Assembly: GCF_000217815.1 (NCBI RefSeq)
Contig: NC_015707.1
Coordinates: forward strand, 496,001 to 560,000
Direction of reading: 5' to 3'
Origin: Pseudothermotoga thermarum DSM 5069
Lineage (GTDB): Bacteria; Thermotogota; Thermotogae; Thermotogales; DSM-5069
DNA length: 64,000 bases
Shown here: positions 1-64,000 of the stretch, one piece after another
How the letters are laid out: each line of letters starts with the position of its first letter
Numbering within the stretch: position 1 is the stretch's first letter
The notes under the pieces: generated by a model
Seen by the model: the letters and a program-made list of their open reading frames with translations, nothing else
Database searches by the model: none
What the model was told of the DNA's origin: nothing
Program-made: the position numbers and the translations under genes

Positions 1-985
1 CTGCTATGACTTTTTCGACGGCATCTTCTATAGCATTCGCTTCTTTTTCAAGTCTTAAAGAATATCTCAAAAGCAATGCCACAGAAAGAATAGTACCAAG
101 CGGATTTGCAATGTTCATCCCCGCTATATCCGGCGCAGAACCGTGTATTGGTTCGTACAAACCTTTTAAGCCTTCACCAAGGCTTGCGGAAGGTAACATC
201 CCAATTGAGCCTGTTATAACCGCTGCTTCGTCGCTCAGAATGTCTCCAAAGGTGTTTTCGGTGAGTATCACGTCAAACTGAGCAGGATTTTTCACAAGCT
301 GCATCGCACAGTTATCCACGTACATGTGTTCCAAAGTTATATCTGGATAACGGCTTGCAACTTTTTGAACAACTTCTCGCCAAAGCCTAGAAGTTTCCAA
401 AACATTTGCTTTGTCAACGGATGTGACCTTTTTCTTTCTGTTTCTTGCAAGTTCAAAGGCAACCTTTGCTATTCTTTCTATTTCTTCGTACGTGTAATAC
501 ATCGTGTCGACGGCGTAGACTTTGCCGTTTTCTTCAAACCTTCCTTTTGGTTTTCCAAAGTAAAGTCCCCCTGTCAATTCGCGAACGATGACCAAATCAA
601 CTCCTTTTAGTAAATTTTCTTTCAATGGTGAACTGAAAGCCAAGTTCGGATAAAACTTCACCGGTCGAATGTTTGCAAACAGCTTCAAACCTTCTCGAAG
701 TTTCAAAAGAGCTTTTTCAGGTCTCATATGAGAGGGTAAATCATCCCACTTTGGTCCTCCAACTGCCCCAAGCAAAATTGCATCTGCCTTTTGGCACAAT
801 TCCCAAGTTTCGTCCGGTAGCGGTACCCCCTTTTCATCCAAAGCTGCTCCTCCGATCAAACCAAATTGTATTTCAAAACCGTGATGGAAAAGCTTTCCAA
901 TTGTCTCTAACACCTTCACACCTTGTTTCACAACTTCCGGTCCTATTCCATCCCCAGGCAAAACCGCTATTTTGAAACCACTCAT
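1..985 (-). CDS. leuB: 3-isopropylmalate dehydrogenase (partial, C-terminus off the window)
   Basis: Oxidatively decarboxylates 3-isopropylmalate to 2-ketoisocaproate, the third leucine step, in the cytoplasm with NAD. The translation opens [19 protein letters not shown] and contains the family hallmarks [44 protein letters not shown] and the Asp-rich metal site region [23 protein letters not shown] (written in full in the frame ending at the left edge). About 328 residues are visible; roughly the last 25-30 of a normal LeuB are missing because the window ends. The ATG at 985 has AGGTGAG just upstream and overlaps the leuD stop by 4 bp, so it is the last gene of leuACDB. No truncation signs inside. 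Confidence 0.96.
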
Positions 986-1488
986 TTTATCTCACCTCTA
1001 GCCTTTGCCATGGCGAAGTTCAAAAGTCCTCCCCTTTTTATGATTTCCTGGATCAAAAGAGGGAAAGGTTTAATCTTAAAGACCTCACCGGTTGTTGCAT
1101 TTTCCACTAGTCCATTTGATAGATCAACTTTCACCCAATCTCCTTCGTTTATTTTTTCAACTGCTTCAGGAAGTTCAACTATCGCAAGCCCTATGTTTAT
1201 GGCATTTCTGTAGAATATCCTTGCAAAGGATTTTGCTATTATGCACTTTACGCCGGAAGCTTTGATGGCTATTGGAGCATGTTCCCTTGATGAACCGCAC
1301 CCGAAATTTTCACCAACCACGAGTATTGTTTTTTCTTTAACTTTGACTTTGAAATCTGGATCAAGATCCTCCATACAATGGCGGGCAAGCTCAGTTGGAT
1401 CAGTTGTGTTTAAATACCTGGCGGGAATTATCACGTCGGTGTCTATGTTGTCGCCATACTTCAAAGTTTTTCCTTCGTAGATCGTCAT
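982..1488 (-). CDS. leuD: 3-isopropylmalate dehydratase small subunit
   Basis: Small (swivel-domain) subunit of isopropylmalate isomerase, which interconverts 2- and 3-isopropylmalate together with LeuC. 168 residues starting [20 protein letters not shown]; the substrate-recognition loop [16 protein letters not shown] and the [14 protein letters not shown] signature are present, and the length is typical of the short archaeal/Thermotoga-type LeuD. The ATG at 1488 is chosen because GGAGGTGAA lies just upstream; a longer open frame upstream is only read-through of leuC. Overlaps the stop of leuC by 4 bp and the start of leuB by 4 bp, so translation is probably coupled. Confidence 0.96.
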
Positions 1489-2762
1489 TCTTTCACCTCC
1501 ACTTCCCACGGCGCAGCGATTCTTCCAAGGATTGCTGAGGCTGCTGCAACAGCAGGGTTTGCAAGGTATACTTCGCTTTTGGGATGCCCCATTCTTCCGA
1601 CGAAGTTTCTGTTGGTTGTGCTTAAAGCTTTTTCTCCTTCGGCAAGCACTCCAAGGTGTCCTCCAAGACATGGTCCACAGCTGGGTGGTGTGATTGTGGC
1701 ACCGGCTTCCAGAAAGATTTCTATCAAACCCTCTTTCAAAGCTTGAAGGTAGATCTCGGGTGTGGCTGGGGTTATTATGAGCCTCAAGTTGGGATTGACC
1801 TTGTGACCCTTTAAAATTTTTGCCGCGATTCTCAAATCCTCAAGTCTTCCGTTGGTGCAAGAGCCTATGTAAACTTGATCTAGCGTTATGTTTTTGCTTG
1901 CAGCTTCCGAAACTGGATAAACGTTGCTGGGTAAATGTGGAAATGCAACCATCGGTTCGAGTTTCGAGACGTCCCACTCGTAAACTTCTTTGTAATTTGC
2001 ATCTTTGTCGCTAAAAATCAGTTCGTATTTCCTTTTAACCCTTTTCTTGAGGTACTCCAGTGTTATTTCATCAGGTTCGATTATCCCGTTTTTTGCACCA
2101 GCTTCCACAGCCATGTTGCACATTGTGAATCTATCTGCCATACCAAGGTTTTTGATGGCTTCACCAGCAAATTCCATTGCCATGTATCGTGCACCATCTA
2201 CACCGATTTTTCCTATTGTGTAAAGGATTAAATCTTTTCCCCCTACCCACTTTGGTAACTTTCCATAGTAGATGAACTTTACAGTTTCTGGTACTTTCAA
2301 CCACACTTCACCAAAAGCCATGGCATACGCGGCATCCGTGCTTCCAATCCCAGTTGAAAAGGCTCCTAAGGCACCATAAGTGCAGGTGTGCGAATCTGCC
2401 CCAACAACACAATCACCAGGAGCTATCAAACCTTCGTCTGGCAAAAGAACATGCGCTATCCCAGCTCTGCCAACCTCGTAGTAATACCTTATGTTTTGCT
2501 CTTTTGCAAAAAGTCTTGTAATCTTTGCCTGTTCTGCCGATTTGATATCTTTGTTTGGCGTCGAGTGATCTGGAACCAAAGCTATTTTCTCTGGATCAAA
2601 AACTTTTTCAACACCAATTTTTTTGAACTCTTTTATGGCAAGCGGAGCAGTTATATCGTTTGCAAGAACAAGGTCAACTTTTACGAAGATCAAATCGCCT
2701 GGGAATATTTCTTTTTTGTCAGAATGCTTTAGCAAAATCTTTTCGGTTATTGTGTAACCCAT
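1485..2762 (-). CDS. leuC: 3-isopropylmalate dehydratase large subunit
   Basis: Large, iron-sulfur subunit of isopropylmalate isomerase (aconitase superfamily). 425 residues, MGYTITEKILLKHS at the start. Visible family motifs: VPDHSTPNKD, GADSHTCTYGALGAFSTGIGSTD, the cluster cysteine in YIGSCTNGRLEDLR and the CxxC cluster pair in PPSCGPCLGGHLG. The ATG at 2762 lies 12 nt after a GGAGG; a TTG four codons upstream would sit directly on the Shine-Dalgarno sequence and is less likely. It follows leuA by 8 bp and overlaps leuD by 4 bp. Size matches the short LeuC clade that pairs with ~165-residue LeuD. Confidence 0.96.
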   Translation of the reverse strand: MGYTITEKILLKHSDKKEIFPGDLIFVKVDLVLANDITAPLAIKEFKKIGVEKVFDPEKIALVPDHSTPNKDIKSAEQAKITRLFAKEQNIRYYYEVGRAGIAHVLLPDEGLIAPGDCVVGADSHTCTYGALGAFSTGIGSTDAAYAMAFGEVWLKVPETVKFIYYGKLPKWVGGKDLILYTIGKIGVDGARYMAMEFAGEAIKNLGMADRFTMCNMAVEAGAKNGIIEPDEITLEYLKKRVKRKYELIFSDKDANYKEVYEWDVSKLEPMVAFPHLPSNVYPVSEAASKNITLDQVYIGSCTNGRLEDLRIAAKILKGHKVNPNLRLIITPATPEIYLQALKEGLIEIFLEAGATITPPSCGPCLGGHLGVLAEGEKALSTTNRNFVGRMGHPKSEVYLANPAVAAASAILGRIAAPWEVEVKE

Positions 2763-2770
2763 TTTGATTT

Positions 2771-4282
2771 TCAACCTCCCTGCTGGTGGCTGAGCAAATT
2801 GTTCAAACCTCTTATGTAAGCCAAAGCACTGGCTTCAACCACATCGGTACTTATCGCTCTTCCTATCACAACATTTCCTTGATTATCTGCGATTTTGACG
2901 ATGGATTCTCCAAGTGCATCAGTTCCAGACCCAACCGAATGCAATGAAAAATCCAAAAGTGTGTGTGGTACCTTAACTGCTCTTGCTATCGCCTTGTAAA
3001 CGGCATCAACTGGCCCATTTCCCGTTGATGTGCTCATCACTTCTTCACCTTTTATTTGAACAATCACGGTGGCCACAGGAATCAAGCCTGCTCCGCTGAA
3101 AACTTGCATGTGCTTTAACTTCAAATATTCTTCCCTTTGAGTGAAAGCGTTGGTCAAAATGGCTTCAAGGTCTTTGTCGGTAATTTCCTTTTTCTTGTCA
3201 GCAAGTTCCTTGAATTTGGCGAACGCCTTCTCAAGTTCTTCCTTTGAAAGTTCGTATCCAAGCTCTCTAAGCCTTTTTTCAAAAGCGTGTCTACCTGAGT
3301 GCTTTCCTAAAACTATTCTGCTTCCAGTCAATCCTATCCATTCTGGGGACATTATTTCATAGGTGGATGGATCTTCGATAACACCATGCTGGTGAATCCC
3401 AGATTCATGGGCAAATGCATTTGCTCCAACAATAGCTTTGTTTGGTTGAACGGGCACACCGGTTAAAGAACTTACCAACTTACTTGTTTTGTATATTTCT
3501 TTGGTGTTTACATTAGTGTCTTTGCCGATTTTTCTCACTTTTAAAGCCATTACGATTTCTTCCAACGCAGCGTTTCCTGCCCTTTCGCCAAGTCCGTTTA
3601 TCGTGCATTCAACTTGATCTGCCCCGTTCATCACAGCAAAAAGTGAATTTGCAACAGCAAGACCAAGATCGTTGTGGCAGTGAACGCTTAGAATCACCTT
3701 ATCCATACCTTTCACATTCTCTTTCAACTTTCGAATTAGCTCACCGAATTCCCATGGGAGAGCATATCCAACGGTGTCAGGAACGTTTATAACTGTGGCG
3801 CCCGCTTCAATGACAGCCGAAAAAACTTTGCACAGAAATTCAAAATCACTTCTTGTCGCATCTTCGGCGGAGAATTCAACATCAGAACAGTATCTTTTCG
3901 CGTATTTTACGGCTTGAACGGCTTGTTCAATCACTTCTTCTTTGCTTTTTTTAAGCTTTTTTTCCATATGGATGTTTGAAGTGGCAATAAAAGTGTGAAT
4001 TCGTGGAGATTCTGCATTTTTTAAAGCTTCCCAAGCCGCGTCGATATCTTTGAAAACAGCCCTGGCAAGCGCCGCAATGACTGGACCTTTCACGTTTTCT
4101 GCTATAGTCTTTACAGCTTGAAATTCTCCGGGTGAAGAAATGGGAAAACCCGCTTCAATGACGTCCACGTTTAACTTTGCCAATTGTTTTGCTATTTCCA
4201 ATTTTTCTTCGACGTTCAAACTTACACCAGGCGTTTGTTCACCATCCCGCAAAGTTGTGTCGAAAATGTAGACTTTTTCCAT
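2771..4282 (-). CDS. leuA: 2-isopropylmalate synthase
   Basis: Condenses acetyl-CoA with 2-ketoisovalerate, the committed leucine step. 503 residues: a DRE-TIM barrel from the start ([16 protein letters not shown] at residues 6-21, [13 protein letters not shown] metal site, [10 protein letters not shown]), the [15 protein letters not shown] subdomain, and a C-terminal regulatory domain of about 120 residues that in this family binds leucine for feedback inhibition ([11 protein letters not shown] ... [12 protein letters not shown] ... GSGTDALGE). Start chosen at ATG 4282 behind GGGGTGGGG; the track of codons continues 12 residues upstream without a ribosome site. First gene of leuACDB. A citramalate synthase (CimA) reading is possible for divergent members, but placement with leuCDB favours LeuA. 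Confidence 0.94.
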
Positions 4283-4318
4283 CTTCCCCACCCCATTCGA
4301 GAAGGTTGTTTGAAACAA

Positions 4319-4347
4319 ATGATATCACACGTATGTGAAGATGTAAA
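4319..4347 (-). promoter_or_regulatory. leuA operon promoter with inverted repeat in the spacer
   Basis: On the minus strand TTTACA (4347-4342) and TATCAT (4324-4319) are separated by exactly 17 nt, each one mismatch from sigma-70 consensus, giving a predicted start of transcription near 4312 and a leader of about 30 nt. The spacer contains TCACA-N4-TGTGA (4325-4338), an inverted repeat placed where a repressor would block polymerase. The leader is too short for an attenuator or T-box. Confidence 0.65.
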
Positions 4348-4378
4348 GTGCAAAATTCACCATTTGGCAAAATTAACT

Positions 4379-5164
4379 GAGTGTGTTCGAAAAAAGGGCT
4401 TGAATATTCCGAAGATGAGATATAATCCTTAAAAACACTTCACCGAAGGAAGGAAGACTCTGTATGAGGAGAAAATATTCACTGAAAAGATTATCCGTGA
4501 AGATGATTAAGAGTTTACTGCAACTTATTAAGATGCCTGCGATTTCAACGCTTCATTATTGATAGGTGAAAAGCTTGAGCAGATAGTAGTAGATGGAACA
4601 GGCTTTGGATACGATGACAAGCAAAGGCTGAGTTGGATGAGGGGAAGGAAGAAAAAGGGGAAGCAATACTTGTAGGGGTAAGGATGGGACCAGCATACAG
4701 TGACGAGAGGAAACTTTTGTTGGGATTGATGGAGAGGACGTGGGTAAAGGCTGGATGTGTGATAGGGGATGCACTTTACAGGATGAGTGTGGAGCTACTG
4801 GGGAGATTACTTGAGCGGGCGGAACTTGTGCTGGTTCCGGTGAGGGATACATTGCACACGAAGGTTAGGAATCCTTTGAGGGGTAAGGTGAAAGAGATGT
4901 ACGAAACCAACAGGGAGAAGTACAAGGAGAGGTATGTAGTTGAGCAAGTGATAGGGAAGATAAAGAATGCGTATGGCAGATGTGAAGGTACAAAGAGCAT
5001 GCAGATGGCGAAGAAGAGGATATGGGTGAAGATGATACTGTACAACTGGGTAAAGGTAATATTTTTGTTGTTGTTTATTAGGAGGGTATATTTTTGTCGA
5101 GAGAAGCTTGAAGCACTTTGAATGCCAGGACAATAAGTGTATTCCTGATTTTTCGAACAGACTC
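4379..5164 (+). mobile_element. Insertion sequence copy 1 (IS4/IS5-superfamily type, 786 bp)
   Basis: Bounded by imperfect 16-bp inverted repeats (GAGTGTGTTCGAAAAA at 4379-4394 and its partner at 5149-5164 with one mismatch, ending ACAGACTC). The 785-bp element at 7005-7789 is the same sequence in the same orientation; in the parts compared, the only difference noticed is one A in the A-run of the left repeat (six here, five there). I see no target-site duplication: left flank ends TTAACT, right flank starts ACAAAA. It lies 32 bp upstream of the leuA -35 box and 8 bp upstream of the -35 of the chemotaxis gene promoter, so both neighbouring promoters are intact. Encodes a broken transposase. 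Confidence 0.9.
4464..5121 (+). pseudogene. Transposase, interrupted by two frame changes (IS copy 1)
   Basis: The N-terminal piece MRRKYSLKRLSVKMIKSLL... starts at 4464 and stops at TGA 4560-4562. The next piece, one frame back, holds the first catalytic Asp (VVDGTGFGYDD, near 4590) and stops at a TAG near 4670. The third piece, another frame back and reading to 5121, carries the second Asp (VIGDALYR) and the YKERYVVEQVIGKIK segment, which fits the Y(2)R(3)E(6)K signature of IS4/IS5-superfamily transposases exactly. All DDE residues survive, but two -1 shifts would be needed to make one protein. The second shift lies near an A-rich GAAGAAAAAGGGG run where programmed frameshifting is conceivable; the first has no obvious slippery site. 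Total coding about 215 residues, short for the family. Confidence 0.8.
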
Positions 5165-5172
5165 ACAAAATA

Positions 5173-5201
5173 TTGACAAAGAGAAAGCGACAAAGTATAA
5201 T
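5173..5201 (+). promoter_or_regulatory. Sigma-70 promoter of the chemotaxis receptor gene
   Basis: Perfect TTGACA (5173-5178), 17-nt spacer, perfect TATAAT (5196-5201). It lies entirely outside the IS, whose right end is 8 bp upstream of the -35 box. The predicted transcript has a leader of about 55 nt before the ATG at 5265. Confidence 0.85.
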
Positions 5202-5264
5202 TAGTTACACAATGTTAATAGTTTCACACAAATTCACATTTATCATCAAAAGGAGGTTTGGTTT

Positions 5265-6968
5265 ATGGGTTTTAAAAGCCTTTCAAGACTTATTTTCATG
5301 ATTGCGTTAATCCTCGTGCTAGCCATGACTTCAGCCTTCATGATAGTTACTTACTTTAACACAAAAAATAGCATTTTGGAAAACAGACTCTGGGGAGTCA
5401 AGAGTTTAGTTGAACAAGCTTACGGATACATTGAGTTTCTGTATTCGAAACTGCAAAACGGAGAGATAGAGAGAAAGGAACTTTTTGCGCAACTTCAGAA
5501 ATCTTTGGACAAGATGCGATATGACGGTGGAAATTATATTTTCTTGTACGAGAACTATGTACAGATTTACACCCCAAATTCTGCGAATATAGGAAAAGAT
5601 TTGAGGGATTTACAGGATCCAAACGGTAAATATGTCATAAGGGATCTGGTTGACGGTTCAAAGGCTAAGGGTGAAATTTTCTACACCTACATGTGGCCTA
5701 ATCCAGCAAAGAATGGAAAGGTTGAGCCGAAATACTCGTATGCAAAATGGTTTGCGCCCCTAAATCTAATGGTTGGTACAGGGGTTTATCTGCCCGATGT
5801 AAACCAAGCTGTCCTCAAAGCGATGATACCAGTTATAATATCATTTTTAATTGTTCTTTTAGTCATGATGGCTCTCACATTTCTAATTTCTCGAGGCATA
5901 GGAAAAGTAGCAAGCAAAGTTATGCTTGCAACCGAGAAGATAGCTGAAGGCGATTTAAGTGTTAGAGTTAATGTAAAGAGGAAAGATGAATTTGGGAGGA
6001 TATCTTCAGCTTTGAACTCTATGGTTGAAAAACTGAGGAATACGTTGTCTGAAATTTCCGCAGTGAATATGACTGTCAGCAAGAACTCATCTGAGCTTTC
6101 GGCTTTTTCTGAGAAAGTGAAGGCTGCAATTGGAACCGTAAATAAACAGTTTGAACTAACCGCAGGTGATATTCAAAACATATCAGCTTCTTTGGAGCAA
6201 GTCAATTCAAGTGTGGAAGAAATTGCCGCCTCGGCTCAGAATGTTTCGAAGGCAACTCAAGAACTTTCGGCAGCGGCAGGGAATATGAAAAACTCTGCTG
6301 AGACGAGTGTAAGTATGATTGAAGAAGTCTCAAAGAGCTTCGAAAGAACATATCAAGAGGTTCAGAAAGCTTTTGAAACAGTCAAGAAGCTTGCTGAGAA
6401 CGCCCAAAACATTGGGGAGATAGTTGAAGCCATAAATAGCATAGCAGAGCAGACAAATCTTTTAGCTCTCAATGCGGCTATAGAAGCTGCAAGAGCAGGA
6501 GAGGCTGGAAGAGGATTTGCAGTTGTCGCCGATGAAATAAGAAAACTCGCTGAAGAAAGCAAGCAGGCAACCGGAAGAATAGCGAATATCTTGAAGCAAA
6601 TTCAAGACCAAACAAGAGAAGTTAGCACAAGTACGGAGAAAACTGTTGTTTCGATAAAAGAAAGTGGGGAAGCTGCGACAAGAATAAGTGAATATTTGAA
6701 AAACATAACAGGCCTTATTCAAAAAGTGGCCCAGATGATAGAGACAACTACGGCGGCAGCAGAAGAGCAAAGTGCAGCTACGGAGGAGATAGCCTCAGCT
6801 GTCGATTCTTCATCCAAAACACTTGTAAACCAAGTTGAAAAAATTGAAAGGATAAAGGATGAGCTTAATGGCATTGAGAAATCCGCAGAAACTTTGGCGA
6901 AATCAAGCCTTGAACTTCAGAGATGTGTTGAAAGTATGAACAAACTGATTTCTAAGTTCAAAATTTGA
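5265..6968 (+). CDS. Methyl-accepting chemotaxis protein with single Cache domain
   Basis: Transmembrane chemoreceptor that signals to CheA/CheW. 567 residues: membrane segment at about 8-30, an extracytoplasmic single-Cache (sCache_2-like) domain of about 150 residues with the typical [11 protein letters not shown] and [24 protein letters not shown] strands, a second membrane segment near 188-210, a HAMP linker ([14 protein letters not shown] ... [15 protein letters not shown]), and a long coiled-coil signalling domain with the hairpin tip [21 protein letters not shown] followed by [21 protein letters not shown] 5265 has AAAGGAGGT 8 nt upstream. It is a single gene flanked by two identical IS copies, with its own consensus promoter; no terminator is seen before the downstream IS, 36 bp after the stop. 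Confidence 0.97.
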
Positions 6969-7004
6969 AGAAGTCGCATTATTTTAATTCGCTTTCCCTG
7001 ATTG

Positions 7005-7789
7005 AGTGTGTTCGAAAAAAGGGCTTGAATATTCCGAAGATGAGATATAATCCTTAAAAACACTTCACCGAAGGAAGGAAGACTCTGTATGAGGAGAAAA
7101 TATTCACTGAAAAGATTATCCGTGAAGATGATTAAGAGTTTACTGCAACTTATTAAGATGCCTGCGATTTCAACGCTTCATTATTGATAGGTGAAAAGCT
7201 TGAGCAGATAGTAGTAGATGGAACAGGCTTTGGATACGATGACAAGCAAAGGCTGAGTTGGATGAGGGGAAGGAAGAAAAAGGGGAAGCAATACTTGTAG
7301 GGGTAAGGATGGGACCAGCATACAGTGACGAGAGGAAACTTTTGTTGGGATTGATGGAGAGGACGTGGGTAAAGGCTGGATGTGTGATAGGGGATGCACT
7401 TTACAGGATGAGTGTGGAGCTACTGGGGAGATTACTTGAGCGGGCGGAACTTGTGCTGGTTCCGGTGAGGGATACATTGCACACGAAGGTTAGGAATCCT
7501 TTGAGGGGTAAGGTGAAAGAGATGTACGAAACCAACAGGGAGAAGTACAAGGAGAGGTATGTAGTTGAGCAAGTGATAGGGAAGATAAAGAATGCGTATG
7601 GCAGATGTGAAGGTACAAAGAGCATGCAGATGGCGAAGAAGAGGATATGGGTGAAGATGATACTGTACAACTGGGTAAAGGTAATATTTTTGTTGTTGTT
7701 TATTAGGAGGGTATATTTTTGTCGAGAGAAGCTTGAAGCACTTTGAATGCCAGGACAATAAGTGTATTCCTGATTTTTCGAACAGACTC
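7005..7789 (+). mobile_element. Insertion sequence copy 2 (785 bp)
   Basis: Same element and orientation as the copy at 4379-5164, offset by 2625 bp; the coding parts read identically and the only difference noticed is one A less in the left-end A-run. Inverted ends GAGTGTGTTCGAAAAA... and ...TTTTCGAACAGACTC. Flanks (CCTGATT on the left, CCAGTGG on the right) show no target duplication. It starts 36 bp after the chemotaxis receptor stop and ends 10 bp before the -35 box of the trpB2 leader. Near-complete identity of the two copies argues for a recent event or for gene conversion. Confidence 0.9.
7089..7746 (+). pseudogene. Transposase, same two frame breaks as copy 1 (IS copy 2)
   Basis: Reads the same as the copy at 4464-5121: N-terminal piece from ATG 7089, first catalytic Asp in the second frame, second Asp and the Y(2)R(3)E(6)K motif in the third frame ending at 7746. 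Because both copies carry the same two breaks, the breaks predate the duplication or transposition that made the second copy. Either the element is moved in trans by an intact relative elsewhere, or the breaks are bypassed by frameshifting. Confidence 0.8.
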
Positions 7790-7799
7790 CCAGTGGTAC

Positions 7800-7828
7800 T
7801 TGACAAAAAATGTTAACAGGAGTATGGT
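7800..7828 (+). promoter_or_regulatory. Promoter of the trpB2 leader transcript
   Basis: TTGACA (7800-7805), 17-nt spacer, TATGGT (7823-7828, four of six matches). Predicted start near 7835, which places the leader-peptide ribosome site AGAGGTG (7837-7843) at the very 5' end of the RNA, as in classical attenuator leaders. The -35 box is 10 bp beyond the IS right end. Confidence 0.65.
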
Positions 7829-7850
7829 TATCTCAAAGAGGTGTTTTGGC

Positions 7851-7937
7851 TTGCTCAACCTGACGGTAATGTCACTCGATGCTTTGTTATTCACGAAAAT
7901 TCAATGGTGGTGGTGCTGCCCCAATTCGGCGGGGTAG
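7851..7937 (+). CDS. trpB2 leader peptide (28 aa, three consecutive Trp codons)
   Basis: A TTG at 7851, 7 nt after AGAGGTG, opens a 28-codon frame ending at TAG 7935-7937. Its C-terminal part reads IQWWWCCPNSAG, with Trp codons at 7905-7907, 7908-7910 and 7911-7913. The Pro-Asn-Ser-Ala codons and the stop overlap the 5' arm of the antiterminator helix. This is the expected design of a sensor peptide for charged tRNA-Trp. ATG 7869 in the same frame is an alternative start; longer starts fall upstream of the predicted transcription start or inside the IS. Confidence 0.75.
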   Translation: MLNLTVMSLDALLFTKIQWWWCCPNSAG

Positions 7938-8001
7938 TGACCACTTACTGTTGATTTTACGCCGAATTGGGGCTCTCTTGAAAAAGAGAGCCCCTTTTTT
8001 T
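7919..8001 (+). promoter_or_regulatory. Tryptophan attenuator: antiterminator / terminator switch before trpB2
   Basis: Three RNA segments can be read directly. Segment 2 (7919-7931, CCCCAATTCGGCG) is perfectly complementary over 13 nt to segment 3 (7960-7972, CGCCGAATTGGGG). The end of segment 3 also starts a terminator stem: GGGGCTCTCTT (7969-7979), GAAA-type loop, AAGAGAGCCCC (7984-7994), then seven U (7995-8001). The 2:3 and 3:4 helices share the GGGG at 7969-7972 and exclude each other. A ribosome stalled on the three Trp codons leaves segment 2 free and favours read-through; one that reaches the TAG at 7935 covers segment 2 and lets the terminator form. A weaker 1:2 helix (Trp codons with ACCAC near 7940, CCCC with GGGG 7931-7934) is possible. 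Confidence 0.85.
7969..8001 (+). terminator. Intrinsic terminator of the trpB2 attenuator
   Basis: An 11-bp stem without mismatch (7969-7979 with 7984-7994), a 4-nt loop and a run of seven T. It ends 22 bp before the trpB2 start, so it must be regulated to let trpB2 be expressed. Confidence 0.88.
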
Positions 8002-8023
8002 ATTACAAAAAGGAGGGGTATTT

Positions 8024-9292
8024 GTGAGAATTAGGGTTGATTTGAAGTGTGAGGAGATTCCAAGGTGCTGGTACAATGTTCTTGCAGATCTTCCGTTCAA
8101 ACTCGATCCACCGCTCGATCCAAAGACAAGGAAACCTATGCCTCCAGAGGCTTTGACAGCTATCTTCCCGCCTGCGCTGGTAGAACAGGAAATCTCTGAC
8201 AAAAGGGAAATACCTATTCCAGAACCAGTGCTGAAGGAATATGCAGTTTACAGGCCAACTCCACTTTATCGTGCAACCTACTTAGAAGAGTACCTTCAAA
8301 CTCCTGCAAGAATCTATTACAAGTACGAAGGAGTAAGTCCAACTGGGAGTCACAAAACCAACACTGCCTTAGCTCAAGCTTACTACAACAAAATCTGCGG
8401 TACTGAAAGACTTGTTACTGAAACAGGTGCTGGTCAGTGGGGAAGTGCTTTGTGTTATGCGGGCGCAAAATTTGGTTTGAAAGTCGATGTTTTCATGGTC
8501 AGGATAAGCTACGAGCAAAAGCCTATGAGAAAGTATTTGATGAAGCTTTACGGTGGGGATGTTGTTCCAAGTCCCAGCGACAGAACTAGCTTTGGAAGAT
8601 CTCTTTTGGAAAAAAATGGAGAAATGCCAGGAAGCCTGGGAATAGCCATAAGCGAAGCAATCGAAACTGTATTGTCTGATCCAAAAGCAAAGTATTCTCT
8701 TGGAAGTGTTTTGAACCATGTGCTTTTGCATCAAACGGTTATTGGTCTTGAGATCAAAAAACAGTTGAAAATCCTTGGTGAAGAACCGGACGTAATCCTT
8801 GGTTGTCACGGTGGAGGATCGAACTTCGGTGGAACGGTTCTTCCTTTCATACCAGACAAACTTTCGGGAAAACCAATAAAAATCGTTGCTTGTGAACCGA
8901 CCGCTTGTCCATCTTTGACCAAGGGAAGATACGATTACGACTATGGTGATACTGCAGGTATGACTCCTTTGCTTAAGATGTACACCCTTGGAAAAGACTT
9001 TATCCCACCGAAGATCCACGCAGGTGGACTAAGGTACCACGGAGCAGCACCAATTGTTTCAAAGCTTTTACACGAAGGCTTGATCGAAGCGATCGCGTTT
9101 GATCAAGATGAGGCTTTTGAAGCCGCAAAGACTTTCGCAAAATTTGAGGGAATAGTTCCAGCCCCTGAAAGTTCCTATGCGATAGCAGGTGCAATAAGGG
9201 AAGCAAAGAAAGCAAAGGAAGAAAAAGTTGAAAAAGTCATAGTCTTCAACCTTAGTGGTCACGGATTGTTTGATCTTTCTGCATACGTGTGA
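8024..9292 (+). CDS. trpB2: Tryptophan synthase beta chain, TrpB2 type
   Basis: PLP enzyme that condenses indole with serine to make tryptophan. 422 residues beginning [13 protein letters not shown]; the long N-terminal extension with [15 protein letters not shown] is diagnostic of the TrpB2 family as opposed to the 390-residue TrpB1 that pairs with TrpA. The Schiff-base lysine is K111 in SPTGSHKTN; the phosphate-binding loop is [11 protein letters not shown]; the C-terminal GHGLFDL is present. GTG start with AAAAGGAGGGG upstream. No trpA or other trp gene is adjacent: it is a single-gene unit with its own attenuator upstream and a terminator overlapping its stop. TrpB2 enzymes are thought to salvage indole or act in organisms that also have TrpB1. 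Confidence 0.95.
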
Positions 9293-9317
9293 TCGGGCAT
9301 TTTGCCCGGTCACTTTT
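9289..9317 (+). terminator. Intrinsic terminator after trpB2
   Basis: GTGATCGGGC (9289-9298), loop ATTTT, GCCCGGTCAC (9304-9313) with a single T-G wobble, then TTTT. The stem begins at the trpB2 stop codon. Confidence 0.85.
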
Positions 9318-9376
9318 CCCATCTTTATAAATCCCTTCGTCTGGAAACCCCAAAGAATTTTCAGAGAGTTTTGAGC

Positions 9377-9447
9377 AAATTCCATAGTGATTTTCCAGGG
9401 AATTTTCATTTGCATAGATATCCTAAAGCCAGGAGGTTATGGGGATG
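9377..9447 (+). repeat. Upstream copy of a duplicated leader segment (about 71 bp)
   Basis: Pairs with 9552-9623. Both begin AAATTC, contain GAATTTTCATT and end in CCAGGAGGTT(A/G)TGGGGATG, that is, a strong ribosome site and a start codon. The ATG codons here (9439, 9445) open only a 70-codon frame without recognisable features that runs into the second copy. The interval 9318-9620 otherwise holds no gene; further GAATTTTCA/GATTTTCA-like motifs recur near 9355, 9400, 9530 and 9575. Confidence 0.6.
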
Positions 9448-9551
9448 GGTATAGTTCACACCGGCTATATGAGTTCACCGAGACAAACTTTTTTTGTGCA
9501 TTCTCCCGTAACCACCACGGAATTTCAGCAGATTTTCAGCGGATTATCAGC

Positions 9552-9623
9552 AAATTCTCTGATGCTTTTTCAACGAATTTTCATTGTCATTCGTATTGTA
9601 TTAACCAGGAGGTTGTGGGGATG
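9552..9623 (+). repeat. Downstream copy of the duplicated leader segment
   Basis: Imperfect direct repeat of 9377-9447 (one indel, scattered mismatches, best conserved over the GAATTTTCATT block and the ribosome site). Its terminal ATG (9621) is the start of the real secreted-protein gene. Confidence 0.6.
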
Positions 9624-10685
9624 TTGTCAGATAGAAAAACATGTAAAAGGTTGTTAATAAAGCTTCTCGTTACTTTCGTCCTCATAACCGTTTTCAATGT
9701 ATCAAATGCTCAAACTGTTTACAGATACGATTCAACAACGGGTCTTTGGAAAATGGTGGATGGGGAAGATGCGTCGCTTAATCTGGTGACGCAACCATTA
9801 CAAGGTTCGTCTTCGGCTGCATCAACGGTAATTCCACTTCAGGGAACCGTTGCCATCGAACCGTCTTCAGTCTTGGAAACCAAATCGATTTCTTTGACGA
9901 CAAAGGCACGTTGGTACTACTACATGACCTACACCGTGACTGACAGTTCACAGGAACGTAGTTACCAAATTCTTGCGGGTCAGAACATCAACATTGGTAC
10001 AGTTATGGTCTGGAATGACACAGCAAGGATCTACATTAAGTTTGAGCTTACCAACGGCTGGCTTGCAAATCAATCACATCTGAATTTTCTTCAAAACGAG
10101 CCAGATGACTCGTACAATCCAGTCCCGGGACAGTTTCCGTTCAAGACAAACCATTCACCAAACGTCACCACGTACACTTATCAAATTCCGCTTGCAGAGG
10201 TTCAAAGCAAATGCAGTTTTTCACCTCAGCAAGGAGAGCCAATCTACATTCTTCTTCATCTGAGCGTTAAGAAGGGTAACCAAAACGAAACTGCATGGGC
10301 TGGATCGGAAATCACAGGCTGTTTCTCTGTAAGCATCTCTGCAACGAATCTTGCTTGGTTTTTGAGAAAACCAGGAGATTACGCAACAAAAGCGTTCGAC
10401 GTAAATGTTATCAGCAACTATCCAGTTGTGATTACCTTCAAAGATTTTGATAACCCTATCAACGCAGCAGGAGTTTCTTTGCGGACGTACTTTGCATTCG
10501 ACGGTCTTGGGAACTGGATTACACCGTCAGATTTAAACAGCATTACGAAAACTCTTGAACCAGGAACTTCAACGTTCAGCATGTACCACAGGGTGATTCT
10601 TCAAGGTCAACCGGCATGCATTTATTTCAGCGTTGGAACAATATCTTTCGCAGTTGTTATGGTGAAATCACAAATTATCAAGTAA
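9621..10685 (+). CDS. Exported protein of unknown function (354 aa)
   Basis: Not recognised as a named family. ATG 9621 behind CCAGGAGG; residues 1-30 are a signal peptide (basic start, hydrophobic LLIKLLVTFVLITVF, cleavage after VSNA). The mature start QTVYRYDSTTGLWKMV resembles the mature start of the next gene (LEVWKWDGENNEWDFLG). Residues about 90-230 look like a surface beta-domain seen in many exported proteins (AGQNINIGTVMVWND ... GWLANQSHLNFL ... GQFPFK ... NETAWAG). The C-terminal part has AWFLRKPGDYATKAF, again shared in style with the next gene (KWYVRKPGMYVADC). First gene of a five-gene exported-protein operon; likely an envelope or surface component (inference). Confidence 0.8.
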   Translation: MLSDRKTCKRLLIKLLVTFVLITVFNVSNAQTVYRYDSTTGLWKMVDGEDASLNLVTQPLQGSSSAASTVIPLQGTVAIEPSSVLETKSISLTTKARWYYYMTYTVTDSSQERSYQILAGQNINIGTVMVWNDTARIYIKFELTNGWLANQSHLNFLQNEPDDSYNPVPGQFPFKTNHSPNVTTYTYQIPLAEVQSKCSFSPQQGEPIYILLHLSVKKGNQNETAWAGSEITGCFSVSISATNLAWFLRKPGDYATKAFDVNVISNYPVVITFKDFDNPINAAGVSLRTYFAFDGLGNWITPSDLNSITKTLEPGTSTFSMYHRVILQGQPACIYFSVGTISFAVVMVKSQIIK

Positions 10686-10735
10686 TTTGAACCACAATCT
10701 CGCCCCTAGATGGGGTGAAAAAGGAGGGTCTTTTT

Positions 10736-11419
10736 ATGAGGAAATTGCTTATCGTCATCGCGGTAACATTAGCAGTTGCAGCACTTGCTGTAGCTCAAGG
10801 ATTGCCGAACCAACTAGAAGTTTGGAAGTGGGATGGAGAAAACAACGAGTGGGACTTCTTGGGATTTGGAACTGACGCAGATGCTTGGGCATTTAGCACA
10901 GGTATGCAAAGTGGTGAGTGCAACAAACAAACTTGGAATATCAACGTCGGTGTGGATGTCAGCGTTGCCCAGTGGATTGAGTGGTCACTAACCGCTTCTA
11001 AGTGGAAATGGTATGTGAGAAAACCTGGCATGTATGTTGCCGACTGCATCACAGCAAACCTTAAGAGCAACGGACCTGTTAAGGTAAAAGTAGTGATGGG
11101 AAATATCACAGGTGGAAATCCTAACACAAACAGTACAATTGAATCTTGGTACGGAGCAGATTTTGCTGCTCAAAGCCCAGGCAATGTAGCATATTGGTTG
11201 CCTGCGCCAATTGACTATGAATTCACAGTGCCAGATAGCAATACTTTACATGCGGGATATGCAATAAAACTGTGGAACAAAATCAATGTTGTAGAATGTA
11301 ACTCCGCGTGCGAGTATAGTGCAACTGGAACAATTACTCTTACGCTGCAGACAATTAAGCCATGGATCGATCCAGAGACTGGAAACTTCAAGTCTGATTA
11401 TTCCTACCTTGGTCAATAA
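10736..11419 (+). CDS. Exported protein, shorter paralogue of the preceding one (227 aa)
   Basis: Function unknown. Signal peptide MRKLLIVIAVTLAVAALAVA, cleavage before QG; ATG 10736 has AAGGAGGG. The mature protein is Trp- and Asn-rich with no membrane segment, and contains VWKWDGENNEWDFLG and WSLTASKWKWYVRKPGMY, both echoed in the 354-residue protein upstream, so the two share N- and C-terminal modules while the upstream one carries an extra central domain. Cysteines at three positions (ECNKQTW, DCITAN, ECNSACEY) could form disulfides. A strong hairpin follows the stop. Probably an abundant surface subunit (inference). Confidence 0.8.
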   Translation: MRKLLIVIAVTLAVAALAVAQGLPNQLEVWKWDGENNEWDFLGFGTDADAWAFSTGMQSGECNKQTWNINVGVDVSVAQWIEWSLTASKWKWYVRKPGMYVADCITANLKSNGPVKVKVVMGNITGGNPNTNSTIESWYGADFAAQSPGNVAYWLPAPIDYEFTVPDSNTLHAGYAIKLWNKINVVECNSACEYSATGTITLTLQTIKPWIDPETGNFKSDYSYLGQ

Positions 11420-11472
11420 GACTAAGAAACTTTTTGACACCTTAGCGCTTTGGTGAACTAAAAGTATGAATA

Positions 11473-11501
11473 ACAGCGGGGGGCTATATCCCCCGCTGTT
11501 G
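11473..11501 (+). other. Intercistronic hairpin (11-bp stem)
   Basis: AACAGCGGGGG (11473-11483), loop GCTATAT, CCCCCGCTGTT (11491-11501). It lacks a following T-run (GTTAGAG), so it is more likely an RNA-stabilising or partial-terminator structure that sets different levels for the small exported protein and the downstream genes than a full terminator. Confidence 0.6.
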
Positions 11502-11522
11502 TTAGAGAAAGGAGCGAGTCAG

Positions 11523-13157
11523 ATGAAAAAGTTGTTTTTAATCATTTTTATTTTGGCAGCTTTGGTTTATTTGGGTCAGGGAACTTTCAATGTGAGGTTT
11601 GATCCAATTATTGTAAGAAAAACTGCTTTTGCTGGGGATAAAATCAGTTACGATCTGTTCATCGAAAATGCTGATCCGTTGAACCCAATAGATGTTGAAG
11701 TTTCAGTACAAGATGTGATACAAAGCACTTATGGATCATACCAAATAGCTCCAGCAGGTTCAACAAGTTATTCAGCCGCAAAGTGGATAAAAGTTGAACC
11801 AAATAAGTTGAGGATACCACCATCTTCTACAAGAAAAATCACAGTCGAAGTTTCTATACCCCGAGGTGTGCAAGGTGGAAGATATGCTTCCATAGTTCTA
11901 ACACTTTTACCACCTTATCAAGAAGGCACGACTTCACAGGAAGATGCTACCAGGTTTGCGTATCAGTTCAAATATCAGATACCAAGTTTTTTAGAACTGA
12001 CGATCGAGGGAATTAGAAAGAAACTAGAAGCACACGTTATCAACTTTGAGGTGGCAAAAATCGCGGATATTCCAGAATTTCATGCATATAAAGAAGTTGT
12101 TGGTACAAATGCAACCCTTTACATGGTAAGTGTCTTAAACAATGGCAACATCTATGTCAACGTGTCGGGCGAGATAAACATAAAATCTCAAACCGGCAGA
12201 GTCGTTGCAAAATATCCTATTGCAACGGGTACAGTTTTACCTGGTACGACCGTCAAACTTCCGACTATAACTGGTAGGCAACTTCAACCTGGCAATTACA
12301 ACGTGAGAATTATCTTAAGCTATGGAGGTCACAGACCAACTATTCTTGAAACAACTATGACCGTCTCAGGTGAAGAACTACAAGTAAAGGAAATATCTCC
12401 AGCCGAGGTTGTTTTGCTCTACGTAGAACCAGGGAACGTTGAAATAAAATCAATAGGTGGTTCAACAAGAAGCGCAACAGTCGAGGTTGTAAACAACAGC
12501 AAAGTGTCTTTGGATGTAACTGCGGATATTTACACACTTAAATACGACATTTTGGGCGATTTGCTACCACTGGAAGAAAGATCAAAGGCCCCAGATTGGA
12601 TCAGCGTTTCACCAGGTTCTTTTCAATTGAAACCTGGCCAGTCAAGAAGAATACGAGTAATGGTAAGTCCGCCGAAGGACATTCGAGAAGGTGGATATTA
12701 CTACGATGTTATTTTTACAGCAAAAACCGAGGCCGTAAAATCAGAGTATGGTTTGAACCTGCTTGTTTACGTTGGCTCAGAGGATAAGATAAATCAAGAA
12801 CTTGTTGGCGATCTTGCGGTTACAGAGATTACCGAAAGCAGCTTGGACGTGGACGTGTACTTGAAGAACACAGGCAATTACCATGCAATTCCATCTGTAA
12901 CTCTCGGAATCCTGAGAATCATTCCAGAACGTGAAGAAAACGGCATGATCATACCATCAACAACACAGACAATCGCCACCGCAACTTATTCAGGTGAAGT
13001 TCCGATTCTTCCAGGTGAAGAGAGAATTTTCGGTGTTCAGATTCCATTTCCTGCTTCACCAGGTGAATACGAGGTTGTTGCAAGGATTACCTATGGAACT
13101 GAGAAATCTCTTGAGGTCCGAAAGAGATTCAAACTGGCTGGAGGTGAAGAACAATGA
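11523..13157 (+). CDS. Exported Ig-like repeat protein (DUF916/NEW3-like, 544 aa)
   Basis: Signal peptide MKKLFLIIFILAALVYLGQG; ATG 11523 after AAAGGAGCGAG. Two similar halves, roughly residues 20-270 and 290-544, each built of Ig-like beta-domains with the pattern WIKVEPNKLRIPPSSTRKITVEVSIP / WISVSPGSFQL KPGQSRRIRVMVSPP and GGRYASIVLTLL / GGYYYDVIFTAK. This pattern matches the WxL-associated DUF916 or NEW3 type of extracellular Ig domain, in which a strand precedes a short Pro-rich turn; related folds include pilus chaperones. No membrane anchor at the C-terminus. It overlaps the secretin start by 4 bp, so the two are translationally coupled and probably act together at the outer envelope. 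Confidence 0.75.
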   Translation: MKKLFLIIFILAALVYLGQGTFNVRFDPIIVRKTAFAGDKISYDLFIENADPLNPIDVEVSVQDVIQSTYGSYQIAPAGSTSYSAAKWIKVEPNKLRIPPSSTRKITVEVSIPRGVQGGRYASIVLTLLPPYQEGTTSQEDATRFAYQFKYQIPSFLELTIEGIRKKLEAHVINFEVAKIADIPEFHAYKEVVGTNATLYMVSVLNNGNIYVNVSGEINIKSQTGRVVAKYPIATGTVLPGTTVKLPTITGRQLQPGNYNVRIILSYGGHRPTILETTMTVSGEELQVKEISPAEVVLLYVEPGNVEIKSIGGSTRSATVEVVNNSKVSLDVTADIYTLKYDILGDLLPLEERSKAPDWISVSPGSFQLKPGQSRRIRVMVSPPKDIREGGYYYDVIFTAKTEAVKSEYGLNLLVYVGSEDKINQELVGDLAVTEITESSLDVDVYLKNTGNYHAIPSVTLGILRIIPEREENGMIIPSTTQTIATATYSGEVPILPGEERIFGVQIPFPASPGEYEVVARITYGTEKSLEVRKRFKLAGGEEQ

Positions 13158-14311
13158 AAAGGTTGACGATAGTTCTTGTTTGTATGCTTGGAATTTTGAT
13201 GTTCGCACAAGAAGAACCGCTTGTCACGAACATATTCTTCGACACCTACATACTCGATGCGCTGGCTGACATCTCGGCACAAACCGGGGTTCCAATAATC
13301 GTTGATCAAACTGTCAGCGGCTTTATAACAGCGGAGTTTGACAATGTGCCTTTGGAGAAGGCTCTGAAGATGCTTTTGATGCCAGGGGGATATGTTTTTA
13401 TAAAAGTCGACGGTTTTTACTTCGTCGGTTCACCAGATCCAAAGAACCCAGCTTTCAGATACCTTGCGGACACTGTTTCGTTCAAGCCAAAGTACGTGAA
13501 GGTGGATTCTGTTAAAAATTTGCTACCTGCCTTCTATGAACCATTTGTAAAATTTGACGCAGTGAACAACTTGATTACAATCTCAGCACCAAGGGAGATC
13601 GTCGAGAGATTCAAGGAAGATCTTGAGAGAATTGATTTGCCGCCGAAACAGATAAAAATTAGCGTCCTTGTGACCGAAGTGTCCGAATCAGTTGTCAAAG
13701 ACCTTGGATTTGATCAGATTGGCTATCAATTTGGCGCAAATCAGCAGTTCAACGAAGACTGGACAGCATCCCTTGGCCTTGTTTCGGGAACCCTTTCTTT
13801 CAGAACTGACATGTTTGGAACCATTGTTGCAACGATAAAGGCTTTTGAAGAAGAGCAAAAAGCAAAGATCAAGGCAGATCCATGGATAATCGTTCAGGAA
13901 AACAGACCCGCAAAGCTTTTCATAGGTCAAAGGGAGATAATACTCATTGAAACTGCAGCTGCTGCAGTAACAACACAGACGGTTGATGTTGGAGTTGGGA
14001 TAGACATCAGCGCACGGGTTGTCAACGAAGACGAGATAGAGCTAACCGTTGCACCGAGTGTAAGCCACTTTGCACAGGCAAGAACGACAACCGCTTTGTC
14101 CACAAAGAGAAGCGAACTTTCAACAACCTTGAGGATGCAAAGTGGACAAACCTTGGTGATAAGTGGCATGACAGTTGAAAGTAGCAGTGATAGTTATGTT
14201 GGATTGCCTTTGTTCAAGAGTATACCTTTGCTGAGATACCTTTTTGGTGTCAAATCGGAGGCTGAGGGCAAGAGGGAAATGTTGATCTTTGTAAGCGCTG
14301 AAGTTCTGTGA
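13154..14311 (+). CDS. Short secretin (GspD/PilQ superfamily, 385 aa)
   Basis: Outer-membrane ring-forming channel protein. Signal peptide MKRLTIVLVCMLGILMFA; residues about 25-85 are an STN/N0-type domain (YILDALADISAQTGVPIIVD ... VPLEKALKMLL), about 95-165 an N1-type domain ending in a linker with IDLPPKQI, and about 170-385 the secretin core (GVGIDISARVVNEDEIELTVAPSVS, the STTLRMQSGQTLVISGM strand and the closing LPLFKSIPLLRYLFG). All expected core motifs are present, but there is only one N1-like domain, making it much shorter than type II or type IV pilus secretins (600-750 residues). No secretion ATPase, platform or pilin gene is adjacent. Confidence 0.9.
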   Translation: MKRLTIVLVCMLGILMFAQEEPLVTNIFFDTYILDALADISAQTGVPIIVDQTVSGFITAEFDNVPLEKALKMLLMPGGYVFIKVDGFYFVGSPDPKNPAFRYLADTVSFKPKYVKVDSVKNLLPAFYEPFVKFDAVNNLITISAPREIVERFKEDLERIDLPPKQIKISVLVTEVSESVVKDLGFDQIGYQFGANQQFNEDWTASLGLVSGTLSFRTDMFGTIVATIKAFEEEQKAKIKADPWIIVQENRPAKLFIGQREIILIETAAAAVTTQTVDVGVGIDISARVVNEDEIELTVAPSVSHFAQARTTTALSTKRSELSTTLRMQSGQTLVISGMTVESSSDSYVGLPLFKSIPLLRYLFGVKSEAEGKREMLIFVSAEVL

Positions 14312-14325
14312 TTGGGGTGTTTAAA

Positions 14326-15480
14326 ATGAGATATCTTGTAATATTTTTCGTACTTTCTGCAATCTTAGTGGGCGCACAAAGTGTTGTAATCTACCAATTC
14401 GAAGTTGTTCAACTGTCTCAACAGGTTGTTGCAAAAGCTGGCTTGGACGAATTGAAGATTGAAGTGCCAAGTTCTCCTAACGCATCGATGGGAATCTTCT
14501 ACAGTGCTTCTGCCATGCAGTTATTGGCGCAGTTTCCACTCGTCACAGTAAAATTTGGTCTCGGTGAAAAAGAAGAAAAGACAAAACTCTCATCAAGACC
14601 ATGGGTTTCAACTGTGCTTGGACAAAAGGCGACTGTTTTTGTTGGAAGAGAAGAAATCGTCTTGCAGACAGGTGTTAGAAAAGGTCAGGGAATCAGATTG
14701 GAAATCACACCGATTTCGATAGCAAAGGAAGGTGTATTGACCAAATTGACTTTGGCAGACCCATACGGACCGACAACATATGACAACGAACAGTACGTGG
14801 ATTTGAAGGACTTTAAACCTATTGCGTTGATTTCCTCTAAAAGTGAGAACGGATTTGATTACTTTGCAATCTACGCAAAGGCTACGGTTGCTGAAAAACT
14901 TCCAGAAACAAACGTTTACAGCGTAGGAAGTTTAGATGAACTTGCGAAAGTTTTCATGAAAGATGAGTTTGTGAAGAAGGAAAACTCGGTATATGCAGTA
15001 GTCGTTACCGATTTTTCTTCGTACGATGGTGAAGCAAACATTTTGATATGGGTCAACGATGCGGTTATCCAAGCCAAAGTAACCTTCAACCCATTAACCT
15101 TCGTCGGTGGTGTGGAAGGTTTGGTTGATAAGCTTGGACTAAGAGTTGGTGCGAAGTTTTACTATGACAATGGAATGGTGATAGGCTTTGGAGTATCCGA
15201 CCATGCAAGGTTAAGTGAGATTTTGACCGCTTTTGCGGAACTTTATCCTTTCAGGATAGATATCTCAGAGCTGAAGTTCGTTTCGCCATCTTGGAGGGCG
15301 GGATTGTCGATAGACTATGAGAAATTTTCCATGAGCCTTGGAACATTCGACGAGGGAAAACTGGGACTTTGGGCAGATGGTGCGTTCAAAGTCTCAGAGA
15401 ATTTTTCAGTTCTTGCAGGTGTCAGATATATCTTTGAAGGTAAAATTGTCTTCTTTGCGGGTCTAAGGATTAGCTTCTGA
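14326..15480 (+). CDS. Exported protein with secretin-core-like segment and beta-barrel-like C-terminus (384 aa)
   Basis: Start at ATG 14326 behind GGGGTG; signal peptide MRYLVIFFVLSAILVGAQ. Residues about 90-150 (KLSSRPWVSTVLGQKATVFVGREEIVL) align in pattern with the core of the preceding secretin (KADPWIIVQENRPAKLFIGQREIIL), suggesting descent from a secretin. The last 150 residues alternate hydrophobic and polar residues with aromatic strand ends and finish in FFAGLRISF, a typical C-terminal outer-membrane beta-strand ending in Phe. It may be a companion barrel or plug for the secretin (inference). Last gene of the operon; terminator 28 bp after the stop. Confidence 0.75.
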   Translation: MRYLVIFFVLSAILVGAQSVVIYQFEVVQLSQQVVAKAGLDELKIEVPSSPNASMGIFYSASAMQLLAQFPLVTVKFGLGEKEEKTKLSSRPWVSTVLGQKATVFVGREEIVLQTGVRKGQGIRLEITPISIAKEGVLTKLTLADPYGPTTYDNEQYVDLKDFKPIALISSKSENGFDYFAIYAKATVAEKLPETNVYSVGSLDELAKVFMKDEFVKKENSVYAVVVTDFSSYDGEANILIWVNDAVIQAKVTFNPLTFVGGVEGLVDKLGLRVGAKFYYDNGMVIGFGVSDHARLSEILTAFAELYPFRIDISELKFVSPSWRAGLSIDYEKFSMSLGTFDEGKLGLWADGAFKVSENFSVLAGVRYIFEGKIVFFAGLRISF

Positions 15481-15507
15481 CCCGATAACCAAGCTGCTTA
15501 TTTTTCT

Positions 15508-15540
15508 GCGCAGCTCATCAACTGGGCTGCGCCCTTTTTT
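15508..15540 (+). terminator. Terminator of the exported-protein/secretin operon
   Basis: Stem GCGCAGC (15508-15514) with GCTGCGC (15526-15532), extendable by two pairs (one T-G), loop ATCAACT, then CC and six T (15535-15540). It overlaps the last codons of the convergent M48 protease gene. Confidence 0.8.
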
Positions 15541-16759
15541 GATAAAGCTCAAGATGCATTATTCTATCCACCGGCGCCGGATGCGTGTAGTACCACGTCG
15601 CATAAACCAGCGAAGGCAGAGGATTGGAAAGATTTTGTTTTATCAGTCTTTTCAAAGAGTTTATCAAAGGTTTTGAACTTCCCATAAGCTTTGCAGAGTA
15701 TTCGTCAGATTGATATTCGAATTTTCTGGACATCCAGTTGAAAACTGGCATGACAAAGAATCCAACAAGGTTAAGGACTATCACAAAAGCAGCAAGTGAA
15801 CTGAAAGTGCTTTTTAGGGAAAACAATTTTTGGATAAATCCAGTTTCAAGAACAACGTGGCAAAGATACGACAAAATCCACATCCCAGCAAGGGATATCG
15901 CAAGCATTTTGAATATATGTTTGTGTTTATGATGCCCAAGCTCATGCGCAAGGACTGCAAGGATTTCTTCTTCTGGGTAATTCATTATCGTGTCGTAGAG
16001 AACGACTCTTCTTGAGCTTCCAACACCCGTCAAATAAGCATTCGCTGCCTTGGTTCTTGTTGATGCATCCATGATGTAGACACTTTTGACCTTAAAACCG
16101 GCTTTTTCTGCAAGGTTTGCTATTTTCTCCCTTATCTCGCCTTGAACGGGAGTGAACTTGTTGAAAAGTGGTGAAATCAAAATCGGATAAATCCATTCGA
16201 TGAAAACCATAACTGCAGACAGAACAACTGCAAGTAAAATCCACCAGTTTGATGTCAAATTGGATATCTTGAAAACGGCTACATAAAGAACACTTGCAAA
16301 TAGAGTCAGTACACTTCGAAGGAAGAGACTTTTGAAAAAATCACCCCAGAATTTACCCCATTTGACGTTGCTCAAATCGTATTTCTTGTCCAAATACATG
16401 GTTTTGTAAATCCTGATTGGTAGCTGCACCAAGATGAAGACAAGCTGTACAACCATCCAACAAAGGAAGGCTTTGAAGAGCACGTTGAGATTTGAATAAC
16501 TGAAAGCTTCGTCTATCAAAGGCAAAAGCCACATCAAAATGACAACCTGACAGATTGCGATAACTGTTAGATTTAGAATCGATAGAATAGTTCTGTCCTT
16601 CAAGTAGAACTTCGATTTTTTAAAGGTTTCTTCGTCGATGACATCTTTCAGCACATCGGGAAGAACGGCTTTAAAGGAATATCTCAAATTCGTTATATGT
16701 AGCAAAACTGAGACGAACCATACGAGAATTATCAAAAAAATTACGCTGACCCCCAACAT
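15518..16759 (-). CDS. M48-family membrane metalloprotease (Ste24/CAAX protease-like)
   Basis: Zinc protease of the inner membrane. 413 residues with about seven hydrophobic segments (residues 3-20, 58-80, 92-112, 150-168, 175-195, 285-305, 320-340), the zinc motif HELGHHKHKH at about residue 270 and the third-ligand region FEYQSDEYSAKLM; the C-terminal YYTHPAPVDR is typical of Ste24-type M48 enzymes, in which 400-450 residues is the usual length. ATG 16759 follows GGAGGGA. Role in bacteria is probably membrane-protein quality control (family inference). Followed downstream only by the convergent secretin operon. Confidence 0.93.
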   Translation of the reverse strand: MLGVSVIFLIILVWFVSVLLHITNLRYSFKAVLPDVLKDVIDEETFKKSKFYLKDRTILSILNLTVIAICQVVILMWLLPLIDEAFSYSNLNVLFKAFLCWMVVQLVFILVQLPIRIYKTMYLDKKYDLSNVKWGKFWGDFFKSLFLRSVLTLFASVLYVAVFKISNLTSNWWILLAVVLSAVMVFIEWIYPILISPLFNKFTPVQGEIREKIANLAEKAGFKVKSVYIMDASTRTKAANAYLTGVGSSRRVVLYDTIMNYPEEEILAVLAHELGHHKHKHIFKMLAISLAGMWILSYLCHVVLETGFIQKLFSLKSTFSSLAAFVIVLNLVGFFVMPVFNWMSRKFEYQSDEYSAKLMGSSKPLINSLKRLIKQNLSNPLPSLVYATWYYTHPAPVDRIMHLELYQKRAQPS

Positions 16760-16787
16760 TTATATATCCCTCCAGGTAATCTGTTGA

Positions 16788-17207
16788 TCACTCACCGATT
16801 ATTTTAACCAACACCCTTTTCGGTCTCATTCCATCGAATTCACCGTAGAAGACTTGCTCCCAAGGTCCAAGATCTAGTTTACCGTCGGTTATGGCGATAA
16901 CAACTTCCCGACCCATTATGGTTCTTTTCAGATGGGCATCTGCGTTGTTTTCAAAAGAATCGTTGTGTCTGTACTGTTCATATGGCTTTTCAGGTGCCAG
17001 CTTTTCAAGCCAAACTTCGAAATCGTGGTGAAGCCCTGGTTCATCGTCGTTTATGAAAACACTCGCCGTTATATGCATGGCATTACACAAAAGCAGTCCT
17101 TCCTTGATTCCGCTTTCTTTCACGCACTGTTCAAGTAAGTGAGTGATATTGATAAACTCTCTTCGCTTTTTCGTGTGAAACCAAAGTTCTTTTCGGTAAG
17201 TTTTCAC
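16788..17207 (-). CDS. yjbQ: YjbQ/UPF0047 family protein (secondary thiamine-phosphate synthase type)
   Basis: 139 residues, the full length of the family. Conserved pattern: [53 protein letters not shown] and [14 protein letters not shown], which line the putative metal/phosphate site (His in AMHIT, His in HHD, Asn-Ala-Asp-Ala-His). Annotated enzymes of this family can replace ThiE weakly, but the physiological role is unsettled. Lies 9 bp downstream of the AEC transporter stop and 28 bp upstream of the M48 gene, so all three may be one transcript. Confidence 0.88.
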
Positions 17208-17216
17208 ACTCTCACC

Positions 17217-18122
17217 TCACTTCAAAAGTATGGACATAAGAATTGGTAAGGTTACAAGCGAAAAGGCAGTGGATATTATCACACCTTGAGAAGCCAGTTT
17301 GTAGTTGCTCCCAAATTTTTTGGCAAAAATTGCGGCGTTTATCCCCGATGGCATTCCGCTCATCATTATCGGCAAGACTTTTGTTATGTGTTCAAGATCA
17401 AACGGTAAGAGTATCAAAAACATGATGAAAGGACAAACGGCTAGTTTTAAAAGGGCTGTCAAGTATAGGTTTAGATTTCCTACAAAATCGGAAAACTTTG
17501 CCTCAGCGATGAACGCTCCTATGAGAAACATCGAAAGAGGTGTGGAAACTTCTCCCACCATGGAAAAAGCGGTTTTTAAAACCAAAGGAAGTTTTAATGG
17601 CGTGAAGAATAAAAGCAAACCAAACAAAATGGCGAGCAAACCCGGTGTGGTCAAAAGTCTTTTCAAACTCACCTTTTCTTTCGACATGAGCTTGATACCT
17701 AGCGTCCAATTCAAGAGCTGAAACCAAAGGTTGAAAAAAGCTGCGTAGAAAACGCCAATTTCTCCAAAAGCTATTCTCGCGACAGGATACCCTAAAAATC
17801 CAACGTTGCCGAAAACAACCATGTACGTGTAGATGTTTTTGCTGTGTTCTTCAACAAAAATTGCGAGGAATTTGCCGACTAGAAAGTGGGTAAGGTACAT
17901 TATACCACCGATCAAGAAAAGGAGAATGGCATTTTTCGCATATTCTAAGGAGAACTCCCTATCCATCGAAGCAACAACCAGCAATGGCAATGTCACGTGA
18001 ACGATTAAATCAGAAGCTGTTTTCGTGAAACCTTCTTCCATCATCTTTATTTTCTTGAGAAAAAAGCCAAAACCTATGAGTATAAAAATAACAAGAATTT
18101 GGTTTGCGACAGCTCCCGTCAA
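17217..18122 (-). CDS. AEC-family transporter (auxin efflux carrier/malate permease type)
   Basis: About ten membrane segments arranged as two five-helix halves, the AEC layout: VANQILVIFILIGFGFFL opens the first half and FGNVGFLGYPVARIAFGEIGVFYAAFF is the conserved unwound helix. The second half contains FLIGAFIAEAKFSD and LPIMMSGMPSGINAAIFAKKFG. Substrates of bacterial members are organic acids or unknown. I chose the TTG at 18122 because GAGGTG lies 6 nt upstream; an ATG at 18146 in frame would add eight residues but has no ribosome site. Divergent from the DUF362 gene. Confidence 0.88.
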   Translation of the reverse strand: MTGAVANQILVIFILIGFGFFLKKIKMMEEGFTKTASDLIVHVTLPLLVVASMDREFSLEYAKNAILLFLIGGIMYLTHFLVGKFLAIFVEEHSKNIYTYMVVFGNVGFLGYPVARIAFGEIGVFYAAFFNLWFQLLNWTLGIKLMSKEKVSLKRLLTTPGLLAILFGLLLFFTPLKLPLVLKTAFSMVGEVSTPLSMFLIGAFIAEAKFSDFVGNLNLYLTALLKLAVCPFIMFLILLPFDLEHITKVLPIMMSGMPSGINAAIFAKKFGSNYKLASQGVIISTAFSLVTLPILMSILLK

Positions 18123-18194
18123 CTGTATCACCTCAACTTTGATCATATACAAGAATTTTTAATTCGATAATTCTATTTGCTAACAGTTTTCTTC

Positions 18195-18223
18195 TTGAAG
18201 TAAGTATTATTGCGTTGTAGAAT
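18195..18223 (+). promoter_or_regulatory. Promoter for the DUF362-ahcY operon
   Basis: TTGAAG (18195-18200), 17-nt spacer, TAGAAT (18218-18223), 22 bp before the ATG at 18246. It would drive DUF362, ahcY, the GH13 gene, the 206-residue gene and the YhaN-like ATPase, which follow each other with gaps of at most 12 bp. Confidence 0.55.
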
Positions 18224-18245
18224 CTTCTGTAAAAGGAGGAATTTT

Positions 18246-19289
18246 ATGATCGTTCATTTCATAAAGTGTGAGGATTACCAAGCCGTTGAGAAAAAGCTTC
18301 TACCTGTTCTTGAAGGTTATTCATCCTTATTTTCACCTGGTGAAAAAGTTTTGGTCAAGCCAAACCTTCTTTCCGCAAGAAAACCCGAAGAAGCTGTTGC
18401 AACACATCCAAAAGTCGTCGAAGTTGTTCTGAGGTTTTTGAAAGATCTTGGGATCTTTCCGTACGTCGGTGACAGCCCAGCTTATGGAAGTTTGCAGAAA
18501 GTTTTGCAAGTTTCAGGAATCTGGGAGGTTTGTCAAAAGTTATCCGTTCCAGCGGTTGAGCTGAATGAACCTGTTGAAGTCGATGGTCAAAGATACAAGA
18601 AGATAAGGATAAGCTCAAAGGTTTTCGATTTTGATAAAGTTGTGAACGTTGCAAAGTTAAAGACTCATTCTCAAATGGTTCTCACACTGGCGGTAAAAAA
18701 CTTGTTTGGATGCGTTCCTGGCATTGAAAAATCAGGCTGGCACATAAGGTGTGAAACAAATGAAAATTTTGCCGCGTTGCTTGTGGATATCTGTTTAATC
18801 GTAAATCCGGTTCTTTCGATAGTTGACGGTGTGGAGGGAATGGAGGGGAATGGCCCTGCAAATGGGAAAAAGAAAAAGTTTGGAGTAATAGTTGTATCAT
18901 CGAATCCTTTTGCTTTAGATCACGCGATTTGTTTGAGGCTGAACGTTGATCCGTTTTTGGTTTACACGGTGAGAGAATCCATCGCTCGAGGTTTGGTAAA
19001 AGATTATTCAATCGACGGCGATTGGAGCAGTTCAATTGAATTGCCTGTGACTGTGCCAAGTTTACCTGTGAAAGGACCCCTTCGACAAATTGCGCGAATG
19101 ATAGTGAGAGTTCCAAAGATATCAAAGAAAGAGTGTATTCGTTGTAAAATATGTGAGGAGAAGTGCCCAGCCAAAGCCATAGATCTTTCGAGAAGCGATA
19201 TTGATTACAAAAAGTGTATACGTTGTTATGTGTGTCACGAGGTTTGTCCAAGGGGAGCCATTGAGCTTGTAAGGAGAATTTTTATTTAG
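18246..19289 (+). CDS. DUF362 domain protein with C-terminal 2[4Fe-4S] ferredoxin domain
   Basis: 347 residues. DUF362 spans about 1-270 (VLVKPNLLSARKPEEAVATHP, VGDSPAYGS, NVAKLKTHSQMVLTLAVKNLFGCVPG, DGVEGMEGNGPANGK), then two four-cysteine clusters: CIRCKICEEKCP and CIRCYVCHEVCP. The two-CxxCxxCxxxCP arrangement binds two [4Fe-4S] clusters. The family is cytoplasmic, with redox or iron-sulfur related roles that are not firmly known. ATG 18246 follows AAAGGAGGAA. Twelve bp separate it from ahcY; no functional tie to ahcY is evident from sequence. Confidence 0.9.
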   Translation: MIVHFIKCEDYQAVEKKLLPVLEGYSSLFSPGEKVLVKPNLLSARKPEEAVATHPKVVEVVLRFLKDLGIFPYVGDSPAYGSLQKVLQVSGIWEVCQKLSVPAVELNEPVEVDGQRYKKIRISSKVFDFDKVVNVAKLKTHSQMVLTLAVKNLFGCVPGIEKSGWHIRCETNENFAALLVDICLIVNPVLSIVDGVEGMEGNGPANGKKKKFGVIVVSSNPFALDHAICLRLNVDPFLVYTVRESIARGLVKDYSIDGDWSSSIELPVTVPSLPVKGPLRQIARMIVRVPKISKKECIRCKICEEKCPAKAIDLSRSDIDYKKCIRCYVCHEVCPRGAIELVRRIFI

Positions 19290-19301
19290 GAGTGATAAGT
19301 T

Positions 19302-20507
19302 ATGAATTTGGGAAGGAAAAAGATCGATTGGGTTTCACGCTTTATGTCGTTGTTGAATCGAATTGAAGAGGAGTATTCCCCAAAGCAACCTTTGAAGGGT
19401 TTTAGGATAGGCATGTCGATTCACCTTGAAGCCAAAACGGCATATCTTGCGATCATTTTGAAAAAACTCGGTGCAGACGTTGTTGTAACCGGAAGCAATC
19501 CGCTCAGCACTCAAGATGACGTTGCAGAAGCTTTGAAGGAATATGGTTTGACGGTGTACGCAAAAAGAACCAGCGACGAGAGCGTCTACATGGCAAACAT
19601 TCGTAAAGTTTTGGAGACAAGGCCAAATTTGATTTTGGATGATGGTGCAGATTTAACTGTTACAGCTCACACTCAAATGCCAGAGGTTTTGGAAGGTTTA
19701 AAAGGCGTCACCGAGGAAACCACCACGGGTCTTAGAAGACTTAGAGCGCTTCATAAGAGTGGTATGCTAAAAGTTCCAGTTATAGCCGTCAACGATGCTT
19801 ACACGAAATATCTTTTTGACAATCGCTATGGTACTGGGCAATCCACGCTTGAAAGCATCATGAGAAACACCAATCTTTCGATATGTGGGAAAACGGTGGT
19901 AGTTTGCGGATACGGTTGGTGTGGAAAGGGTATTGCGCAACGCGCAAAAGGGCTTGGTGCGAGGGTGATTGTAACAGAAGTTGATCCTATCAAAGCACTT
20001 GAAGCGGTTATGGAAGGTTTTCAGGTTATGCCTATCAAAGAAGCTGCAAAGGTTGGCGATATATTCATAACTGCAACGGGTAACAAGAATGTGATATCAG
20101 TTGAAGAATTTTTGGTGATGAAAAACAACGCCATACTCGCAAACGCAGGTCACTTCAACGTCGAGATAGATATTAAAGCTTTGGAAGAGCTTGCAGTTGA
20201 AAAGTACGAGGCTCGTCCAAACGTCACAGGATACGTACTTGAAAACGGCAACACCTTGTTTTTGCTTGCCGAAGGAAGATTGGTGAATTTGGCTGCCGCC
20301 GATGGTCACCCAGTTGAGATAATGGACCTTTCCTTTGCAATTCAAGCCTTGTCTTTGATTTACCTTGCGAATAACAAGCTTGAAGTTGGTGTTCATCCTG
20401 TTCCGAAGGAAATAGACGAGTGGGTTGCAAGAACAAAGCTTGATACCCTTGGTGTGAAAATAGATCATCTGACTTTTGAACAAAAAAGCTATCTTGAAAG
20501 CTTTTGA
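19302..20507 (+). CDS. ahcY: Adenosylhomocysteinase
   Basis: Hydrolyses S-adenosylhomocysteine to adenosine and homocysteine with tightly bound NAD. 401 residues, the short bacterial/archaeal form without the 40-residue insert. Visible: [73 protein letters not shown], the Rossmann NAD site [21 protein letters not shown], and [10 protein letters not shown]. The C-terminal KxxY tail of the classical enzyme is not obvious (ends EQKSYLESF), as in other Thermotoga-type members. It supplies homocysteine to the methionine operon found at 31-40 kb. Confidence 0.95.
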
Positions 20508-20519
20508 AGGGGTGAAGAT

Positions 20520-22514
20520 ATGGTTGAAGAAATAAAAAAATCGATCAGACAATCCAAAAGTCCAAATTATTGTATCCCAAAGGCATGGTTTTTTGAAGGT
20601 TACAAAGGGTCTGCACGATTTGAAGGTGAGAAGGTTTACGTTGAACCTGCGAGTTATTTTCAAAGCGTTTGCGATTGGATACTTTCCTTTAAGAAGGAAA
20701 ACGTCGATTACAACAAATCGATAGCACTTTTGAATGGCGAAAACGACAGAAGTTGGATAAGAAAATCCGTTATTTACAGCTGTCTTGCAAGAACCACTGC
20801 CGCCTTCAATCACAAAGGTTTTGGAAGATTTGAACAGGACGATATTCTCGGATACAGAGAATCTGGAACTTTTTTGAAGATGATAGCTTTGCTACCACAC
20901 CTTGTAAGACTCGGAGTGAACGCCATATACCTTTTGCCCATCACGAAAAGCAGCAATTTGTTCAAAAAAGGTGAGATCGGTTCTCCTTACTCCGTGAAAG
21001 ACTTCTTAAAGCTGGACGATCTTTACCACGATCCACTGCTTGAAGGTTGGAAGGTCGAGGACGAATTTGCGGCTTTCGTTGAAGCTTGTCACATACTTGG
21101 AATAAGGGTTCTGTTGGATTTCATACCAAGAACAGCAGCAAGAGATTGCAACTTGATATTGAGCCACCCCGAATGGTTCTATTGGATAAAGCTAGATGAG
21201 CTTTCAAACTACAAGCCCCCAGCCGTGCCAGAGCTTGGGTTTTGTCAACCATCTTTTGAGGTCATGAAGAGCTTGTACGATAAACCCCAAGTTCAAGAAC
21301 ATTTGAGAAAATTCACCTTTGATCCAAAAACGATTGATCCAAATAAATGGGAAAAACTTTTAAAAGTAATCAACGAAGACAATTTCATTTTTGAAATAGC
21401 AAAAGAATATGGTATAGTGACGGCGCCTGGCTTTTCAGATTGGCTCAACGATCCTCAGCCAACTTGGGACGATGTGACTTTCCTTAGACTTTATCTAGAT
21501 CATCCACAAACGGCTGCAGGGAAGGTTTCAAAAGATCATCCACCGTATGTTTTGTTCGACGTGATCAAAGCGAGTAGATTTCCTGGAAAAGAGCCCAACG
21601 TGGAGCTTTGGAACTACATCGCATCGATTATCCCGTACTTTCAAAAGAAATTTGGCATCGATGGAATGAGACTTGACATGGGACATGCTTTGCCAGATGA
21701 ACTTGAACAGATGATCATTAAAAACGCCAGAGATTACGATCCAGGGTTTGTTTTCATAGCCGAGGAATTGGAGATGCACAGGGCACGTGAAGCAAAAGAG
21801 GCGGGGTATGATGCAATAATTGGCAACAGCTGGTGGATGCTTCCTAGAGTTCCAGACAAAACTTACGAATTTTTCCAAAAGATAGCTTTGGAGGTTGATT
21901 TGCCTTACATAGCTGCCTGTGAAACGCCTGATACACCAAGGGTTGTGGCTAGGAACAACGGTGAAAAACTCAAATACCTTTTGCCGTTTTTGTGTGCCTT
22001 TGCTCCAAATGGTATCTACACCGTAAACTCTGGTCAAGAAATTGAAGAAAAACAGCCGATGAACCTTGGACTTGACAACGATTTCTGCGGAAGGTACATG
22101 CTACCGTGTGAGGATGAATTCAACGGAAAATTGGCATTTTTTGACCACTTTGTTCTTCATTGGAAAGAAACCGATTTGATGAACTTTCTATCCGAACTTG
22201 CAAAGGTTAGAAAGGATTTCTTGAATTTGATCGTCTTTGGTCAATACAAACCAGTTTATCTGAGTTGGCAGGATGGAAAGTTCGTCAACGCGTCGTATTG
22301 GGAGAAAAAAGAAGGAATCGTTGTTTTGGCGAATTTGAGTGATGAATCTAGAGAAGTATCCATCTTGGTGGATAAAACGATAGAGCTGCCTGGTAAGGTA
22401 AAGCGAGTAATGGTATGGGATGGCAAGGATTGGCAAGATCTTGAGGCAAGTGATCGGATCGATTTGAAAATGCCTTCTTTTGGCTATAAGCTTTGTCATA
22501 TAATTTTCTCGTAG
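20520..22514 (+). CDS. GH13 (alpha-amylase superfamily) glycosidase or glucanotransferase
   Basis: 664 residues with no signal peptide, so cytoplasmic. The (beta/alpha)8 barrel lies at about 110-560: LVRLGVNAIYLLPIT (beta-2 region), GIRVLLDFIPRTAARD (region I), GMRLDMGHAL with nucleophile D386 (region II), FIAEELEM with acid/base E415 (region III) and ETPDTPRV with D471 (region IV). All three catalytic acids are present. The N-terminal 100 residues and the C-terminal beta-domain (FGQYKPVYLSW ... GIVVLANLSDESREVSILV) frame the barrel. Region I has PRTAARD where typical amylases have xxNH, so substrate specificity may be unusual. Gap of 12 bp after ahcY. Confidence 0.88.
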   Translation: MVEEIKKSIRQSKSPNYCIPKAWFFEGYKGSARFEGEKVYVEPASYFQSVCDWILSFKKENVDYNKSIALLNGENDRSWIRKSVIYSCLARTTAAFNHKGFGRFEQDDILGYRESGTFLKMIALLPHLVRLGVNAIYLLPITKSSNLFKKGEIGSPYSVKDFLKLDDLYHDPLLEGWKVEDEFAAFVEACHILGIRVLLDFIPRTAARDCNLILSHPEWFYWIKLDELSNYKPPAVPELGFCQPSFEVMKSLYDKPQVQEHLRKFTFDPKTIDPNKWEKLLKVINEDNFIFEIAKEYGIVTAPGFSDWLNDPQPTWDDVTFLRLYLDHPQTAAGKVSKDHPPYVLFDVIKASRFPGKEPNVELWNYIASIIPYFQKKFGIDGMRLDMGHALPDELEQMIIKNARDYDPGFVFIAEELEMHRAREAKEAGYDAIIGNSWWMLPRVPDKTYEFFQKIALEVDLPYIAACETPDTPRVVARNNGEKLKYLLPFLCAFAPNGIYTVNSGQEIEEKQPMNLGLDNDFCGRYMLPCEDEFNGKLAFFDHFVLHWKETDLMNFLSELAKVRKDFLNLIVFGQYKPVYLSWQDGKFVNASYWEKKEGIVVLANLSDESREVSILVDKTIELPGKVKRVMVWDGKDWQDLEASDRIDLKMPSFGYKLCHIIFS

Positions 22515-22526
22515 GTGGTGTAAAGA

Positions 22527-23147
22527 GTGGTAAAAGCTTACCTTTTGAATTTGAAATTGTTCGATTCAAGGGATGCACGTTACCCGCTGAAGTATGAAAA
22601 AGTTTGCGAGTTGAAAAAGTCTATTCTTTTGGAGTTTATCAAGTTATCCGCAGATCAATTCGTTGCGGTTGAACTTTTTGGCGATATTGCTTTACCAAAG
22701 GATGTTTACCAAATACTTGAAATAGTTCCCGAGCCATCTAGGTTCAAAATCTTTCAGAGCGATTCAAATGTTGCGAAAATCCTTGAAGAATATTTAACGC
22801 AAGAAACGATCGATGTAAAAGTATCTTCCAACCCAGTCGAGGTTGAACAACCTGTTTTCGTTGTTTTGAGAGATGAACAGCTTGAATTCGTCAAAGGTTC
22901 CGTACAAAGTTGTGTACCAGTTGAATTATCAAAGCCGAGCAATTTAAAGCAAGGACAAATTGGTTATATTGCAAAATTTATCACAAAACAAAGGGCTCAG
23001 GAAGCAAAGATTTTTGGAAACGAAGTTATCTTTGTTTGTGATGAACCAATCGATTCTTTGCAAAGACAACTGTTGGAAGAACTTTCGGATGAAGCCGCTT
23101 GTTGTCTAGCTATGCTAAATCGTTTATCAAGAGGTGAAACAATTTGA
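22527..23147 (+). CDS. Conserved-position protein of unknown function (206 aa), partner of the YhaN-like ATPase
   Basis: Not recognised. GTG 22527 follows TAGGTGG. No signal peptide or membrane segment; it reads as a soluble alpha/beta protein: MVKAYLLNLKLFDSRDARYPLKYEK, then FVVLRDEQLEFVKGSVQSCVPVEL in the middle and a helical end SLQRQLLEELSDEAACCLAMLNRLS. Its stop overlaps the TTG start of the ATPase by 4 bp, the arrangement expected for two subunits of a complex. In related systems the ATPase partner is an SbcD/YhaO nuclease, but none of the metallophosphatase motifs (DxH, GNHD, GHxH) are present here. Confidence 0.75.
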   Translation: MVKAYLLNLKLFDSRDARYPLKYEKVCELKKSILLEFIKLSADQFVAVELFGDIALPKDVYQILEIVPEPSRFKIFQSDSNVAKILEEYLTQETIDVKVSSNPVEVEQPVFVVLRDEQLEFVKGSVQSCVPVELSKPSNLKQGQIGYIAKFITKQRAQEAKIFGNEVIFVCDEPIDSLQRQLLEELSDEAACCLAMLNRLSRGETI

Positions 23148-25651
23148 ACGTTAAATCGCTGCACATAAAAGCTTTTGGAAAGTTCAAAGATTTTCAGCTC
23201 AATCTAAAAGATGGACTGAACCTTGTGGTGGGACCGAATGAATCAGGCAAAACGACCATTTATCATTTCATAAAAGCATGTCTTGGGGCTGGAAAATTGA
23301 ACGTTCTTGAAAGGTACAAACCTTGGACAGGGGAAGAAATAGATGGAACGTTGGTTATAACGGATGGTGATACCAAATCGATTCGCTTGACAAACAACGG
23401 TCCAACCGTGGAAGTGCTCGAGCAAGATTTGGTTGAGGGTTTGATGACTCTTTCAGATGAAGAAGACGTGTTTGATTTAACCATGGCTGATCAAAAAATC
23501 GTTGCAAGGATGAGAAACAAAATGCTCAAAGCCGAGCAGGCGGAAAAAATTTTAGCTTGGTTAGAGGATCTTCCAAAACTCGAAACGTGCCTTGTTGAAA
23601 AGCAGAAGGAACTTGGTCAAAGGATCGAAGATCTCAAGAAAGAGCTCAATACTTTTGAAAAGATTAGAACACAGCTTTTTGAGCAAGAATCGATCAAAAA
23701 GCAAACGAAAAAAAGGTTGGAAAATCTTTTTGGGGAAAAAAGCAAGATTGCTGGTAAGATAAGTCAGCTTGAAAAGGAAATTTCAGATGAGATTGAAAAA
23801 ATAAAATCTCAAACTTTGCGTGAGATAAGCAATTTGAACCTGCAATTGAAGCAGCTTTCGCTTTTGCCAGTCGTTTCTGCAGAAGAATTTGTTCGCCTAA
23901 ACCAAATACACCAAAGAATAAAAGCGCTTGAAGAAAGGATTAAAGAACTTGAGGAAAAGATAAAAGCAAACGAGGCAAAATTTGAAGAGTTGACAAGGAA
24001 AGTAAATGAACTGCGGCAAATCTTGAAAGGAGAGGATCTTGACAAGTTCAAACTTAAGCTGAAAAACTTAGAACTTTCTTACACTTTGGTAGAGTCAAAA
24101 CTCGATCAAATAAAATCCCACCAACAAGCTTTCCAAAAATCTTGGAGAGTTTTTGAACGACGCGATTTCGATATAAACAACTTTTTAAAGCAAAATACCG
24201 TTTTGTCTTTTGAAAAGCTCAAAGCTCAAATAAACGACAAGATGAACGAGCTTGAAAAGGAGCTTTCAAAATATGAAAAATCAAGGAGTAAAGCGCTGTT
24301 TTTAGTGCTTTTGTCGATGGTTGGAACCGTGATTTGTGCGTTGCTTGGGTTTAAGATTTCAAGCTTTTGGTATTATCTTTCTATTGTTTTTGGTCTCATC
24401 ACGGGCTTTTTGTTCGTCTTTTACAAAAAACGTGAAAAAAGATACGATGAAATATCAGATGAGAAGATCAAGCTACAGATAGAACTTCGAAACCTTGAAA
24501 GGCAGGTTGCTCAAAACAAATTGCCAGCGGATTTTGGTTTTTCAGATTTGGAGGATTTGAGAAAGGCTTACGAGCAATACTTAGAGTGGTTGAAGCAAAA
24601 AGAAGATCTAGAGCGAGTCAAAGAGCAAGTTGAAAAGCAAGTCAAGGAAATTCTTTCGCAACTTGAAGATTACGGTGCAAAAGCTTTGCAAGATGTTCCA
24701 AGTGTTTTGATGTGGCTAAATCAAATTGTTGTTGATTTGGAAAAAGCCGAGTACGAAAGACTACTCCTTGAAAAGATTGTTCAACAGGATTTGAAGACGA
24801 AAGAACAAGTTGAACAAGAATTAGCGCAGCTTTCCAAGTTGTTTAAGTCCGAACTGGCAAATTTTGGTTTAAATGATCCGTCGCAGTTGTCCGAGGCTTT
24901 GAATCGTGGATCTATGATTTTGAAGATCAAAGAGCAGATCAACTATTTGGAAAGAATTCTTGATCTTTGTGAAAACAACAAATTGGAAGAACTTGCGAAA
25001 ATTTATCCAAATTTGACAAAGTTGGTTCAGGAAAAAAGCAAACATCAATCCGCTGTGGAGCAAATTTCCAAGGAAGTGGAACAACTTTCGAAACAACTTG
25101 AACAGCAGGCAAAGATCGAACAAGTCAGTTTGCCGAATGTGGAAAAAGTCATATTTGAGCTGTCTTTCAACGATCTTTTGAAAAAAGCCTACGAAGCTTT
25201 GGAGAAAAGTATACCTGAGTTGAGAAGTGTTTTGACAAAAAGGCTGGAACAGTTGACGGGAAGCTATGTCGACAAATTCCAGGTTGTTTTGAAACAGCTC
25301 TTTAAAGTTTTCAGTGAACTTGCGGAAGATTTGACTGTCGATAAAGATTTGTCCGTCAAATTTTTCGTTGCAAGCAAGCAAAGAAATCTTGAATTGGTTT
25401 TGAGTAAAGGAACCGTTGATCAACTTGCCCTTTGTTACAAGATGGCTTTGTACGAGGTCTTGGAACCTGAAGAGTCATTACCGTTGATTTTGGATAACTT
25501 TTTGATTCGATTTGATGAGGAAAGATTGAAAGAAGCCGTTAGGTTGTTGAAAAAAGCTTCGGAAAAAAGGCAGGTAATAATCCTTACAAGTGACTTAAGG
25601 TTGGCAAATATGTTTGAAATTGAACCAGTGGCGATTCTCAAAAAACCATAA
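23144..25651 (+). CDS. YhaN/SbcC-like AAA ATPase with long coiled coil and membrane hairpin
   Basis: 835 residues. N-terminal half of the ABC-type head: FGKFKDFQLNLKDGLNLVVG followed by Walker A GPNESGKTT (about residues 30-38). A long coiled coil runs from about 130 to 690, interrupted near 385-430 by two hydrophobic segments (ALFLVLLSMVGTVICALLGF and FWYYLSIVFGLITGFLFVFY) as in YhaN proteins. The C-terminal half of the head has LSKGTVDQLALCYKMAL (signature loop) and PLILDNFLIRFDEERL (Walker B/D-loop; family usually has LDDP, here LDN). TTG start with GAGGTG. Likely DNA or membrane associated repair-type ATPase; its nuclease partner gene is not adjacent. Confidence 0.88.
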   Translation: MNVKSLHIKAFGKFKDFQLNLKDGLNLVVGPNESGKTTIYHFIKACLGAGKLNVLERYKPWTGEEIDGTLVITDGDTKSIRLTNNGPTVEVLEQDLVEGLMTLSDEEDVFDLTMADQKIVARMRNKMLKAEQAEKILAWLEDLPKLETCLVEKQKELGQRIEDLKKELNTFEKIRTQLFEQESIKKQTKKRLENLFGEKSKIAGKISQLEKEISDEIEKIKSQTLREISNLNLQLKQLSLLPVVSAEEFVRLNQIHQRIKALEERIKELEEKIKANEAKFEELTRKVNELRQILKGEDLDKFKLKLKNLELSYTLVESKLDQIKSHQQAFQKSWRVFERRDFDINNFLKQNTVLSFEKLKAQINDKMNELEKELSKYEKSRSKALFLVLLSMVGTVICALLGFKISSFWYYLSIVFGLITGFLFVFYKKREKRYDEISDEKIKLQIELRNLERQVAQNKLPADFGFSDLEDLRKAYEQYLEWLKQKEDLERVKEQVEKQVKEILSQLEDYGAKALQDVPSVLMWLNQIVVDLEKAEYERLLLEKIVQQDLKTKEQVEQELAQLSKLFKSELANFGLNDPSQLSEALNRGSMILKIKEQINYLERILDLCENNKLEELAKIYPNLTKLVQEKSKHQSAVEQISKEVEQLSKQLEQQAKIEQVSLPNVEKVIFELSFNDLLKKAYEALEKSIPELRSVLTKRLEQLTGSYVDKFQVVLKQLFKVFSELAEDLTVDKDLSVKFFVASKQRNLELVLSKGTVDQLALCYKMALYEVLEPEESLPLILDNFLIRFDEERLKEAVRLLKKASEKRQVIILTSDLRLANMFEIEPVAILKKP

Positions 25652-27269
25652 GTCTGTCTTTGCCAGATTTTTTAGCCACTTGCAAAGCTTTTAAAGCTTC
25701 TTTGATCAGTTTTTCATAATCGTTGCCGTGTTCTGGATACACTGCTATACCAGCACTTGCGGTGATCCTTATTCCTTCTGGCAGTTGAATTTGCCTTATT
25801 TCATCGAGTATTCTGTGAGTTATCTCAATCGCTTTTGATTTTGAAACATCTTTTATGAGAATGGCAAATTCTTCGCCACCGAATCTTGCGACGTAATCGG
25901 ATTTTCTTGTTCTGGTTCTGAGTACATCTGCCACCTTTTCTATCACCTTATCCCCAATTTCATGCCCGTACTTTAAATTTATCTTGCTCAGGTCGTCTAT
26001 GTCTATTATTACGTTTGCAAACTCTCTGCCAAATTTAATATGCTGCTCTAGCAAACCGAGAAATGCAGAATGCGTCAACAAAAAGGTGTGAGGATCTCTA
26101 GATGCTCTAAAAACAAGGGGCTGATAGCTTTGCGATCTTTCCAAAAGTTTGTAAACTTGCTCGGCCAAAAGCTCTAAAATTTGAACATCTTCAACTGATG
26201 GACGTTTCCCGTTGAAAGGTGCGTCCACCGAGATGTAGCCAACGATTTCTCCCTCTGGGTTGTAAATTGGCACAAGGAGTAAGTCTTCTGGAAGCCAATT
26301 TTGTGCATTCGAATGGTTTACTTTGTTTTTGTTCAAAAGGGTCAAAGTGTATTCAACAGGAAATTCCACCGTTCCTTGTGGGACAAAGTAAGAATTGCTC
26401 AATTTGAACCTTTCTTGGGCAAATCTGTAAAAGTTTTCAATCGGTGGTGGGAATTTTTTCAACCTGTCGAATTCCTCGGGATTTAAACCATGGTGCGCCA
26501 ATCTTAAAATCTTTCCACTACTTCGATCGAATACGTTTATCAAAACATATTTGAAACCACCAATAACTGATATCGCTTCGGCAAGCTTGTACAAAGATTC
26601 CTCAACGGTTGCCTTTTGCGAGATGGTGTTTACAACGTCTATCACCATCGCAAGCTTTTTACGGATCAAATCGGTCCTTTCCTTTTCAAGCAAATACCTT
26701 TGCCAAATGGATTCGTAATCCTGAACCAAAAGGTAGATGAAAAACACCATTGGATTGAGAACAATAGGTAAAAAGGCATCTGATAAGACAACGTGCAATA
26801 GATTCTCTGTGAAAAGCACCAAGTAGGCTAAGTTGACCAAGGCGACAATTTTCAGCGATTTTTTCGATTTGATCAAGAAAGTGGTTTCAAAAACCGCAGG
26901 TACAAAGGCAAAGACAGCGGCTGCGAAAACGGCTTTATCAAAGATGATCCCGTGGGTAACAACCAAAAATCCACTGATCCAAAAGACCCTCGCTGCGTTG
27001 ATTAACCTTTCCTTCACACCGTGATTCCTTAAGCTGAAAATTATTCCAACTGCCACGGCGAGCGGAGTTGTTTGTAACCTTCCAAGAACCAGAGAAATTG
27101 AAAGCAGTAAGGCCATTGGAAAATACTCGGAATGCCTCAAAATCGAAAAGAGCAAAAAGGCATAGGCGAACAAAAGCAGGTCCAATCTATCAAATCTGAT
27201 TGGAAACAGGAACATTATTGTGGCAATTGAAAGCAAAATATCAAGGAAAATCAAAAGTCTTTTGCCCAT
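25638..27269 (-). CDS. Membrane GAF-GGDEF diguanylate cyclase
   Basis: 543 residues. About six membrane segments in residues 5-185, a helical linker, a GAF-like domain at about 215-360 (SLYKLAEAISVIGGFKYVLINVFD ... LVPIYNPEGEIVGYISVDAP) and a C-terminal GGDEF domain with ARFGGEEFAILI, where GGEEF is a catalytically competent variant, preceded by the RxxD product-inhibition site (RKSD five residues upstream). It should make cyclic-di-GMP from two GTP. ATG 27269 overlaps the end of the upstream Gfo/Idh gene by 19 bp; its 3' end overlaps the convergent YhaN-like gene by 14 bp. Confidence 0.93.
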   Translation of the reverse strand: MGKRLLIFLDILLSIATIMFLFPIRFDRLDLLLFAYAFLLFSILRHSEYFPMALLLSISLVLGRLQTTPLAVAVGIIFSLRNHGVKERLINAARVFWISGFLVVTHGIIFDKAVFAAAVFAFVPAVFETTFLIKSKKSLKIVALVNLAYLVLFTENLLHVVLSDAFLPIVLNPMVFFIYLLVQDYESIWQRYLLEKERTDLIRKKLAMVIDVVNTISQKATVEESLYKLAEAISVIGGFKYVLINVFDRSSGKILRLAHHGLNPEEFDRLKKFPPPIENFYRFAQERFKLSNSYFVPQGTVEFPVEYTLTLLNKNKVNHSNAQNWLPEDLLLVPIYNPEGEIVGYISVDAPFNGKRPSVEDVQILELLAEQVYKLLERSQSYQPLVFRASRDPHTFLLTHSAFLGLLEQHIKFGREFANVIIDIDDLSKINLKYGHEIGDKVIEKVADVLRTRTRKSDYVARFGGEEFAILIKDVSKSKAIEITHRILDEIRQIQLPEGIRITASAGIAVYPEHGNDYEKLIKEALKALQVAKKSGKDRLMVF

Positions 27270-28342
27270 AGCACTCCTTTCATTTGATCTGTCGAAAAAT
27301 TCACCGGGAATTCAACCCATTTGTTTTCCAAAGCAGACTTGTAAATGCCAAGCACAATTTCGACGGCTTTTCTTCCCTCTTCTCCGTTTACCAAAGGTTC
27401 TCTACCTTCTATTATAGAAAGACAAAAATCCCTGTACAAAGGTATGTGACCTTTGCCGTAAACTGTGTCTGGATCGGGTAAATTCATAAATGGATGCCCT
27501 TCTTCGCCGACAAACCTCCAAGCTTCAACTCGGTTTACGGCTAGCCCTCCTATTTTCACCGTGCCAAACTCACCGAAGATTGCCAAAGATTCCTCAAGAT
27601 TTTTATCGAAAACGTTCGAAGTTCCTTCTATTATACCCACGGCTCCCGATTCAAACTCGACAATTCCAACACCGAAATCTTCGGCCTCTATGTAAGGATG
27701 GTTGAAGTTCTTTATCAAAGCAAAAACCTTTTTTGGCTTTCCACCAAGCATCCATTGAAGCAAGTCTATACCGTGGGTAGACTGGTTCATCAAAACTCCA
27801 CCATCCTGTTCCCATGTTCCGCGCCACGGCGCTTGTTGGTAATACTCTTTGTTTCTGTTCCAACGAACGCTTATGGTGCCGTAGAAAATCCTACCGAATT
27901 GTCCTGTTTCTATTTTCTTTCGAAGCTCTTGGATTGGAGGATTAAAACGGTTTTGAAAACACACACCTAACTTAAGATTCTTTCTTTTTGAAAGTTCGAT
28001 CATATGATTCATGTGATCTGTACTCAAAGCCATCGGTTTTTCAACCAAAACGTTTTTGGAATGTTCCATTGCCTCAATTGATATTTCATAGTGTGAACCA
28101 CTTGGTGTTGCTATCGCTACAAAGTCGATGTCTTCCCGTTTTAAAAGTTTTCTAAAGTCGGTGTAGACTTCCGGTTTGTATCCAAGGGTTTTTTCAACTT
28201 TTTCCGCTGCGATTTCGGCTCTTTGGGGAATCAAGTCGCAGCAGGCGACAAGTTTTACCAAATCTTTGTTTTCAAAGATTGCTTCAAGATGCTTTGAAGA
28301 AATCCTACCACAACCTATCAGAGCCATTCTCAGTTTTGACAA
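27251..28342 (-). CDS. Gfo/Idh/MocA-family NAD(P)-dependent oxidoreductase
   Basis: 363 residues: Rossmann start MALIGCGRISSKHLEAI, then VAIATPSGSHYEISIEAMEHSKNVLVEKPMAL with the catalytic EKP motif, and the C-terminal beta-sheet substrate domain (GTISVRWNRNKEYYQ APWRGTWEQDGGVLMNQSTHGIDLLQWMLG) with the D-GG-L-N-xxx-H-xxD pattern of sugar-nucleotide 3-oxidases such as WbpB/WlbA. Placed directly after a UDP-GlcNAc 2-epimerase gene, so a role in modified UDP-sugar synthesis for envelope glycans is plausible (inference). TTG start 28342, 8 nt after AAGGAGG. Confidence 0.9.
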   Translation of the reverse strand: MSKLRMALIGCGRISSKHLEAIFENKDLVKLVACCDLIPQRAEIAAEKVEKTLGYKPEVYTDFRKLLKREDIDFVAIATPSGSHYEISIEAMEHSKNVLVEKPMALSTDHMNHMIELSKRKNLKLGVCFQNRFNPPIQELRKKIETGQFGRIFYGTISVRWNRNKEYYQQAPWRGTWEQDGGVLMNQSTHGIDLLQWMLGGKPKKVFALIKNFNHPYIEAEDFGVGIVEFESGAVGIIEGTSNVFDKNLEESLAIFGEFGTVKIGGLAVNRVEAWRFVGEEGHPFMNLPDPDTVYGKGHIPLYRDFCLSIIEGREPLVNGEEGRKAVEIVLGIYKSALENKWVEFPVNFSTDQMKGVLWAKDF

Positions 28343-28343
28343 T

Positions 28344-29435
28344 TCATATTCCTCCTTTTTGAAGCTTTTGCTTGACTATTTCGTAAATTCTTTGGGAAGC
28401 CTTTCCATCTCCAAAAGGATTCGATACTTTTTCAAGCTTTTTGGAACATGCTTCCTTTAAAGCTTTGTAAATCGAAAGTTCGCAAGTTCCTGCAAGAATT
28501 CCAAGACCATGTTGAACAAGTTCTGGCCTTTCGGTGGTTTCTCTTGCAACTACAACGAATTTTCCAAAAGAAGGAGCTTCTTCTTGTATGCCTCCTGAAT
28601 CGGTTATGATGAATTTTGCTCCGTCCAAGAGCGCAAGGAAATGTGTGTAATCAACAGGTTCTAAAAGGACAAAGTTTGGCTGGCCATCCAGTTCTTGCTT
28701 TACTATTTCTCTCACCTTGGGATTTTTGTGAACGGGGAAGACCGCTTTCAAACCGCTTTCTTCCACAAAACGTTTGATCCCCTTTAGAATTGATCTCATT
28801 CTTTCTCCAATGTTTTCACGCCTGTGAAGTGTGATTAAAAAGTATTCAACTTCATCGATCAGTTCTTTTCGAAGTTTTTCAAGATCAACGGAGTTTTTGA
28901 TTATTTCCAATGCATCGATCACAGTATTTCCAACCACATAAATTCTGCTTTCTTCAATTCCTTCTTTTGTCAAATTTTCCTTTGCGACAGCAGTCGGTGC
29001 AAAAAGATATTCAGCCATGATATCGATCAAGCGCCTGTTCAGTTCCTCGGGGAAAGGATCGTAAAGGTTGTGAGTCCTCAAACCAGCTTCTATATGCGCA
29101 ACAGGTATGGAAAGGTGAAAAGCACAAAGCGCACTTGCAAAAGCCGTTGTTGTATCGCCTTGGACGAAAACTAAATCGGGTTTCTCTTTTTCCAGTATCT
29201 GTTCAAGTTCAGTTACAACCCTAGAAACAACGTAGTTTAAAGATTGGTTTTGTACCATTATGTTCATATCGTAATCAGGCGTTATTTTGAAAACGCGGGT
29301 CATCATGTCCATCATTTCTCTGTGCTGAGCGGTTGCAATGACCAGAGCGTTCTCGTTCATCTTTTTGAAGTGAAGATAAACTGGGGCGACCTTTATAACT
29401 TCAGGTCGTGTACCAAATACAAAAGCTACCTTCAC
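28344..29435 (-). CDS. wecB: UDP-N-acetylglucosamine 2-epimerase (non-hydrolysing)
   Basis: Interconverts UDP-GlcNAc and UDP-ManNAc. 363 residues, the normal size, with MKVAFVFGTRPEVIKVAPVY, QHREMMDMM, VQGDTTTAFASALCAFHLSIPVAHIEAGLRTH, FPEELNRRLID, ITLHRRENIG, FVLLEPVDYTHFLALL and ITDSGGIQEEAPSFGK, which together hold the two Asp, Glu and His residues of the active site. GTG start at 29435 overlaps the stop of the upstream gene; only 1 bp separates it from the oxidoreductase. Confidence 0.95.
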   Translation of the reverse strand: MKVAFVFGTRPEVIKVAPVYLHFKKMNENALVIATAQHREMMDMMTRVFKITPDYDMNIMVQNQSLNYVVSRVVTELEQILEKEKPDLVFVQGDTTTAFASALCAFHLSIPVAHIEAGLRTHNLYDPFPEELNRRLIDIMAEYLFAPTAVAKENLTKEGIEESRIYVVGNTVIDALEIIKNSVDLEKLRKELIDEVEYFLITLHRRENIGERMRSILKGIKRFVEESGLKAVFPVHKNPKVREIVKQELDGQPNFVLLEPVDYTHFLALLDGAKFIITDSGGIQEEAPSFGKFVVVARETTERPELVQHGLGILAGTCELSIYKALKEACSKKLEKVSNPFGDGKASQRIYEIVKQKLQKGGI

Positions 29436-29917
29436 TTTGTTTCCACTCTCCTTGTGTTGCCTTCTGAATCTATTACGACGCGCAGCATTAAATCTTGAAC
29501 CTCAATTTCCCTCACCGCTTTGTCCTGAAGATCTGCGTAGGCAATTGTTCTATTTGACAATACCTCAATGTTCGATACGGGCGCAAACATTATCCTCGCA
29601 AATCTTTTAAAGTAGTGGTTACTTACCACTGGTACATCCGAAACAACTGCGACGGCGCCAAACAGAAAGATTTTCTCCAAGAAAGGCTCAAAACTTTCCT
29701 CAAAAACAACTCCCAACTTGTTTGGGGTTATACTCCCGAAGACAACTATTTCTCCCATGATGAATTCAGGTATTAATCCTTCTGCCTTTTCGTAAAAAAT
29801 AATCCTTTCAAAGGCTTCTCGGCTTATCAAAATCATCCTCCCAGTGTATTTCACGATGTCCTTTACGGTTAACTTCCTTGCCACGTTCAAGGACAATGGA
29901 TATCTTATGACCAACAT
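29432..29917 (-). CDS. Small protein resembling the fumarase/tartrate dehydratase beta subunit (161 aa)
   Basis: ATG 29917 is chosen for the GAGAGG ribosome site. LSLNVARKLTVKDIVKYTGRMILISREAFERI is reminiscent of the LPLxxExIRKLKxGDxVxLTGxxxTARDAAHKR start of class I fumarase beta domains, and GEIVVFGSITPNK of their second strand, but the diagnostic TTSxRMD region is absent, so fumarase activity is doubtful. No alpha-subunit gene is adjacent. It may be a degenerate or repurposed member. Lies between a site-2-protease-like gene and wecB in a minus-strand operon. Confidence 0.55.
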   Translation of the reverse strand: MLVIRYPLSLNVARKLTVKDIVKYTGRMILISREAFERIIFYEKAEGLIPEFIMGEIVVFGSITPNKLGVVFEESFEPFLEKIFLFGAVAVVSDVPVVSNHYFKRFARIMFAPVSNIEVLSNRTIAYADLQDKAVREIEVQDLMLRVVIDSEGNTRRVETK

Positions 29918-29928
29918 CGAACCTCTCC

Positions 29929-30576
29929 CTATCCAAGGATTCTTGAAACCAACATTTCGATGAAAGACACGAATGGATCCATAACCATTGGCATTATCCA
30001 CAGCACGACGAGGGCAAGCATGAACAAAGTTCCATAAACTTCGTATTTCAAATACCATTCTGTGTAATTTGGTGGAAGTAAAGCACCGAGTATTCTTGAA
30101 CCATCAAGAGGTGGAATTGGAAAAAGAGAAAACAAAGCGTAGGTAAGGCTGTACTTGGTTGCTTTCCTAAAAACTAAAAAGGCAAAGGAGTTGTTATCAA
30201 AAAAACGTGCAACAAAACCAAAACAAATAAAGCAAAGAACACCAACGATTGGACCAAGCAATGAAACAAAAAGAAAAGCCTTTCTACCGTTTTTCAAGTT
30301 CCAAGGTCTTATCGGTACAGGTCTTGACCATCCAAAATCAAAGAGTATAAATGTAACGGTTCCAACAGGATCAAGATGAACCAAAGGATTTAAAGAAATT
30401 CTTCCAACTTTTTTAGGGGTTGGATCGCCCAAAAGATATCCAACGTACGCTTTGATGTATTCACGCGGTGTTACAACAATAAGAACGGCTATAAAACCAC
30501 TTAAAAGCATTTCAACAAGTTTTACAAGAGACTTATAAGGTATCAATTCAAAACACCTCAAAAGTGATTTTATCAT
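29929..30576 (-). CDS. Site-2-protease (M50) homologue lacking the HExxH zinc motif
   Basis: 215 residues from ATG 30576, with four to five membrane segments. The protein follows the bacterial S2P layout closely: AYVGYLLGDPTPKKVGRISLNPLVHLDPVGT is the family's helix-loop with NPxxHLDPxGT, and LFPIPPLDGSRIL is the third-ligand region. But where active members have HExxHAYVAxxLGD, this one has R38-E39-Y-I-K42: both zinc-binding His are replaced. It is therefore probably a non-proteolytic pseudoprotease. No strong ribosome site is seen for this start; a TTG 21 bp upstream would add seven residues. Confidence 0.82.
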   Translation of the reverse strand: MIKSLLRCFELIPYKSLVKLVEMLLSGFIAVLIVVTPREYIKAYVGYLLGDPTPKKVGRISLNPLVHLDPVGTVTFILFDFGWSRPVPIRPWNLKNGRKAFLFVSLLGPIVGVLCFICFGFVARFFDNNSFAFLVFRKATKYSLTYALFSLFPIPPLDGSRILGALLPPNYTEWYLKYEVYGTLFMLALVVLWIMPMVMDPFVSFIEMLVSRILG

Positions 30577-30634
30577 AGCGCTTTTGATAAGGTACAAACT
30601 TTTTGATGTATCATCGATTCAGGAGGAGTTTGGC

Positions 30635-31627
30635 TTGCTCGCTTTCGAACAAAAGGAAGTTTTTTCTTTCACAAGCGGTTATATCCTCAAAGGAAAAAAC
30701 TTCAGAACGTCGATCGTAAGATATCCCACGTTTTATCCAAAACCTTTGGCAGGGACTGAAACGATGGAACTTTACTTGTTTCAACCTAGAGAAAAGCCGG
30801 TTGGAACCGTTGTATTACTTCACGGTCTTGGAACCTTGAACATCCCATTTTTGATGTGGATGAGCATTCACATGGCGAGCGCTGGTGTGAACGTCATCTT
30901 TCCGATTCTGCCTGGGAACTTTACAAGGACGATTCACAAGTCCACAAGCGGTCGTGATTATTTCTCAACTGACTTGGAAAAGATGAAAACTTTGTGGGAA
31001 ACGGCGGTTGTCGATGTACTCAGTGTTGTGGAACTGGCAAAGCAACAAGGTTGGTGGCATGAAAACAGCTGTTTGGTTGGATATTGCCTCGGTGGTATGA
31101 TCGCTGTTATTGTCAGTGCGAAATCACAGGATTTCAAGAAAACGATACTCATAACCGCTGGAGGGGATATAGCAACGCTTATGTGGTACTCTCCAACTCT
31201 TGCATACTTTAGGAGAGATGTTAAAAAAGTATCCATATTGGAAAGTGAGGTTGCGGATAAGAACACTTTTTTGAAAATTTATGCGGAAGATATCAAGAAA
31301 TTGTCTCAGTTTCAAAGTGTTGAAGAACTTTTGAATTCGGATGTACATCCACTTCTAAAGATAGATCCAATAGCTTATGCCAAGTTCATCGATAAAAGTA
31401 ATGTTGTTTTCGTTGAAGCGTTGTTTGACAAAGCCCTTCCACGTCAAACCAGAAGAGTTCTTTGGGAGGCTCTTGGCAAACCCAAAAGGTACTTGATCCC
31501 ATCTGGACATGTAACCTGGCTTCCTTTTCAATATTTTCTCGGTAACTTGATATTGAAGGAGATGAACATCAAGGACCTCAAGAGAAGGTTGAAACTACTT
31601 GAAAAACCAAAGGTTGAAGAAAAATGA
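30635..31627 (+). CDS. Alpha/beta-hydrolase-fold protein with Cys nucleophile motif
   Basis: 330 residues from TTG 30635, six nt after AGGAGGAG. Alpha/beta hydrolase layout: VVLLHGLGTLNIPFLMWM (oxyanion HG), then the nucleophile elbow VGYCLGGMIAVI with Cys in place of Ser as in PHA synthases and dienelactone hydrolases, and a C-terminal SGHVTWL with the catalytic His. The acid is probably in the region EALFDKALPRQ. No signal peptide. Substrate unknown. Transcribed divergently from the S2P homologue and convergently to the methionine operon. Confidence 0.82.
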   Translation: MLAFEQKEVFSFTSGYILKGKNFRTSIVRYPTFYPKPLAGTETMELYLFQPREKPVGTVVLLHGLGTLNIPFLMWMSIHMASAGVNVIFPILPGNFTRTIHKSTSGRDYFSTDLEKMKTLWETAVVDVLSVVELAKQQGWWHENSCLVGYCLGGMIAVIVSAKSQDFKKTILITAGGDIATLMWYSPTLAYFRRDVKKVSILESEVADKNTFLKIYAEDIKKLSQFQSVEELLNSDVHPLLKIDPIAYAKFIDKSNVVFVEALFDKALPRQTRRVLWEALGKPKRYLIPSGHVTWLPFQYFLGNLILKEMNIKDLKRRLKLLEKPKVEEK

Positions 31628-31631
31628 ATGT

Positions 31632-32156
31632 TCATCTGTTTGGCAAAAGAAAATAAGGAAGTTCTCCGATGCCAAGTTTAAGCTCTTTTCTGACCTTTTC
31701 CGGTTCTTCGTTCAACATTTCAAAGTAATATCCTTCTATGTTTATCCCCCAAATTTTTTCATGTGGTGAGTAAAAATAAATTGGTTTTGAAGATGTGTAA
31801 ACCACGTTGACACCCTCACTCGACGTTCGTTTCAGCTTGTATTGATCTTTATCTCTTTCCACGATGTATGTAACCTTCTTTGGTTCTTTCTGTCCCTGGA
31901 CTATCTCAAAAAAGCTCAATCTCATACCATCTGGAGAAATCGTTGCAGGTGACACCGCATGCCACCAAAAGTCCATTCGAAGGTAATCAACCGCCATGAA
32001 AAAATCAATCTCTTTGTTCACTCTATCAATGGTTCTTTTGGAACTTAGCAAAACGAATTGAAGTAGCTCATAAAGCATGCTTGCAAAGATTATACTTATA
32101 AGAAGGTAGAACAAAGTCTCGATTAAAATAACTCCCCCACGGCTTTCTTTTTTCAT
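31632..32156 (-). CDS. Type IV pilin-like pseudopilin (orphan)
   Basis: 174 residues. Starts MKKESRGG followed by VILIETLFYLLISIIFASMLYELL: a prepilin-peptidase site (GG before V) with Glu at position +5 and a 20-residue hydrophobic helix, the class III/type IV pilin signature. The globular part is about 140 residues, similar in size to the GspJ/ComGF type of minor pseudopilin. ATG 32156. It lies 8 bp after asd as the last gene of the methionine operon; no other pilus gene is present, so its partners are elsewhere. Confidence 0.8.
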   Translation of the reverse strand: MKKESRGGVILIETLFYLLISIIFASMLYELLQFVLLSSKRTIDRVNKEIDFFMAVDYLRMDFWWHAVSPATISPDGMRLSFFEIVQGQKEPKKVTYIVERDKDQYKLKRTSSEGVNVVYTSSKPIYFYSPHEKIWGINIEGYYFEMLNEEPEKVRKELKLGIGELPYFLLPNR

Positions 32157-32164
32157 ATGACAAA

Positions 32165-33187
32165 TTATTCGTACAAATGCTTGTAAGCTTCTGCGTTGAG
32201 TATAGCACAGCCGGCTGCGCCTCTTATGGTGTTGTGCACCAAAGCTAGGAACCTAAACTTTCTTTCGTTTATTTGAACTATTCTTCCAACGCTGACGCTC
32301 ATACCGTTTCCGAGGTTTCTGTGAAGCTTTGGCTGCGGTACATCCACTCCTTCAAGGTAAATCAAAGGTTTTTCAGGAGCTGTTGGAAGGTTCATGTGTT
32401 TTATTGGATTGAATTCTTCGAAAGCTTTTATTATTTTCTCGGTAGAAGCTTTAAGACTTGTTTCAACAAAAACGGACAACAAATGTCCATCTTGCACCGG
32501 CACCCTGTTGCACTGCGCAACGATGTCAAATTTGGCGTATTCTATTTTGTTTTCAACCACCTTTCCAAGTATTTTCTTTGGTTCAATCATCATCTTTTCC
32601 TCTTCGTTTTTTATGAAAGGTATAACGTTGTCCAGAATATCGAGCGAAGCCACTCCCGGATAGCCTGCACCAGATATGGCTTGCATTGTGACAACGGTGA
32701 CAGATTCTATCCCAAAGTTGTCCATAATTGGCTTTAAAGCCATCACAAGTCCTATCGTCGAGCAATTTGGATTTGTGACCAATTTTCCAGGTCCTTTTTG
32801 ATGCTTGACGAGTTCAAGGTGATCCAAGTTAACCTCCGGTACGACGAGCGGCACATCTTCATCCAACCTGTGACTTGCGGCGTTTGAAAAGATCGTGTAT
32901 CCGGCTTTTCGAAATTCATCTTCTATTGGACCAGCAACATCGGATGGTAAAGCCGAAAAGACGTAGTCGCAATCAATGTCTGGTTTACAAGGTCTTACGA
33001 CCATTTCGGCTATTTTGGATGGTATCGGTATGTCCAGTTTCCAGCGAGCCGCTTGAGCATACTTAAGACCTGCGGAGTTATCTGAAGCGCAAAGTGCAAC
33101 TATTTCAAAATAGGGATGGTTTTGCAAAAGTTGTATAAACCTTTGCCCCACCAGACCGGTGGCTCCAAGGATGGCAACTTTTTTCAC
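32165..33187 (-). CDS. asd: Aspartate-semialdehyde dehydrogenase
   Basis: Reduces aspartyl phosphate to aspartate semialdehyde with NADPH. 340 residues: VAILGATGLVGQRFIQLL at the N-terminus, catalytic Cys in NPNCSTIG, the substrate loop ISGAGYPGVAS and the VPVQDGHLLSVFVE His region; the length and ending (RGAAGCAILNAE) fit the archaeal/fungal-type Asd. GTG 33187 is 8 nt after GGAGG; a TTG two codons upstream would lie almost on the ribosome site. In this operon the product can feed threonine/lysine or, with the DUF39 protein encoded upstream, homocysteine directly. Confidence 0.95.
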   Translation of the reverse strand: MKKVAILGATGLVGQRFIQLLQNHPYFEIVALCASDNSAGLKYAQAARWKLDIPIPSKIAEMVVRPCKPDIDCDYVFSALPSDVAGPIEDEFRKAGYTIFSNAASHRLDEDVPLVVPEVNLDHLELVKHQKGPGKLVTNPNCSTIGLVMALKPIMDNFGIESVTVVTMQAISGAGYPGVASLDILDNVIPFIKNEEEKMMIEPKKILGKVVENKIEYAKFDIVAQCNRVPVQDGHLLSVFVETSLKASTEKIIKAFEEFNPIKHMNLPTAPEKPLIYLEGVDVPQPKLHRNLGNGMSVSVGRIVQINERKFRFLALVHNTIRGAAGCAILNAEAYKHLYE

Positions 33188-33189
33188 TC

Positions 33190-34146
33190 TCAATCCCTCC
33201 TTCTTTCTTTTCCATATACGGCTTCAAGCAAAGCCCTAGAAGATTGTCCTCTTCCCATGGTGAAAATGTGAATGCCAGGAACCCCATAGCTGAGCAACTT
33301 TTCAACTAAAGAAGCCATGTATTTTGTGCCTATCAAAAACTCTTCCTTCGGTGTTTTGGCTTCCTGCATTTTTTGAACAAAATCATTTGGAATGGTGACG
33401 AAGAACTTCCTTGGAATTTGGTAGATGGATTTTAAGCTGACGATCGGCTTTATCCCGGGTATTATGGGTATGTTTATTCCCATTTCTTTCGTCATTTCGA
33501 TGAATCTTTTGTATACTTCAAAATCAAAAACCATTTGGGTGATTGCGTATTGAGCACCTGCCTCAAATTTTTCTTTGAAATGCCTTAAGTCTTCCTCAAG
33601 GTTCGGTGCTTCGTAATGTTTTTCAGGATAGGCGGCTACTCCAATGCAAAAATCCGTTTTAAATCCTTCTTCACCCGGTAATACCGATTCTCCTTTGTTC
33701 ATCCTTGCTATTTGCTGAACCAGTTCCACGGCGTATTTGTAGCTCGATTGATCTGGCTGGATGTTCCTGTTTTCGTATTCGCCCCTGATGACAAAGACAT
33801 TCTCAACTCCTATTAGTTGAAGATCTATGAGAAGCTCTTCTATTTGATACTTGTTCATTCCATAGCATATTACATGTGGAACAACGTCTATCCCATATCT
33901 TTTCATCAACGCGGCTGTCAATCCAACGGTTCCAGGTCTTTTTACTTTGGGAACCTTCACTATACCCTCTGGGGTCTCCACGTAGGTGACTTCTGCTGCG
34001 TGCCTGGTCACGTTTATGAAATCGATATCGAAATCCAAAAGGTTATCTATCACTTGGTATATTTCCTCAACGTTTTGTCCCCTACTTGGTGGAAGGACTT
34101 CTATCGATAGTATTCTTTTTTGCTTTATTTTTTCTACTACCTTCAT
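33190..34146 (-). CDS. metF: 5,10-methylenetetrahydrofolate reductase
   Basis: Makes 5-methyl-tetrahydrofolate for MetH. 318 residues from ATG 34146, in the range for bacterial MetF. LSIEVLPPSRGQN carries the catalytic Glu at the start of the barrel; also visible are INVTRHAAEVTYVETPEG, GVENVFVIRGEY (FAD region), FCIGVAAYPEKHYEAP and AGAQYAITQMVFDFEVYKRF. GTG 34161 in frame would add five residues and overlap the preceding stop; neither start has an ideal ribosome site. Sits between UPF0280 and asd. Confidence 0.93.
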   Translation of the reverse strand: MKVVEKIKQKRILSIEVLPPSRGQNVEEIYQVIDNLLDFDIDFINVTRHAAEVTYVETPEGIVKVPKVKRPGTVGLTAALMKRYGIDVVPHVICYGMNKYQIEELLIDLQLIGVENVFVIRGEYENRNIQPDQSSYKYAVELVQQIARMNKGESVLPGEEGFKTDFCIGVAAYPEKHYEAPNLEEDLRHFKEKFEAGAQYAITQMVFDFEVYKRFIEMTKEMGINIPIIPGIKPIVSLKSIYQIPRKFFVTIPNDFVQKMQEAKTPKEEFLIGTKYMASLVEKLLSYGVPGIHIFTMGRGQSSRALLEAVYGKERRRD

Positions 34147-34150
34147 CTGT

Positions 34151-34885
34151 TTACGCTTCACTCCCTTCCAAAATCACAAGCTCGTGTTCCCCAACAATTC
34201 CTAGTTTGTCTTCTATTATAACAACTATGGTCTTAACGTAATTTTTATCCACTATTTCAAGAACTTTTTCCACATCCTTTTTATCTTTGACCATGTTGCA
34301 ATAGTAAGTTGCAAAGGCATCGGCTATCGTTGCATTTTCGCTGACGATCGTAACAGCATCCGCTTTTCCAAAGCTCAAAGAGTGTCCAACCGTACCTGAA
34401 CTTGTGCAGATACCCCATTCACCGGGCGGAATTTTTAGCCCAACTTTTCCAGAAAGAGGAGATTTTCCAGCGTATATACCAACGATTACTTCATTTTGAC
34501 TTTTCAAATAAATATCTCCCCCGTTTTCAACTATCACTTCTTTGCAGTTGAATTCTTCACTCAAGAACTTCCCAACTTTGTCCGCCACAGCTCCAGCAAC
34601 GGCCGCCATAGGTCCGACCTTTGCCAAATTCCCGGCTTGAGCCATTTCTAGAACAATTTCTGGTGCATTCTGTTCTACTTGAACAGGTTCTAGACTTGTT
34701 AAAAAGTTAGAATGATGCTTTATGTATCTTTTCAAATCCTCTCTGAGCTTTTTCACAAGTTTGTAAACGGCTTCCTTAATTTGTGGTTCAAAACGATCGA
34801 TTTCTATCCACAAGTCGGTTTCTTCAACCTGAACAACGAAATGGTTCAGCTTTCCTGAGTGCCAGTTTCTGTAGAATCTTTCCAA
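34151..34885 (-). CDS. UPF0280 family (ApbE-like fold) protein
   Basis: 244 residues. ERFYRNWHSGKLNHFVVQVEETDLWI is the typical family start; AGNLAKVGPMAAVAGAVADKVGKFL, VIVENGGDIYLKS, CTSSGTVGHSLSFGKADAVTIVSE and ATIADAFATYYCNMV match the ApbE-like core (GGD metal/flavin region). TTG 34885 is the start that reproduces the family N-terminus; it overlaps the preceding gene by 40 bp. Members of this family (COG2122) occur beside DUF39 homocysteine genes in methanogens and have been implicated in sulfur transfer to cysteine and homocysteine; the neighbourhood here supports that link. Confidence 0.85.
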   Translation of the reverse strand: MERFYRNWHSGKLNHFVVQVEETDLWIEIDRFEPQIKEAVYKLVKKLREDLKRYIKHHSNFLTSLEPVQVEQNAPEIVLEMAQAGNLAKVGPMAAVAGAVADKVGKFLSEEFNCKEVIVENGGDIYLKSQNEVIVGIYAGKSPLSGKVGLKIPPGEWGICTSSGTVGHSLSFGKADAVTIVSENATIADAFATYYCNMVKDKKDVEKVLEIVDKNYVKTIVVIIEDKLGIVGEHELVILEGSEA

Positions 34886-36201
34886 GGAGGCAGCTTCACC
34901 CCCAACGGACAAGCGTCGCTGCAAGCCAAGCAATTAACGCATCTTTCTGGTCGAAAGATTCTTTCACCATTCACAATGACAAGGGCGTCGAAACTACACA
35001 ACGACACACAAGCTCCGCAATTAACACACTCTGGTTCGTCTTTTTTGAAAGGTTCTGCATCTTTGACTTCTGAAAGAATTTTCAAAGTTCTTTGCTCGCT
35101 GAACAAAATTGCTGGTTGGGTGAGGAAAAATTTCCCCTCTTCAATCCAACTTTTAAGTAAGCTGGCAATTTCCCTTGCCATCGACAAGCTTGAAAGTGGG
35201 GAGGTTTTAACCTTTTTTCCAGCTATTTCCACACTTCCAGATTGAAGTTCTGCGTAGGTGACAAATCTTACCAAGGGTCTACCAGGCCTTCCGTAATCTC
35301 TGATGCTTGTTTCAATTTCCTCGTTAGATCTGGTGACATAATAAGCTACTTCCTCGTTCAATATGGGGATTGGAACACCGATGCCAACGAACAAGGTTAC
35401 TCCGTAATTTTTAAAGTAAGCGGCCTTTATGTACCTTGGATTCATGTTTTTGGCGTTTCCAATAACCGCCAACGTTCGGGCAGGACCAATCGGTATACCC
35501 GAGGCGTTTTCTTCAATGTCCGTTCTGTACTGTGTTCCAGGCCAAACCACATAACCTTCTGTTCCACAGAGAAATATCCTCGTGCCCAAACCAATGGTGA
35601 GCATTTTTGGGTCTTTCAAAAGAGGGCTTAGTTCGCCAGATGTTGAATACGTCACATTTCCAAAGTTTGGCAGCAGTTTACCCATGTAAGTGTAAAGCGT
35701 TCTGTCTGAACTGTTTGTTGCGGCAAAGTAGTTTTGGTAGGCATTCCTTGGGTTGAACAAAAAAAAGTCGTTTATCATCTCTTTGTTCACGTACCCTTCA
35801 AAATGCTTTCGTGGATAACAATCTGTTCCCTTTCCAATGGCTTTTACGTAAACATTTTTGCCTTTTATCAAAGCTTCGATGATGTGTGCTCCGCCAAAGG
35901 ACTTGTCGTTTTCCGACTCTTGTGTGGCTCCTATGAAAGCGTCGACTGCGGCTATACCGCCGTAAGCTTCAACATTTTCTATCTTTATTTTTTCCATTCT
36001 CATTGGAGGTATCGTATGACCAAAGTTTATGAACGCACCGCTTGAACACATTGGTCCAAAAGTTGCGGTTGTCACAACATCAACTTTCTTGGCAACCTCT
36101 TTGACCGATGTTTCTTTCGCCATATTGACAACTTCTTCGGCTGTCAAAACAACTACTTTTCCTTCCTTTATCTTTTTGTTTATTTCTTCAATCGTTCTCA
36201 T
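34846..36201 (-). CDS. Homocysteine biosynthesis protein, DUF39 fused to a 2[4Fe-4S] ferredoxin domain
   Basis: 451 residues. Residues 1-380 are the DUF39/HcyBio domain with two conserved-looking cysteines, C52 (TFGPMCSSGAF) and C128 (GKGTDCYPRKHF), plus IGNAKNMNPRYIKAAYFKNYG and GIGVPIPILNEE. Residues 395-445 hold CVNCGACVSLC and CVNCLACSDACP, two cubane clusters. In methanogens DUF39 proteins with a separate ferredoxin-like partner convert aspartate semialdehyde plus reduced sulfur to homocysteine; here the electron-transfer module is fused. ATG 36201 is chosen (GGGTG upstream), overlapping lysC by 14 bp. Encoded with aspartokinase, Asd, MetH and MetF, which fits the proposed reaction. Confidence 0.9.
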   Translation of the reverse strand: MRTIEEINKKIKEGKVVVLTAEEVVNMAKETSVKEVAKKVDVVTTATFGPMCSSGAFINFGHTIPPMRMEKIKIENVEAYGGIAAVDAFIGATQESENDKSFGGAHIIEALIKGKNVYVKAIGKGTDCYPRKHFEGYVNKEMINDFFLFNPRNAYQNYFAATNSSDRTLYTYMGKLLPNFGNVTYSTSGELSPLLKDPKMLTIGLGTRIFLCGTEGYVVWPGTQYRTDIEENASGIPIGPARTLAVIGNAKNMNPRYIKAAYFKNYGVTLFVGIGVPIPILNEEVAYYVTRSNEEIETSIRDYGRPGRPLVRFVTYAELQSGSVEIAGKKVKTSPLSSLSMAREIASLLKSWIEEGKFFLTQPAILFSEQRTLKILSEVKDAEPFKKDEPECVNCGACVSLCSFDALVIVNGERIFRPERCVNCLACSDACPLGVKLPPWKDSTETGTQES

Positions 36202-37543
36202 CTTCATCACCCTTTCCGAAAAATTCATCGTGAATGGCTTGCAAAGCGGCGTTTCTATCAGTTATGTTGACGATGAAGTACATGGTTACATCCGATGCGC
36301 CTGCCGATATCATTTCAACGTTGATGTTCTTTTTCGAGACAGCTGTGAAAACTCTTGCGGCAATCCCGTGTTTTTGCAATATCCCGTTTCCAACTACGGC
36401 TATCAAAGAGATATCGGTTTTATAGTTAATTTCCTCTATCTCTGGAACGTTTATTTTTGAAGTTATTTTCTTGCATTTTTCAATATCTTGACGACTTATC
36501 AAAAAGTTTATGCTGGTTTGAGAAGTCACAACGGACTTTATGTTCAGTCCTTCATTTCCAAAGATTGAAGCAATTTGGCCAAGTATTCCCGGAACACGTC
36601 CCACGTTTGTTCCTTTGAACTGAATCACCGCTATATCGTCTGTGAAAGAAATACTTTTGATAATCCTATTTGTACAGCTACCATTTGCCGAAATGATCGT
36701 GTCAGGCTGATCAATGGACACGAAGTTGTTTATGTTGAAGATGTAAAGAGGGATGGACTTTTTCCTCAAAGGATCTACCGAAGCATGGTGCAATATTTTT
36801 GCACCAAAGTACGAAAGCTCTGCGGCTTCGTCGTAGTTGAGCATTTTCACTGGTTTAACGCCTTTGACGTACTTTGGATCACACGTCATAAAGCCTGGAA
36901 CATCTTTGTAAAGATCCACACGCTTTGCATCGATGCAGTAAGCGATTGCGGTGGCTGTGTAATCGCTTCCTCCGCGTCCAAGTATTGTTACAAAGTCTTC
37001 GTGTATTCCGTAAAACCCTGGGACAACGTAATTTTTTCCAGGCTCAAGGGCTTTTTTCAAATTTTCCCTCGATGCTTCCAAGTCAATAGAGGCGTTTCTG
37101 AACTTTCCGTCCGTTACAAGTCCTATTTTTTCCGGTAAAGCTTCTTGACATTCTATTCCATTTTGATTCAACCATTTTGTCAGCATCAAAGACGAACATC
37201 TTTCACCGTGACTGATCACCAGATCGTACACAAAATCCGGTACTTTGTTCATAAGCTTAACGGCTTCAAGGTAATTTTCAATGTCAAAAACCCTTTGTTT
37301 TAACTCTTCATCGTCATAACCAAGAAAACCTTTGTACAAAGAATAAAGATAGTTCAAAAATTCTTGTGTATTTATGCTTGATGGCTTTCTCAAAAGATCT
37401 ATAAGCTGGTTTGTCACTCCGTATATGGCCGACACGACTATAACCATCGGGTCTTGGTACATTTTGACAACCGTCAAAATCTTTTCAAGATCTTCTTTAG
37501 TTTTCAAATTTGAACCACCAAATTTCAAAACAACGCTTTTCAC
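36188..37543 (-). CDS. lysC: Aspartokinase (monofunctional)
   Basis: Phosphorylates aspartate, the entry to threonine/methionine/lysine. 451 residues from GTG 37543 (GGAGG 8 nt upstream). Catalytic domain: KFGGSNLKTKEDLE, SHGERCSSLMLTKWL, the Arg-Gly-Gly-Ser-Asp loop ILGRGGSDYTATAIA and KDVPGFMTCDPKYV. Two C-terminal ACT domains (IAVIQFKGTNVGRVPGILGQI and ISLIAVVGNGILQKHGIAARV). No homoserine dehydrogenase fusion. Because it is in a methionine operon, the ACT domains may respond to methionine or SAM, but this cannot be read from sequence. Confidence 0.95.
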   Translation of the reverse strand: MKSVVLKFGGSNLKTKEDLEKILTVVKMYQDPMVIVVSAIYGVTNQLIDLLRKPSSINTQEFLNYLYSLYKGFLGYDDEELKQRVFDIENYLEAVKLMNKVPDFVYDLVISHGERCSSLMLTKWLNQNGIECQEALPEKIGLVTDGKFRNASIDLEASRENLKKALEPGKNYVVPGFYGIHEDFVTILGRGGSDYTATAIAYCIDAKRVDLYKDVPGFMTCDPKYVKGVKPVKMLNYDEAAELSYFGAKILHHASVDPLRKKSIPLYIFNINNFVSIDQPDTIISANGSCTNRIIKSISFTDDIAVIQFKGTNVGRVPGILGQIASIFGNEGLNIKSVVTSQTSINFLISRQDIEKCKKITSKINVPEIEEINYKTDISLIAVVGNGILQKHGIAARVFTAVSKKNINVEMISAGASDVTMYFIVNITDRNAALQAIHDEFFGKGDEDEND

Positions 37544-37545
37544 GG

Positions 37546-39867
37546 TTACGTCCTCCTTTCTTCGACAATTTTTTTGCAAACTTCTAGTCCTTCCAAAGCG
37601 TCCTTTGCATAAAGCACGCCAAATTTTTCGGCCAATTCTTTGTTCATCGAAGCTCCTCCGGCTATCACAACAACGTTCACACCATTTTCTTTCAAAAGAT
37701 CTGCGACTTCCTTCACACGTCCAACGGTTGTGGTCATCATTGCTGACAAACCGACTATATCGGGCTTTATCTTTTTAACGCTTTCAAGAATCTTATCGGC
37801 CGGAACGTCCTTTCCAAGATCGTACACTTCAAAACCACCGCTTCTAAGAACTGTCGCGACAATCTTCTTACCTATGTCGTGAATATCGCCTTGCACCGTT
37901 GCCAAAACAACTGTTCCAAGTTTAACTTTGGAATCGGTCAACAAACTGTTCAAATATTCGAAAACAGGTTGAACAGTTTCGGCTGCAAGTATAAGTTGCG
38001 GCAGAAAGATCACGCCTTCTGAGTAAAGCTTTCCAACTCTTTCCATGGCTTTCGCCAAAATTTGTTGGCTAACTGTCAAAGGATCAAGGTCTTTCAGTTT
38101 TTCCTTAACAAAATCCATGACTTTATCCTTTTGTCCTTTGACAATCCACTCAACGAGGGGATCTTCAAATTCAACCTTTGTTTTTGCAAGTTCTTTTCCC
38201 TTCAAAAGCAACATGCCCTCGATGATGTTCATCGTTGTGGTTTCTTTCGAATTCAATATGGCTGCTTTCAAACCAGCTTCCATACACAAAGCCAAAAACG
38301 CGGCATTGACTTTTTCCCTTTCTGGCATACCAAAACTTAGGTTTGAAAGTCCTATGCAGGTTTTCAAGCCAGCCGAATTTAAAAGTTCTATCGTTTTTAC
38401 CGTTACCCGGTAGTCGTTCCCTGCTCCGACTGGAAGAACAAGTGGATCGAAAAATATCCTATCCAGATCTACTCCCTCTTTTTTGATGATTTCAACTGCT
38501 TTTAAAGCTAGCTTGAATCTTTCTTCTGGTGTTTTTGGGATGTCTTTTTCCATCGTCAAAACTATTAAAATGCCTCCGTAGCGTTTGAGTATTTTCAACC
38601 TTTCGATCAAGTGATCTTCCCTTGCCAAGGCTGAGTTGATCATGGGTCTACCAACGTATTCTTTTGCGGCTGTTTCCAAAAACTCCAAATTCTGTATATC
38701 CAAAGAAAGCGGTAAAGCCGATACCCTGTCAAGTTCAATTATCACCTGTTTGAAATGGTCCTTTTCAAGCAGCTTTTCTATACCAAGATTTACGTCTATA
38801 ACAGCACAACCTTCTTTTTCTTGTTCCTGAGCAAGTTGAACGATGGTTGAAAAATCTTTCTGTTGAATTTGCACCTGCAATTTCTTTTTACCGCTTGCGT
38901 TTATCCTTTCACCTATGATCAAAAAATCTTCCACAGGTTTCATCACGGTTCTTGATGAGACAAATTGACGTTTGCTTGGCTCTTTTGACTTTGGTTTTTG
39001 ATTTCCTATGTATTCAACCATCGATTTAATGTGTTTTGGACCTGTTCCACAACATCCGCCAACTATGTTTGCACCAAACTCAACAAAATCTCTCATGTAT
39101 ATCGCAAATTCATCGGGAGTAGTTTTGTATTCCAAAACGTTGCCACGAAGGATCGGTTTACCCGCGTTTGGTTCAACGCACAGATATTTGTTGCAGTATT
39201 TTGCAAGTTGGATGAAAACGTTCAACATATCCTTTGGTTCAAGCGTGCAGTTTATACTGGCAACATCAACGTCCAAGTCGTTCATCAAGGTGGAAAAGAT
39301 TTCGACGGAGGTTCCAGTCACTGATTTGCCGTTTGCATCAAAAGTCATGCTGGCTATAAGGGGAATGTCTTTGCTTACATCTCTTACAGCCAATATTGCC
39401 GCCTTCAGTTCTTTCAAATCCGACATAGTCTCTATTATTATTCCATCCACACCACTTTCGATCAAAAGTTGGGCTTGTTCTTTGAAAATGAAGTAGGCTT
39501 CGTCGAAATCCATCTCTCCCAAAGGTTTTACAAAGCTTCCAGTTGAAGATATGTCGCCAAAAACCAGCCTTCCGTTTGCAACAGATTTCGCTATTTTAAC
39601 TGCCTCAACGTTTATTTTTTCGAAAAGCTCCTCATAACCGTGGGCTTTCAACTTTGCCCTGTTGGCACTGAAGGTGTTTGTGAGCAGGATATCCGCACCG
39701 GCTTGTACATACTCTTTTTGAAGTTGAGCAACGGCTTGGGGATTTTTCACGTTCAAAAGTTCTATCAAATCAACTTTATAACCGCGTTTGAAAAACTCCG
39801 TTCCATAAGCTCCATCGAGGAAAAGCACACGTTGTTTGAGCATTTCGTGAAATTCTTCCCTTTTCAT
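37546..39867 (-). CDS. metH: Cobalamin-dependent methionine synthase, without activation domain
   Basis: Transfers methyl from methyl-THF to homocysteine through cobalamin. 773 residues in three modules: homocysteine/zinc barrel at about 1-300 (LLDGAYGTEFFKRG-type start, ending in the zinc GGCCGTGPKHIK), pterin-binding barrel at about 325-580 (IGERINASGKKKL ... DVNLGIEK ... GLSNLSFGMPERE), B12 cap and B12-binding domain at about 610-773 with DIHDIGKKIVATVLRSGGFEVYDLG (DxHxxG lower ligand His) and VIAGGASMN. The SAM-dependent reactivation domain of 1,200-residue MetH is absent and is encoded by the adjacent upstream gene. ATG 39867 overlaps that gene by 4 bp. Confidence 0.95.
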   Translation of the reverse strand: MKREEFHEMLKQRVLFLDGAYGTEFFKRGYKVDLIELLNVKNPQAVAQLQKEYVQAGADILLTNTFSANRAKLKAHGYEELFEKINVEAVKIAKSVANGRLVFGDISSTGSFVKPLGEMDFDEAYFIFKEQAQLLIESGVDGIIIETMSDLKELKAAILAVRDVSKDIPLIASMTFDANGKSVTGTSVEIFSTLMNDLDVDVASINCTLEPKDMLNVFIQLAKYCNKYLCVEPNAGKPILRGNVLEYKTTPDEFAIYMRDFVEFGANIVGGCCGTGPKHIKSMVEYIGNQKPKSKEPSKRQFVSSRTVMKPVEDFLIIGERINASGKKKLQVQIQQKDFSTIVQLAQEQEKEGCAVIDVNLGIEKLLEKDHFKQVIIELDRVSALPLSLDIQNLEFLETAAKEYVGRPMINSALAREDHLIERLKILKRYGGILIVLTMEKDIPKTPEERFKLALKAVEIIKKEGVDLDRIFFDPLVLPVGAGNDYRVTVKTIELLNSAGLKTCIGLSNLSFGMPEREKVNAAFLALCMEAGLKAAILNSKETTTMNIIEGMLLLKGKELAKTKVEFEDPLVEWIVKGQKDKVMDFVKEKLKDLDPLTVSQQILAKAMERVGKLYSEGVIFLPQLILAAETVQPVFEYLNSLLTDSKVKLGTVVLATVQGDIHDIGKKIVATVLRSGGFEVYDLGKDVPADKILESVKKIKPDIVGLSAMMTTTVGRVKEVADLLKENGVNVVVIAGGASMNKELAEKFGVLYAKDALEGLEVCKKIVEERRT

Positions 39868-40421
39868 TCGTACCACCCTATCATGCATACTGTGGATTTT
39901 CTGGGTATCAGAATACCACTTTCAAGAACTTCTATTTCTTCAACTTTCAAAAGATCTTTGACAAAGTATTTGTTCATCCTTACGTCTACGTTGCCATATC
40001 CAGGGGAAAATCTCATGGTGCCTTCTTTGAATCTGCTCCTAAGTAGTTTATCAAAGCTTTCGTTCAATTTCTCGACGGCTTCCGAACCCCATGAATCCAA
40101 AATGAAAGCTGAAAAAACATCTTTTTTGGAGTAATCTTCCACAAGTTCATCGAAATCTTTTCCAAGCGTTGACGCAAACACCGTTACTCTCTTTACCCCT
40201 TTGAACACAATTGGGATTGCTTGTTCTGGAAGAACTTCTATTGGGACAGTTTCATGGTAAACAACCGGCTTAACCTCGGTTAAGGCTAAAAGGAACAGTT
40301 CGTTGATCTTCTGTAAAAAGGCCGGGTCATCTATCTTGCTGTACCTAGTTCCAGCCCTAGCTAGAAAGATCTTTTTATCAGGCATGTATTCAAATTTTTC
40401 TGGAAAGTACCTATCGAACAT
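39864..40421 (-). CDS. Stand-alone methionine synthase activation-domain protein
   Basis: 185 residues. LFLLALTEVKPVVYHETVPIEV, RVTVFASTLGKDFDELVEDYSKKDVFSAFILDSWGSEAVEKLNES and FSPGYGNVDVRMN correspond to the reactivation domain of MetH (the usual RxSPGYPxxPD loop appears as RFSPGYGNVDV). A free-standing protein of this type next to a short MetH is known from Thermotoga maritima (TM0268/TM0269). It should reductively methylate oxidised cob(II)alamin using SAM, or at least bind the B12 domain. ATG 40421 behind GGGAGGAAA; first gene of the eight-gene methionine operon. Confidence 0.9.
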   Translation of the reverse strand: MFDRYFPEKFEYMPDKKIFLARAGTRYSKIDDPAFLQKINELFLLALTEVKPVVYHETVPIEVLPEQAIPIVFKGVKRVTVFASTLGKDFDELVEDYSKKDVFSAFILDSWGSEAVEKLNESFDKLLRSRFKEGTMRFSPGYGNVDVRMNKYFVKDLLKVEEIEVLESGILIPRKSTVCMIGWYE

Positions 40422-40462
40422 TTGTTTCCTCCCACTGACAAAATTTGTTGTTTAAACTAATC

Positions 40463-40491
40463 ATAATCCGAAAAATATTTCGAAATGTAAA
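40463..40491 (-). promoter_or_regulatory. Candidate promoter of the methionine operon with operator-like repeat
   Basis: Minus strand TTTACA (40491-40486), 17-nt spacer, GATTAT (40468-40463). The spacer contains CGAAA-N4-TTTCG (40469-40482), a perfect 5-bp inverted repeat that could bind a repressor. Leader about 35 nt, so no room for a SAM riboswitch. Confidence 0.45.
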
Positions 40492-40584
40492 GAAAAGCGA
40501 AACAATCTTTGAAGATAATTTTCCTGCTGGTTGAAACTTTGAGAGGCATACAATGGAAGTATAATACCATTAGGGGTGGTATTT

Positions 40585-41358
40585 TTGCTTATGCTCAAAA
40601 GGATACCAAAAGATACCGTGCTTCAAGGTGAAATCTGCAAGCCTTTGTTTGTGAAAAAAGATCCAGTTGGGGTTCTTTTGATCCACGGTTATACTGGAAG
40701 TCCACACGACATGAGATATCTTGCCGAAAAGCTCGTAGAACGTGGCTTCACCGTTTCAGTCCCAAGACTCCCAGGCCATGGGACCAACCACATGGACTTT
40801 TTGAGCACCAACCACAGAGATTGGCTTAGAAGGGCGATAGATGCTCATATAGAGTTGAGGACAGAATGTGAAAAAGTTCATGTTGTTGGATTGTCAATGG
40901 GAGGGTTGCTTGCCGCAATCTTAGCCACAAAGTTTGAGGTTGAGAAGTTAGTTTTAGCAGCCCCAGCGTTCGTGGTTTCGGATAAAAGGGTATACATAAC
41001 ACCAATATTGGCTTTGTTCAAAGATTATCTACCAAGAGAAGAAAGGGTTGAGTACGAAGATCCTGTTTTGAAAAAGTTGGGAAGCGAGTATTGGAATAAA
41101 AACTTCACAAAACCAGCCGTTAGCTTTTTGAAGCTCAAAAGACTTGCCACACGGTTACTTGGACAAGTTCGCTCGAAGACTCTTTTGATAATCGCTCGAA
41201 ACGATTCCGTGGTGCCAATGGAAGTGAGGGAATTCGTGGAAAAGAGAGTCAAAGGACCAATTGAAACAGTTGTGTTGGAAAAAAGCAATCATGTGGTTGT
41301 GAACGATGTGGAAAAGGAATACGTAGCGCAGTTGGTTGCGAAATTTTTGGAGGAATGA
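40585..41358 (+). CDS. Carboxylesterase (alpha/beta hydrolase, Est30-like)
   Basis: 257 residues. GVLLIHGYTGSPHDMRYLAEKLVERGFTVSVPRLPGHGT at the start, nucleophile elbow VGLSMGGLLAAILA, acid in IIARNDSVVPMEV and His in KSNHVVVND complete a Ser-Asp-His triad; length and motifs match thermophilic monoacylglycerol-lipase/Est30-type carboxylesterases. No signal peptide. TTG 40585 is 6 nt after GGTG of AGGGGTGG; ATG 40591 and GTG 40576 are alternatives. The ribosome site sits in the loop of a hairpin (AATACCA ... TGGTATT, about 40563-40583). Leads the operon to agmatinase and moaA, with a 3-bp gap. Confidence 0.88.
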   Translation: MLMLKRIPKDTVLQGEICKPLFVKKDPVGVLLIHGYTGSPHDMRYLAEKLVERGFTVSVPRLPGHGTNHMDFLSTNHRDWLRRAIDAHIELRTECEKVHVVGLSMGGLLAAILATKFEVEKLVLAAPAFVVSDKRVYITPILALFKDYLPREERVEYEDPVLKKLGSEYWNKNFTKPAVSFLKLKRLATRLLGQVRSKTLLIIARNDSVVPMEVREFVEKRVKGPIETVVLEKSNHVVVNDVEKEYVAQLVAKFLEE

Positions 41359-41361
41359 AGA

Positions 41362-42174
41362 ATGAAAAGGTATGTGATAGTAGGTGTTCCGTTCGATGGA
41401 ACGACTTCTTTTATGCCTTCGGCAAGGTATGGTCCAACTCTGGTAAGACATGCCTTAAAACATTTACTTGAACCCTATGTATTTGAATACGATGTTGATC
41501 TTGCAAAGATCAACGTTTTTGACAGCGGTGATGCTGAAATCGTGGCTGGTGATGTTATAAAAACTTTAGAAAATGTGGCTAAGCATATCCAAAGAAACTT
41601 TGTCGAAAGCGGAGGAGACTTTTTGATCGTACTTGGAGGAGAACACACCGTTAGTTACGCACCCGTGAACTATCTAAAGCCAAAAAGCTTTCTTGTTTTC
41701 GATACGCATTTTGATCTTTGCGATGAATATCAAGGAACAAAATGGAGTCATGCGTGCGTGACAAGAAGAATTCACGAGCTTGGAATACAAGTTTTGCTGG
41801 TTGGTGTTAGAAGTGCAATGAAGCAGGAAATTGACTATGCAAGAGAAAACAAAATATCGTGGATTCATGCAAAGGATTTTTCCCTCGAAAAGTTCATCCA
41901 AGAAGTTAAGAAATTGCCTGACCCTGTTTATTTGTCGATTGACATCGATGTTTTCGACATCGGTTTGGTTGACGATACCGGTACTCCAGAGCCTGGAGGA
42001 CTTAACTTTTGGCAACTTTTGGGAGCTTTTGAGTGGCTTTTTTCAAACAAAAGGGTTGTCGGATTCGATATAGTAGAAGTCGCCGGAACAAGTTTAGCTT
42101 CCAAAAGTGCAATAACAGCTGGTAAGCTTTTAAAGTATTTGATAGCGCTGTGTGAGGTAAATCAAAAAGCTTAG
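41362..42174 (+). CDS. speB: Agmatinase/arginase-family ureohydrolase
   Basis: 270 residues. Bimanganese site residues are present: GGEHTVSYAP (His), VFDTHFDLCDEY (family DAHxD, here DTHFD, with Asp/His/Asp kept) and SIDIDVFD (SxDxDxxD). PEPGGLNFWQLL and the terminal VGFDIVEVAG are standard. In Thermotoga-type species the expected reaction is agmatine to putrescine plus urea, but formiminoglutamase-like activities cannot be excluded. Starts 3 bp after the esterase stop with AGGAATGAAG; 12 bp before moaA. No sequence reason for its pairing with molybdopterin genes. Confidence 0.85.
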   Translation: MKRYVIVGVPFDGTTSFMPSARYGPTLVRHALKHLLEPYVFEYDVDLAKINVFDSGDAEIVAGDVIKTLENVAKHIQRNFVESGGDFLIVLGGEHTVSYAPVNYLKPKSFLVFDTHFDLCDEYQGTKWSHACVTRRIHELGIQVLLVGVRSAMKQEIDYARENKISWIHAKDFSLEKFIQEVKKLPDPVYLSIDIDVFDIGLVDDTGTPEPGGLNFWQLLGAFEWLFSNKRVVGFDIVEVAGTSLASKSAITAGKLLKYLIALCEVNQKA

Positions 42175-42186
42175 GTGTGAAGATGA

Positions 42187-43119
42187 ATGATTGACAAATA
42201 TGGAAGGAAAATCACTTATTTAAGGATTTCTGTCACAGATCGTTGCAACTTCGACTGCTTTTACTGTATAGGCGAAAATAGATCTTTTATCGATGAAGAG
42301 AATCTGATGAAACTCAACGAGATAGAAATTCTTGCTGAGGTTTTCAAAAAAATTGGAATAAAGAAGGTTCGGATAACTGGAGGAGAACCGCTTTGCAGAG
42401 AGGATATCGTTGATATAGTGAGGCTTTTTGCAAAAGAATTTTCCGTTGCGATGACAACAAACGGTTCTTTGCTTTCAAAGTTTGCCAAAGATCTTAAAAG
42501 AGCTGGTTTGTCATCCGTTAACGTTAGCTTGAACAGTTTAAAACCTGAGACGTTCTTCAAAATAACTCGCGGAGACCTTCGTAGAACTCTCGATGGAATA
42601 GAGGAAGCTTTGAAAGTTGGGATCAGCTTGAAGTTGAACACAGTTGTTTGTGAACACAACTTCGAGGAACTGGATGAACTTGTTCGTTTTGCGGAAAAGT
42701 TGAAAGTTCCAATCAGATTCATCGAGTTGATGCCGATTGGTCGTAAAGTTGAAACAAGGTACTTTGAAAGGCAAATTTTACAAAAGCTTGCTGAGTTTGA
42801 CTTGAAGTTTGTTGATATCAAACTCGGTGAAGGACCAGCAAGGTATTTTGCAACAAAGGATGGTAACTACGTCGGAGTAATATCCGCTCTCAGCAAATCT
42901 TTTTGTGAGAGTTGCAACAAAATAAGGGTATCGTGCGATGGTAAGATGTATCCGTGCCTTGGATCGACTTTGTTCGTCGATTTGCTGAAACCATTGAGAT
43001 CTGGCGCAACGTTTGATGACCTTCAAAAAATTGTTTTAGAGGCTGTTGATTTAAAACCTTCTTCCCACACTATGACCAGCAAACCGGTGGGCAACAAAAT
43101 GAACCAATTGGGAGGATGA
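42187..43119 (+). CDS. moaA: GTP 3',8-cyclase
   Basis: Radical-SAM enzyme for the first step of molybdopterin synthesis. 310 residues: N-terminal SAM cluster CNFDCFYC (CxxxCxxC) at about residues 18-25, TGGEPLCREDI, TTNGSLL, and the C-terminal GTP-binding cluster CESCNKIRVSCDGKMYPC. The protein ends QLGG, keeping the C-terminal Gly-Gly that is needed for activity. Slightly shorter than the 320-340 usual. ATG 42187. Three bp separate it from moaC. Confidence 0.95.
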   Translation: MIDKYGRKITYLRISVTDRCNFDCFYCIGENRSFIDEENLMKLNEIEILAEVFKKIGIKKVRITGGEPLCREDIVDIVRLFAKEFSVAMTTNGSLLSKFAKDLKRAGLSSVNVSLNSLKPETFFKITRGDLRRTLDGIEEALKVGISLKLNTVVCEHNFEELDELVRFAEKLKVPIRFIELMPIGRKVETRYFERQILQKLAEFDLKFVDIKLGEGPARYFATKDGNYVGVISALSKSFCESCNKIRVSCDGKMYPCLGSTLFVDLLKPLRSGATFDDLQKIVLEAVDLKPSSHTMTSKPVGNKMNQLGG

Positions 43120-43122
43120 ACG

Positions 43123-43611
43123 ATGGTCGAAAAGTTCTCACACATTGATGAAAGCAGAAATGTTCACATGGTTGATGTAACTTTTAAGCAAGACAGCGAA
43201 AGAATTGCTGTAGCACATGCAAAGGTTAAGATGAAAAAAGAAACGCTGCAAGCCATCCTTCAGGATAAAATCGCCAAGGGGAATGTTTTGACGACGGCAA
43301 AAGTCGCGGCGATCATGGCTGCCAAAAAAACCTCGGATTTGATACCTATGTGTCACAACATAAACTTAACCCATGTTGATGTGAATTTTTCTTTCGATGA
43401 AGAACAGAATTTCATAGAGATAAAATCGACTGTAAAGTGTGTTGGTAAAACCGGCGCAGAAATGGAGGCTTTAACTGCTGCTGCAATTGCGGCGTTGACT
43501 ATTTACGACATGTGCAAGGCGATTGACAAAACGATGGAAATTTGCGAAATTTATCTGCTTGAAAAAAGTGGGGGTAAATCCGGTGAATACAGGCGAGAGG
43601 ATAACCGGTAA
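43123..43611 (+). CDS. moaC: Cyclic pyranopterin monophosphate synthase
   Basis: 162 residues with the family line SHIDESRNVHMVDVTFK, GNVLTTAKVAAIMAAKKTSDLIPMCHNINLTHVDV and GAEMEALTAAAIAALTIYDMCKAIDK, which contains the active-site Lys/Asp/His residues. Converts the MoaA product to cPMP. ATG 43123 follows GGGAGGATGA. Overlaps the MOSC gene by 29 bp. No moaD, moaE, mogA or moeA is present in the window. Confidence 0.95.
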   Translation: MVEKFSHIDESRNVHMVDVTFKQDSERIAVAHAKVKMKKETLQAILQDKIAKGNVLTTAKVAAIMAAKKTSDLIPMCHNINLTHVDVNFSFDEEQNFIEIKSTVKCVGKTGAEMEALTAAAIAALTIYDMCKAIDKTMEICEIYLLEKSGGKSGEYRREDNR

Positions 43612-44035
43612 GGTTCTTTCGGTGAACATTTCTTTCCAAAAAGGAGTTAGAAAAAAGCCGGTTGAAGAAATAGAACTTGTGGAAAATTTCGGTGTGAAAA
43701 ACGATGCTCACGCTGGAAATTGGCACAGGCAAGTTTCTATGCTTTCAGTTAAAAGCATAGAAAAAGCCAAAAGTTGGGGTATTCAAGTTGGATACGGTGA
43801 CTTTGCTGAAAACATAACGGTTGATGTACCGGACATATGGCGTTTTCCGGTTGGCACAAAGGTTTACATCAACGAATGCGTCCTTGAAATAACTCAAGTG
43901 GGAAAAGAATGTCACGAAAAATGCGTCATAGCCAAGTCAGTTGGAAGATGTGTCATGCCGATTGAAGGAATCTTTCTGAGAGTTTTAAAGGGTGGCAAGG
44001 TAAAGAAAGGAGACAATGTCGTATTTGAAATATGA
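43583..44035 (+). CDS. MOSC-domain protein
   Basis: 150 residues from GTG 43583 (GGGGGT upstream). A stand-alone MOSC domain: ITGKVLSVNISFQKGVRK, GVKNDAHAGNWHRQVSMLS (family DxHxG), YGDFAENITVDVPDIW and the Cys region CHEKCVIAKSVGRCVMPIEGIF. MOSC domains bind sulfur or molybdenum cofactors; a bare MOSC between moaC and a tungstate transporter suggests cofactor carriage or sulfuration. Overlaps tupA by 4 bp. Confidence 0.9.
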   Translation: MNTGERITGKVLSVNISFQKGVRKKPVEEIELVENFGVKNDAHAGNWHRQVSMLSVKSIEKAKSWGIQVGYGDFAENITVDVPDIWRFPVGTKVYINECVLEITQVGKECHEKCVIAKSVGRCVMPIEGIFLRVLKGGKVKKGDNVVFEI

Positions 44036-44859
44036 AGTTTAAAACCTTCTTGACCATCCTCTTTTTGCTTTCAAGCGTGGTTTGTTTCTCATCCAAATTG
44101 TTGATGGCAACGACGACGAGTTTGTACAACACGGGGCTTTTGGATGTTTTGAAAACCGAGTTTGAAAAAAGGTACAAACATAGTTTGACAATACTCGCCG
44201 TCGGCTCAGGTATGGCTTTGGAGATGGGAAGAAAGGGTTTGGTTGACCTTCTCTTTGTTCATTCACCGGAGGATGAAGAGCTTTTCATGAAGCAAGGCTT
44301 TGGGGAAAAACGAGTGAGCATTATGCAAAACGAATTCATCGTTGTTGGTCCTACAGAGTTTGATATTTCATACAAAGGTTTGGAGGATCTTTTTTCACAA
44401 ATTGTTGAAAGAAGGTTTTTATTCGTTTCGCGGGGCGATGAATCGGGTACACACAGGATGGAGATGAAGATATGGTCACAGATAGGCAAGAAGCCCGACT
44501 CTAAAAGCTACATATCCACCGGTCAGGGTATGGCGACAACCCTTTTGATAGCCAACGAAAAAAGGGCGTTCACCTTGACGGATAGAGCCACTTACGAATT
44601 TTTAAAATCGAAGTTGAACATGAAGATTTTTATCGAAGGTGATCCAAGGTTGAAGAATGTCTACAGCGTTATAGTTGTAAGTCCAAAGACTGGAAAAAGG
44701 GTCAATTACCCTGTTGCCATGGAGTTTCTCGAATTCATCACAAGCAAAGAGGCTTTAAATCTTATAGAGAATTTTTCCATCAACGGTGTTAAACTTTTTG
44801 AGGTAATAGCACAACCAAGTGGTGATTCGGTTGAACGAAATAGTGGAGATCAGCCTTAG
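44032..44859 (+). CDS. tupA: Tungstate/molybdate ABC transporter substrate-binding protein (TupA type)
   Basis: 275 residues with signal peptide MKFKTFLTILFLLSSVVCFS. The mature part has the TupA signature: LMATTTSLYNTGLLDVLK, LAVGSGMALEMGRKGLVDLLFVHSPEDEELF, FIVVGPTEFD, SRGDESGTHRMEMKIW and STGQGMATTLLIANEKRAFTLTDRATY. TTTS and the SGTH segment are the oxyanion contacts in this family. Binds tungstate or molybdate outside the membrane. Overlaps MOSC by 4 bp and tupB by 29 bp. Confidence 0.92.
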   Translation: MKFKTFLTILFLLSSVVCFSSKLLMATTTSLYNTGLLDVLKTEFEKRYKHSLTILAVGSGMALEMGRKGLVDLLFVHSPEDEELFMKQGFGEKRVSIMQNEFIVVGPTEFDISYKGLEDLFSQIVERRFLFVSRGDESGTHRMEMKIWSQIGKKPDSKSYISTGQGMATTLLIANEKRAFTLTDRATYEFLKSKLNMKIFIEGDPRLKNVYSVIVVSPKTGKRVNYPVAMEFLEFITSKEALNLIENFSINGVKLFEVIAQPSGDSVERNSGDQP

Positions 44860-45469
44860 ATCGATTTACGTCAACACTTTTGCAACGGCTTTGGCTTCTT
44901 TCATTGCCATACCGTTTGCTCTTGTTGTTGATTTTTGGAAATCCAAATTCAAAAACGTTGTAGTCTTGATATTTCAATCTTTAATGGGAATACCTCCTGT
45001 GCTTGTTGGACTACTTGTCTTTTTGCTTTTCTCAAGGTCTGGACCTTTTGGAGGTTTGGATATACTCTTTTCTTCGACTGCAATGATAATTGCCCAAGTT
45101 TTGATAGCCTTTCCTATAGTTTTCAGCGTATGCTACAGCCATTTTTCACGAACTGACGAAAAGTTGAAGCTTATCGTGAAAACCCTTGGGGCAAGTAACT
45201 TACAAGCTGCGGCAACCATAGTTAGAGAATCCTTGCCAGGGGTTATTTCAGCGGTTTTGACGGCTTTTGGAAGAGTTGCCGGAGAAGTTGGCGCGGTGAT
45301 GATAGTGGGAGGAAACATCGCAGGAAGAACTAGGGTTTTGACCACCGCTATAGTTTTGTACACAAACCTTGGAAAGTTCAAAGAGGCGATCTTTGCTGGA
45401 CTTTGTTTGCTTGCGATTGCCATTGGTGTGAACCTAATCGCCACGTTCATTTCTTTCAGGTGGAGATAG
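44831..45469 (+). CDS. tupB: Tungstate ABC transporter permease (TupB type)
   Basis: 212 residues, about five membrane segments, with the permease EAA-type loop VKTLGASNLQAAATIVRESLPGVISAVLTAFGRVAGEVGAVMIVGGNIAGRTRVLTTAI, characteristic of TupB. Start taken at TTG 44831 because GGTGA precedes it by 5 nt; GTG 44819 or 44822 would add three or four residues without a ribosome site. Forms the channel of the TupABC importer. Confidence 0.92.
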   Translation: MNEIVEISLRSIYVNTFATALASFIAIPFALVVDFWKSKFKNVVVLIFQSLMGIPPVLVGLLVFLLFSRSGPFGGLDILFSSTAMIIAQVLIAFPIVFSVCYSHFSRTDEKLKLIVKTLGASNLQAAATIVRESLPGVISAVLTAFGRVAGEVGAVMIVGGNIAGRTRVLTTAIVLYTNLGKFKEAIFAGLCLLAIAIGVNLIATFISFRWR

Positions 45470-45471
45470 AC

Positions 45472-46116
45472 ATGTTTGTGTATGAAATAGAGAACCTGCT
45501 GTTCAGCTACGACACGAAGTTTACTTTGAAAGTTGAAAAACTTCAAATCTCGAAAGGAATCACGTACGTCAAAGGTCCTATTGGTAGCGGCAAGACAACG
45601 CTTTTACTCAACCTTGCCTTTTTGCTAAAAGGAACATGGAAAACGTTCAAGTTTTTCGGGCAAGGAGTGGGGGACGATAATTTTGAATCCTTCAGAAAAA
45701 TGGTGACGTATATTCCACAACATCCAGTTTTGCTGAGAAGAACCGTTTTTGAAAATATTGCGTATCCTTTGCTCATCAGGAAATTTAGTAAAGAAGAAAT
45801 TGTACGCAAAGTGCGAAAGGTTGCTGAAGATTTGAAAATCAATCATATTTTTGAAAAAAAAGCCGAGCAACTGTCTGGAGGACAGGCAAAGCTTGTTTGC
45901 ATAGCAAGGGCTTTCGTTTTTGATCCAAAAGTTGTTTTGCTGGATGAGCCAACTGCAAACTTGGACGAACTTGCAAAAGGAATGCTTTACAGTTTCTTGA
46001 AAGTTCGATCGAAGGAAACAACCATGATCATAGCATCCCACGATGAAGAGATCTTTGGGAATGTTCCGTGCAATGCTGTTTTACAAATCAAGGAAGGAAA
46101 AATCCTCAAATCTTAA
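45472..46116 (+). CDS. tupC: Tungstate ABC transporter ATP-binding protein (TupC type)
   Basis: 214 residues from ATG 45472 behind AGGTGGAG. Walker A GPIGSGKTT, Q-loop YIPQHP, signature LSGGQAKLVCIARAF, Walker B VVLLDEPTANLD and H-loop IIASHDEE are all intact. A compact ABC subunit with no C-terminal Mop/TOBE regulatory domain. Its last 11 bp overlap the convergent histidine kinase gene. Confidence 0.92.
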   Translation: MFVYEIENLLFSYDTKFTLKVEKLQISKGITYVKGPIGSGKTTLLLNLAFLLKGTWKTFKFFGQGVGDDNFESFRKMVTYIPQHPVLLRRTVFENIAYPLLIRKFSKEEIVRKVRKVAEDLKINHIFEKKAEQLSGGQAKLVCIARAFVFDPKVVLLDEPTANLDELAKGMLYSFLKVRSKETTMIIASHDEEIFGNVPCNAVLQIKEGKILKS

Positions 46117-46876
46117 TACTTCCAAGGTCGATGAAAACTGTTGTTCCTAAATTCACCTTTGAGTGGATTGCCCAATCTATCCCAAATTTTCTAAGCAAAT
46201 GTTTAGCAATTGCAAGTCCAAGGCCAGATCCACTGTAATTCCTAGCGTTGCTTGCTCTATAAAAGCGCGATGTAACATACTTTAAATCCTTTTCTGGTAT
46301 TCCTACTCCCCTGTCTTCAATTATCAAAAAGTTGTTTTCCGTTCGAATGATGATAACTCCATCGTTTTTGGAATACTTTATGGAATTTGAAATGAAGTTT
46401 CTCAGCGCGATTTTGAAAGCTTCCGGATCAACTTTGATGTTTCCCGCAACAGAGATCTCGAATCGCAAGTTTTTCTCTTTGCGCCTTTGTTCAAATTCAC
46501 TCAGAAATGTTTTGATGAACAAATCAAGTTCTATTTCGGCAAATGTTGGGATGTAATCTTCACGCTCAATCTTTGACAACAAGAGCAGTTGCTCGACTAT
46601 TCTTTGCATCCTTAGAAGGTGTTTTTCTATTTTCAAAAGGTTTTCTTGAACATTCTCTCCCTCTTTGGCTATCTCAACCAACCCTAGCATTGCGGTTATC
46701 GGTGTGAACAATTCATGTGCAACTGCGTTGACGAAGAAGATTTTAGAATCATCCAAACGTTGTTTGATTTCGTCGGGCAAACCACTCGATGGATAGAACC
46801 ATACCGCATTTGAAGTTACAAAAAGCAGTGGACGAAACTTTTCAATTATCTCATCCCAGCTTGTAACCAACCCCAT
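46106..46876 (-). CDS. PhoR-like histidine kinase without membrane or sensor domain
   Basis: 256 residues. HisKA domain with phospho-acceptor H54 in FVNAVAHELFTPITAMLG, then the HATPase domain: N-box ALRNFISNSIKYSK, G1 IIEDRGVGIPEKDL, RFYRAS (F-box) and G2 GSGLGLAIAKHLL. All catalytic motifs are intact. Only about 40 residues precede the HisKA domain and none form a membrane segment, so it is cytoplasmic; ordinary PhoR has a membrane anchor and PAS domain. ATG 46876 overlaps the response-regulator gene by 26 bp. Its place in the pst/phoU cluster suggests phosphate control through PstB/PhoU contacts (inference). Confidence 0.88.
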   Translation of the reverse strand: MGLVTSWDEIIEKFRPLLFVTSNAVWFYPSSGLPDEIKQRLDDSKIFFVNAVAHELFTPITAMLGLVEIAKEGENVQENLLKIEKHLLRMQRIVEQLLLLSKIEREDYIPTFAEIELDLFIKTFLSEFEQRRKEKNLRFEISVAGNIKVDPEAFKIALRNFISNSIKYSKNDGVIIIRTENNFLIIEDRGVGIPEKDLKYVTSRFYRASNARNYSGSGLGLAIAKHLLRKFGIDWAIHSKVNLGTTVFIDLGSIKI

Positions 46877-47504
46877 GAACGGTCACCAATCTTTCTTTTC
46901 CAAGCTTTTTCCTAAGCATACTTATGTAGACATCGACTATTCTTTCGTTTCTTTCCTCATCTCTCCAAACGTTTTCTAAAAGCTCCATTCTGGAGAAGAT
47001 TTTTCGAGGATTTTTGAACATCAAAAAGAGTATTTCAAATTCCTTGCTTGAAAGTTCGACCATTTTCTCACCAATGTAAAGGACGCGTTCATCGACTGAG
47101 AGTTTCATGTCTTTGTAAACCAATTCTTTGGTGTAAAGCGAATTTTTTCGACGCAGAATAGCTCTCACCCTGGCGACGAGTTCTCTTGGATGAAAAGGCT
47201 TTGTCACGTAATCGTCTGCGCCCATCTCCAGTCCCAATATTTTGTTTTTGTCCTCCCTCAAAGCGGTCACAACTATTATGAAGGTCGAGGGGCACAAAAC
47301 TCTTATGGTTGGTATCTCATCCATCGCGTCACCATCTGGAAGCATCAAATCCAATATGAGTACGTCGACGCATTCTTTTTCCAGCACGTTGTACATATCC
47401 TCTATGGAAGCTGCTGGTAAAACTTCATGCGAATCGGTTTTTAAATACCTAACTATTACGTCTCTTACATCTTCTTCATCTTCGACAACCAATATCTTCG
47501 CCAT
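46851..47504 (-). CDS. phoB: PhoB-like OmpR-family response regulator
   Basis: 217 residues: receiver with acidic pair E8/D9, phospho-acceptor D52 (LILDLMLPDGDAM), and Lys in TKPFHPRELVARVRAILRR; C-terminal winged-helix DNA-binding domain (VELSSKEFEILFLMFKNPRKIFSRMELLENVW ... RIVDVYISMLRKKLG ... VHGVGYKLG). Encoded divergently from pstSCAB-phoU and upstream of the kinase in one transcript. ATG 47504 with GGGAGGGA upstream. Confidence 0.93.
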   Translation of the reverse strand: MAKILVVEDEEDVRDVIVRYLKTDSHEVLPAASIEDMYNVLEKECVDVLILDLMLPDGDAMDEIPTIRVLCPSTFIIVVTALREDKNKILGLEMGADDYVTKPFHPRELVARVRAILRRKNSLYTKELVYKDMKLSVDERVLYIGEKMVELSSKEFEILFLMFKNPRKIFSRMELLENVWRDEERNERIVDVYISMLRKKLGKERLVTVHGVGYKLG

Positions 47505-47540
47505 TCAATCCCTCCCATTGAAATGATGCCATAGGATTTG

Positions 47541-47575
47541 TTAAAGAGCTTTTATATTTTTACACACCACTTAAA
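47541..47575. promoter_or_regulatory. Possible Pho box between phoB and pstS
   Basis: In the 111-bp divergent spacer, TTAAAG (47541) and TTATAT (47552), and TTACAC (47560) and TTAAAA (47571), form two pairs of TTNNA-like hexamers with 11-bp spacing, the spacing of PhoB/PhoP binding sites. No convincing sigma-70 promoter is seen on either strand here, as expected if an activator is needed. Confidence 0.35.
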
Positions 47576-47615
47576 ACTATCTGTGGGAAAAACAGATTGG
47601 CAGGAGGTGATTTTG

Positions 47616-48455
47616 GTGAGGAAAACTTTCTTTGTACTTATGGTAGTTTCTCTGGCAAGCATTCTGGCCGCCCAAACTTTGATAATCAAAGGATCCAACA
47701 CCGTTTATCCCATCGCTCAACTTTGGGTCGAGGAATTTTCAAAGATGTACCCCGGCGTGAAAATCACCCTAGAAGGCGCAGGTTCAAGCACGGGTATCAA
47801 GGCTTTGCTCGAAGGTACAGCAAACATAGCCAATTCAAGTCGATTTCTGAAAAAAAGCGAAATCGACGCTATGATGAACTCTGGCAAATACTTCGTTCCT
47901 ATAATCGTTGCTTACGATGGTATAGCGGTCATTGTCAACCCCAATTTACCGATCGATTCCATATCTCTGGAAACTTTGAAGAAAATTTACACCGGCGAAA
48001 TCACCCAATGGAACCAAGTCGATCCAAAACTCCCAAACAAAAGAATTGTCGTCTATTCGAGGAACACCGCCTCTGGAACCTTTGAGACTTGGCTTGAAAA
48101 GGTTTTGCATGGTGAAAAAATGGCTTCGCACGTTCAGTTTGTCGAATCGACACAAGCTGAAATAGAAAGCGTTGCAAACAATCAGTTTGCAATTGGTTAC
48201 ACTGGACTTGGTTATGTTACCAGTAAAGTTAAGGCGTTGAAAGTAGAAGGAGTTGCTCCAACAATCGAAAACGTCTTAAATGGGACCTATCCAATCAGCA
48301 GACCTTTGTACATTTTCATAGACTTGAGCAGATACAATTACAGTTGGCCAGAAAAGGGAATTGTTGCAGATTTTGTTAGGTTCATCCTTTCTCCAGCGGG
48401 CCAGAAGTTGGTCGAAAAAGCAGGCTACGTTCCTGCGTACGGGACGGCGAGATGA
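47616..48455 (+). CDS. pstS: Phosphate ABC transporter substrate-binding protein
   Basis: 279 residues from GTG 47616 behind AGGAGGTGA. Signal peptide VRKTFFVLMVVSLASILAA. Mature PstS pattern: IIKGSNTVYPIAQLWVEEF (anion contacts), LEGAGSSTGIKALLEGTANIANSSR, YDGIAVIVNPNLPIDSISLETLKKIYTGEITQWN, YSRNTASGTFETWLEKVL and FAIGYTGLGYV. Binds phosphate outside the membrane for PstCAB. Its stop overlaps the pstC start. Confidence 0.95.
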   Translation: MRKTFFVLMVVSLASILAAQTLIIKGSNTVYPIAQLWVEEFSKMYPGVKITLEGAGSSTGIKALLEGTANIANSSRFLKKSEIDAMMNSGKYFVPIIVAYDGIAVIVNPNLPIDSISLETLKKIYTGEITQWNQVDPKLPNKRIVVYSRNTASGTFETWLEKVLHGEKMASHVQFVESTQAEIESVANNQFAIGYTGLGYVTSKVKALKVEGVAPTIENVLNGTYPISRPLYIFIDLSRYNYSWPEKGIVADFVRFILSPAGQKLVEKAGYVPAYGTAR

Positions 48456-49321
48456 TGAAAAAGGTTAAAGAAATCCTTCTAATTTGCATTTCTGCTTTGG
48501 CTGCCGTCGTGGCGGCAGCTTTCTTGTTTGGCATAGTTTCAATGTTATTCAGTGATTCTCTCAAAGCTATCAGAGAAATTGGGAGAGGTTTGTTCACCTT
48601 TGGTTGGTTTCCAGTTTGGGCGGAGCCGGAATTTGGAATTCTCACCATGTTTCTAAACTCTTTGGCTTTGACAAGCTGGACATGCTTGTGGGTGTGGTTT
48701 GTTGGCATAGGAATTGCAATCTATCTGCACATGTACGCAAACAGCTGGGAAAGGAGTTTTATACTTCGCATCCTTGAGTACATAAGTGGTATTCCTTCGG
48801 TTGTACTTGGAATGTTTGGCGTGCTTGTTTTGGCAAAACTTTTTTTGAAATTTGGAGCTTGGACTGGACAGAATTTCTTGAACGCTTCGATAATGCTTTT
48901 TGTTCTAACCATACCTATGATGACGAGTTTGACCTTCCAATCTTTGGAGAAAGTTCCAAAGGAGATAAAAGAGGGTGCAATTTCCCTTGGTGCAAGCGAT
49001 TTATCCGTGATCGTAATGGAACTTAGGTATGCCACCCCCGGCGTTGTGGCAGCAATGCTAACCGTTTTAAATCGCATTTTTGGTGAAACTATGATTGTTT
49101 TAATGGTTGCAGGTGGAAGCAACATGTTAGTGCGATCGCTTATAGATCCTATAAGACCACTGACTGCTGTTATCGGAAGTGAAATGGGAGAAGCGGGAAT
49201 TGGAAGTTTACACTATAGTGCCTTATTCTTCATAGGACTTTTTCTTCTTTCTGTATCTCTTTTCTTGACCATAACCGTGAATTTTATAATGCGAAGAAGT
49301 GAGAAAATGTTGAGGGGTTGA
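48452..49321 (+). CDS. pstC: Phosphate ABC transporter permease PstC
   Basis: 289 residues, six membrane segments. FGWFPVWAEPEFGILTMFLNSL, IPSVVLGMFGVLVL and the cytoplasmic coupling loop VPKEIKEGAISLGASDLSVIVMELRYATPGVVAAMLTVLNRIFGETMIVLMVAGG are PstC-type. ATG 48452 overlaps the pstS stop; a second ATG follows directly. Confidence 0.94.
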   Translation: MMKKVKEILLICISALAAVVAAAFLFGIVSMLFSDSLKAIREIGRGLFTFGWFPVWAEPEFGILTMFLNSLALTSWTCLWVWFVGIGIAIYLHMYANSWERSFILRILEYISGIPSVVLGMFGVLVLAKLFLKFGAWTGQNFLNASIMLFVLTIPMMTSLTFQSLEKVPKEIKEGAISLGASDLSVIVMELRYATPGVVAAMLTVLNRIFGETMIVLMVAGGSNMLVRSLIDPIRPLTAVIGSEMGEAGIGSLHYSALFFIGLFLLSVSLFLTITVNFIMRRSEKMLRG

Positions 49322-49325
49322 AAAA

Positions 49326-50117
49326 ATGAAATGGTTTCTTAGAGTTATCAGCTACGTGGTTTTTGCAGCGGTTTTATCCGTGATAATAACCATAACGGTG
49401 CCAGGAATTAAACACTTTTTTAAACCAGGTTTTTTCACAGAATTTCCAAAAGCCGGAATGACAGAGGGAGGGATTTTTCCTGCGCTAATAGGCTCTCTTC
49501 TTTTGATTTGCCTTGTATTTGCGATATCGATCCCTTTAGGACTGTTTGCCACGATTTTTGTGGCGGAATTTGCTCCAAAGAGAATATCATGGTTGCTTCA
49601 AAATTTCAGTATAACGATGAATGGCATACCTTCCATCGTCTATGGACTTTTTGGTTTAAGTTTTTTCTGCGTGAAACTTTCCCTTGGCACGTCTTTGATC
49701 TCAGCTTCCTTGACGTTGACGGCAATGGCTGTGCCGTTCTTCATCTCAGGTGCGGTGGAATTTCTAAAAGCTGTTCCAAAGGAGCTTAGAGAGGGAGTTT
49801 TAGCACTTGGGGCAAATAGATTTGACCTAACGTTGATGGTTTTAAAGGCTAGCAAAAGCGGATTGCTGACAACACTCATTCTTACCCTTGGAAGAGCTTT
49901 CAGCGAAACAGCACCAATTCTCGTGACAGGCGCAGTTTTTTACGCCGCAAGGTTACCAGGCTCTCTTCGAGATCCGGTGATGACGCTTCCAACAAGTATA
50001 TACGCCATCGTGATGAATCTTGGAGAGAGATCTCAATGGATGGCGCAAGGTATGGCAAGTTTGATGACGATCGTGATGATAGCGATATACTCTGTTGTTC
50101 AAATGAGCAGGAGGTAG
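49326..50117 (+). CDS. pstA: Phosphate ABC transporter permease PstA
   Basis: 263 residues, six membrane segments. GGIFPALIGSLLLICLVFAISIPLGLFATIFVAEFAP, MNGIPSIVYGLFGLSFF, the coupling loop VPKELREGVLALGANRFDLTLMVLKASKSGLLTTLILTLGRAFSETAPILVTGA and the LPTSIYAIVMN segment are standard for PstA. Follows pstC by 4 bp and precedes pstB by 9 bp. Confidence 0.94.
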   Translation: MKWFLRVISYVVFAAVLSVIITITVPGIKHFFKPGFFTEFPKAGMTEGGIFPALIGSLLLICLVFAISIPLGLFATIFVAEFAPKRISWLLQNFSITMNGIPSIVYGLFGLSFFCVKLSLGTSLISASLTLTAMAVPFFISGAVEFLKAVPKELREGVLALGANRFDLTLMVLKASKSGLLTTLILTLGRAFSETAPILVTGAVFYAARLPGSLRDPVMTLPTSIYAIVMNLGERSQWMAQGMASLMTIVMIAIYSVVQMSRR

Positions 50118-50126
50118 AATAAAGCG

Positions 50127-50882
50127 ATGAGTAATATAGTATTCGAGGTTAAAGACCTTTGCGCATATTACGACGATCATCGTGTTTTGAGCAACGTGAA
50201 TGTGAAGATCGTGGAGAAAAAGATAACCGCAATCATGGGACCGTCTGGATGTGGAAAAACTACCTTTCTTAGGTGTCTAAACAGATTGAACGAGTTCTCA
50301 CCCAGTTTTAAAATGACTGGAAAAATATTTTTCAAAGGGCAAGATATACAGACCATCAAGAACGTAAACGAATATCGACGCAAAGTCACTATGGTTTTTC
50401 AAAAACCCAATCCTTTTCCTATGTCCATTTTTGACAACGTCGCCTATGGGTTAAGATTAATGGGCATAAAGGATAAGCACGAACTGGCATGGAGAGTTCA
50501 AATGGCATTGGAGAAAGCGGCACTTTGGGACGAGGTGAAAGACAAGCTTAAAAAACCTGCCGTTCAACTTTCCGGTGGTCAGCAGCAGAGACTTTGCATA
50601 GCAAGAGCCTTAGCGATTGAACCGGAGGTTATACTGCTTGATGAACCAACTTCTGCTCTTGATCCCGTTGCAACGGCGAAAATCGAAAGACTTTTGGAAT
50701 CGCTGTCAGAACAGTACACCGTGATAATTGTCACACACAGTATGTCCCAAGCGCTCAGAATTAGCGATTATATCCTCTTCTTTTATCAAGGAAGGTTAAT
50801 AGAATACGGTGAGACTTCGGAAATGGTGAAATTCCCGCAACACGAGATTACGCGTCAGTTTTTGACGGGTAAAATAGGTTGA
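50127..50882 (+). CDS. pstB: Phosphate ABC transporter ATP-binding protein
   Basis: 251 residues. Walker A GPSGCGKTTFLRCLNRLNE (the LNRLNE is PstB-specific), MVFQKPNPFPMSIFDNVAYGLR Q-loop region, signature LSGGQQQRLCIARALAIEPEVILLDEPTSALDP and H-loop IIVTHSMSQALRISDY. Full-length and intact. Energises PstCA; in phosphate signalling it is also thought to pass import status to PhoU. Confidence 0.96.
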   Translation: MSNIVFEVKDLCAYYDDHRVLSNVNVKIVEKKITAIMGPSGCGKTTFLRCLNRLNEFSPSFKMTGKIFFKGQDIQTIKNVNEYRRKVTMVFQKPNPFPMSIFDNVAYGLRLMGIKDKHELAWRVQMALEKAALWDEVKDKLKKPAVQLSGGQQQRLCIARALAIEPEVILLDEPTSALDPVATAKIERLLESLSEQYTVIIVTHSMSQALRISDYILFFYQGRLIEYGETSEMVKFPQHEITRQFLTGKIG

Positions 50883-50894
50883 AGGAGGATAGAG

Positions 50895-51587
50895 ATGACC
50901 GAGAGAACTATTCATTACGAAAGGGAAATGAAGATACTTCAGGACAAACTGACTGAGTTTCTAAACAATGTGGAGAGTTTGTTTGAAAAAACGTTGCTTG
51001 CGCTGAAAACGGGGAATGAGGTGTTGATAAAACAAATAGAAGAGCAGGATGATTATTTTGACAAGTTGGATTCGGAGATTCAATCCATAGCTTTTGACAT
51101 AATCGCCAAGTATCAACCATTGGCAGATGATTTAAGGTTCGTCGTTGCAATGATAGGTCTTTCAATTGATCTTGAGAGGATCGCCGACGAATGCGTTAAC
51201 ATAGCGCAGCTCGCAAGGCAAGTACAGCGAGGTGTGGAAAGCTTTTCGGCTTGGCAGTCGCTCAACGACATGATAAGAATCATCTTGACTATGTTCACAG
51301 GTACCGTGCAAGCGTTTTCAAACAAAGACTTAAACCTTGCCGTCAAAGTTTGGAAAAAGGATGACGAAGTTGATATGCTGCACAACCATGGTCATCAAGA
51401 GTTGATTCAGCTAGCTTGTAAAGAAACTAACCAAAATCTCATCAGAGTTTATCTTGAAGAGGCGTTTTTGATTAGACACCTTGAAAGAATAGCAGATCAT
51501 CTGACAAACATCGTTGAAAAGCTCTATTTTATGGAGATAGGTCAGCAGTTGAAAGATTTGATGTACAAAAAGGAAGAAAAAGGGTGA
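50895..51587 (+). CDS. phoU: PhoU phosphate-signalling protein
   Basis: 230 residues, all alpha: two PhoU three-helix repeats, each with the metal-binding Glu/Asp line (RFVVAMIGLSIDLERIADECVNIAQL and LIRHLERIADHLTNIVEKLYFM). Negative regulator that links PstB activity to the PhoR-type kinase. ATG 50895 behind GAAGGAGGA. A bidirectional terminator overlaps its stop. A second PhoU-like gene lies at 57833. Confidence 0.94.
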   Translation: MTERTIHYEREMKILQDKLTEFLNNVESLFEKTLLALKTGNEVLIKQIEEQDDYFDKLDSEIQSIAFDIIAKYQPLADDLRFVVAMIGLSIDLERIADECVNIAQLARQVQRGVESFSAWQSLNDMIRIILTMFTGTVQAFSNKDLNLAVKVWKKDDEVDMLHNHGHQELIQLACKETNQNLIRVYLEEAFLIRHLERIADHLTNIVEKLYFMEIGQQLKDLMYKKEEKG

Positions 51588-51609
51588 GCTCTGCTCACCC
51601 TCTTTTTTT
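51581..51609. terminator. Bidirectional terminator between phoU and a dehydrogenase gene
   Basis: AGGGTGAGC (51581-51589), loop TCT, GCTCACCCT (51593-51601), then C and seven T on the plus strand; on the minus strand the stem is followed by five T. It covers the last codons of both convergent genes. Confidence 0.9.
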
Positions 51610-52590
51610 CAAAACTTCTGGGTTTACAAGATTTGGTGGAACTTCTCCTTTCAAACCTTTGATTAGGTTTTCAGCAACCATTATTGACATCTTTATCCTT
51701 GTCGCGTAAGAAGCCGATCCAATGTGTGGTGCCAAAACAACGTTGTCTAGCTTCAAAAGTTCAGGTTCAACCTCAGGTTCATTTTCAAAAACGTCCAACG
51801 CTGCCCCACGGATCCAACCTTCTTTCAAGGCTTTGACCAAAGCTTTTTCGTTCACAACAGGTCCCCTTGCAGTGTTTATAAGGTACGCTTCTTTTTTCAT
51901 CATTCTCAATTGAGGTTCGTCTATCAAATGATAGGTTTCTTTGGTCAGCGGAACATGAAGAGTTACAAAATCAGATTCTTTCAGCAAAGTTTCAAGATCA
52001 ACGTATGTTGCGTTGAGTCGTTTTTCTATCTCTTCATCGACTCTTTTTCTGCTGTAGTACAAAACTCTCATGTTAAAACCTAATGCTCTTCGCGCCACCG
52101 CTTGCCCTATTCTTCCAAAGCCAATGACACCAAGCGTTGAGCCGTAAACATCCGTTCCCAGCAAAAGCGTTGGACGCCATCCTTTGAACTTGCCTTCCCT
52201 TACAAACCTATCTGCTTCAACTATTCTTCTTGCAACAGCCATCAGCAGTGCCCAAGCAAGGTCTGCCGTTGTTTCCGTCAAAACCCCGGGTGTGTTGGTG
52301 ACCATTATGCCTCTTTTGGTAGCTTCTTCAACGTCGATGTTGTTGTAACCAACGGCATAGTTGGCGACGATTTTCAAGTTCGGGCCGGCGGCATCGAAAA
52401 CTTCTTTGTCGATCGTATCGGCAAGCATCGATAAGATCCCATCCACACCTTTTACTTTTTCGCACAACACTTTTTTCGGCAGAACACCATCGTATTCACT
52501 GACTTCAACTTCGACGTGTTCTGCGAGCAATTTTAAACCTTCCTCTGGGATTTTCATCGTCACGAAAACCTTTGGTTTGTTCTTTGACAT
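51595..52590 (-). CDS. D-2-hydroxyacid dehydrogenase (glyoxylate/hydroxypyruvate reductase type)
   Basis: 331 residues from ATG 52590 (GGAGGT 7 nt upstream). [61 protein letters not shown], the NAD fold [17 protein letters not shown], catalytic Arg in [14 protein letters not shown], Glu in FENEPEVEP and His in LAPHIGSAS. The [11 protein letters not shown] line is typical of glyoxylate/hydroxypyruvate reductase (GyaR/GhrB type). Lies 89 bp downstream of another family member; separate transcription is possible. Confidence 0.9.
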
Positions 52591-52679
52591 ATTTTTTACC
52601 TCCATACCCAAAATGTTTGGTTATTAACGCTAAAAAAGATTATACCGTGGTTTGAAGCACAAGGTATGCAATTTGTTTG

Positions 52680-53654
52680 TTATATTTTTCCGTATTTTCT
52701 CAAAAGTTCGTAGTTGACAGGATATTTTGGCTGCTTTCCGCTCAAAACTTCTAAAATACCCTCTGCTGCTTCTTCAGCCATTCTTATGACGCATTCTTTC
52801 GTCAAAGCCGCCATGTGAGGTGTCAAGAGAATTTTTTCGCATTTGAAAAATGGGTGGTCGGGCTTTGGAGGTTCTTCTACAAAAACATCCGTGGCTGCTC
52901 CGCTGATCCATCCTTCGTTGACTGCCTTAAGCACTGCTTGTTCATCCCAAAGTGGTCCACGAGCCATGTTTATTATGTAAGCTGTTCTCTTCATCATTTT
53001 CAACTGTTCTTCTCCTATGAGTTTTTCCGTTTCTTTTGTCAAAGGAGCATGAATGGAGACAAAATCCGATTCTTTGAGCAATTCTTCTAGGCTAACCAAT
53101 GCAGCCCCAACTTCATGGGCTTTTTTCGGATCTACATATGGATCGTAAGCAAGAACTTTCATTGAAAAGGCTACTTGGCATTTCTTAGCCACAAGTGTTC
53201 CTATCCTTCCAAGGCCTATTATTCCAAGAGTTTTACCCTCTAAATCGATTGCGGCGAATTCATCTCTTATTTTGAAATTACCCTGCCTTGTGGCCTTATC
53301 AACTTCTGGAAATCTTTTGGCCAAAGCTAGTATAAACATTATCGTTGCTTCAGCTACCGAGGAAGCATTCGCAGTCGGAGTGTTGACAACCCATATTCCG
53401 CGTTGGGAAGCTGCTTCAACGTCTATGTTATCAACTCCTACACCGTGGCGGGCTATCACCCTCAATTTTGAAGCATTTTCAATGATTTTTCTGTTGAATA
53501 TCGACGTGCGTACAATCACGCCTTCAACGTCACCAATTTCTTTTGCCACTGTTTCTGGGTCTGGGCTTGATGCGTAGATCACTTCATGTCCAGCTTCCAA
53601 AAGTTTTTTCACGCCGCTTTCGTGAATTTTTTCGATAATCATAACTTTTGCCAT
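52680..53654 (-). CDS. D-2-hydroxyacid dehydrogenase, 3-phosphoglycerate dehydrogenase-like
   Basis: 324 residues, no C-terminal ACT domain. ARHGVGVDNIDVEAASQRGIWVVNTPTANASSVAEATIMFILALAKR is of the SerA kind (NAxSVAE), followed by LGIIGLGRIGTLVAKKC, INMARGPLWDEQAVL (Arg), FVEEPPKPDHP (Glu) and LTPHMAALTKE (His), where SerA usually has PHxGAxTxE. It could be phosphoglycerate dehydrogenase or a related hydroxyacid dehydrogenase; the altered His loop leaves specificity open. ATG 53654 follows TAGGAGG; divergent from asnS. Confidence 0.88.
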   Translation of the reverse strand: MAKVMIIEKIHESGVKKLLEAGHEVIYASSPDPETVAKEIGDVEGVIVRTSIFNRKIIENASKLRVIARHGVGVDNIDVEAASQRGIWVVNTPTANASSVAEATIMFILALAKRFPEVDKATRQGNFKIRDEFAAIDLEGKTLGIIGLGRIGTLVAKKCQVAFSMKVLAYDPYVDPKKAHEVGAALVSLEELLKESDFVSIHAPLTKETEKLIGEEQLKMMKRTAYIINMARGPLWDEQAVLKAVNEGWISGAATDVFVEEPPKPDHPFFKCEKILLTPHMAALTKECVIRMAEEAAEGILEVLSGKQPKYPVNYELLRKYGKI

Positions 53655-53712
53655 TTGATCTACCTCCTAAAATTGATTTTAATTTTTTCGCCAAGAAAAT
53701 TCCCCAACATGG

Positions 53713-53721
53713 TGCTATGAT
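53713..53721 (+). promoter_or_regulatory. Extended -10 promoter for asnS
   Basis: TGC followed by TATGAT (53713-53721), an extended -10 element without a clear -35 box. Leader of about 40 nt to the GTG at 53768. Confidence 0.45.
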
Positions 53722-53767
53722 TTAATAAATATTAGGTACGCTGCAAATTTTATGGGAGGGACTTAAA

Positions 53768-55066
53768 GTGAAGTGGGTATACATTGAGGATTTAAAGCAG
53801 TACATAGGTCAAGAAGTGGAGTTGAGAGGATGGGTTTGGAATAAACGCTCAAGCGGAAAGATTCACTTCTTGCAGTTTAGAGATGGAACTGGTTTTATTC
53901 AGGTTGTAGTTGAACAATCCAGTGTGGATCCTCAAACTTTTGAAATTTCCGACAGAATAAAAATGGAATCAAGTGTTATAGTCAGAGGAGTTGTTAGAGA
54001 AGACAGCAGATCTCCATACGGTGTGGAAGTTCACGCAAAGGAAATCATACCGGTTCAAATTCCAACAGAACCTTATCCTATCTCCAAGAAAGATCACGGC
54101 ATAGATTTCCTGATGGAGCACAGACACCTTTGGCTTAGATCAAGACGCCAATTTCACATACTTAGAGTTCGAGATGCTGTCCTTACAGCCATAAGGAATT
54201 TCTACAAAGAAAGAAAGTTCGTCCAGATCGATACCCCAATCTTCACAGGTTCAATTGGTGAAACGGCTGGAAACCTTTTCGAGGTTGATTACTTCGATTA
54301 CGGAAAGGTTTATCTTTCTCAAACTGGACAGCTTTATTTGGAGGCAGCTTGCTTGGCTTTTGGAAAGGTTTACAACCTTGGACCAACTTTTAGGGCTGAA
54401 AAATCTAAAACCAGAAGACATTTGATAGAATTCTGGATGCACGAAGCTGAAGTTGCTTACTACGAACACGAAGACAATCTGAGGCTTCAGGAGGAATTGG
54501 TTTCATACATAGTCAAGTACGTTCTTGAGAATGCTTCTGAACATCTCATCGCCATCGGAAGGGATATTTCAAAACTTGAAAAAGTCACCGTTCCGTTTGA
54601 AAGGATTACCTACGATGAGGCTATAAAGATTCTTCAAAAGCACGGTAGTAACATTCAATGGGGCGATGATTTTGGAGGAGATGAAGAAACCATAATCGCT
54701 TCGCAATTTGAAAAACCAGTTTTTGTAACGCATTATCCAAGAAAGTGCAAGGCTTTTTACATGCAACCAGACCCAAGTAGACCCGAAGTGGTTCTGTGCG
54801 GCGATTTGCTGGCTCCCGAAGGTTATGGAGAAATAATCGGAGGTTCTCAGAGGATTCACGATTATGATCTGCTTGTGGAAAGGCTTAAGGAGTTCAACTT
54901 GCCTGTGGAAAAGTACCAATGGTACCTTGATCTTAGAAAATGGGGAAGCGTTCCACACAGCGGTTTTGGACTTGGCGTTGAAAGAACTGTCGCATGGATT
55001 TGTGGCCTTGAACACATAAGAGAGGCTATTCCGTTTGCAAGGACCTTGTACAGAGTCTATCCATAA
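53768..55066 (+). CDS. asnS: Asparaginyl-tRNA synthetase
   Basis: Charges tRNA-Asn in the cytoplasm. 432 residues: N-terminal OB anticodon-binding fold (VELRGWVWNKRSSGKIHFLQFRDGTGFIQVVV), class II motif 1 near VRDAVLTAIRNFYKERKFVQIDTP, motif 2 GPTFRAEKSKTRRHLIEFWMHEAE, and motif 3 GFGLGVERTVAWICG. TGSIGETAGNLF and the size fit AsnRS rather than AspRS (which in bacteria has a GAD insert). GTG 53768 with GGGAGGG. First gene of a long plus-strand run. Confidence 0.93.
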   Translation: MKWVYIEDLKQYIGQEVELRGWVWNKRSSGKIHFLQFRDGTGFIQVVVEQSSVDPQTFEISDRIKMESSVIVRGVVREDSRSPYGVEVHAKEIIPVQIPTEPYPISKKDHGIDFLMEHRHLWLRSRRQFHILRVRDAVLTAIRNFYKERKFVQIDTPIFTGSIGETAGNLFEVDYFDYGKVYLSQTGQLYLEAACLAFGKVYNLGPTFRAEKSKTRRHLIEFWMHEAEVAYYEHEDNLRLQEELVSYIVKYVLENASEHLIAIGRDISKLEKVTVPFERITYDEAIKILQKHGSNIQWGDDFGGDEETIIASQFEKPVFVTHYPRKCKAFYMQPDPSRPEVVLCGDLLAPEGYGEIIGGSQRIHDYDLLVERLKEFNLPVEKYQWYLDLRKWGSVPHSGFGLGVERTVAWICGLEHIREAIPFARTLYRVYP

Positions 55067-55078
55067 GGAGAGCGGGTA

Positions 55079-56122
55079 ATGCCTTCAAAAAAGCGTTTAG
55101 AAGATCACGAACCGGCTTTGCCGGATTTAAGACCCCAAAGTCTAAGTGAATACATAGGCCAAGAGGAGATAAAAAAGAAACTGCAGATTGCGATAGCCGC
55201 TGCCAAGATCCGCAACGAACCTCTGGATCACATACTCTTGGCAGGTCCCCCTGGCCTTGGCAAAACAACTTTAGCTTTTGTGATAGCAAAAGAGATGGGA
55301 AAGAACATATACGTCACAAGTGGGCCAATTTTGGAAAGACAGGGAGACATAGCGGCTATACTTTCTGCTTTGGATTTTGGAGATATTTTGTTCATCGACG
55401 AAATTCACAGGATGAACAAAGCAGTTGAGGAAATATTCTACTCGGCGCTTGAAGATTACAAGATAGACATCATGGTTGGTAAAGGACCGACGGCAAGGTC
55501 GATCAGAGTTGGACTTAAGCCATTCACGTTGATAGGTGCAACAACCAGAAGCGGGCTTTTGAGTTCTCCACTGAGAAACAGATTTGGTATGATCTTGGAG
55601 TTCCAATTTTACTCTGAAAACGAACTTGTGGAAATCATAAAAAGGGCATGCGGTATCATGAAAATCAAAGTGGAAGACGATGCAGCGTATTTGATCGCAA
55701 AACGTTCAAGGGGAACTCCCAGAATAGCTTTAAGACTCCTTAAAAGAGCCAGAGACGTCATGACGATAAAGGGCAAAGACGTTTTAAGTAAAGATTTGGT
55801 TGAAAAAACAATGGACATCTTGGAAATCGATGAACTTGGCCTTGACGAGATGGATAGAAAGATATTGAAAACCATCATAGAAATTTACGATGGAGGACCT
55901 GTTGGTTTGGAAGTTTTGGCTTCAACTTTGAATGTGGAAGTTGATACTTTGAAAGAAGTTCACGAACCTTATCTTTTGCGTATGGGCTTGATTGCACGAA
56001 CACTAAGAGGTAGAATCGCCACTCCTTTGGCTTACAAGCACTTTGGATATCCCTACAAACTAAGAGGGGGACTTTTCGATGAATCTTTTACAAAATCTAA
56101 CGAAAGTCAAAGAGAGAATTGA
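55079..56122 (+). CDS. ruvB: Holliday junction branch-migration ATPase RuvB
   Basis: 347 residues. LRPQSLSEYIGQEEIKKKLQIAI, Walker A LLAGPPGLGKTTLA, Walker B ILFIDEIHRMNKAVEEIFYSALEDYKIDI, sensor 1 LIGATTRSGLLSSPLRNRFG, and the winged-helix C-terminus (PVGLEVLASTLNVEVDTLKEVHEPYLLRMGLIARTLRGR). Full length. Forms the hexameric motor with RuvA. Its last 44 bp overlap yggS. Confidence 0.97.
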   Translation: MPSKKRLEDHEPALPDLRPQSLSEYIGQEEIKKKLQIAIAAAKIRNEPLDHILLAGPPGLGKTTLAFVIAKEMGKNIYVTSGPILERQGDIAAILSALDFGDILFIDEIHRMNKAVEEIFYSALEDYKIDIMVGKGPTARSIRVGLKPFTLIGATTRSGLLSSPLRNRFGMILEFQFYSENELVEIIKRACGIMKIKVEDDAAYLIAKRSRGTPRIALRLLKRARDVMTIKGKDVLSKDLVEKTMDILEIDELGLDEMDRKILKTIIEIYDGGPVGLEVLASTLNVEVDTLKEVHEPYLLRMGLIARTLRGRIATPLAYKHFGYPYKLRGGLFDESFTKSNESQREN

Positions 56123-56756
56123 GCAAGCTGCAAAAAGAGTTGGTAGGGATCCCTCGCAGATAACCTTGGTGGCGGTTACTAAGGAAGCTGAACCAGAACA
56201 AATTAAGACTCTTTTTGAACTTGGTGTTTTGAATTTTGCCGAAAATTACGCACAATCGTTGATAAAAAAGTACGAAATTGCAAAAGATGCAGTCTGGCAT
56301 TTTATAGGAAGAATTCAAACCAACAAAGTTAAATACATCGTTCCAAGGTGTGAGTACATACATTCTGTTTGGAGACTGAACGAGATTGAGACTATAAACA
56401 AAGTCGCCGAAAAGCTTGGAAAAATTCAAAAAATATTGGTTGAAGTCAACGTTTCTCAAGAGGAAACAAAGGCTGGCATTACCTTGGAAGAAGCTCCAAA
56501 ATTCGTGGAAACAGCTTTAAATTATCCAAACGTCAGTGTTGTTGGTTTGATGACGATGGCTCCTTTTACCGATGATGAGAATTTGATAAGATCGGTTTTT
56601 AGAAAGCTAAGAGAATTGAGGGACAAGTTGGTTGAACGTTTCCCGACGGTTCAGCATTTGTCCATGGGTATGACGAACGATTTTGAGATAGCCGTCGAAG
56701 AAGGTGCAACGATGGTTAGAATAGGAAGAGCTTTGTTCAAAGGCGAAGGAGTGTGA
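56079..56756 (+). CDS. yggS: YggS-family pyridoxal-phosphate homeostasis protein
   Basis: 225 residues, alanine-racemase N-terminal fold. PLP lysine in LVAVTKEAEPEQIKTLFELGVLNFAENYAQ, then WHFIGRIQTNKVKYIV, VEVNVSQEETKAGI, VVGLMTMAPF and LSMGMTNDFEIAVEEGATMVRIGRALF. The family buffers PLP and affects amino-acid metabolism. ATG 56079 has AAGAGGGGGAC upstream, inside the end of ruvB. Followed by yggT, the common pairing. Confidence 0.94.
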   Translation: MNLLQNLTKVKERIEQAAKRVGRDPSQITLVAVTKEAEPEQIKTLFELGVLNFAENYAQSLIKKYEIAKDAVWHFIGRIQTNKVKYIVPRCEYIHSVWRLNEIETINKVAEKLGKIQKILVEVNVSQEETKAGITLEEAPKFVETALNYPNVSVVGLMTMAPFTDDENLIRSVFRKLRELRDKLVERFPTVQHLSMGMTNDFEIAVEEGATMVRIGRALFKGEGV

Positions 56757-56760
56757 GAAG

Positions 56761-57057
56761 ATGTTTGTGATTGCAAACTTTCTTTACGCAGTTGCAAGAG
56801 TTTTGCAGATATTCATCTACGTTGAAATTTCAGCGGTGATAATCTCGGCTCTTTTGAGTTGGATTACACCTTATCACTACTATCCTTTTAGAAATTTTGT
56901 CGATGCGCTTGCAAACATTGTCACGAAACCTTTAAGAAAAATCATCCCGCCAATCGGTCCTGTTGACATAACACCCATGATAGCGATTTTCATTTTGTCT
57001 TTCCTCGATTTGTTCTTGGTTCGCACTTTAATAGATCTGGCGGTGATGCTGCGTTGA
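56761..57057 (+). CDS. yggT: YggT-family membrane protein
   Basis: 98 residues with two membrane segments (about 4-38 and 70-95) around a loop with NFVDALANIVTKPLRKIIPPIGPVDITPMI, the family signature. Single YggT repeat as in Gram-positive and Thermotoga-type members. Function unclear; linked to osmotic and division phenotypes in other bacteria. Overlaps nadK by 4 bp. Confidence 0.92.
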   Translation: MFVIANFLYAVARVLQIFIYVEISAVIISALLSWITPYHYYPFRNFVDALANIVTKPLRKIIPPIGPVDITPMIAIFILSFLDLFLVRTLIDLAVMLR

Positions 57058-57836
57058 GTGTCAAGGTAATGGTTGTTCATCGAGCAGACAAAGCTAAGGA
57101 AGCAAAATTGCTTGTAGATCAGTTAAACGGTCACGTTGAGGTAGTTCAAAAGTATGATTTGGAAAGTTTAAAACCAGGTTCTTACAACTGTGATTTTGTG
57201 ATAGTTGTTGGTGGAGATGGAACAGTCTTAAAAACGGCGAAGATCGTTGACAAACCAGTGCTTGGCTTTAAAGCGGGAAGAATAGGATTTTTGGCAAGTT
57301 ATACTTTGGATCAAGTTGAAGTTTTTTTAAGGGATTTGCACGAAGGGAAGCTTTTGGAGGAAAAAAGATGGATGCTGAAGGTAATTGGAAAAAATGGATC
57401 TTACAATGCCATCAACGATTTAGTTGTAATGGTTTCGTCGAAAAAGATGGCTGAGTTCAGATTGTCTTTCGATGGTTGTTCAGATTTGATATTCTTCTCA
57501 GATGGTATTTTGGCCTGTACTCCGACAGGTTCAACTGCTTACAACTTATCGCTTGGGGGAGCGATAGTCAGTCCAAATTGTGATGTTATTCAAATCATGC
57601 CAATAGCTCCGTACTTTTTGCAGAATCGAAGTATAATCGTTCCTACAAGTCAAAAAATTAAACTTTGGTCTCATGCTGTTTGCGATGTGATGATCGATGG
57701 TGTCATCGTTGAAAAAGGCAGTGAGGTTTTCTTCACAAAATCTGAAAAAGTTTTTTCGTTGCTCAGACCTGATTACTACGATTTCTTTGCCGTTTTGAAG
57801 AACAAAGTTGGTTACGGAAGGGGGATCACGGATTGA
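57054..57836 (+). CDS. nadK: NAD kinase
   Basis: Phosphorylates NAD to NADP. 260 residues from TTG 57054 with GGTGATG upstream. VVGGDGTVLKTAKI holds the catalytic Asp of the GGDGT motif; FKAGRIGFLASY, YNAINDLVV (NE/D site), SDGILACTPTGSTAYNLSLGGAIVSP and the C-terminal ILPIxPH-like stretch IQIMPIAPYFL are present. Overlaps the second phoU gene by 4 bp. Confidence 0.95.
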   Translation: MSVKVMVVHRADKAKEAKLLVDQLNGHVEVVQKYDLESLKPGSYNCDFVIVVGGDGTVLKTAKIVDKPVLGFKAGRIGFLASYTLDQVEVFLRDLHEGKLLEEKRWMLKVIGKNGSYNAINDLVVMVSSKKMAEFRLSFDGCSDLIFFSDGILACTPTGSTAYNLSLGGAIVSPNCDVIQIMPIAPYFLQNRSIIVPTSQKIKLWSHAVCDVMIDGVIVEKGSEVFFTKSEKVFSLLRPDYYDFFAVLKNKVGYGRGITD

Positions 57837-58540
57837 GGTGGTTGGCTGATGAAAGGGTTGAAACGATAAAGAAAGCACTCATGAAGATGGGTTGGTTCAC
57901 CGAAAAAATGTTTCTGAAAACTTTGGAAGCTTTGCAAACAAAGGACATCAAATTGGCAAAGCAGGTGATCGAAGATGACAGCGTACTCGATGAAATGGAG
58001 ATCGAAATGAGAAAAGAAATCATTTTGACGTTGGGAATACATCAATTTTCTGGACAAAATTTGAGATTTTTGGTTGGGGCAATACAGATTGCTAGTATTT
58101 TCGAAAGAATAGGCGACAACGCAAGAAGAATGGCACAATTAACGATGAATCTTTTGAAAGATCAGCCTATCAAATCCTTTCCCGGTGTTGTTAAAATGGG
58201 TGATCTGGCAGCTTTGATGTTGAAAGATAGTCTTAGGATTTTGGCTGATTTAGTTGTTGAAGGAGCTTTTGAAGTTTGCGAGAAAGACGCGGAGATCGAC
58301 GAGCTTTATTCTGAGATTTACAACGAACTCGTTGAAGATTCGAAGAACTTCAAGGATAACTTGGAAAGAAATCTGATATTCCTTGAGCTTTGTCAACATG
58401 TTGAAGAAATTGCCGATCTTACAGCCAACATAGTTGAAACGGTTCTTTACGTGGTCACAGGACAAGCTTACAAGTGTTTCAAAGACCAAATGAAGCTTTT
58501 TGAAAGAAGCGAAGGTGTCCTGTTTGAAACTTCTGATTAA
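57833..58540 (+). CDS. Second PhoU-like protein
   Basis: 235 residues from TTG 57833 (AAGGGGG upstream). Two PhoU repeats: LRFLVGAIQIASIFERIGDNARRMAQLTMNLL and LIFLELCQHVEEIADLTANIVETVLYVVTG, each with the acidic ExxxD-type metal line. The gene neighbourhood nadK-phoU2-large envelope protein recalls the T. maritima TM1733-TM1735 region (from memory). Being outside the pst operon, it may have a role other than phosphate control. Confidence 0.88.
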   Translation: MRWLADERVETIKKALMKMGWFTEKMFLKTLEALQTKDIKLAKQVIEDDSVLDEMEIEMRKEIILTLGIHQFSGQNLRFLVGAIQIASIFERIGDNARRMAQLTMNLLKDQPIKSFPGVVKMGDLAALMLKDSLRILADLVVEGAFEVCEKDAEIDELYSEIYNELVEDSKNFKDNLERNLIFLELCQHVEEIADLTANIVETVLYVVTGQAYKCFKDQMKLFERSEGVLFETSD

Positions 58541-61500
58541 GTACCTTTCAAAACTTTCGCTTGGACCTATTCTTATAGGTTTAGCTGGTTTTGTGATTTT
58601 TGTAAGCGTTGAGATACTCTATCAACTATCGGATTTGATAGTTAGAAATCGTGTAAGCTTTTTCGTTTTGATGAGAATTCTGTACTATTATTTTCCTTAC
58701 TTTGTTTCCATGGGAATCCCGGTTGGAATTTTGCTCGCCATCTTTTGGGTTTTATCTCAACTTTCTTCGACCCATGAGATCATCGCTTTGCAAGTTCATG
58801 GGATAAGCTTAAAGGTCTTGATAGTGCCTTTTTTAATCATCGCAGCGATTTTAAGCTTTGCAACCTATTTGCTTGTGGACAGTATTGTTCCATCTTACAA
58901 CTACAAAGCAGATCAGGTGATCTCAAGGTATGTTTACAGAAAGCCTGAGCTGTTCATAAGCGAAAACGTTATAACAAAGGTTGACGAGAATCAATACCTT
59001 TACGTGAAAAGGTATGACAGACAGAACGGGATTCTTGAAAACATCGTTTTGTTCAGAAATGAACCAGCGGAAGAAGAGATCGTAACGGCAAAGAAGGTTT
59101 ACAAGGAAAAGGACAAATGGTACATGCAAGATGGCAGAATTTACAGAGTCGACAAAGAGGGAATGTTGAGATTCGATGTCAAGTTTGAAAAGTTAGAACT
59201 CGATATAAAGCAAGATGTTGAAACCATCATGCGTGTAGGTAAAACTCCAAAAAGCATGAAAGGAAGCGAGCTTAAGGATAGAATCAAAACTCTTGAAAAA
59301 CTTGGTATAGATCCTGCTCCTTGGGTGGTGGAACTCCACAGCCGTTATTCAACCTCCCTTGGTCCTTTGATAATAGTTCTTGTCGGTATACCAACTTCTT
59401 TGATGTTCAACTTGAAAAGTAAGTCTTGGGGAGCCATTTTGACTTTTGTCATAATCGTTCTTTACCAAGGTTCTGGTGCCTGGATCAGCGCGATGGGTAA
59501 AGAAAGGTTGCTTAACCCAATACTTTCAGCTTGGCTTCCAAACATTTTCTTTTCAGCTGTGGGTTTAGTTTTATTCTTAATTCTCGATACACGGATAAGT
59601 TACTTTGTGAGGGAAAAACTCTCAAGATTTTTTGCCATAGCAATCTTTTGCTTTTTACTTTCGTTCTCTTCGGTTGTTTTCCCCAAGACAAACCTTGCTG
59701 TTACTTCAAATCACGTTGAATATTTTGGCAAAACCTTGGTTTTTTCAGGTGAAGTGAAAGTCATTTACCAGGACGTAGAAATTACTTGTCAAGAACTGAT
59801 TTTGAACATAAATGAATCCGGAAATGTTGATAAATTGTTTGCAAAAGGAGATGTGAAGTACATCAAGAAGGATACCTTGATTCGCTCTCAAAGTCTTCTT
59901 TACGTATTTTCTGAAGAATCTGTGAAAATGCTTTCAATTTATGGAAAAACAGTGTACGAAGAGGAAGGAAAAAAACACGTGGTTTACTTTGGTTCACCGG
60001 CTTTGGATGGAGAAAAAGGTCAGTACTTGTTGAAAAGAGCTTTTTTGACCACGTGCGAGCTTGAAAAACCACACTATAGATTGCAAGCTGTTGATGTGGA
60101 AATAAAAGAAAACGAATATCTTGTTGCCTACAACGCAATACTTTACATATTGAGCATTCCAACAATCTATATTCCCGTGTACTTTCAATCGCTCAAAGAA
60201 GGACCAGATCCATTCGCGGTAATGTTTGGTTTTGAAAAAGACAAGGGGTTGAATTTGGAAACATCTTACAACATGCAGATGAAAGATGGAAGAATTAGGG
60301 CAACAGTTGGATGGCGCAAGTTGTTCGTTGAACCTTTGAATTATTCAAAACTTGAATTGGAAAAGGAATTTTCAAATGCAAAGTGGACTTTGAGTTACCA
60401 GATTGAGGAAAGACAGCTGCTGCCGCCAAGTTATTCTTTGAACAACGTTGTATCCTTTGAAGATCGTTTAAACAGTTCTATTCGGGTTTATCTGACGAAC
60501 GATAGAAATTATTTTGAATACAAAATAAACCCAATTCCAGGCTTTGTAGGTTACATCAGTCGTCTCAAATACCTGGACAGAACAACTTGGTATTTGCCAA
60601 GTCTTTCTGTTAGAAACCTTCAATACAAAGCGGATAATCTAGTTTTTAAAGTTGGATCTTTGTCACATCAAAGTACTGTCAGCTACATCTCAGGTTCGCT
60701 GTTTGACCATTTGAGTGAAATTTCATCCACAGGCAGGTTCAACGCATCGTTTACTCTCACTTTGCCAAAGCCTTTGAGAAACCTTGAAACAGCTTTTGTT
60801 GGTTATTATTCAATTAAACAAACGGAATTTCAAAAGGGTAGTTACCTACAGGTTGATTCAAGGTTACCGTTCAGAACAGCAAAGGTTGCATCGAACTGGT
60901 TGGAATTTTCCGTGGACAACACCGTTTTTGCGGGGTTTAGAATGGCTTACGATGATTTCGATTACAGGATATCACAACTTTTCAATCCTAAGTTAACATT
61001 CAAACCACTTGGATTTTTCTCGTTTTCAACTGGTTTTGAAAGGCTTGGTGTCTTTGCTTCCGACGATTATCGTTACTTTTCCAACTCCCAGGAAAGGGCC
61101 AAAATAACTTTCAACGCAAAGTTAAATGTTCCAACAACTTTGTTCGACGCTTCAACTAGTTACGATTTGATTTCTCAGCTTTGGGATGATCTTGTGTTGA
61201 AAAGTAGCAGCGTTTTCAGAGTTGGCCCTGTCAATTTAACAACCTTCACGACGACGATTTACAAAATCGAGGCTGGATACTTTGAAAGGACCGATTACAA
61301 CATCGAATTGACTTATTTGACTTTGCGTCATACAACGGAATTTTCTTACTATTACAACAAAAACGTTCCTGTCGATATGATCAAAAACACTTTGAGAATT
61401 ACAGGTAGAGAATTTTATCAACTTAAGCAGCCCGACATCAGAGTGTCTTACACAGTTGGTTTACAACCGCTGGTGCTTCTTTTAATCGATGGTAGAGGAA

Positions 61501-61829
61501 GGTTCAAAGTAAATGAAACCTCACATGAATTTTCATTTCTTTACGTTGCCGGATCTGGCGCTCTCAACCTTTCCTACAAACTTTCGGAAATGGATCCTTC
61601 GATAAGCCTTGCTTTGGATGCAAAGTTAAGGCCATTTTCCATCAAAAGCTTGGGATTAAAGGTGGAAAAAGACCTACATTGTTGGGGGTTGATCTTCGAA
61701 GGAAAGTTTGCGATTGATCCAAGTTTTTCCGTTCAAAAGCTTTCTTTGACCTTCTTCATAAAAGAATTTCCAAAGAAAAGTTTTACAGTTGACCTATACA
61801 CAGGTGAGTTTGATTTGAACGTTTTCTGA
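58524..61829 (+). CDS. LptF/LptG-type permease fused to LptA/LptD-like periplasmic and outer-membrane modules (1101 aa)
   Basis: TTG 58524 gives MKLLIKYLSKLSLGPILIGL, the usual LptF/G start, 6 nt after GGTG. Residues 1-360: LptF/G (YjgP/YjgQ) permease with membrane segments near 12-35, 50-75, 90-112, a periplasmic beta-jellyroll at about 120-260, and three more segments near 285-360. A further hydrophobic stretch at about 368-386 (FFAIAIFCFLLSFSSVVF) could be a signal/anchor. Residues about 392-510: OstA/LptA-like repeats (VTSNHVEYFGKTLVFSGEVKVIYQDVEITC ... NVDKLFAKGDVKYIKKDTLIRSQ). Residues about 520-1101: LptD-like beta-barrel region (TTCELEKPHYRLQAVDVEI, IPTIYIPVYFQSLKEGPDP and many aromatic-ended strands, ending LNVF). 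Overlaps phoU2 by 17 bp. Confidence 0.88.
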   Translation: MKLLIKYLSKLSLGPILIGLAGFVIFVSVEILYQLSDLIVRNRVSFFVLMRILYYYFPYFVSMGIPVGILLAIFWVLSQLSSTHEIIALQVHGISLKVLIVPFLIIAAILSFATYLLVDSIVPSYNYKADQVISRYVYRKPELFISENVITKVDENQYLYVKRYDRQNGILENIVLFRNEPAEEEIVTAKKVYKEKDKWYMQDGRIYRVDKEGMLRFDVKFEKLELDIKQDVETIMRVGKTPKSMKGSELKDRIKTLEKLGIDPAPWVVELHSRYSTSLGPLIIVLVGIPTSLMFNLKSKSWGAILTFVIIVLYQGSGAWISAMGKERLLNPILSAWLPNIFFSAVGLVLFLILDTRISYFVREKLSRFFAIAIFCFLLSFSSVVFPKTNLAVTSNHVEYFGKTLVFSGEVKVIYQDVEITCQELILNINESGNVDKLFAKGDVKYIKKDTLIRSQSLLYVFSEESVKMLSIYGKTVYEEEGKKHVVYFGSPALDGEKGQYLLKRAFLTTCELEKPHYRLQAVDVEIKENEYLVAYNAILYILSIPTIYIPVYFQSLKEGPDPFAVMFGFEKDKGLNLETSYNMQMKDGRIRATVGWRKLFVEPLNYSKLELEKEFSNAKWTLSYQIEERQLLPPSYSLNNVVSFEDRLNSSIRVYLTNDRNYFEYKINPIPGFVGYISRLKYLDRTTWYLPSLSVRNLQYKADNLVFKVGSLSHQSTVSYISGSLFDHLSEISSTGRFNASFTLTLPKPLRNLETAFVGYYSIKQTEFQKGSYLQVDSRLPFRTAKVASNWLEFSVDNTVFAGFRMAYDDFDYRISQLFNPKLTFKPLGFFSFSTGFERLGVFASDDYRYFSNSQERAKITFNAKLNVPTTLFDASTSYDLISQLWDDLVLKSSSVFRVGPVNLTTFTTTIYKIEAGYFERTDYNIELTYLTLRHTTEFSYYYNKNVPVDMIKNTLRITGREFYQLKQPDIRVSYTVGLQPLVLLLIDGRGRFKVNETSHEFSFLYVAGSGALNLSYKLSEMDPSISLALDAKLRPFSIKSLGLKVEKDLHCWGLIFEGKFAIDPSFSVQKLSLTFFIKEFPKKSFTVDLYTGEFDLNVF

Positions 61830-61854
61830 TATAAACTTTTCTGGAGGTAGGAGG

Positions 61855-63744
61855 ATGGAACAGTTGACGTATCTGAACGACTTGGACGAGGAGCAAAAGC
61901 GAGCGGTTTTGGAATCTACAGGTAGATCCATCGTCATAGCTGGACCTGGTTCTGGAAAAACCAAGGTGATCACTTATAAATTGCTTCATCTTTTGAAAAC
62001 GGGCGTAAAACCGTCTCAAATACTTCTTGTTACTTTCACTAGGGCAGCTGCGAATGAAATGATAGAACGCGCAAGGATGTTGACTGGAACAGACCTTGAT
62101 GAAATAACCGCTGGTACTTTTCACCACGTTTGCAACCTTTTGCTTAGAAAATACGCTCCAAAGGTTGGACTTCTTCCAAATTTCACCATACTTGACGAGG
62201 AAGATTCCGCAAGTTTGATAAAACACGTTAGAACTAATGTTCTAGAAAGGCATGGTTTAAAGAAAAGCTTTCCCACTCACAACGTTTTACAAAAAATTTT
62301 CTCTTACAGCGCAAACACCATGACAAGTTTAAAAGAAGCGATTTTGAAGATAGAACCAAAGTTTGCACAGCATGAAAGCATAATTGAGGAAATTTATCGA
62401 GAATATTCACTGGAAAAACGAAGTCAAAACTGCGTGGACTACGATGACCTTTTAACCTTTGCTGTTCAATTGCTTGAAAGTGATCACAACGTTTTGATGA
62501 AGGAAGCTTCCAAATACGTATGGGTTTTGGTCGACGAGTTTCAGGATACAAACATACTGCAGTTAAAGCTTATAGAAATGCTTTCTTCTGTACATGGTAA
62601 CGTTATGGTTGTGGCAGACGATGCACAAAGCATCTATTCTTTCCGTGGAGCTAGATTTGAAAACGTCAGCGATTTTATGAAGGTGAAAGGCACGAAGTTG
62701 TTCAAAATACAGACCAATTACAGGAGCTCCGAAAGCATAGTAAAGTTCATCAACGTTATGATTCCAGGCAAAGCGGTACCAAAGGTTTTAAAGTCCGTAA
62801 AGCCAAACGGTGTGAAACCGAAGTTGGTGTACGTGAGCGATCCACAGCAAGAGGCAGTCTTTGTCACAAGGGAAGTTCTCAAATTGATTGAATTTGGCTT
62901 TGAACCATCTCAGATTGCAGTTCTTTACAGAAGTCACTCCCATTCGTTGGATCTTCAAATTGAGCTTGCGAAGCACAGGATAGATTTTAGAATTCTTTCC
63001 GGCTTGAAGTTCACCGAAACAGCCCATGTGAAAGACGTTCTTGCGTTCTTAAGGATCCTGCAAAATCCAAAAGAAAAGATCTCTTGGATAAGGATAGCAA
63101 AGCTTTTTCCAGGAATCGGTACCAAAACTGCTTCGAAGTTGGCTGACTTTGCCGCGGTTTGCCCTGAAACTGATCCTGTGAAAATCCTTGAAAAGTTGGG
63201 GGAAGGAAAAGAGGCAATTTGGCAGATGAAAGAACTTTTTGAACTGATGCAGCGGCAAAGCAGGATCGACGCCATGATAAGCGTTTTAAACGAGCGCTTT
63301 TACAGCGATTATCTTTTGAACAATTATCCAGATCATTTTGAAAGACAACAGGATATCAACCGCTTGATGGAAATTGCTAGTAGGTACAGCTCCCTTGAAA
63401 GGTTTCTCACCGATTTGACTGTTAGCAGTGATGTAAACGATGAAACAAAACCAAAAAACGTTTTAACCTTGACGACTGTTCATCAGGCAAAAGGCTTGGA
63501 ATGGGATGTGGTTTTCGTTCTGAGCGTTAACCCCGGTGATTTTCCAAGTTATTATGCGATTGTGGACAACAACATCGACGAAGAAGAAAGGATTTTCTAC
63601 GTTGCCATCACAAGGGCCAAACAGCATTTGTACATAATAAAGCATGGGGTCAACAGATATTCTTCGATTTACTGGTTGAGATCGGTGGATTTTGCTCAAA
63701 GAATACCGAAAAAACTGGTTGAAGAAATTTACTTTGAGGGTTAG
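61855..63744 (+). CDS. UvrD/Rep/PcrA-family DNA helicase (629 aa)
   Basis: Superfamily 1A helicase. Q-motif LDEEQKRAVLE, Walker A IVIAGPGSGKTKVI, motif Ia VTFTRAAANEMIERA, AGTFHHVCNLLLR, motif II LVDEFQDTN, motif III VVADDAQSIYSFRGA, motif IV TNYRSS, motif V TVHQAKGLEWDVVFV and motif VI FYVAITRAKQHLYI. About 100 residues shorter than UvrD/PcrA, lacking their C-terminal extension. ATG 61855 with GGTAGGAGG. Precedes recN by 10 bp, a repair-gene pairing. Confidence 0.94.
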   Translation: MEQLTYLNDLDEEQKRAVLESTGRSIVIAGPGSGKTKVITYKLLHLLKTGVKPSQILLVTFTRAAANEMIERARMLTGTDLDEITAGTFHHVCNLLLRKYAPKVGLLPNFTILDEEDSASLIKHVRTNVLERHGLKKSFPTHNVLQKIFSYSANTMTSLKEAILKIEPKFAQHESIIEEIYREYSLEKRSQNCVDYDDLLTFAVQLLESDHNVLMKEASKYVWVLVDEFQDTNILQLKLIEMLSSVHGNVMVVADDAQSIYSFRGARFENVSDFMKVKGTKLFKIQTNYRSSESIVKFINVMIPGKAVPKVLKSVKPNGVKPKLVYVSDPQQEAVFVTREVLKLIEFGFEPSQIAVLYRSHSHSLDLQIELAKHRIDFRILSGLKFTETAHVKDVLAFLRILQNPKEKISWIRIAKLFPGIGTKTASKLADFAAVCPETDPVKILEKLGEGKEAIWQMKELFELMQRQSRIDAMISVLNERFYSDYLLNNYPDHFERQQDINRLMEIASRYSSLERFLTDLTVSSDVNDETKPKNVLTLTTVHQAKGLEWDVVFVLSVNPGDFPSYYAIVDNNIDEEERIFYVAITRAKQHLYIIKHGVNRYSSIYWLRSVDFAQRIPKKLVEEIYFEG

Positions 63745-63754
63745 AGGTGAAAGA

Positions 63755-64000
63755 GTGCTTGTAAGCTTTTCTGGAAGAAAGCTTTTGTTCTTTGAACAGT
63801 TCAACGTGAATTTCTCCGATAAGCTCAACGTTTTGACCGGTGAGACGGGTGCTGGAAAGTCTGTTCTTATCAGAGCGCTTCAAGCACTTTTTGGGAAAAA
63901 AGTGGATTTGCCGGCATCTGAAGGTTGTGAGTTAGAAGCTTTGTTTGTGGTGCCGGAGGAGCAAATGGAAAAGGTGAAGGACTTTGGAATAGAAAGTGAA
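63755..64000 (+). CDS. recN: DNA repair protein RecN (partial, N-terminal 82 aa)
   Basis: GTG 63755 follows GAGGTGAAA. FFEQFNVNFSDKLNVLTGETGAGKSVLIRALQALFG contains the TGETGAGKS Walker A typical of RecN, at the usual distance (about 30 residues) from the start, and the downstream region KKVDLPASEGCELEALFVVPEE corresponds to the RecN strand after the P-loop. The rest is beyond the window. Confidence 0.9.
   Translation, partial: MLVSFSGRKLLFFEQFNVNFSDKLNVLTGETGAGKSVLIRALQALFGKKVDLPASEGCELEALFVVPEEQMEKVKDFGIESE

Follow-up and report, generated by a model that had tools for sequence, protein, structure and literature searches.

The window analysed here, a stretch of 64,000 nucleotides from Pseudothermotoga thermarum DSM 5069, holds a compact run of five genes, all on the + strand, each of which begins with a hydrophobic, signal-peptide-like stretch as judged by a crude hydropathy score alone. 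The first two encode exported subunits, a large one of 354 residues (g1, 9621-10685) and a small one of 227 residues (g2, 10736-11419), that have a C-terminal domain in common. They are followed by a 544-residue tandem double WxLIP-like Ig protein (g3, 11523-13157), which we propose to be a periplasmic chaperone or scaffold, by a minimal secretin of 385 residues (g4, 13154-14311), our proposed outer-membrane gate, and by a 384-residue protein (g5, 14326-15480, with an alternative GTG start at 14308) in which a degenerate secretin core is joined to a 12-stranded outer-membrane β-barrel. The coordinates of g3 and g4 bear out the 4-bp overlap given in a preliminary description of this DNA, and the same overlap recurs in 14 of the 19 loci examined. 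That description also spoke of five exported genes ending in one terminator; the common strand and an intrinsic-terminator-like hairpin that closes the operon after g5 (15508-15532, + strand) agree with it, but a second, strong hairpin lies within the operon (11469-11503, + strand), separating the last of the subunit genes from the machinery.

The g1 product is made up of a signal peptide, an N-terminal hairpin, a low-confidence linker (residues 57-96), a β-sandwich (approximately 98-228) and a C-terminal pilin-like domain (approximately 232-346). Initially described as exported paralogues, g1 and g2 are indeed homologous, but only in the C-terminal domain, where profile-profile comparison with hhalign after trimming of the signal peptides returns a probability of 99.7 and an E-value of 3e-27. 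Subunit-like genes of two other Thermotogota families (c5 and c6) and of one Bacillota group gave strong untrimmed profile links to g2, most of which vanish once the signal peptides are trimmed (for c5, the probability falls from 95.9 to 31). In the family alignment g2 carries a WxxxKPGxY signature, and a QW motif is common to the g2 rows and absent from the g1 rows. No sequence match was found in Pfam or the PDB for either subunit, nor was a further copy of the family found in the organism's own genome. No Pfam family of the TasA/camelysin type turned up for g1 or g2, and fibres of that kind were set aside.

An AF2 model of g1 (pLDDT 82.3, pTM 0.58) provides a second line of comparison. When the predicted C-terminal domain is searched with VIA, chaperone-usher pilins and adhesins occupy 37 of 50 rows, the best being CsuE with a Z of 7.1, a value below 8 that, according to the tool, may reflect merely a common arrangement. 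Foldseek places CfaE first and FimG eighth (probability 0.99), with chaperone-usher subunits in nine of the top 50 rows and a best E-value of 1.3e-3, none being at or below 0.001. The predicted fold of the domain common to g1 and g2 is closest to that of chaperone-usher pilins, and tip adhesins have an extra N-terminal domain, as does g1. The VIA lists for g1 also hold TRAF/MATH domains, arrestin and other sandwiches. For the N-terminal domain of g1, VIA returns TRAF/MATH domains at Z 6.3-6.8 and a putative carbohydrate-binding protein at Z 6.1, a likeness that would suit some other use of the channel, such as export of polysaccharide or of an enzyme, with g1 and g2 acting as periplasmic or surface binding proteins. 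Inspection of the loci by eye, however, reveals no enzyme or glycosyltransferase that is constant across them; what they do have in common is g3 and small exported proteins, and we consider an export function of this kind highly improbable.

The third gene matches EfmWxLIP1 in the PDB (E 2.4e-10). Of 30 family members, 18 match PF06030 and one matches PF11797 (E <= 0.01); the g3 of the window itself attains an E-value of only 0.009, under the Pfam cut-off. The two halves of the protein align with each other (probability 99.8), and past the signal peptide there is no hydrophobic segment (hydropathy count 0), the C-terminal transmembrane helix of WxLIP being absent. By sequence comparison, then, g3 is a WxLIP homologue (DUF916/DUF3324-like), doubled in tandem and without a membrane anchor. 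WxLIP is predicted to complete the WxL sandwich with a strand of its own (PMC10599100), and because g3 is homologous to this predicted strand donor, the role of chaperone or scaffold suggested for it in the preliminary description is favoured.

The same homology lends itself to a different reading, in which the locus encodes a diderm WxL surface complex and no fibre, g1 and g2 being exported via g4 and held by g3 in a compact adhesive assembly. Two papers (PMC10599100; PMC9772566) describe small WxL, large WxL and WxLIP genes as a typical WxL cluster, and g1 and g2 stand in the same large/small relation; for monoderm Bacilli, a surface complex of the three products has been proposed. Yet the WxL domain is not among the 16 Pfam families matched by 32 g1/g2 members at E <= 5, which rules out a simple WxL cluster; g3, moreover, is doubled and lacks the C-terminal membrane helix, and the nearest predicted folds for the subunits are those of chaperone-usher pilins. 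Overall, we believe a fibreless WxL complex to be rather unlikely.

The hairpin between g2 and g3 has a folding energy of -26.1 kcal/mol. In a test that covered the window and L033-L050, with gaps of 20-300 nt between called genes and shuffles that preserve dinucleotides (or plain shuffles as a fallback where none was found), a strong hairpin was present in 15 of 15 gaps between g2 and g3, compared with a best value of -14.8 kcal/mol among 24 other gaps. It reads as if the subunits were made in excess of the machinery. Together, the predicted fold, the gene order and this internal hairpin favour the earlier suggestion that g1 and g2 are the probable cargo.

The g4 product matches Pfam Secretin (PF00263) at an E-value of 6e-32 and 110.9 bits against a cut-off of 27.5. 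Secretin_N (E 9e-6) and STN (E 0.002) both match under the Pfam cut-offs, and the architecture first reported, of STN, one N1-like domain and core within 385 residues, is upheld by these matches. At the same time, the g4 of the window fails the NCBIfam cut-offs for named secretins, the best score being that for PilQ (104.2 bits against 284.35), followed by SctC (98.8 against 238.45), GspD (86.6 against 351.35) and MshL (77.4 against 250.2). A tree of 75 g4 sequences, from which X-type sequences, duplicates and fragments shorter than 280 residues were left out, has a weak root because the outgroup is a single sequence.

The fifth gene was at first taken for a secretin-derived barrel, a description that applies to one half of it. 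The N-terminal half is related to the g4 family (hhalign probability 95.5, E 1.5e-8), but the C-terminal barrel is of a separate, 12-stranded outer-membrane type, which rules out a wholly secretin-derived barrel. In the AF2 model (mean pLDDT 74.1, and 83-95 per ten-residue block across residues 221-384) the 12 predicted strands form a closed barrel, which VIA superimposes on NanC/KdgM with a Z of 19.8 across 163/157 residues, the rmsd to NanC being 2.0 across 163 residues. The PDB sequence search with g5 gave one match only, to a designed barrel at an E-value of 1.6. Some loci lack g5 in this form and encode another exported protein in its place.

Homology of the secretin core raises the question of whether g4 is an accessory or displaced secretin of type IV pilus or competence machinery. 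A table in one paper lists TM1117 and TM0088 as pilQ (PMC5637354), and TM1117 is presumably the g4 orthologue. In the window's own genome, however, the secretin near the sole T2SSF gene (PF00482), some 6 kb away from it, is another, long one, and both T2SSE genes (PF00437) over cut-off are more than 700 kb from g4, so that, as originally noted, neither an ATPase nor a platform gene stands beside it. Of two single-contig genomes that carry the cassette, G170 has one secretin, the cassette's own, and G171 has four, and neither genome has a T2SSE over cut-off or a T2SSF. In the multi-contig assemblies G164 and G174, no PF00437 or PF00482 match over cut-off was found anywhere; T2SSF is present somewhere in the genome in 15 of 22 cassette genomes. 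Searches of the window and L033-L098 with the organism's own PilB, PilT and PilC (phmmer) gave, outside the PilB locus, four weak matches (7.6e-6 to 1.5e-6), none of them adjoining g4; the one that was checked is a tRNA synthetase. Since G170 has only the cassette secretin and no ATPase or platform over cut-off, the cassette is not a displaced part of a type II secretion or type IV pilus system, and the gene positions in the window's own genome together with G170 and G171 rule out a remnant of one. The locus is a dedicated one, as the preliminary description suggested, and the main observation that would have refuted that description did not come about; a role for g4 in type IV pili or competence appears extremely unlikely. 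A chaperone-usher pathway proper is likewise ruled out: none of the 103 Thermotogota genomes has an usher (PF00577) over cut-off (one match lies below it), and the E. coli control does match.

The g3 and g4 genes travel together. Of 86 loci from Thermotogota, Bacillota with an outer membrane, and WOR-3, 75 have both; seven contigs were fetched twice (L073/L034, L074/L036, L077/L048, L078/L049, L079/L050, L097/L068 and L129/L084), leaving 79 distinct loci, some from close relatives, of which 68 have the pair. Ten of the 11 distinct loci missing the pairing stop at contig ends, and in L120 only a short fragment of g4 is matched. Approached from the other side, 18 of 19 loci hand-picked from g3 matches have both genes, or 17 of 18 once a contig that g4 had already brought in is excluded. 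The g3-family search itself matched 58 genomes, some of them only by short, weak matches, perhaps to WxLIP-like proteins of other kinds. The g1/g2 family precedes g3 in loci of all three groups, and Omp85 is encoded in 12 of 12 non-Thermotogota genomes tested, though it was also matched in seven of 14 control genomes.

Within the heat-loving Thermotogota the cassette is widespread: at least 59 of 103 genomes have a short-frame secretin match, fragmentary in two of them, and g3 accompanies g4 in all 40 loci sampled, which bears out the co-occurrence expected across the phylum. These loci were hand-picked for their short secretin, and the presence of g3 alone therefore counts as a test. Such breadth, together with multiplied subunit genes in some families, would fit the export of a toga or S-layer-like coat, with g1 and g2 as lattice subunits of the outer sheath. 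All Thermotogota are said to possess a toga, whereas among the matches listed a short secretin is not in every Thermotogota genome, and the cassette extends beyond the phylum, to Bacillota and WOR-3. The account of Limnochordia strain L945 reports an S-layer by microscopy and no S-layer protein in the genome (PMC11456536), a possible parallel; on the other hand, the known toga proteins are OmpA and OmpB (PMC3387000). We regard a toga or coat lattice as improbable.

The gene order, homologies, predicted folds, co-inheritance, internal hairpin and independence from type II secretion and type IV pili are direct results, and from them we infer passage through g4, strand donation and donor-strand exchange, polymerisation into a fibre, and adhesion. 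The five genes look like a self-contained, motorless machine that moves adhesive, pilus-like proteins across the outer membrane, and a dedicated, ATPase-free 'chaperone-secretin' system for export and assembly is a reading to which we give about an even chance of being right. In this reading, Sec delivers g1 and g2 to the periplasm. There g3 would hold their Ig-like, pilin-type domains, which probably fold incompletely, by lending a β-strand. The subunits would then pass through g4, a minimal secretin ring serving as the outer-membrane exit, which g5, with its 12-stranded barrel and secretin-like periplasmic part, may partner or position. Outside the cell, a surface fibre or coat would consist mostly of g2, with g1 as its adhesive end, and assembly would be powered by folding and not by ATP. 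A broader, more tentative proposal, which we rate as somewhat less likely than not, is that this is a third route to donor-strand fibres: a double WxLIP chaperone would pass Ig-like subunits on to a minimal secretin, with neither usher nor motor. The pathway would range across diderm Thermotogota, deep-branching diderm Bacillota and WOR-3, and monoderm Bacilli, having lost the outer membrane, would retain a remnant of it in their WxL clusters.

A secretion-system survey found Thermotogae, alone among diderm clades, to lack every typical system, and its authors speculated on systems adapted to the Thermotogae envelope (PMC4793230). The cassette is a concrete, testable candidate for such a system. 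A secretin in a genome with no ATPase or platform of type II secretion or type IV pili would mean that secretins can support export without a motor. Surface assembly in diderms and the WxL clusters that gut and pathogenic Bacilli use in adhesion have a WxLIP protein in common, which suggests that the two are linked. A search of the open-licence part of PubMed Central for TM1112-TM1118 found nothing on the locus, an absence that proves little.

Among known systems, chaperone-usher pili (FimH/FimG/FimC/FimD and the archaic CsuE/CsuC) compare with the cassette in three respects: a C-terminal domain, pilin-like by prediction in the cassette, that occurs both in a small subunit of one domain and in a large one of two; a partner protein of Ig type; and the lack of an ATPase. 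Their gate, however, is a 24-stranded usher and the cassette's a secretin ring; their partner is PapD/FimC and the cassette's a double WxLIP; and the subunits have no detected sequence homology. With the clusters of small WxL, large WxL and WxLIP (DUF916 plus DUF3324) genes in monoderm Bacilli the cassette shares a WxLIP homologue, a predicted lender of strands to WxL, encoded beside one-domain and multi-domain subunits, but it adds an outer-membrane secretin and barrel, has no recognisable WxL domain, and its g3 is duplicated and without a membrane helix. GspD and PilQ, the secretins of type II secretion and type IV pili, have in common with g4 the secretin core, an STN domain and a single Secretin_N domain, whereas g4, far under the NCBIfam secretin cut-offs in the window, has only 385 residues and no adjoining ATPase or platform, and in some genomes there is none anywhere. 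Finally, the C-terminal half of g5 is a 12-stranded outer-membrane barrel like those of FapF, which exports functional amyloid, and of the KdgM/NanC porins; FapF carries a coiled coil where g5 has a degenerate secretin core, and g5 adjoins a secretin.

The five genes of the exported cassette lie on the plus strand in one direction, within a genome that consists of a single contig of 2.04 Mb (C1; window at C1:496001-560000). By gene call these are the large subunit g1 (9621-10685), the small subunit g2 (10736-11419), the WxLIP-like g3 (11523-13157), the secretin g4 (13154-14311) and g5, a core plus barrel (14326-15480), with a terminator-like hairpin at 15508-15532, 3' of g5. The g3 frame is open from 11466, with a ribosome-binding site and signal peptide at 11523; the last four bases of g3 are also the first four of g4, and g5 has two candidate starts, GTG 14308 or ATG 14326. 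The g1 leader and ribosome-binding site are doubled and diverged (9387-9447 and 9562-9622), and the first copy opens into a short frame only. Further upstream, identical 787-bp copies at 4378-5164 and 7003-7789, each with a DDE transposase fragment, enclose a methyl-accepting chemotaxis gene (5265-6968) in an arrangement resembling a composite mobile element.

The coupling of g3 to the secretin, proposed in the preliminary description, is borne out by neighbourhood conservation, the two co-occurring in 75 of 86 loci (68 of 79 distinct loci). In all ten loci without g3 the contig stops on the side that g3 occupies in most relatives, and L127 is the single locus without g4. A short-frame secretin match is present in at least 59 of 103 Thermotogota genomes among the matches listed, two as fragments; 93 of the 103 match, those beyond the at least 59 with long frames only among the matches listed. 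In 40 of 40 Thermotogota loci fetched, all drawn from short-frame genomes, and in the window, g3 accompanies g4, most commonly in the order small exported proteins, g3, g4, then g5 or protein X. Scanning named genomes with g4 yielded 26 loci: 8 from Thermotogota, 17 from genomes labelled Bacillota, Firmicutes, Clostridia or Halothermothrix and one from WOR-3. Whole-genome searches with g3 (E <= 0.001) matched 58 of 72 genomes in the class of one cassette-bearing Bacillota genome and 25 of 147 in the phylum of the WOR-3 genome, most of the latter weakly and six below 1e-40. At 18 of the 19 loci fetched from these matches g4 is at the same locus, and in many of the 19 g1/g2 relatives precede g3. 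The WOR-3 cassette (L095) is flanked by two very large exported repeat proteins (1389-5525 and 10153-15570) whose C-termini resemble, by eye, T9SS sorting signals. A BTAD-type regulator (neighbour-gene cluster c3; Pfam on one member) often adjoins the cassette in Thermotogota loci, for example at L048:2479-3591, and by eye a similar-looking protein occurs in the Bacillota locus L092.

By Pfam, g4 is a 385-residue secretin made up of STN, a single Secretin_N domain and the core, and it scores far under curated secretin subfamily cut-offs. The genome's only other secretin is long and lies at C1:858764, ~6 kb from the sole T2SSF platform gene (C1:865285), and both T2SSE ATPases that pass the cut-off lie elsewhere (C1:1224493 and C1:1688708); the type IV pilus/competence machinery therefore probably has a separate secretin, away from g4. 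That the cassette is not itself a standard type II or pilus locus, as previously claimed, stands: when the organism's own PilB, PilT and PilC were searched against the window and L033-L098, no homologue adjoined the cassette. Outside PilB's own locus lay four weak matches, spread over L049/L078 (one contig) and L056/L059; Pfam identified the one examined as a tRNA synthetase. Of 22 cassette-bearing genomes, 15 have T2SSF and 7 do not. The single-contig genome G170 (3.02 Mb) has exactly one secretin, the cassette's own, no T2SSF and no T2SSE over the cut-off; G171 (single contig, 3.82 Mb) has four secretins and likewise neither T2SSE nor T2SSF over the cut-off. No usher exceeded the cut-off in any of 103 Thermotogota genomes. 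All 12 non-Thermotogota genomes tested contain Omp85; the control search matched 7 of 14 reference genomes, all seven of them diderm.

A profile of 30 g3-family members matched the solved WxLIP EfmWxLIP1 at E 2.4e-10, and 18 of the 30 match Pfam WxLIP_PGBD at E <= 0.01. Since its N- and C-terminal halves are mutually homologous (hhalign probability 99.8, E 5e-28), g3 is, on sequence grounds, a double WxLIP-like protein without a terminal membrane helix. Residues 18-174 of g5 align to the secretin core (probability 95.5, E 1.5e-8), and its last 165 residues are confidently predicted as a 12-stranded barrel, to which NanC and KdgM are the closest folds (Z 19.8); the amyloid exporter FapF reaches Z 16.4. 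In the Thermotogota loci L045, L053, L055, L057, L058, L060-L065, L069, L071 and L072, g5 is replaced by protein X, a longer exported protein with a secretin-like N-terminus and an STN match in both members tested (L055 and L058).

The candidate cargo, g1 and g2, has no sequence match in Pfam, NCBIfam or PDB, and no further copy of the family was found in the genome. The two share a C-terminal domain (probability 99.7) with a WxxxKPGxY signature, in which P and G are invariant and W, K and Y nearly so across 32 sequences. AlphaFold2 models g1 (from 32 sequences; mean pLDDT 82.3, pTM 0.58) as an N-terminal sandwich followed by the shared domain. Foldseek returned no match at E <= 0.001; its top hit, at E 1.3e-3, is the two-domain tip adhesin CfaE, FimG ranks eighth (probability 0.99), and chaperone-usher subunits fill 9 of the top 50 rows. 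With VIA-align, chaperone-usher pilins and adhesins take 37 of 50 rows, many being the same few proteins, the best being CsuE (Z 7.1, 100 residues, rmsd 2.8). Because Z below 8 can reflect a common arrangement, a pilin-like C-terminal domain is favoured by the model, not proven. Among the rows for self-complemented or polymerised pilins (FimA, CfaB, CS17), several reach back to g1 residues 64-75, and thus hint that the strand predicted at 75-79, a stretch of low confidence, sits at the donor-strand position, as judged from the ends of the alignment ranges.

The g2-g3 gap of the window holds a hairpin of -26.1 kcal/mol, and hairpins of -20.6 to -26.3 kcal/mol occupy the same place in 15 of 15 such gaps tested, where none of the 20 shuffles made of each gap gave one as strong; 24 other gaps in the same operons reach -14.8 kcal/mol at most. 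In several loci a T run follows the hairpin. If such a hairpin damps read-through or protects the mRNA upstream of it, many subunits and few machines would result, an imbalance known from pilin operons. Short TTTTCAGC-type repeats occur at ~9520-9560 and 5' of g1 in L033-L040, some 60-100 bp before g1, with spacings of ~10-12 or 21-22 bp in the majority of the eight f1 loci listed; they are possibly a regulator-binding array.

We believe the most economical reading, in which we infer every step of movement, is that g3 would hold g1 and g2 in a competent state, g4 would release them as their exit, g5 would assist at the outer membrane, and the driving force would come from folding or strand exchange on the outside. 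We found no description of such a system in the literature searched, open-licence papers of PubMed Central. A passage of PMC4793230 singles out the Thermotogae as having none of the typical secretion systems, and one table in PMC5637354 carries pilQ entries for TM1117, a putative orthologue of g4, and TM0088. The parts of the cassette are known superfamilies, and their combination falls outside the definitions of T2SS, T4P, chaperone-usher system and WxL cluster. WxL clusters, as described in PMC10599100, combine a small protein with a large one that carries additional N-terminal domains and with WxLIP, predicted there to complete the WxL sandwich by its own strand. The likeness is that g2, g1 and g3 are related as small protein, large protein and WxLIP; the difference is that here a secretin and a barrel are added, in bacteria with an outer membrane.

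Follow-up and report, generated by a model that had tools for sequence, protein, structure and literature searches.

A Thermotogota gene encoding an LptF/G-type permease and an LptD homologue in one chain, with a probable internal signal peptide at the join

Can a single polypeptide chain supply proteins to both membranes of a bacterial envelope, and does such a chain remain in one piece? The question is raised by a gene of Pseudothermotoga thermarum DSM 5069 located in the window analysed here, i.e. the whole stretch of 64,000 nucleotides at positions 496,001 to 560,000 of contig NC_015707.1. The gene occupies nucleotides 58524..61829 of the plus strand, starts with TTG and encodes 1101 amino acids in a single frame that is free of stops throughout. 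It was characterized by an ORF scan and with Pfam, AlphaFold and Foldseek. Its start overlaps by 17 bases the end of a PhoU-domain gene (57833..58540, plus strand; PF01895, 1e-36), which lies directly 5' of it. The order of these two genes is the same in 30 of 37 relatives, which are spread over the phylum.

The product consists of an LptF/G permease (residues 1 - 356) and a complete LptD homologue (residues ~388 - 1101). In other bacteria, LptF/G is the pump in the inner membrane and LptD the pore in the outer membrane of the machinery that delivers lipopolysaccharide (LPS) to the cell surface. The original prediction had read the chain as an LptF/G permease joined to OstA/LptA-like repeats and an LptD-like barrel, and this layout was confirmed by Pfam, profile searches, AlphaFold and Foldseek. 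The assignment of the tail to two modules, LptA plus LptD, has to be corrected, however. The LptD module is real, but the β-taco part is LptD's own N-terminal domain, and a separate LptA-like gene is present in the genome.

The permease domain (58524..59591, plus strand) comprises six transmembrane helices together with a small β domain on the periplasmic side, as delineated by Pfam, hydropathy, the structural model and fold matches. Residues 6 - 352 cover the full Pfam model LptF_LptG (PF03739) at 3.5e-78, with a score of 263.6 bits against a cut-off of 27.9. When the AlphaFold model was searched with Foldseek, this part matched 6mjp_G (3.6e-14) and further LptF/G chains. The entire domain, its fold and the partner LptB are thus shared with LptF and LptG of the LptB2FG(C) transporters (PDB codes 6mjp, 6mit and 9doh). 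In Proteobacteria, however, LptF and LptG are two separate proteins, whereas the Thermotogota fusion is a single gene copy with a C-terminal extension. The genome has one LptF/G copy, not the F and G pair of a heterodimer, and a single full copy is the rule in nearly all relatives (the exception, G005, is described below). The permease is therefore probably homodimeric. Diderm Firmicutes likewise have a single LptF/G (PMC5007114).

The LptD half is more divergent. Compared with Pfam on its own, the part following LptF/G gave only a sub-threshold match to LptD_N (0.16). A profile built from 33 relatives of residues 388 - 1101 and searched against all PDB sequences was more informative. Positions 5 - 215 of the profile, which correspond to the taco domain and the beginning of the barrel, matched Neisseria gonorrhoeae LptD (7omm) at 3.3e-7, another LptD (8h1r) was found at 1.1e-4, and there were several matches to LptA, including 8onu at 7.2e-7. 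LptD_N was detected in 22 of the 33 profile members, with E values of up to 1. The Pfam barrel model PF04453 had no match over the cut-off in 103 Thermotogota genomes. Among the controls it was positive only in E. coli and Caulobacter, and not in Thermus, Deinobacterium, Synechococcus or Bacteroides, so that this model must be considered narrow.

An AlphaFold model of the fusion calculated from 34 sequences has a mean pLDDT of 83.2 and a pTM of 0.44, which makes the relative placing of its parts untrustworthy. Prediction without an alignment reached a pLDDT of only 32 and was not used. The model contains the LptF/G helices with the small β domain, a helix at residues 357 - 383, strands at residues 392 - 556 and a nearly all-β barrel at residues 564 - 1099. 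Its best fold matches in the PDB are full-length LptD chains (8h1r, 5e-22; 5iv9, 2.7e-21), which rank ahead of LptF/G. The C-terminal β-barrel of the original prediction is therefore present. The β-taco (OstA/LptD_N) domain, residues 392 - 556 (59697..60191, plus strand), is defined by the profile matches to 7omm and 8onu and by the model strands; the outer-membrane barrel, residues 564 - 1101 (60213..61826, plus strand), by the model and Foldseek. More than 30 strand segments are counted in the model, some of them split, compared to 26 strands in the reference LptD barrel.

The barrel ends with phenylalanine, the usual signature of a BAM substrate. Across 39 sequences the C-terminal residue is Phe in 27, Met in 11 and Leu in one. 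Two cysteines are conserved as well. Cys511 belongs to a TTC motif at the domain boundary (residues 509 - 511; 60048..60056, plus strand) and is invariant in 38 of 38 sequences, and Cys1053 belongs to an LHCW motif (residues 1051 - 1054; 61674..61685, plus strand) and is conserved in 33 of 38. In E. coli LptD, C173-C725 is one of two disulfides (PMC8423444). Judged by motif and position, Cys511 and Cys1053 can be read as the counterparts of C173 and C725, and a disulfide between them would link the taco domain to the barrel. The resemblance to LptD (8h1r, 7omm and 5iv9) thus extends to the taco domain and barrel, the TTC...CW cysteine pair and the terminal Phe. Unlike known LptDs, the Thermotogota protein is fused behind LptF/G, is not matched by PF04453 and occurs in a phylum without LPS.

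The two halves are joined by what looks like a conserved internal signal peptide (residues 357 - 387; 59592..59684, plus strand), as judged from a 38-sequence alignment and the model. It is composed of a positive stretch, RISYFVREKLSR, a hydrophobic core, FFAIAIFCFLLSF, and a c-region. A hydropathy calculation made independently of the original prediction, which had placed a hydrophobic stretch at residues 368 - 386, recovered it at residues 366 - 389, in addition to the transmembrane segments of LptF/G. The only model segment with a pLDDT below 50 is found at residues 380 - 388. The consensus of the join is a positive stretch, then a hydrophobic core, then [V/G/A/L]-[F/Y]-[S/G/A], and sequence identity across it is otherwise low. 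A net positive stretch precedes the presumed cut in all 38 aligned sequences. Position -1 is A/G/S in 33, position -2 is F/Y/H/W in 31 and position -3 is V/G/A/L/S/T/I in 35 of the 38. The full pattern [AVGLSTI][FYHW][AGS] is present at this column in 66% of the sequences, and past residue 360 every other column scores lower. A few columns within the conserved LptF/G part do outscore it, presumably reflecting structural constraints. N-terminal signal peptides elsewhere in Thermotogota genomes often end in a similar way (IFA, VFG, AFS and VFS), and that of the LptA-like protein ends VFG↓K.

The alignment columns and the break in the model give two candidate cut sites, after Ser382 (SFS↓S) or after Pro387 (VFP↓K, the aligned column). 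In the P. thermarum protein the aligned -1 residue is Pro, which signal peptidase I disfavours at this position. The alternative, SFS↓S, lies outside the conserved column, but it is the likelier cut in this protein. One signal peptidase I is encoded in the genome.

The fusion is widespread among the Thermotogota, toga-bearing bacteria most of which are thermophilic. An LptF/G match was found in 100 of 103 Thermotogota genomes, and in 87 of them it is part of an uninterrupted ORF of 1000 or more amino acids; some of these genomes are complete, single-contig assemblies. In most of the remaining LptF/G-bearing genomes the gene is interrupted by contig ends or frameshifts. Breaks in the gene were seen in the relatives G093, G041, G044 and G078.

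Two genomes have the halves apart. In G005, LptF and LptG are tandem separate genes that both end just past the sixth transmembrane helix, exactly where the signal peptide begins in the fused proteins. A free LptD of 849 amino acids is encoded on a different contig and has its own N-terminal signal peptide, ending AFT↓Q. In G054, LptF/G is followed at once by a stop, and an LptD with a signal peptide begins at an ATG only a few bases further on. This second split was seen in one metagenome assembly and could stem from a single indel error. In a tree of the LptF/G domain, G005 joins the fused members of its own family (99/98, with long branches), and G054 falls inside its own family. From these positions, each split appears to be a later event and the fusion the ancestral state of the Thermotogota.

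A scan of genome contigs with the single fusion protein as query found no match. When the alignment was used instead, 42 loci were located, all in Thermotogota or MAGs; the patterns are specific to the phylum, and the scan thus says nothing about other phyla. The LptD-half profile does reach beyond the phylum, where it found stand-alone LptD ORFs, mostly of 640 - 900 amino acids, in about 200 of 287 genomes. Among the matches listed, LptF/G ORFs outside the phylum are ~360 - 890 amino acids long, the longer ones including LptF-LptG fusions, and none has the size of the LptF/G-LptD chain. Larger LptD-type ORFs of 1092 - 1292 amino acids, seen in three genomes (G114, G286 and G141), carry other extensions, in which no LptF/G was noticed. 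In two non-Thermotogota genomes LptF/G lies directly upstream of LptD as a separate gene, an arrangement from which a fusion could arise by a simple route.

The partners of the two halves are encoded elsewhere. The LptB gene of P. thermarum (G000:C1:80065-80757) scores 296 bits against a cut-off of 240, the next best ABC ATPase among the matches listed having 184.5, and directly follows an OmpH/Skp gene. LptB exceeds the cut-off in 98 of 103 Thermotogota genomes. BamA with POTRA domains is present, so that both an LptB-like ATPase and BamA, for which the original prediction had suggested a search, were found in this genome. A separate LptA/LptC-like gene of 208 amino acids sits after an SLH/coiled-coil gene resembling that of the toga anchor OmpA1. 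No separate clear LptC was found in the genome, the weak LptC match lying only inside the LptA-like gene.

The supposition that Thermotogota lack LPS genes held as well. LpxC was found in none of the 103 genomes and LpxB had no match over the cut-off in any of them, which argues that the cargo of the pathway is not LPS. In the literature, Thermotogae are described as being without LPS (PMC5007114) and without nearly all outer-membrane genes, bamA excepted (PMC8871954). Borrelia burgdorferi, which likewise lacks LPS, also has an Lpt system, and glycolipids have been proposed as its cargo; the same study names Thermotoga maritima as another such case, with Lpt orthologs and glycolipids of its own but no LPS (PMC10353723). 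The Borrelia system is similar in having Lpt parts without LPS and a proposed glycolipid cargo, but consists of six separate, unfused proteins, unlike the Thermotogota fusion (PMC10353723).

The reading that we consider clearly the most probable is that of a two-part precursor, in which an LptF/G permease half and LptD are made together and cut apart at the internal signal peptide. The first part of the precursor would be the permease half, two copies of which, presumably as a homodimer, would pair with two LptB ATPases. This complex would extract an amphiphilic lipid from the inner membrane. Acting as an in-chain signal peptide, the seventh hydrophobic stretch would direct the remainder of the chain to export via the Sec channel and would most likely be cut by signal peptidase I near residues 382 - 387. 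The taco domain of the released LptD would take the lipid from the separate LptA-like protein, Cys511 and Cys1053 would join this domain to the barrel, and BamA would insert the barrel into the outer membrane. The cargo is, on balance, expected to be a lipid of the glycolipid type. FbcH, the cytochrome b/c1 precursor of Bradyrhizobium japonicum, likewise combines an inner-membrane protein of several spans with an exported protein in one chain that is cut at an internal signal peptide. The proteins are unrelated, however, and both FbcH parts remain at the inner membrane.

Cleavage of the chain at the join is itself very likely. Of the two roles originally offered for the hydrophobic stretch it is the better supported, by the -3/-1 pattern, by the likeness to signal peptides and by G005 and G054. 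The other, by which the chain itself spans the periplasm, would make the stretch a permanent anchor, as in LptC, and leave a single polypeptide tying both membranes together. LptC indeed also has a membrane helix with a taco domain behind it, and no clear separate gene for LptC was found; the cut site of the P. thermarum protein is atypical, and the fusion has been retained phylum-wide. Nevertheless, an uncut anchor is improbable. In such an anchor, neither the small residue conserved at -1 nor the pattern at -2 and -3 would serve any purpose, and G005 encodes the halves apart, LptD having a normal signal peptide. There is also little to span the gap, as a single taco domain of ~165 residues, a few nm long, separates the helix from the barrel. 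In T. maritima, OmpA1 rods keep the toga at a distance of about 45 - 50 nm from the cytoplasmic membrane (PMC3387000, PMC9388160). With such a periplasm, a chain permanently spanning it, as the original prediction had considered, is unlikely outside special contact sites. Hardly more promising is the wider possibility that the chain is left uncut, or is cut only after assembly, and links the inner-membrane ABC transporter and the outer-membrane barrel as one molecule. Such a trans-envelope bridge, if true, would need local contact sites between the toga and the inner membrane.

It was also proposed that the module builds the toga. The fusion would then be a toga-specific assembly device, its barrel placing or anchoring toga proteins instead of exporting a lipid, which would suit the absence of LPS genes and the location of the LptA-like gene after the OmpA1-like one. 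This is very unlikely. The lipid-export parts, LptB and the LptA-like protein, are present, the LptD cysteines and the taco domain have been retained, and a toga proteomics paper makes no mention of OstA, a permease or BamA. No positive evidence was found that would favour toga building over export of an amphiphile. The suspicion that a frameshift or a missed stop has joined two genes can be practically dismissed. Nothing specific speaks for an error of annotation or assembly beyond the breaks in the four relatives named above, and it was rejected because the same unbroken ORF is shared by 87 genomes, complete ones included. The conservation of the fusion across the phylum is upheld.

The component families are known. 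No paper on an LptF/G-LptD fusion was found in a literature search, and it is possible that Putker et al. 2015, cited as listing T. maritima Lpt orthologs (PMC10353723), mention it. The polyprotein with its internal signal peptide, general to the phylum, thus appears to be new. It is probably a bacterial example of two proteins, one for the inner and one for the outer membrane, that are synthesized in one chain and parted by signal peptidase. Thermotogota possess an essentially complete Lpt pathway, LptD included, which has been masked by fusion and divergence. The pathway bears on the composition of the toga membrane and on the origin of the diderm envelope, and an Lpt machine working without LPS raises a testable question, namely which lipid it carries.

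The gene encoding the 1101-residue LptF/G-LptD fusion is immediately preceded on its 5' side by a PhoU-domain gene (window positions 57833-58540). A gene of this kind lies directly 5' of the fusion in 30 of the 37 Thermotogota loci compared for synteny (within L032-L071), representing many families, and the two genes frequently overlap.

The fusion itself varies within the phylum. In family f9 (L048-L051 and L057) the ORFs are 1426-1466 residues long, and their barrel part goes unmatched past about position 230 of the other families' profile, which was built from relatives of the LptD half (residues 388-1101). The outer part of the f9 ORFs is diverged or extended. In G093, a member of another Thermotogota genus, a frameshift within the LptF/G-coding portion interrupts the fusion gene (L069:3401-6585); this is either an error or a recent mutation. 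Among the matches listed, ORFs of 773-893 residues from three genomes outside the phylum (G320, G178 and G206) contain two LptF/G matches apiece, and are LptF-LptG fusions of other phyla.

The Thermotogota genome G005, in which LptF, LptG and LptD are separate, encodes a protein of 602-603 residues consisting of three tandem LptD_N/taco domains (L082:9294-11105), possibly a long one-piece LptA bridge. An RseP-like protease gene adjoins it.

In P. thermarum, the LptA/LptC-like gene is preceded by an SLH-domain coiled-coil gene, the product of which resembles the toga anchor OmpA1 (L083:7333-9127 for both genes, corresponding to about 1736300-1738100 of contig C1). The gene for LptB, the ATPase partner of LptF/G, is overlapped by an OmpH/Skp-type periplasmic chaperone gene (L079:9572-10761 for the pair), and this overlap suggests that barrel assembly and lipid export are coupled.
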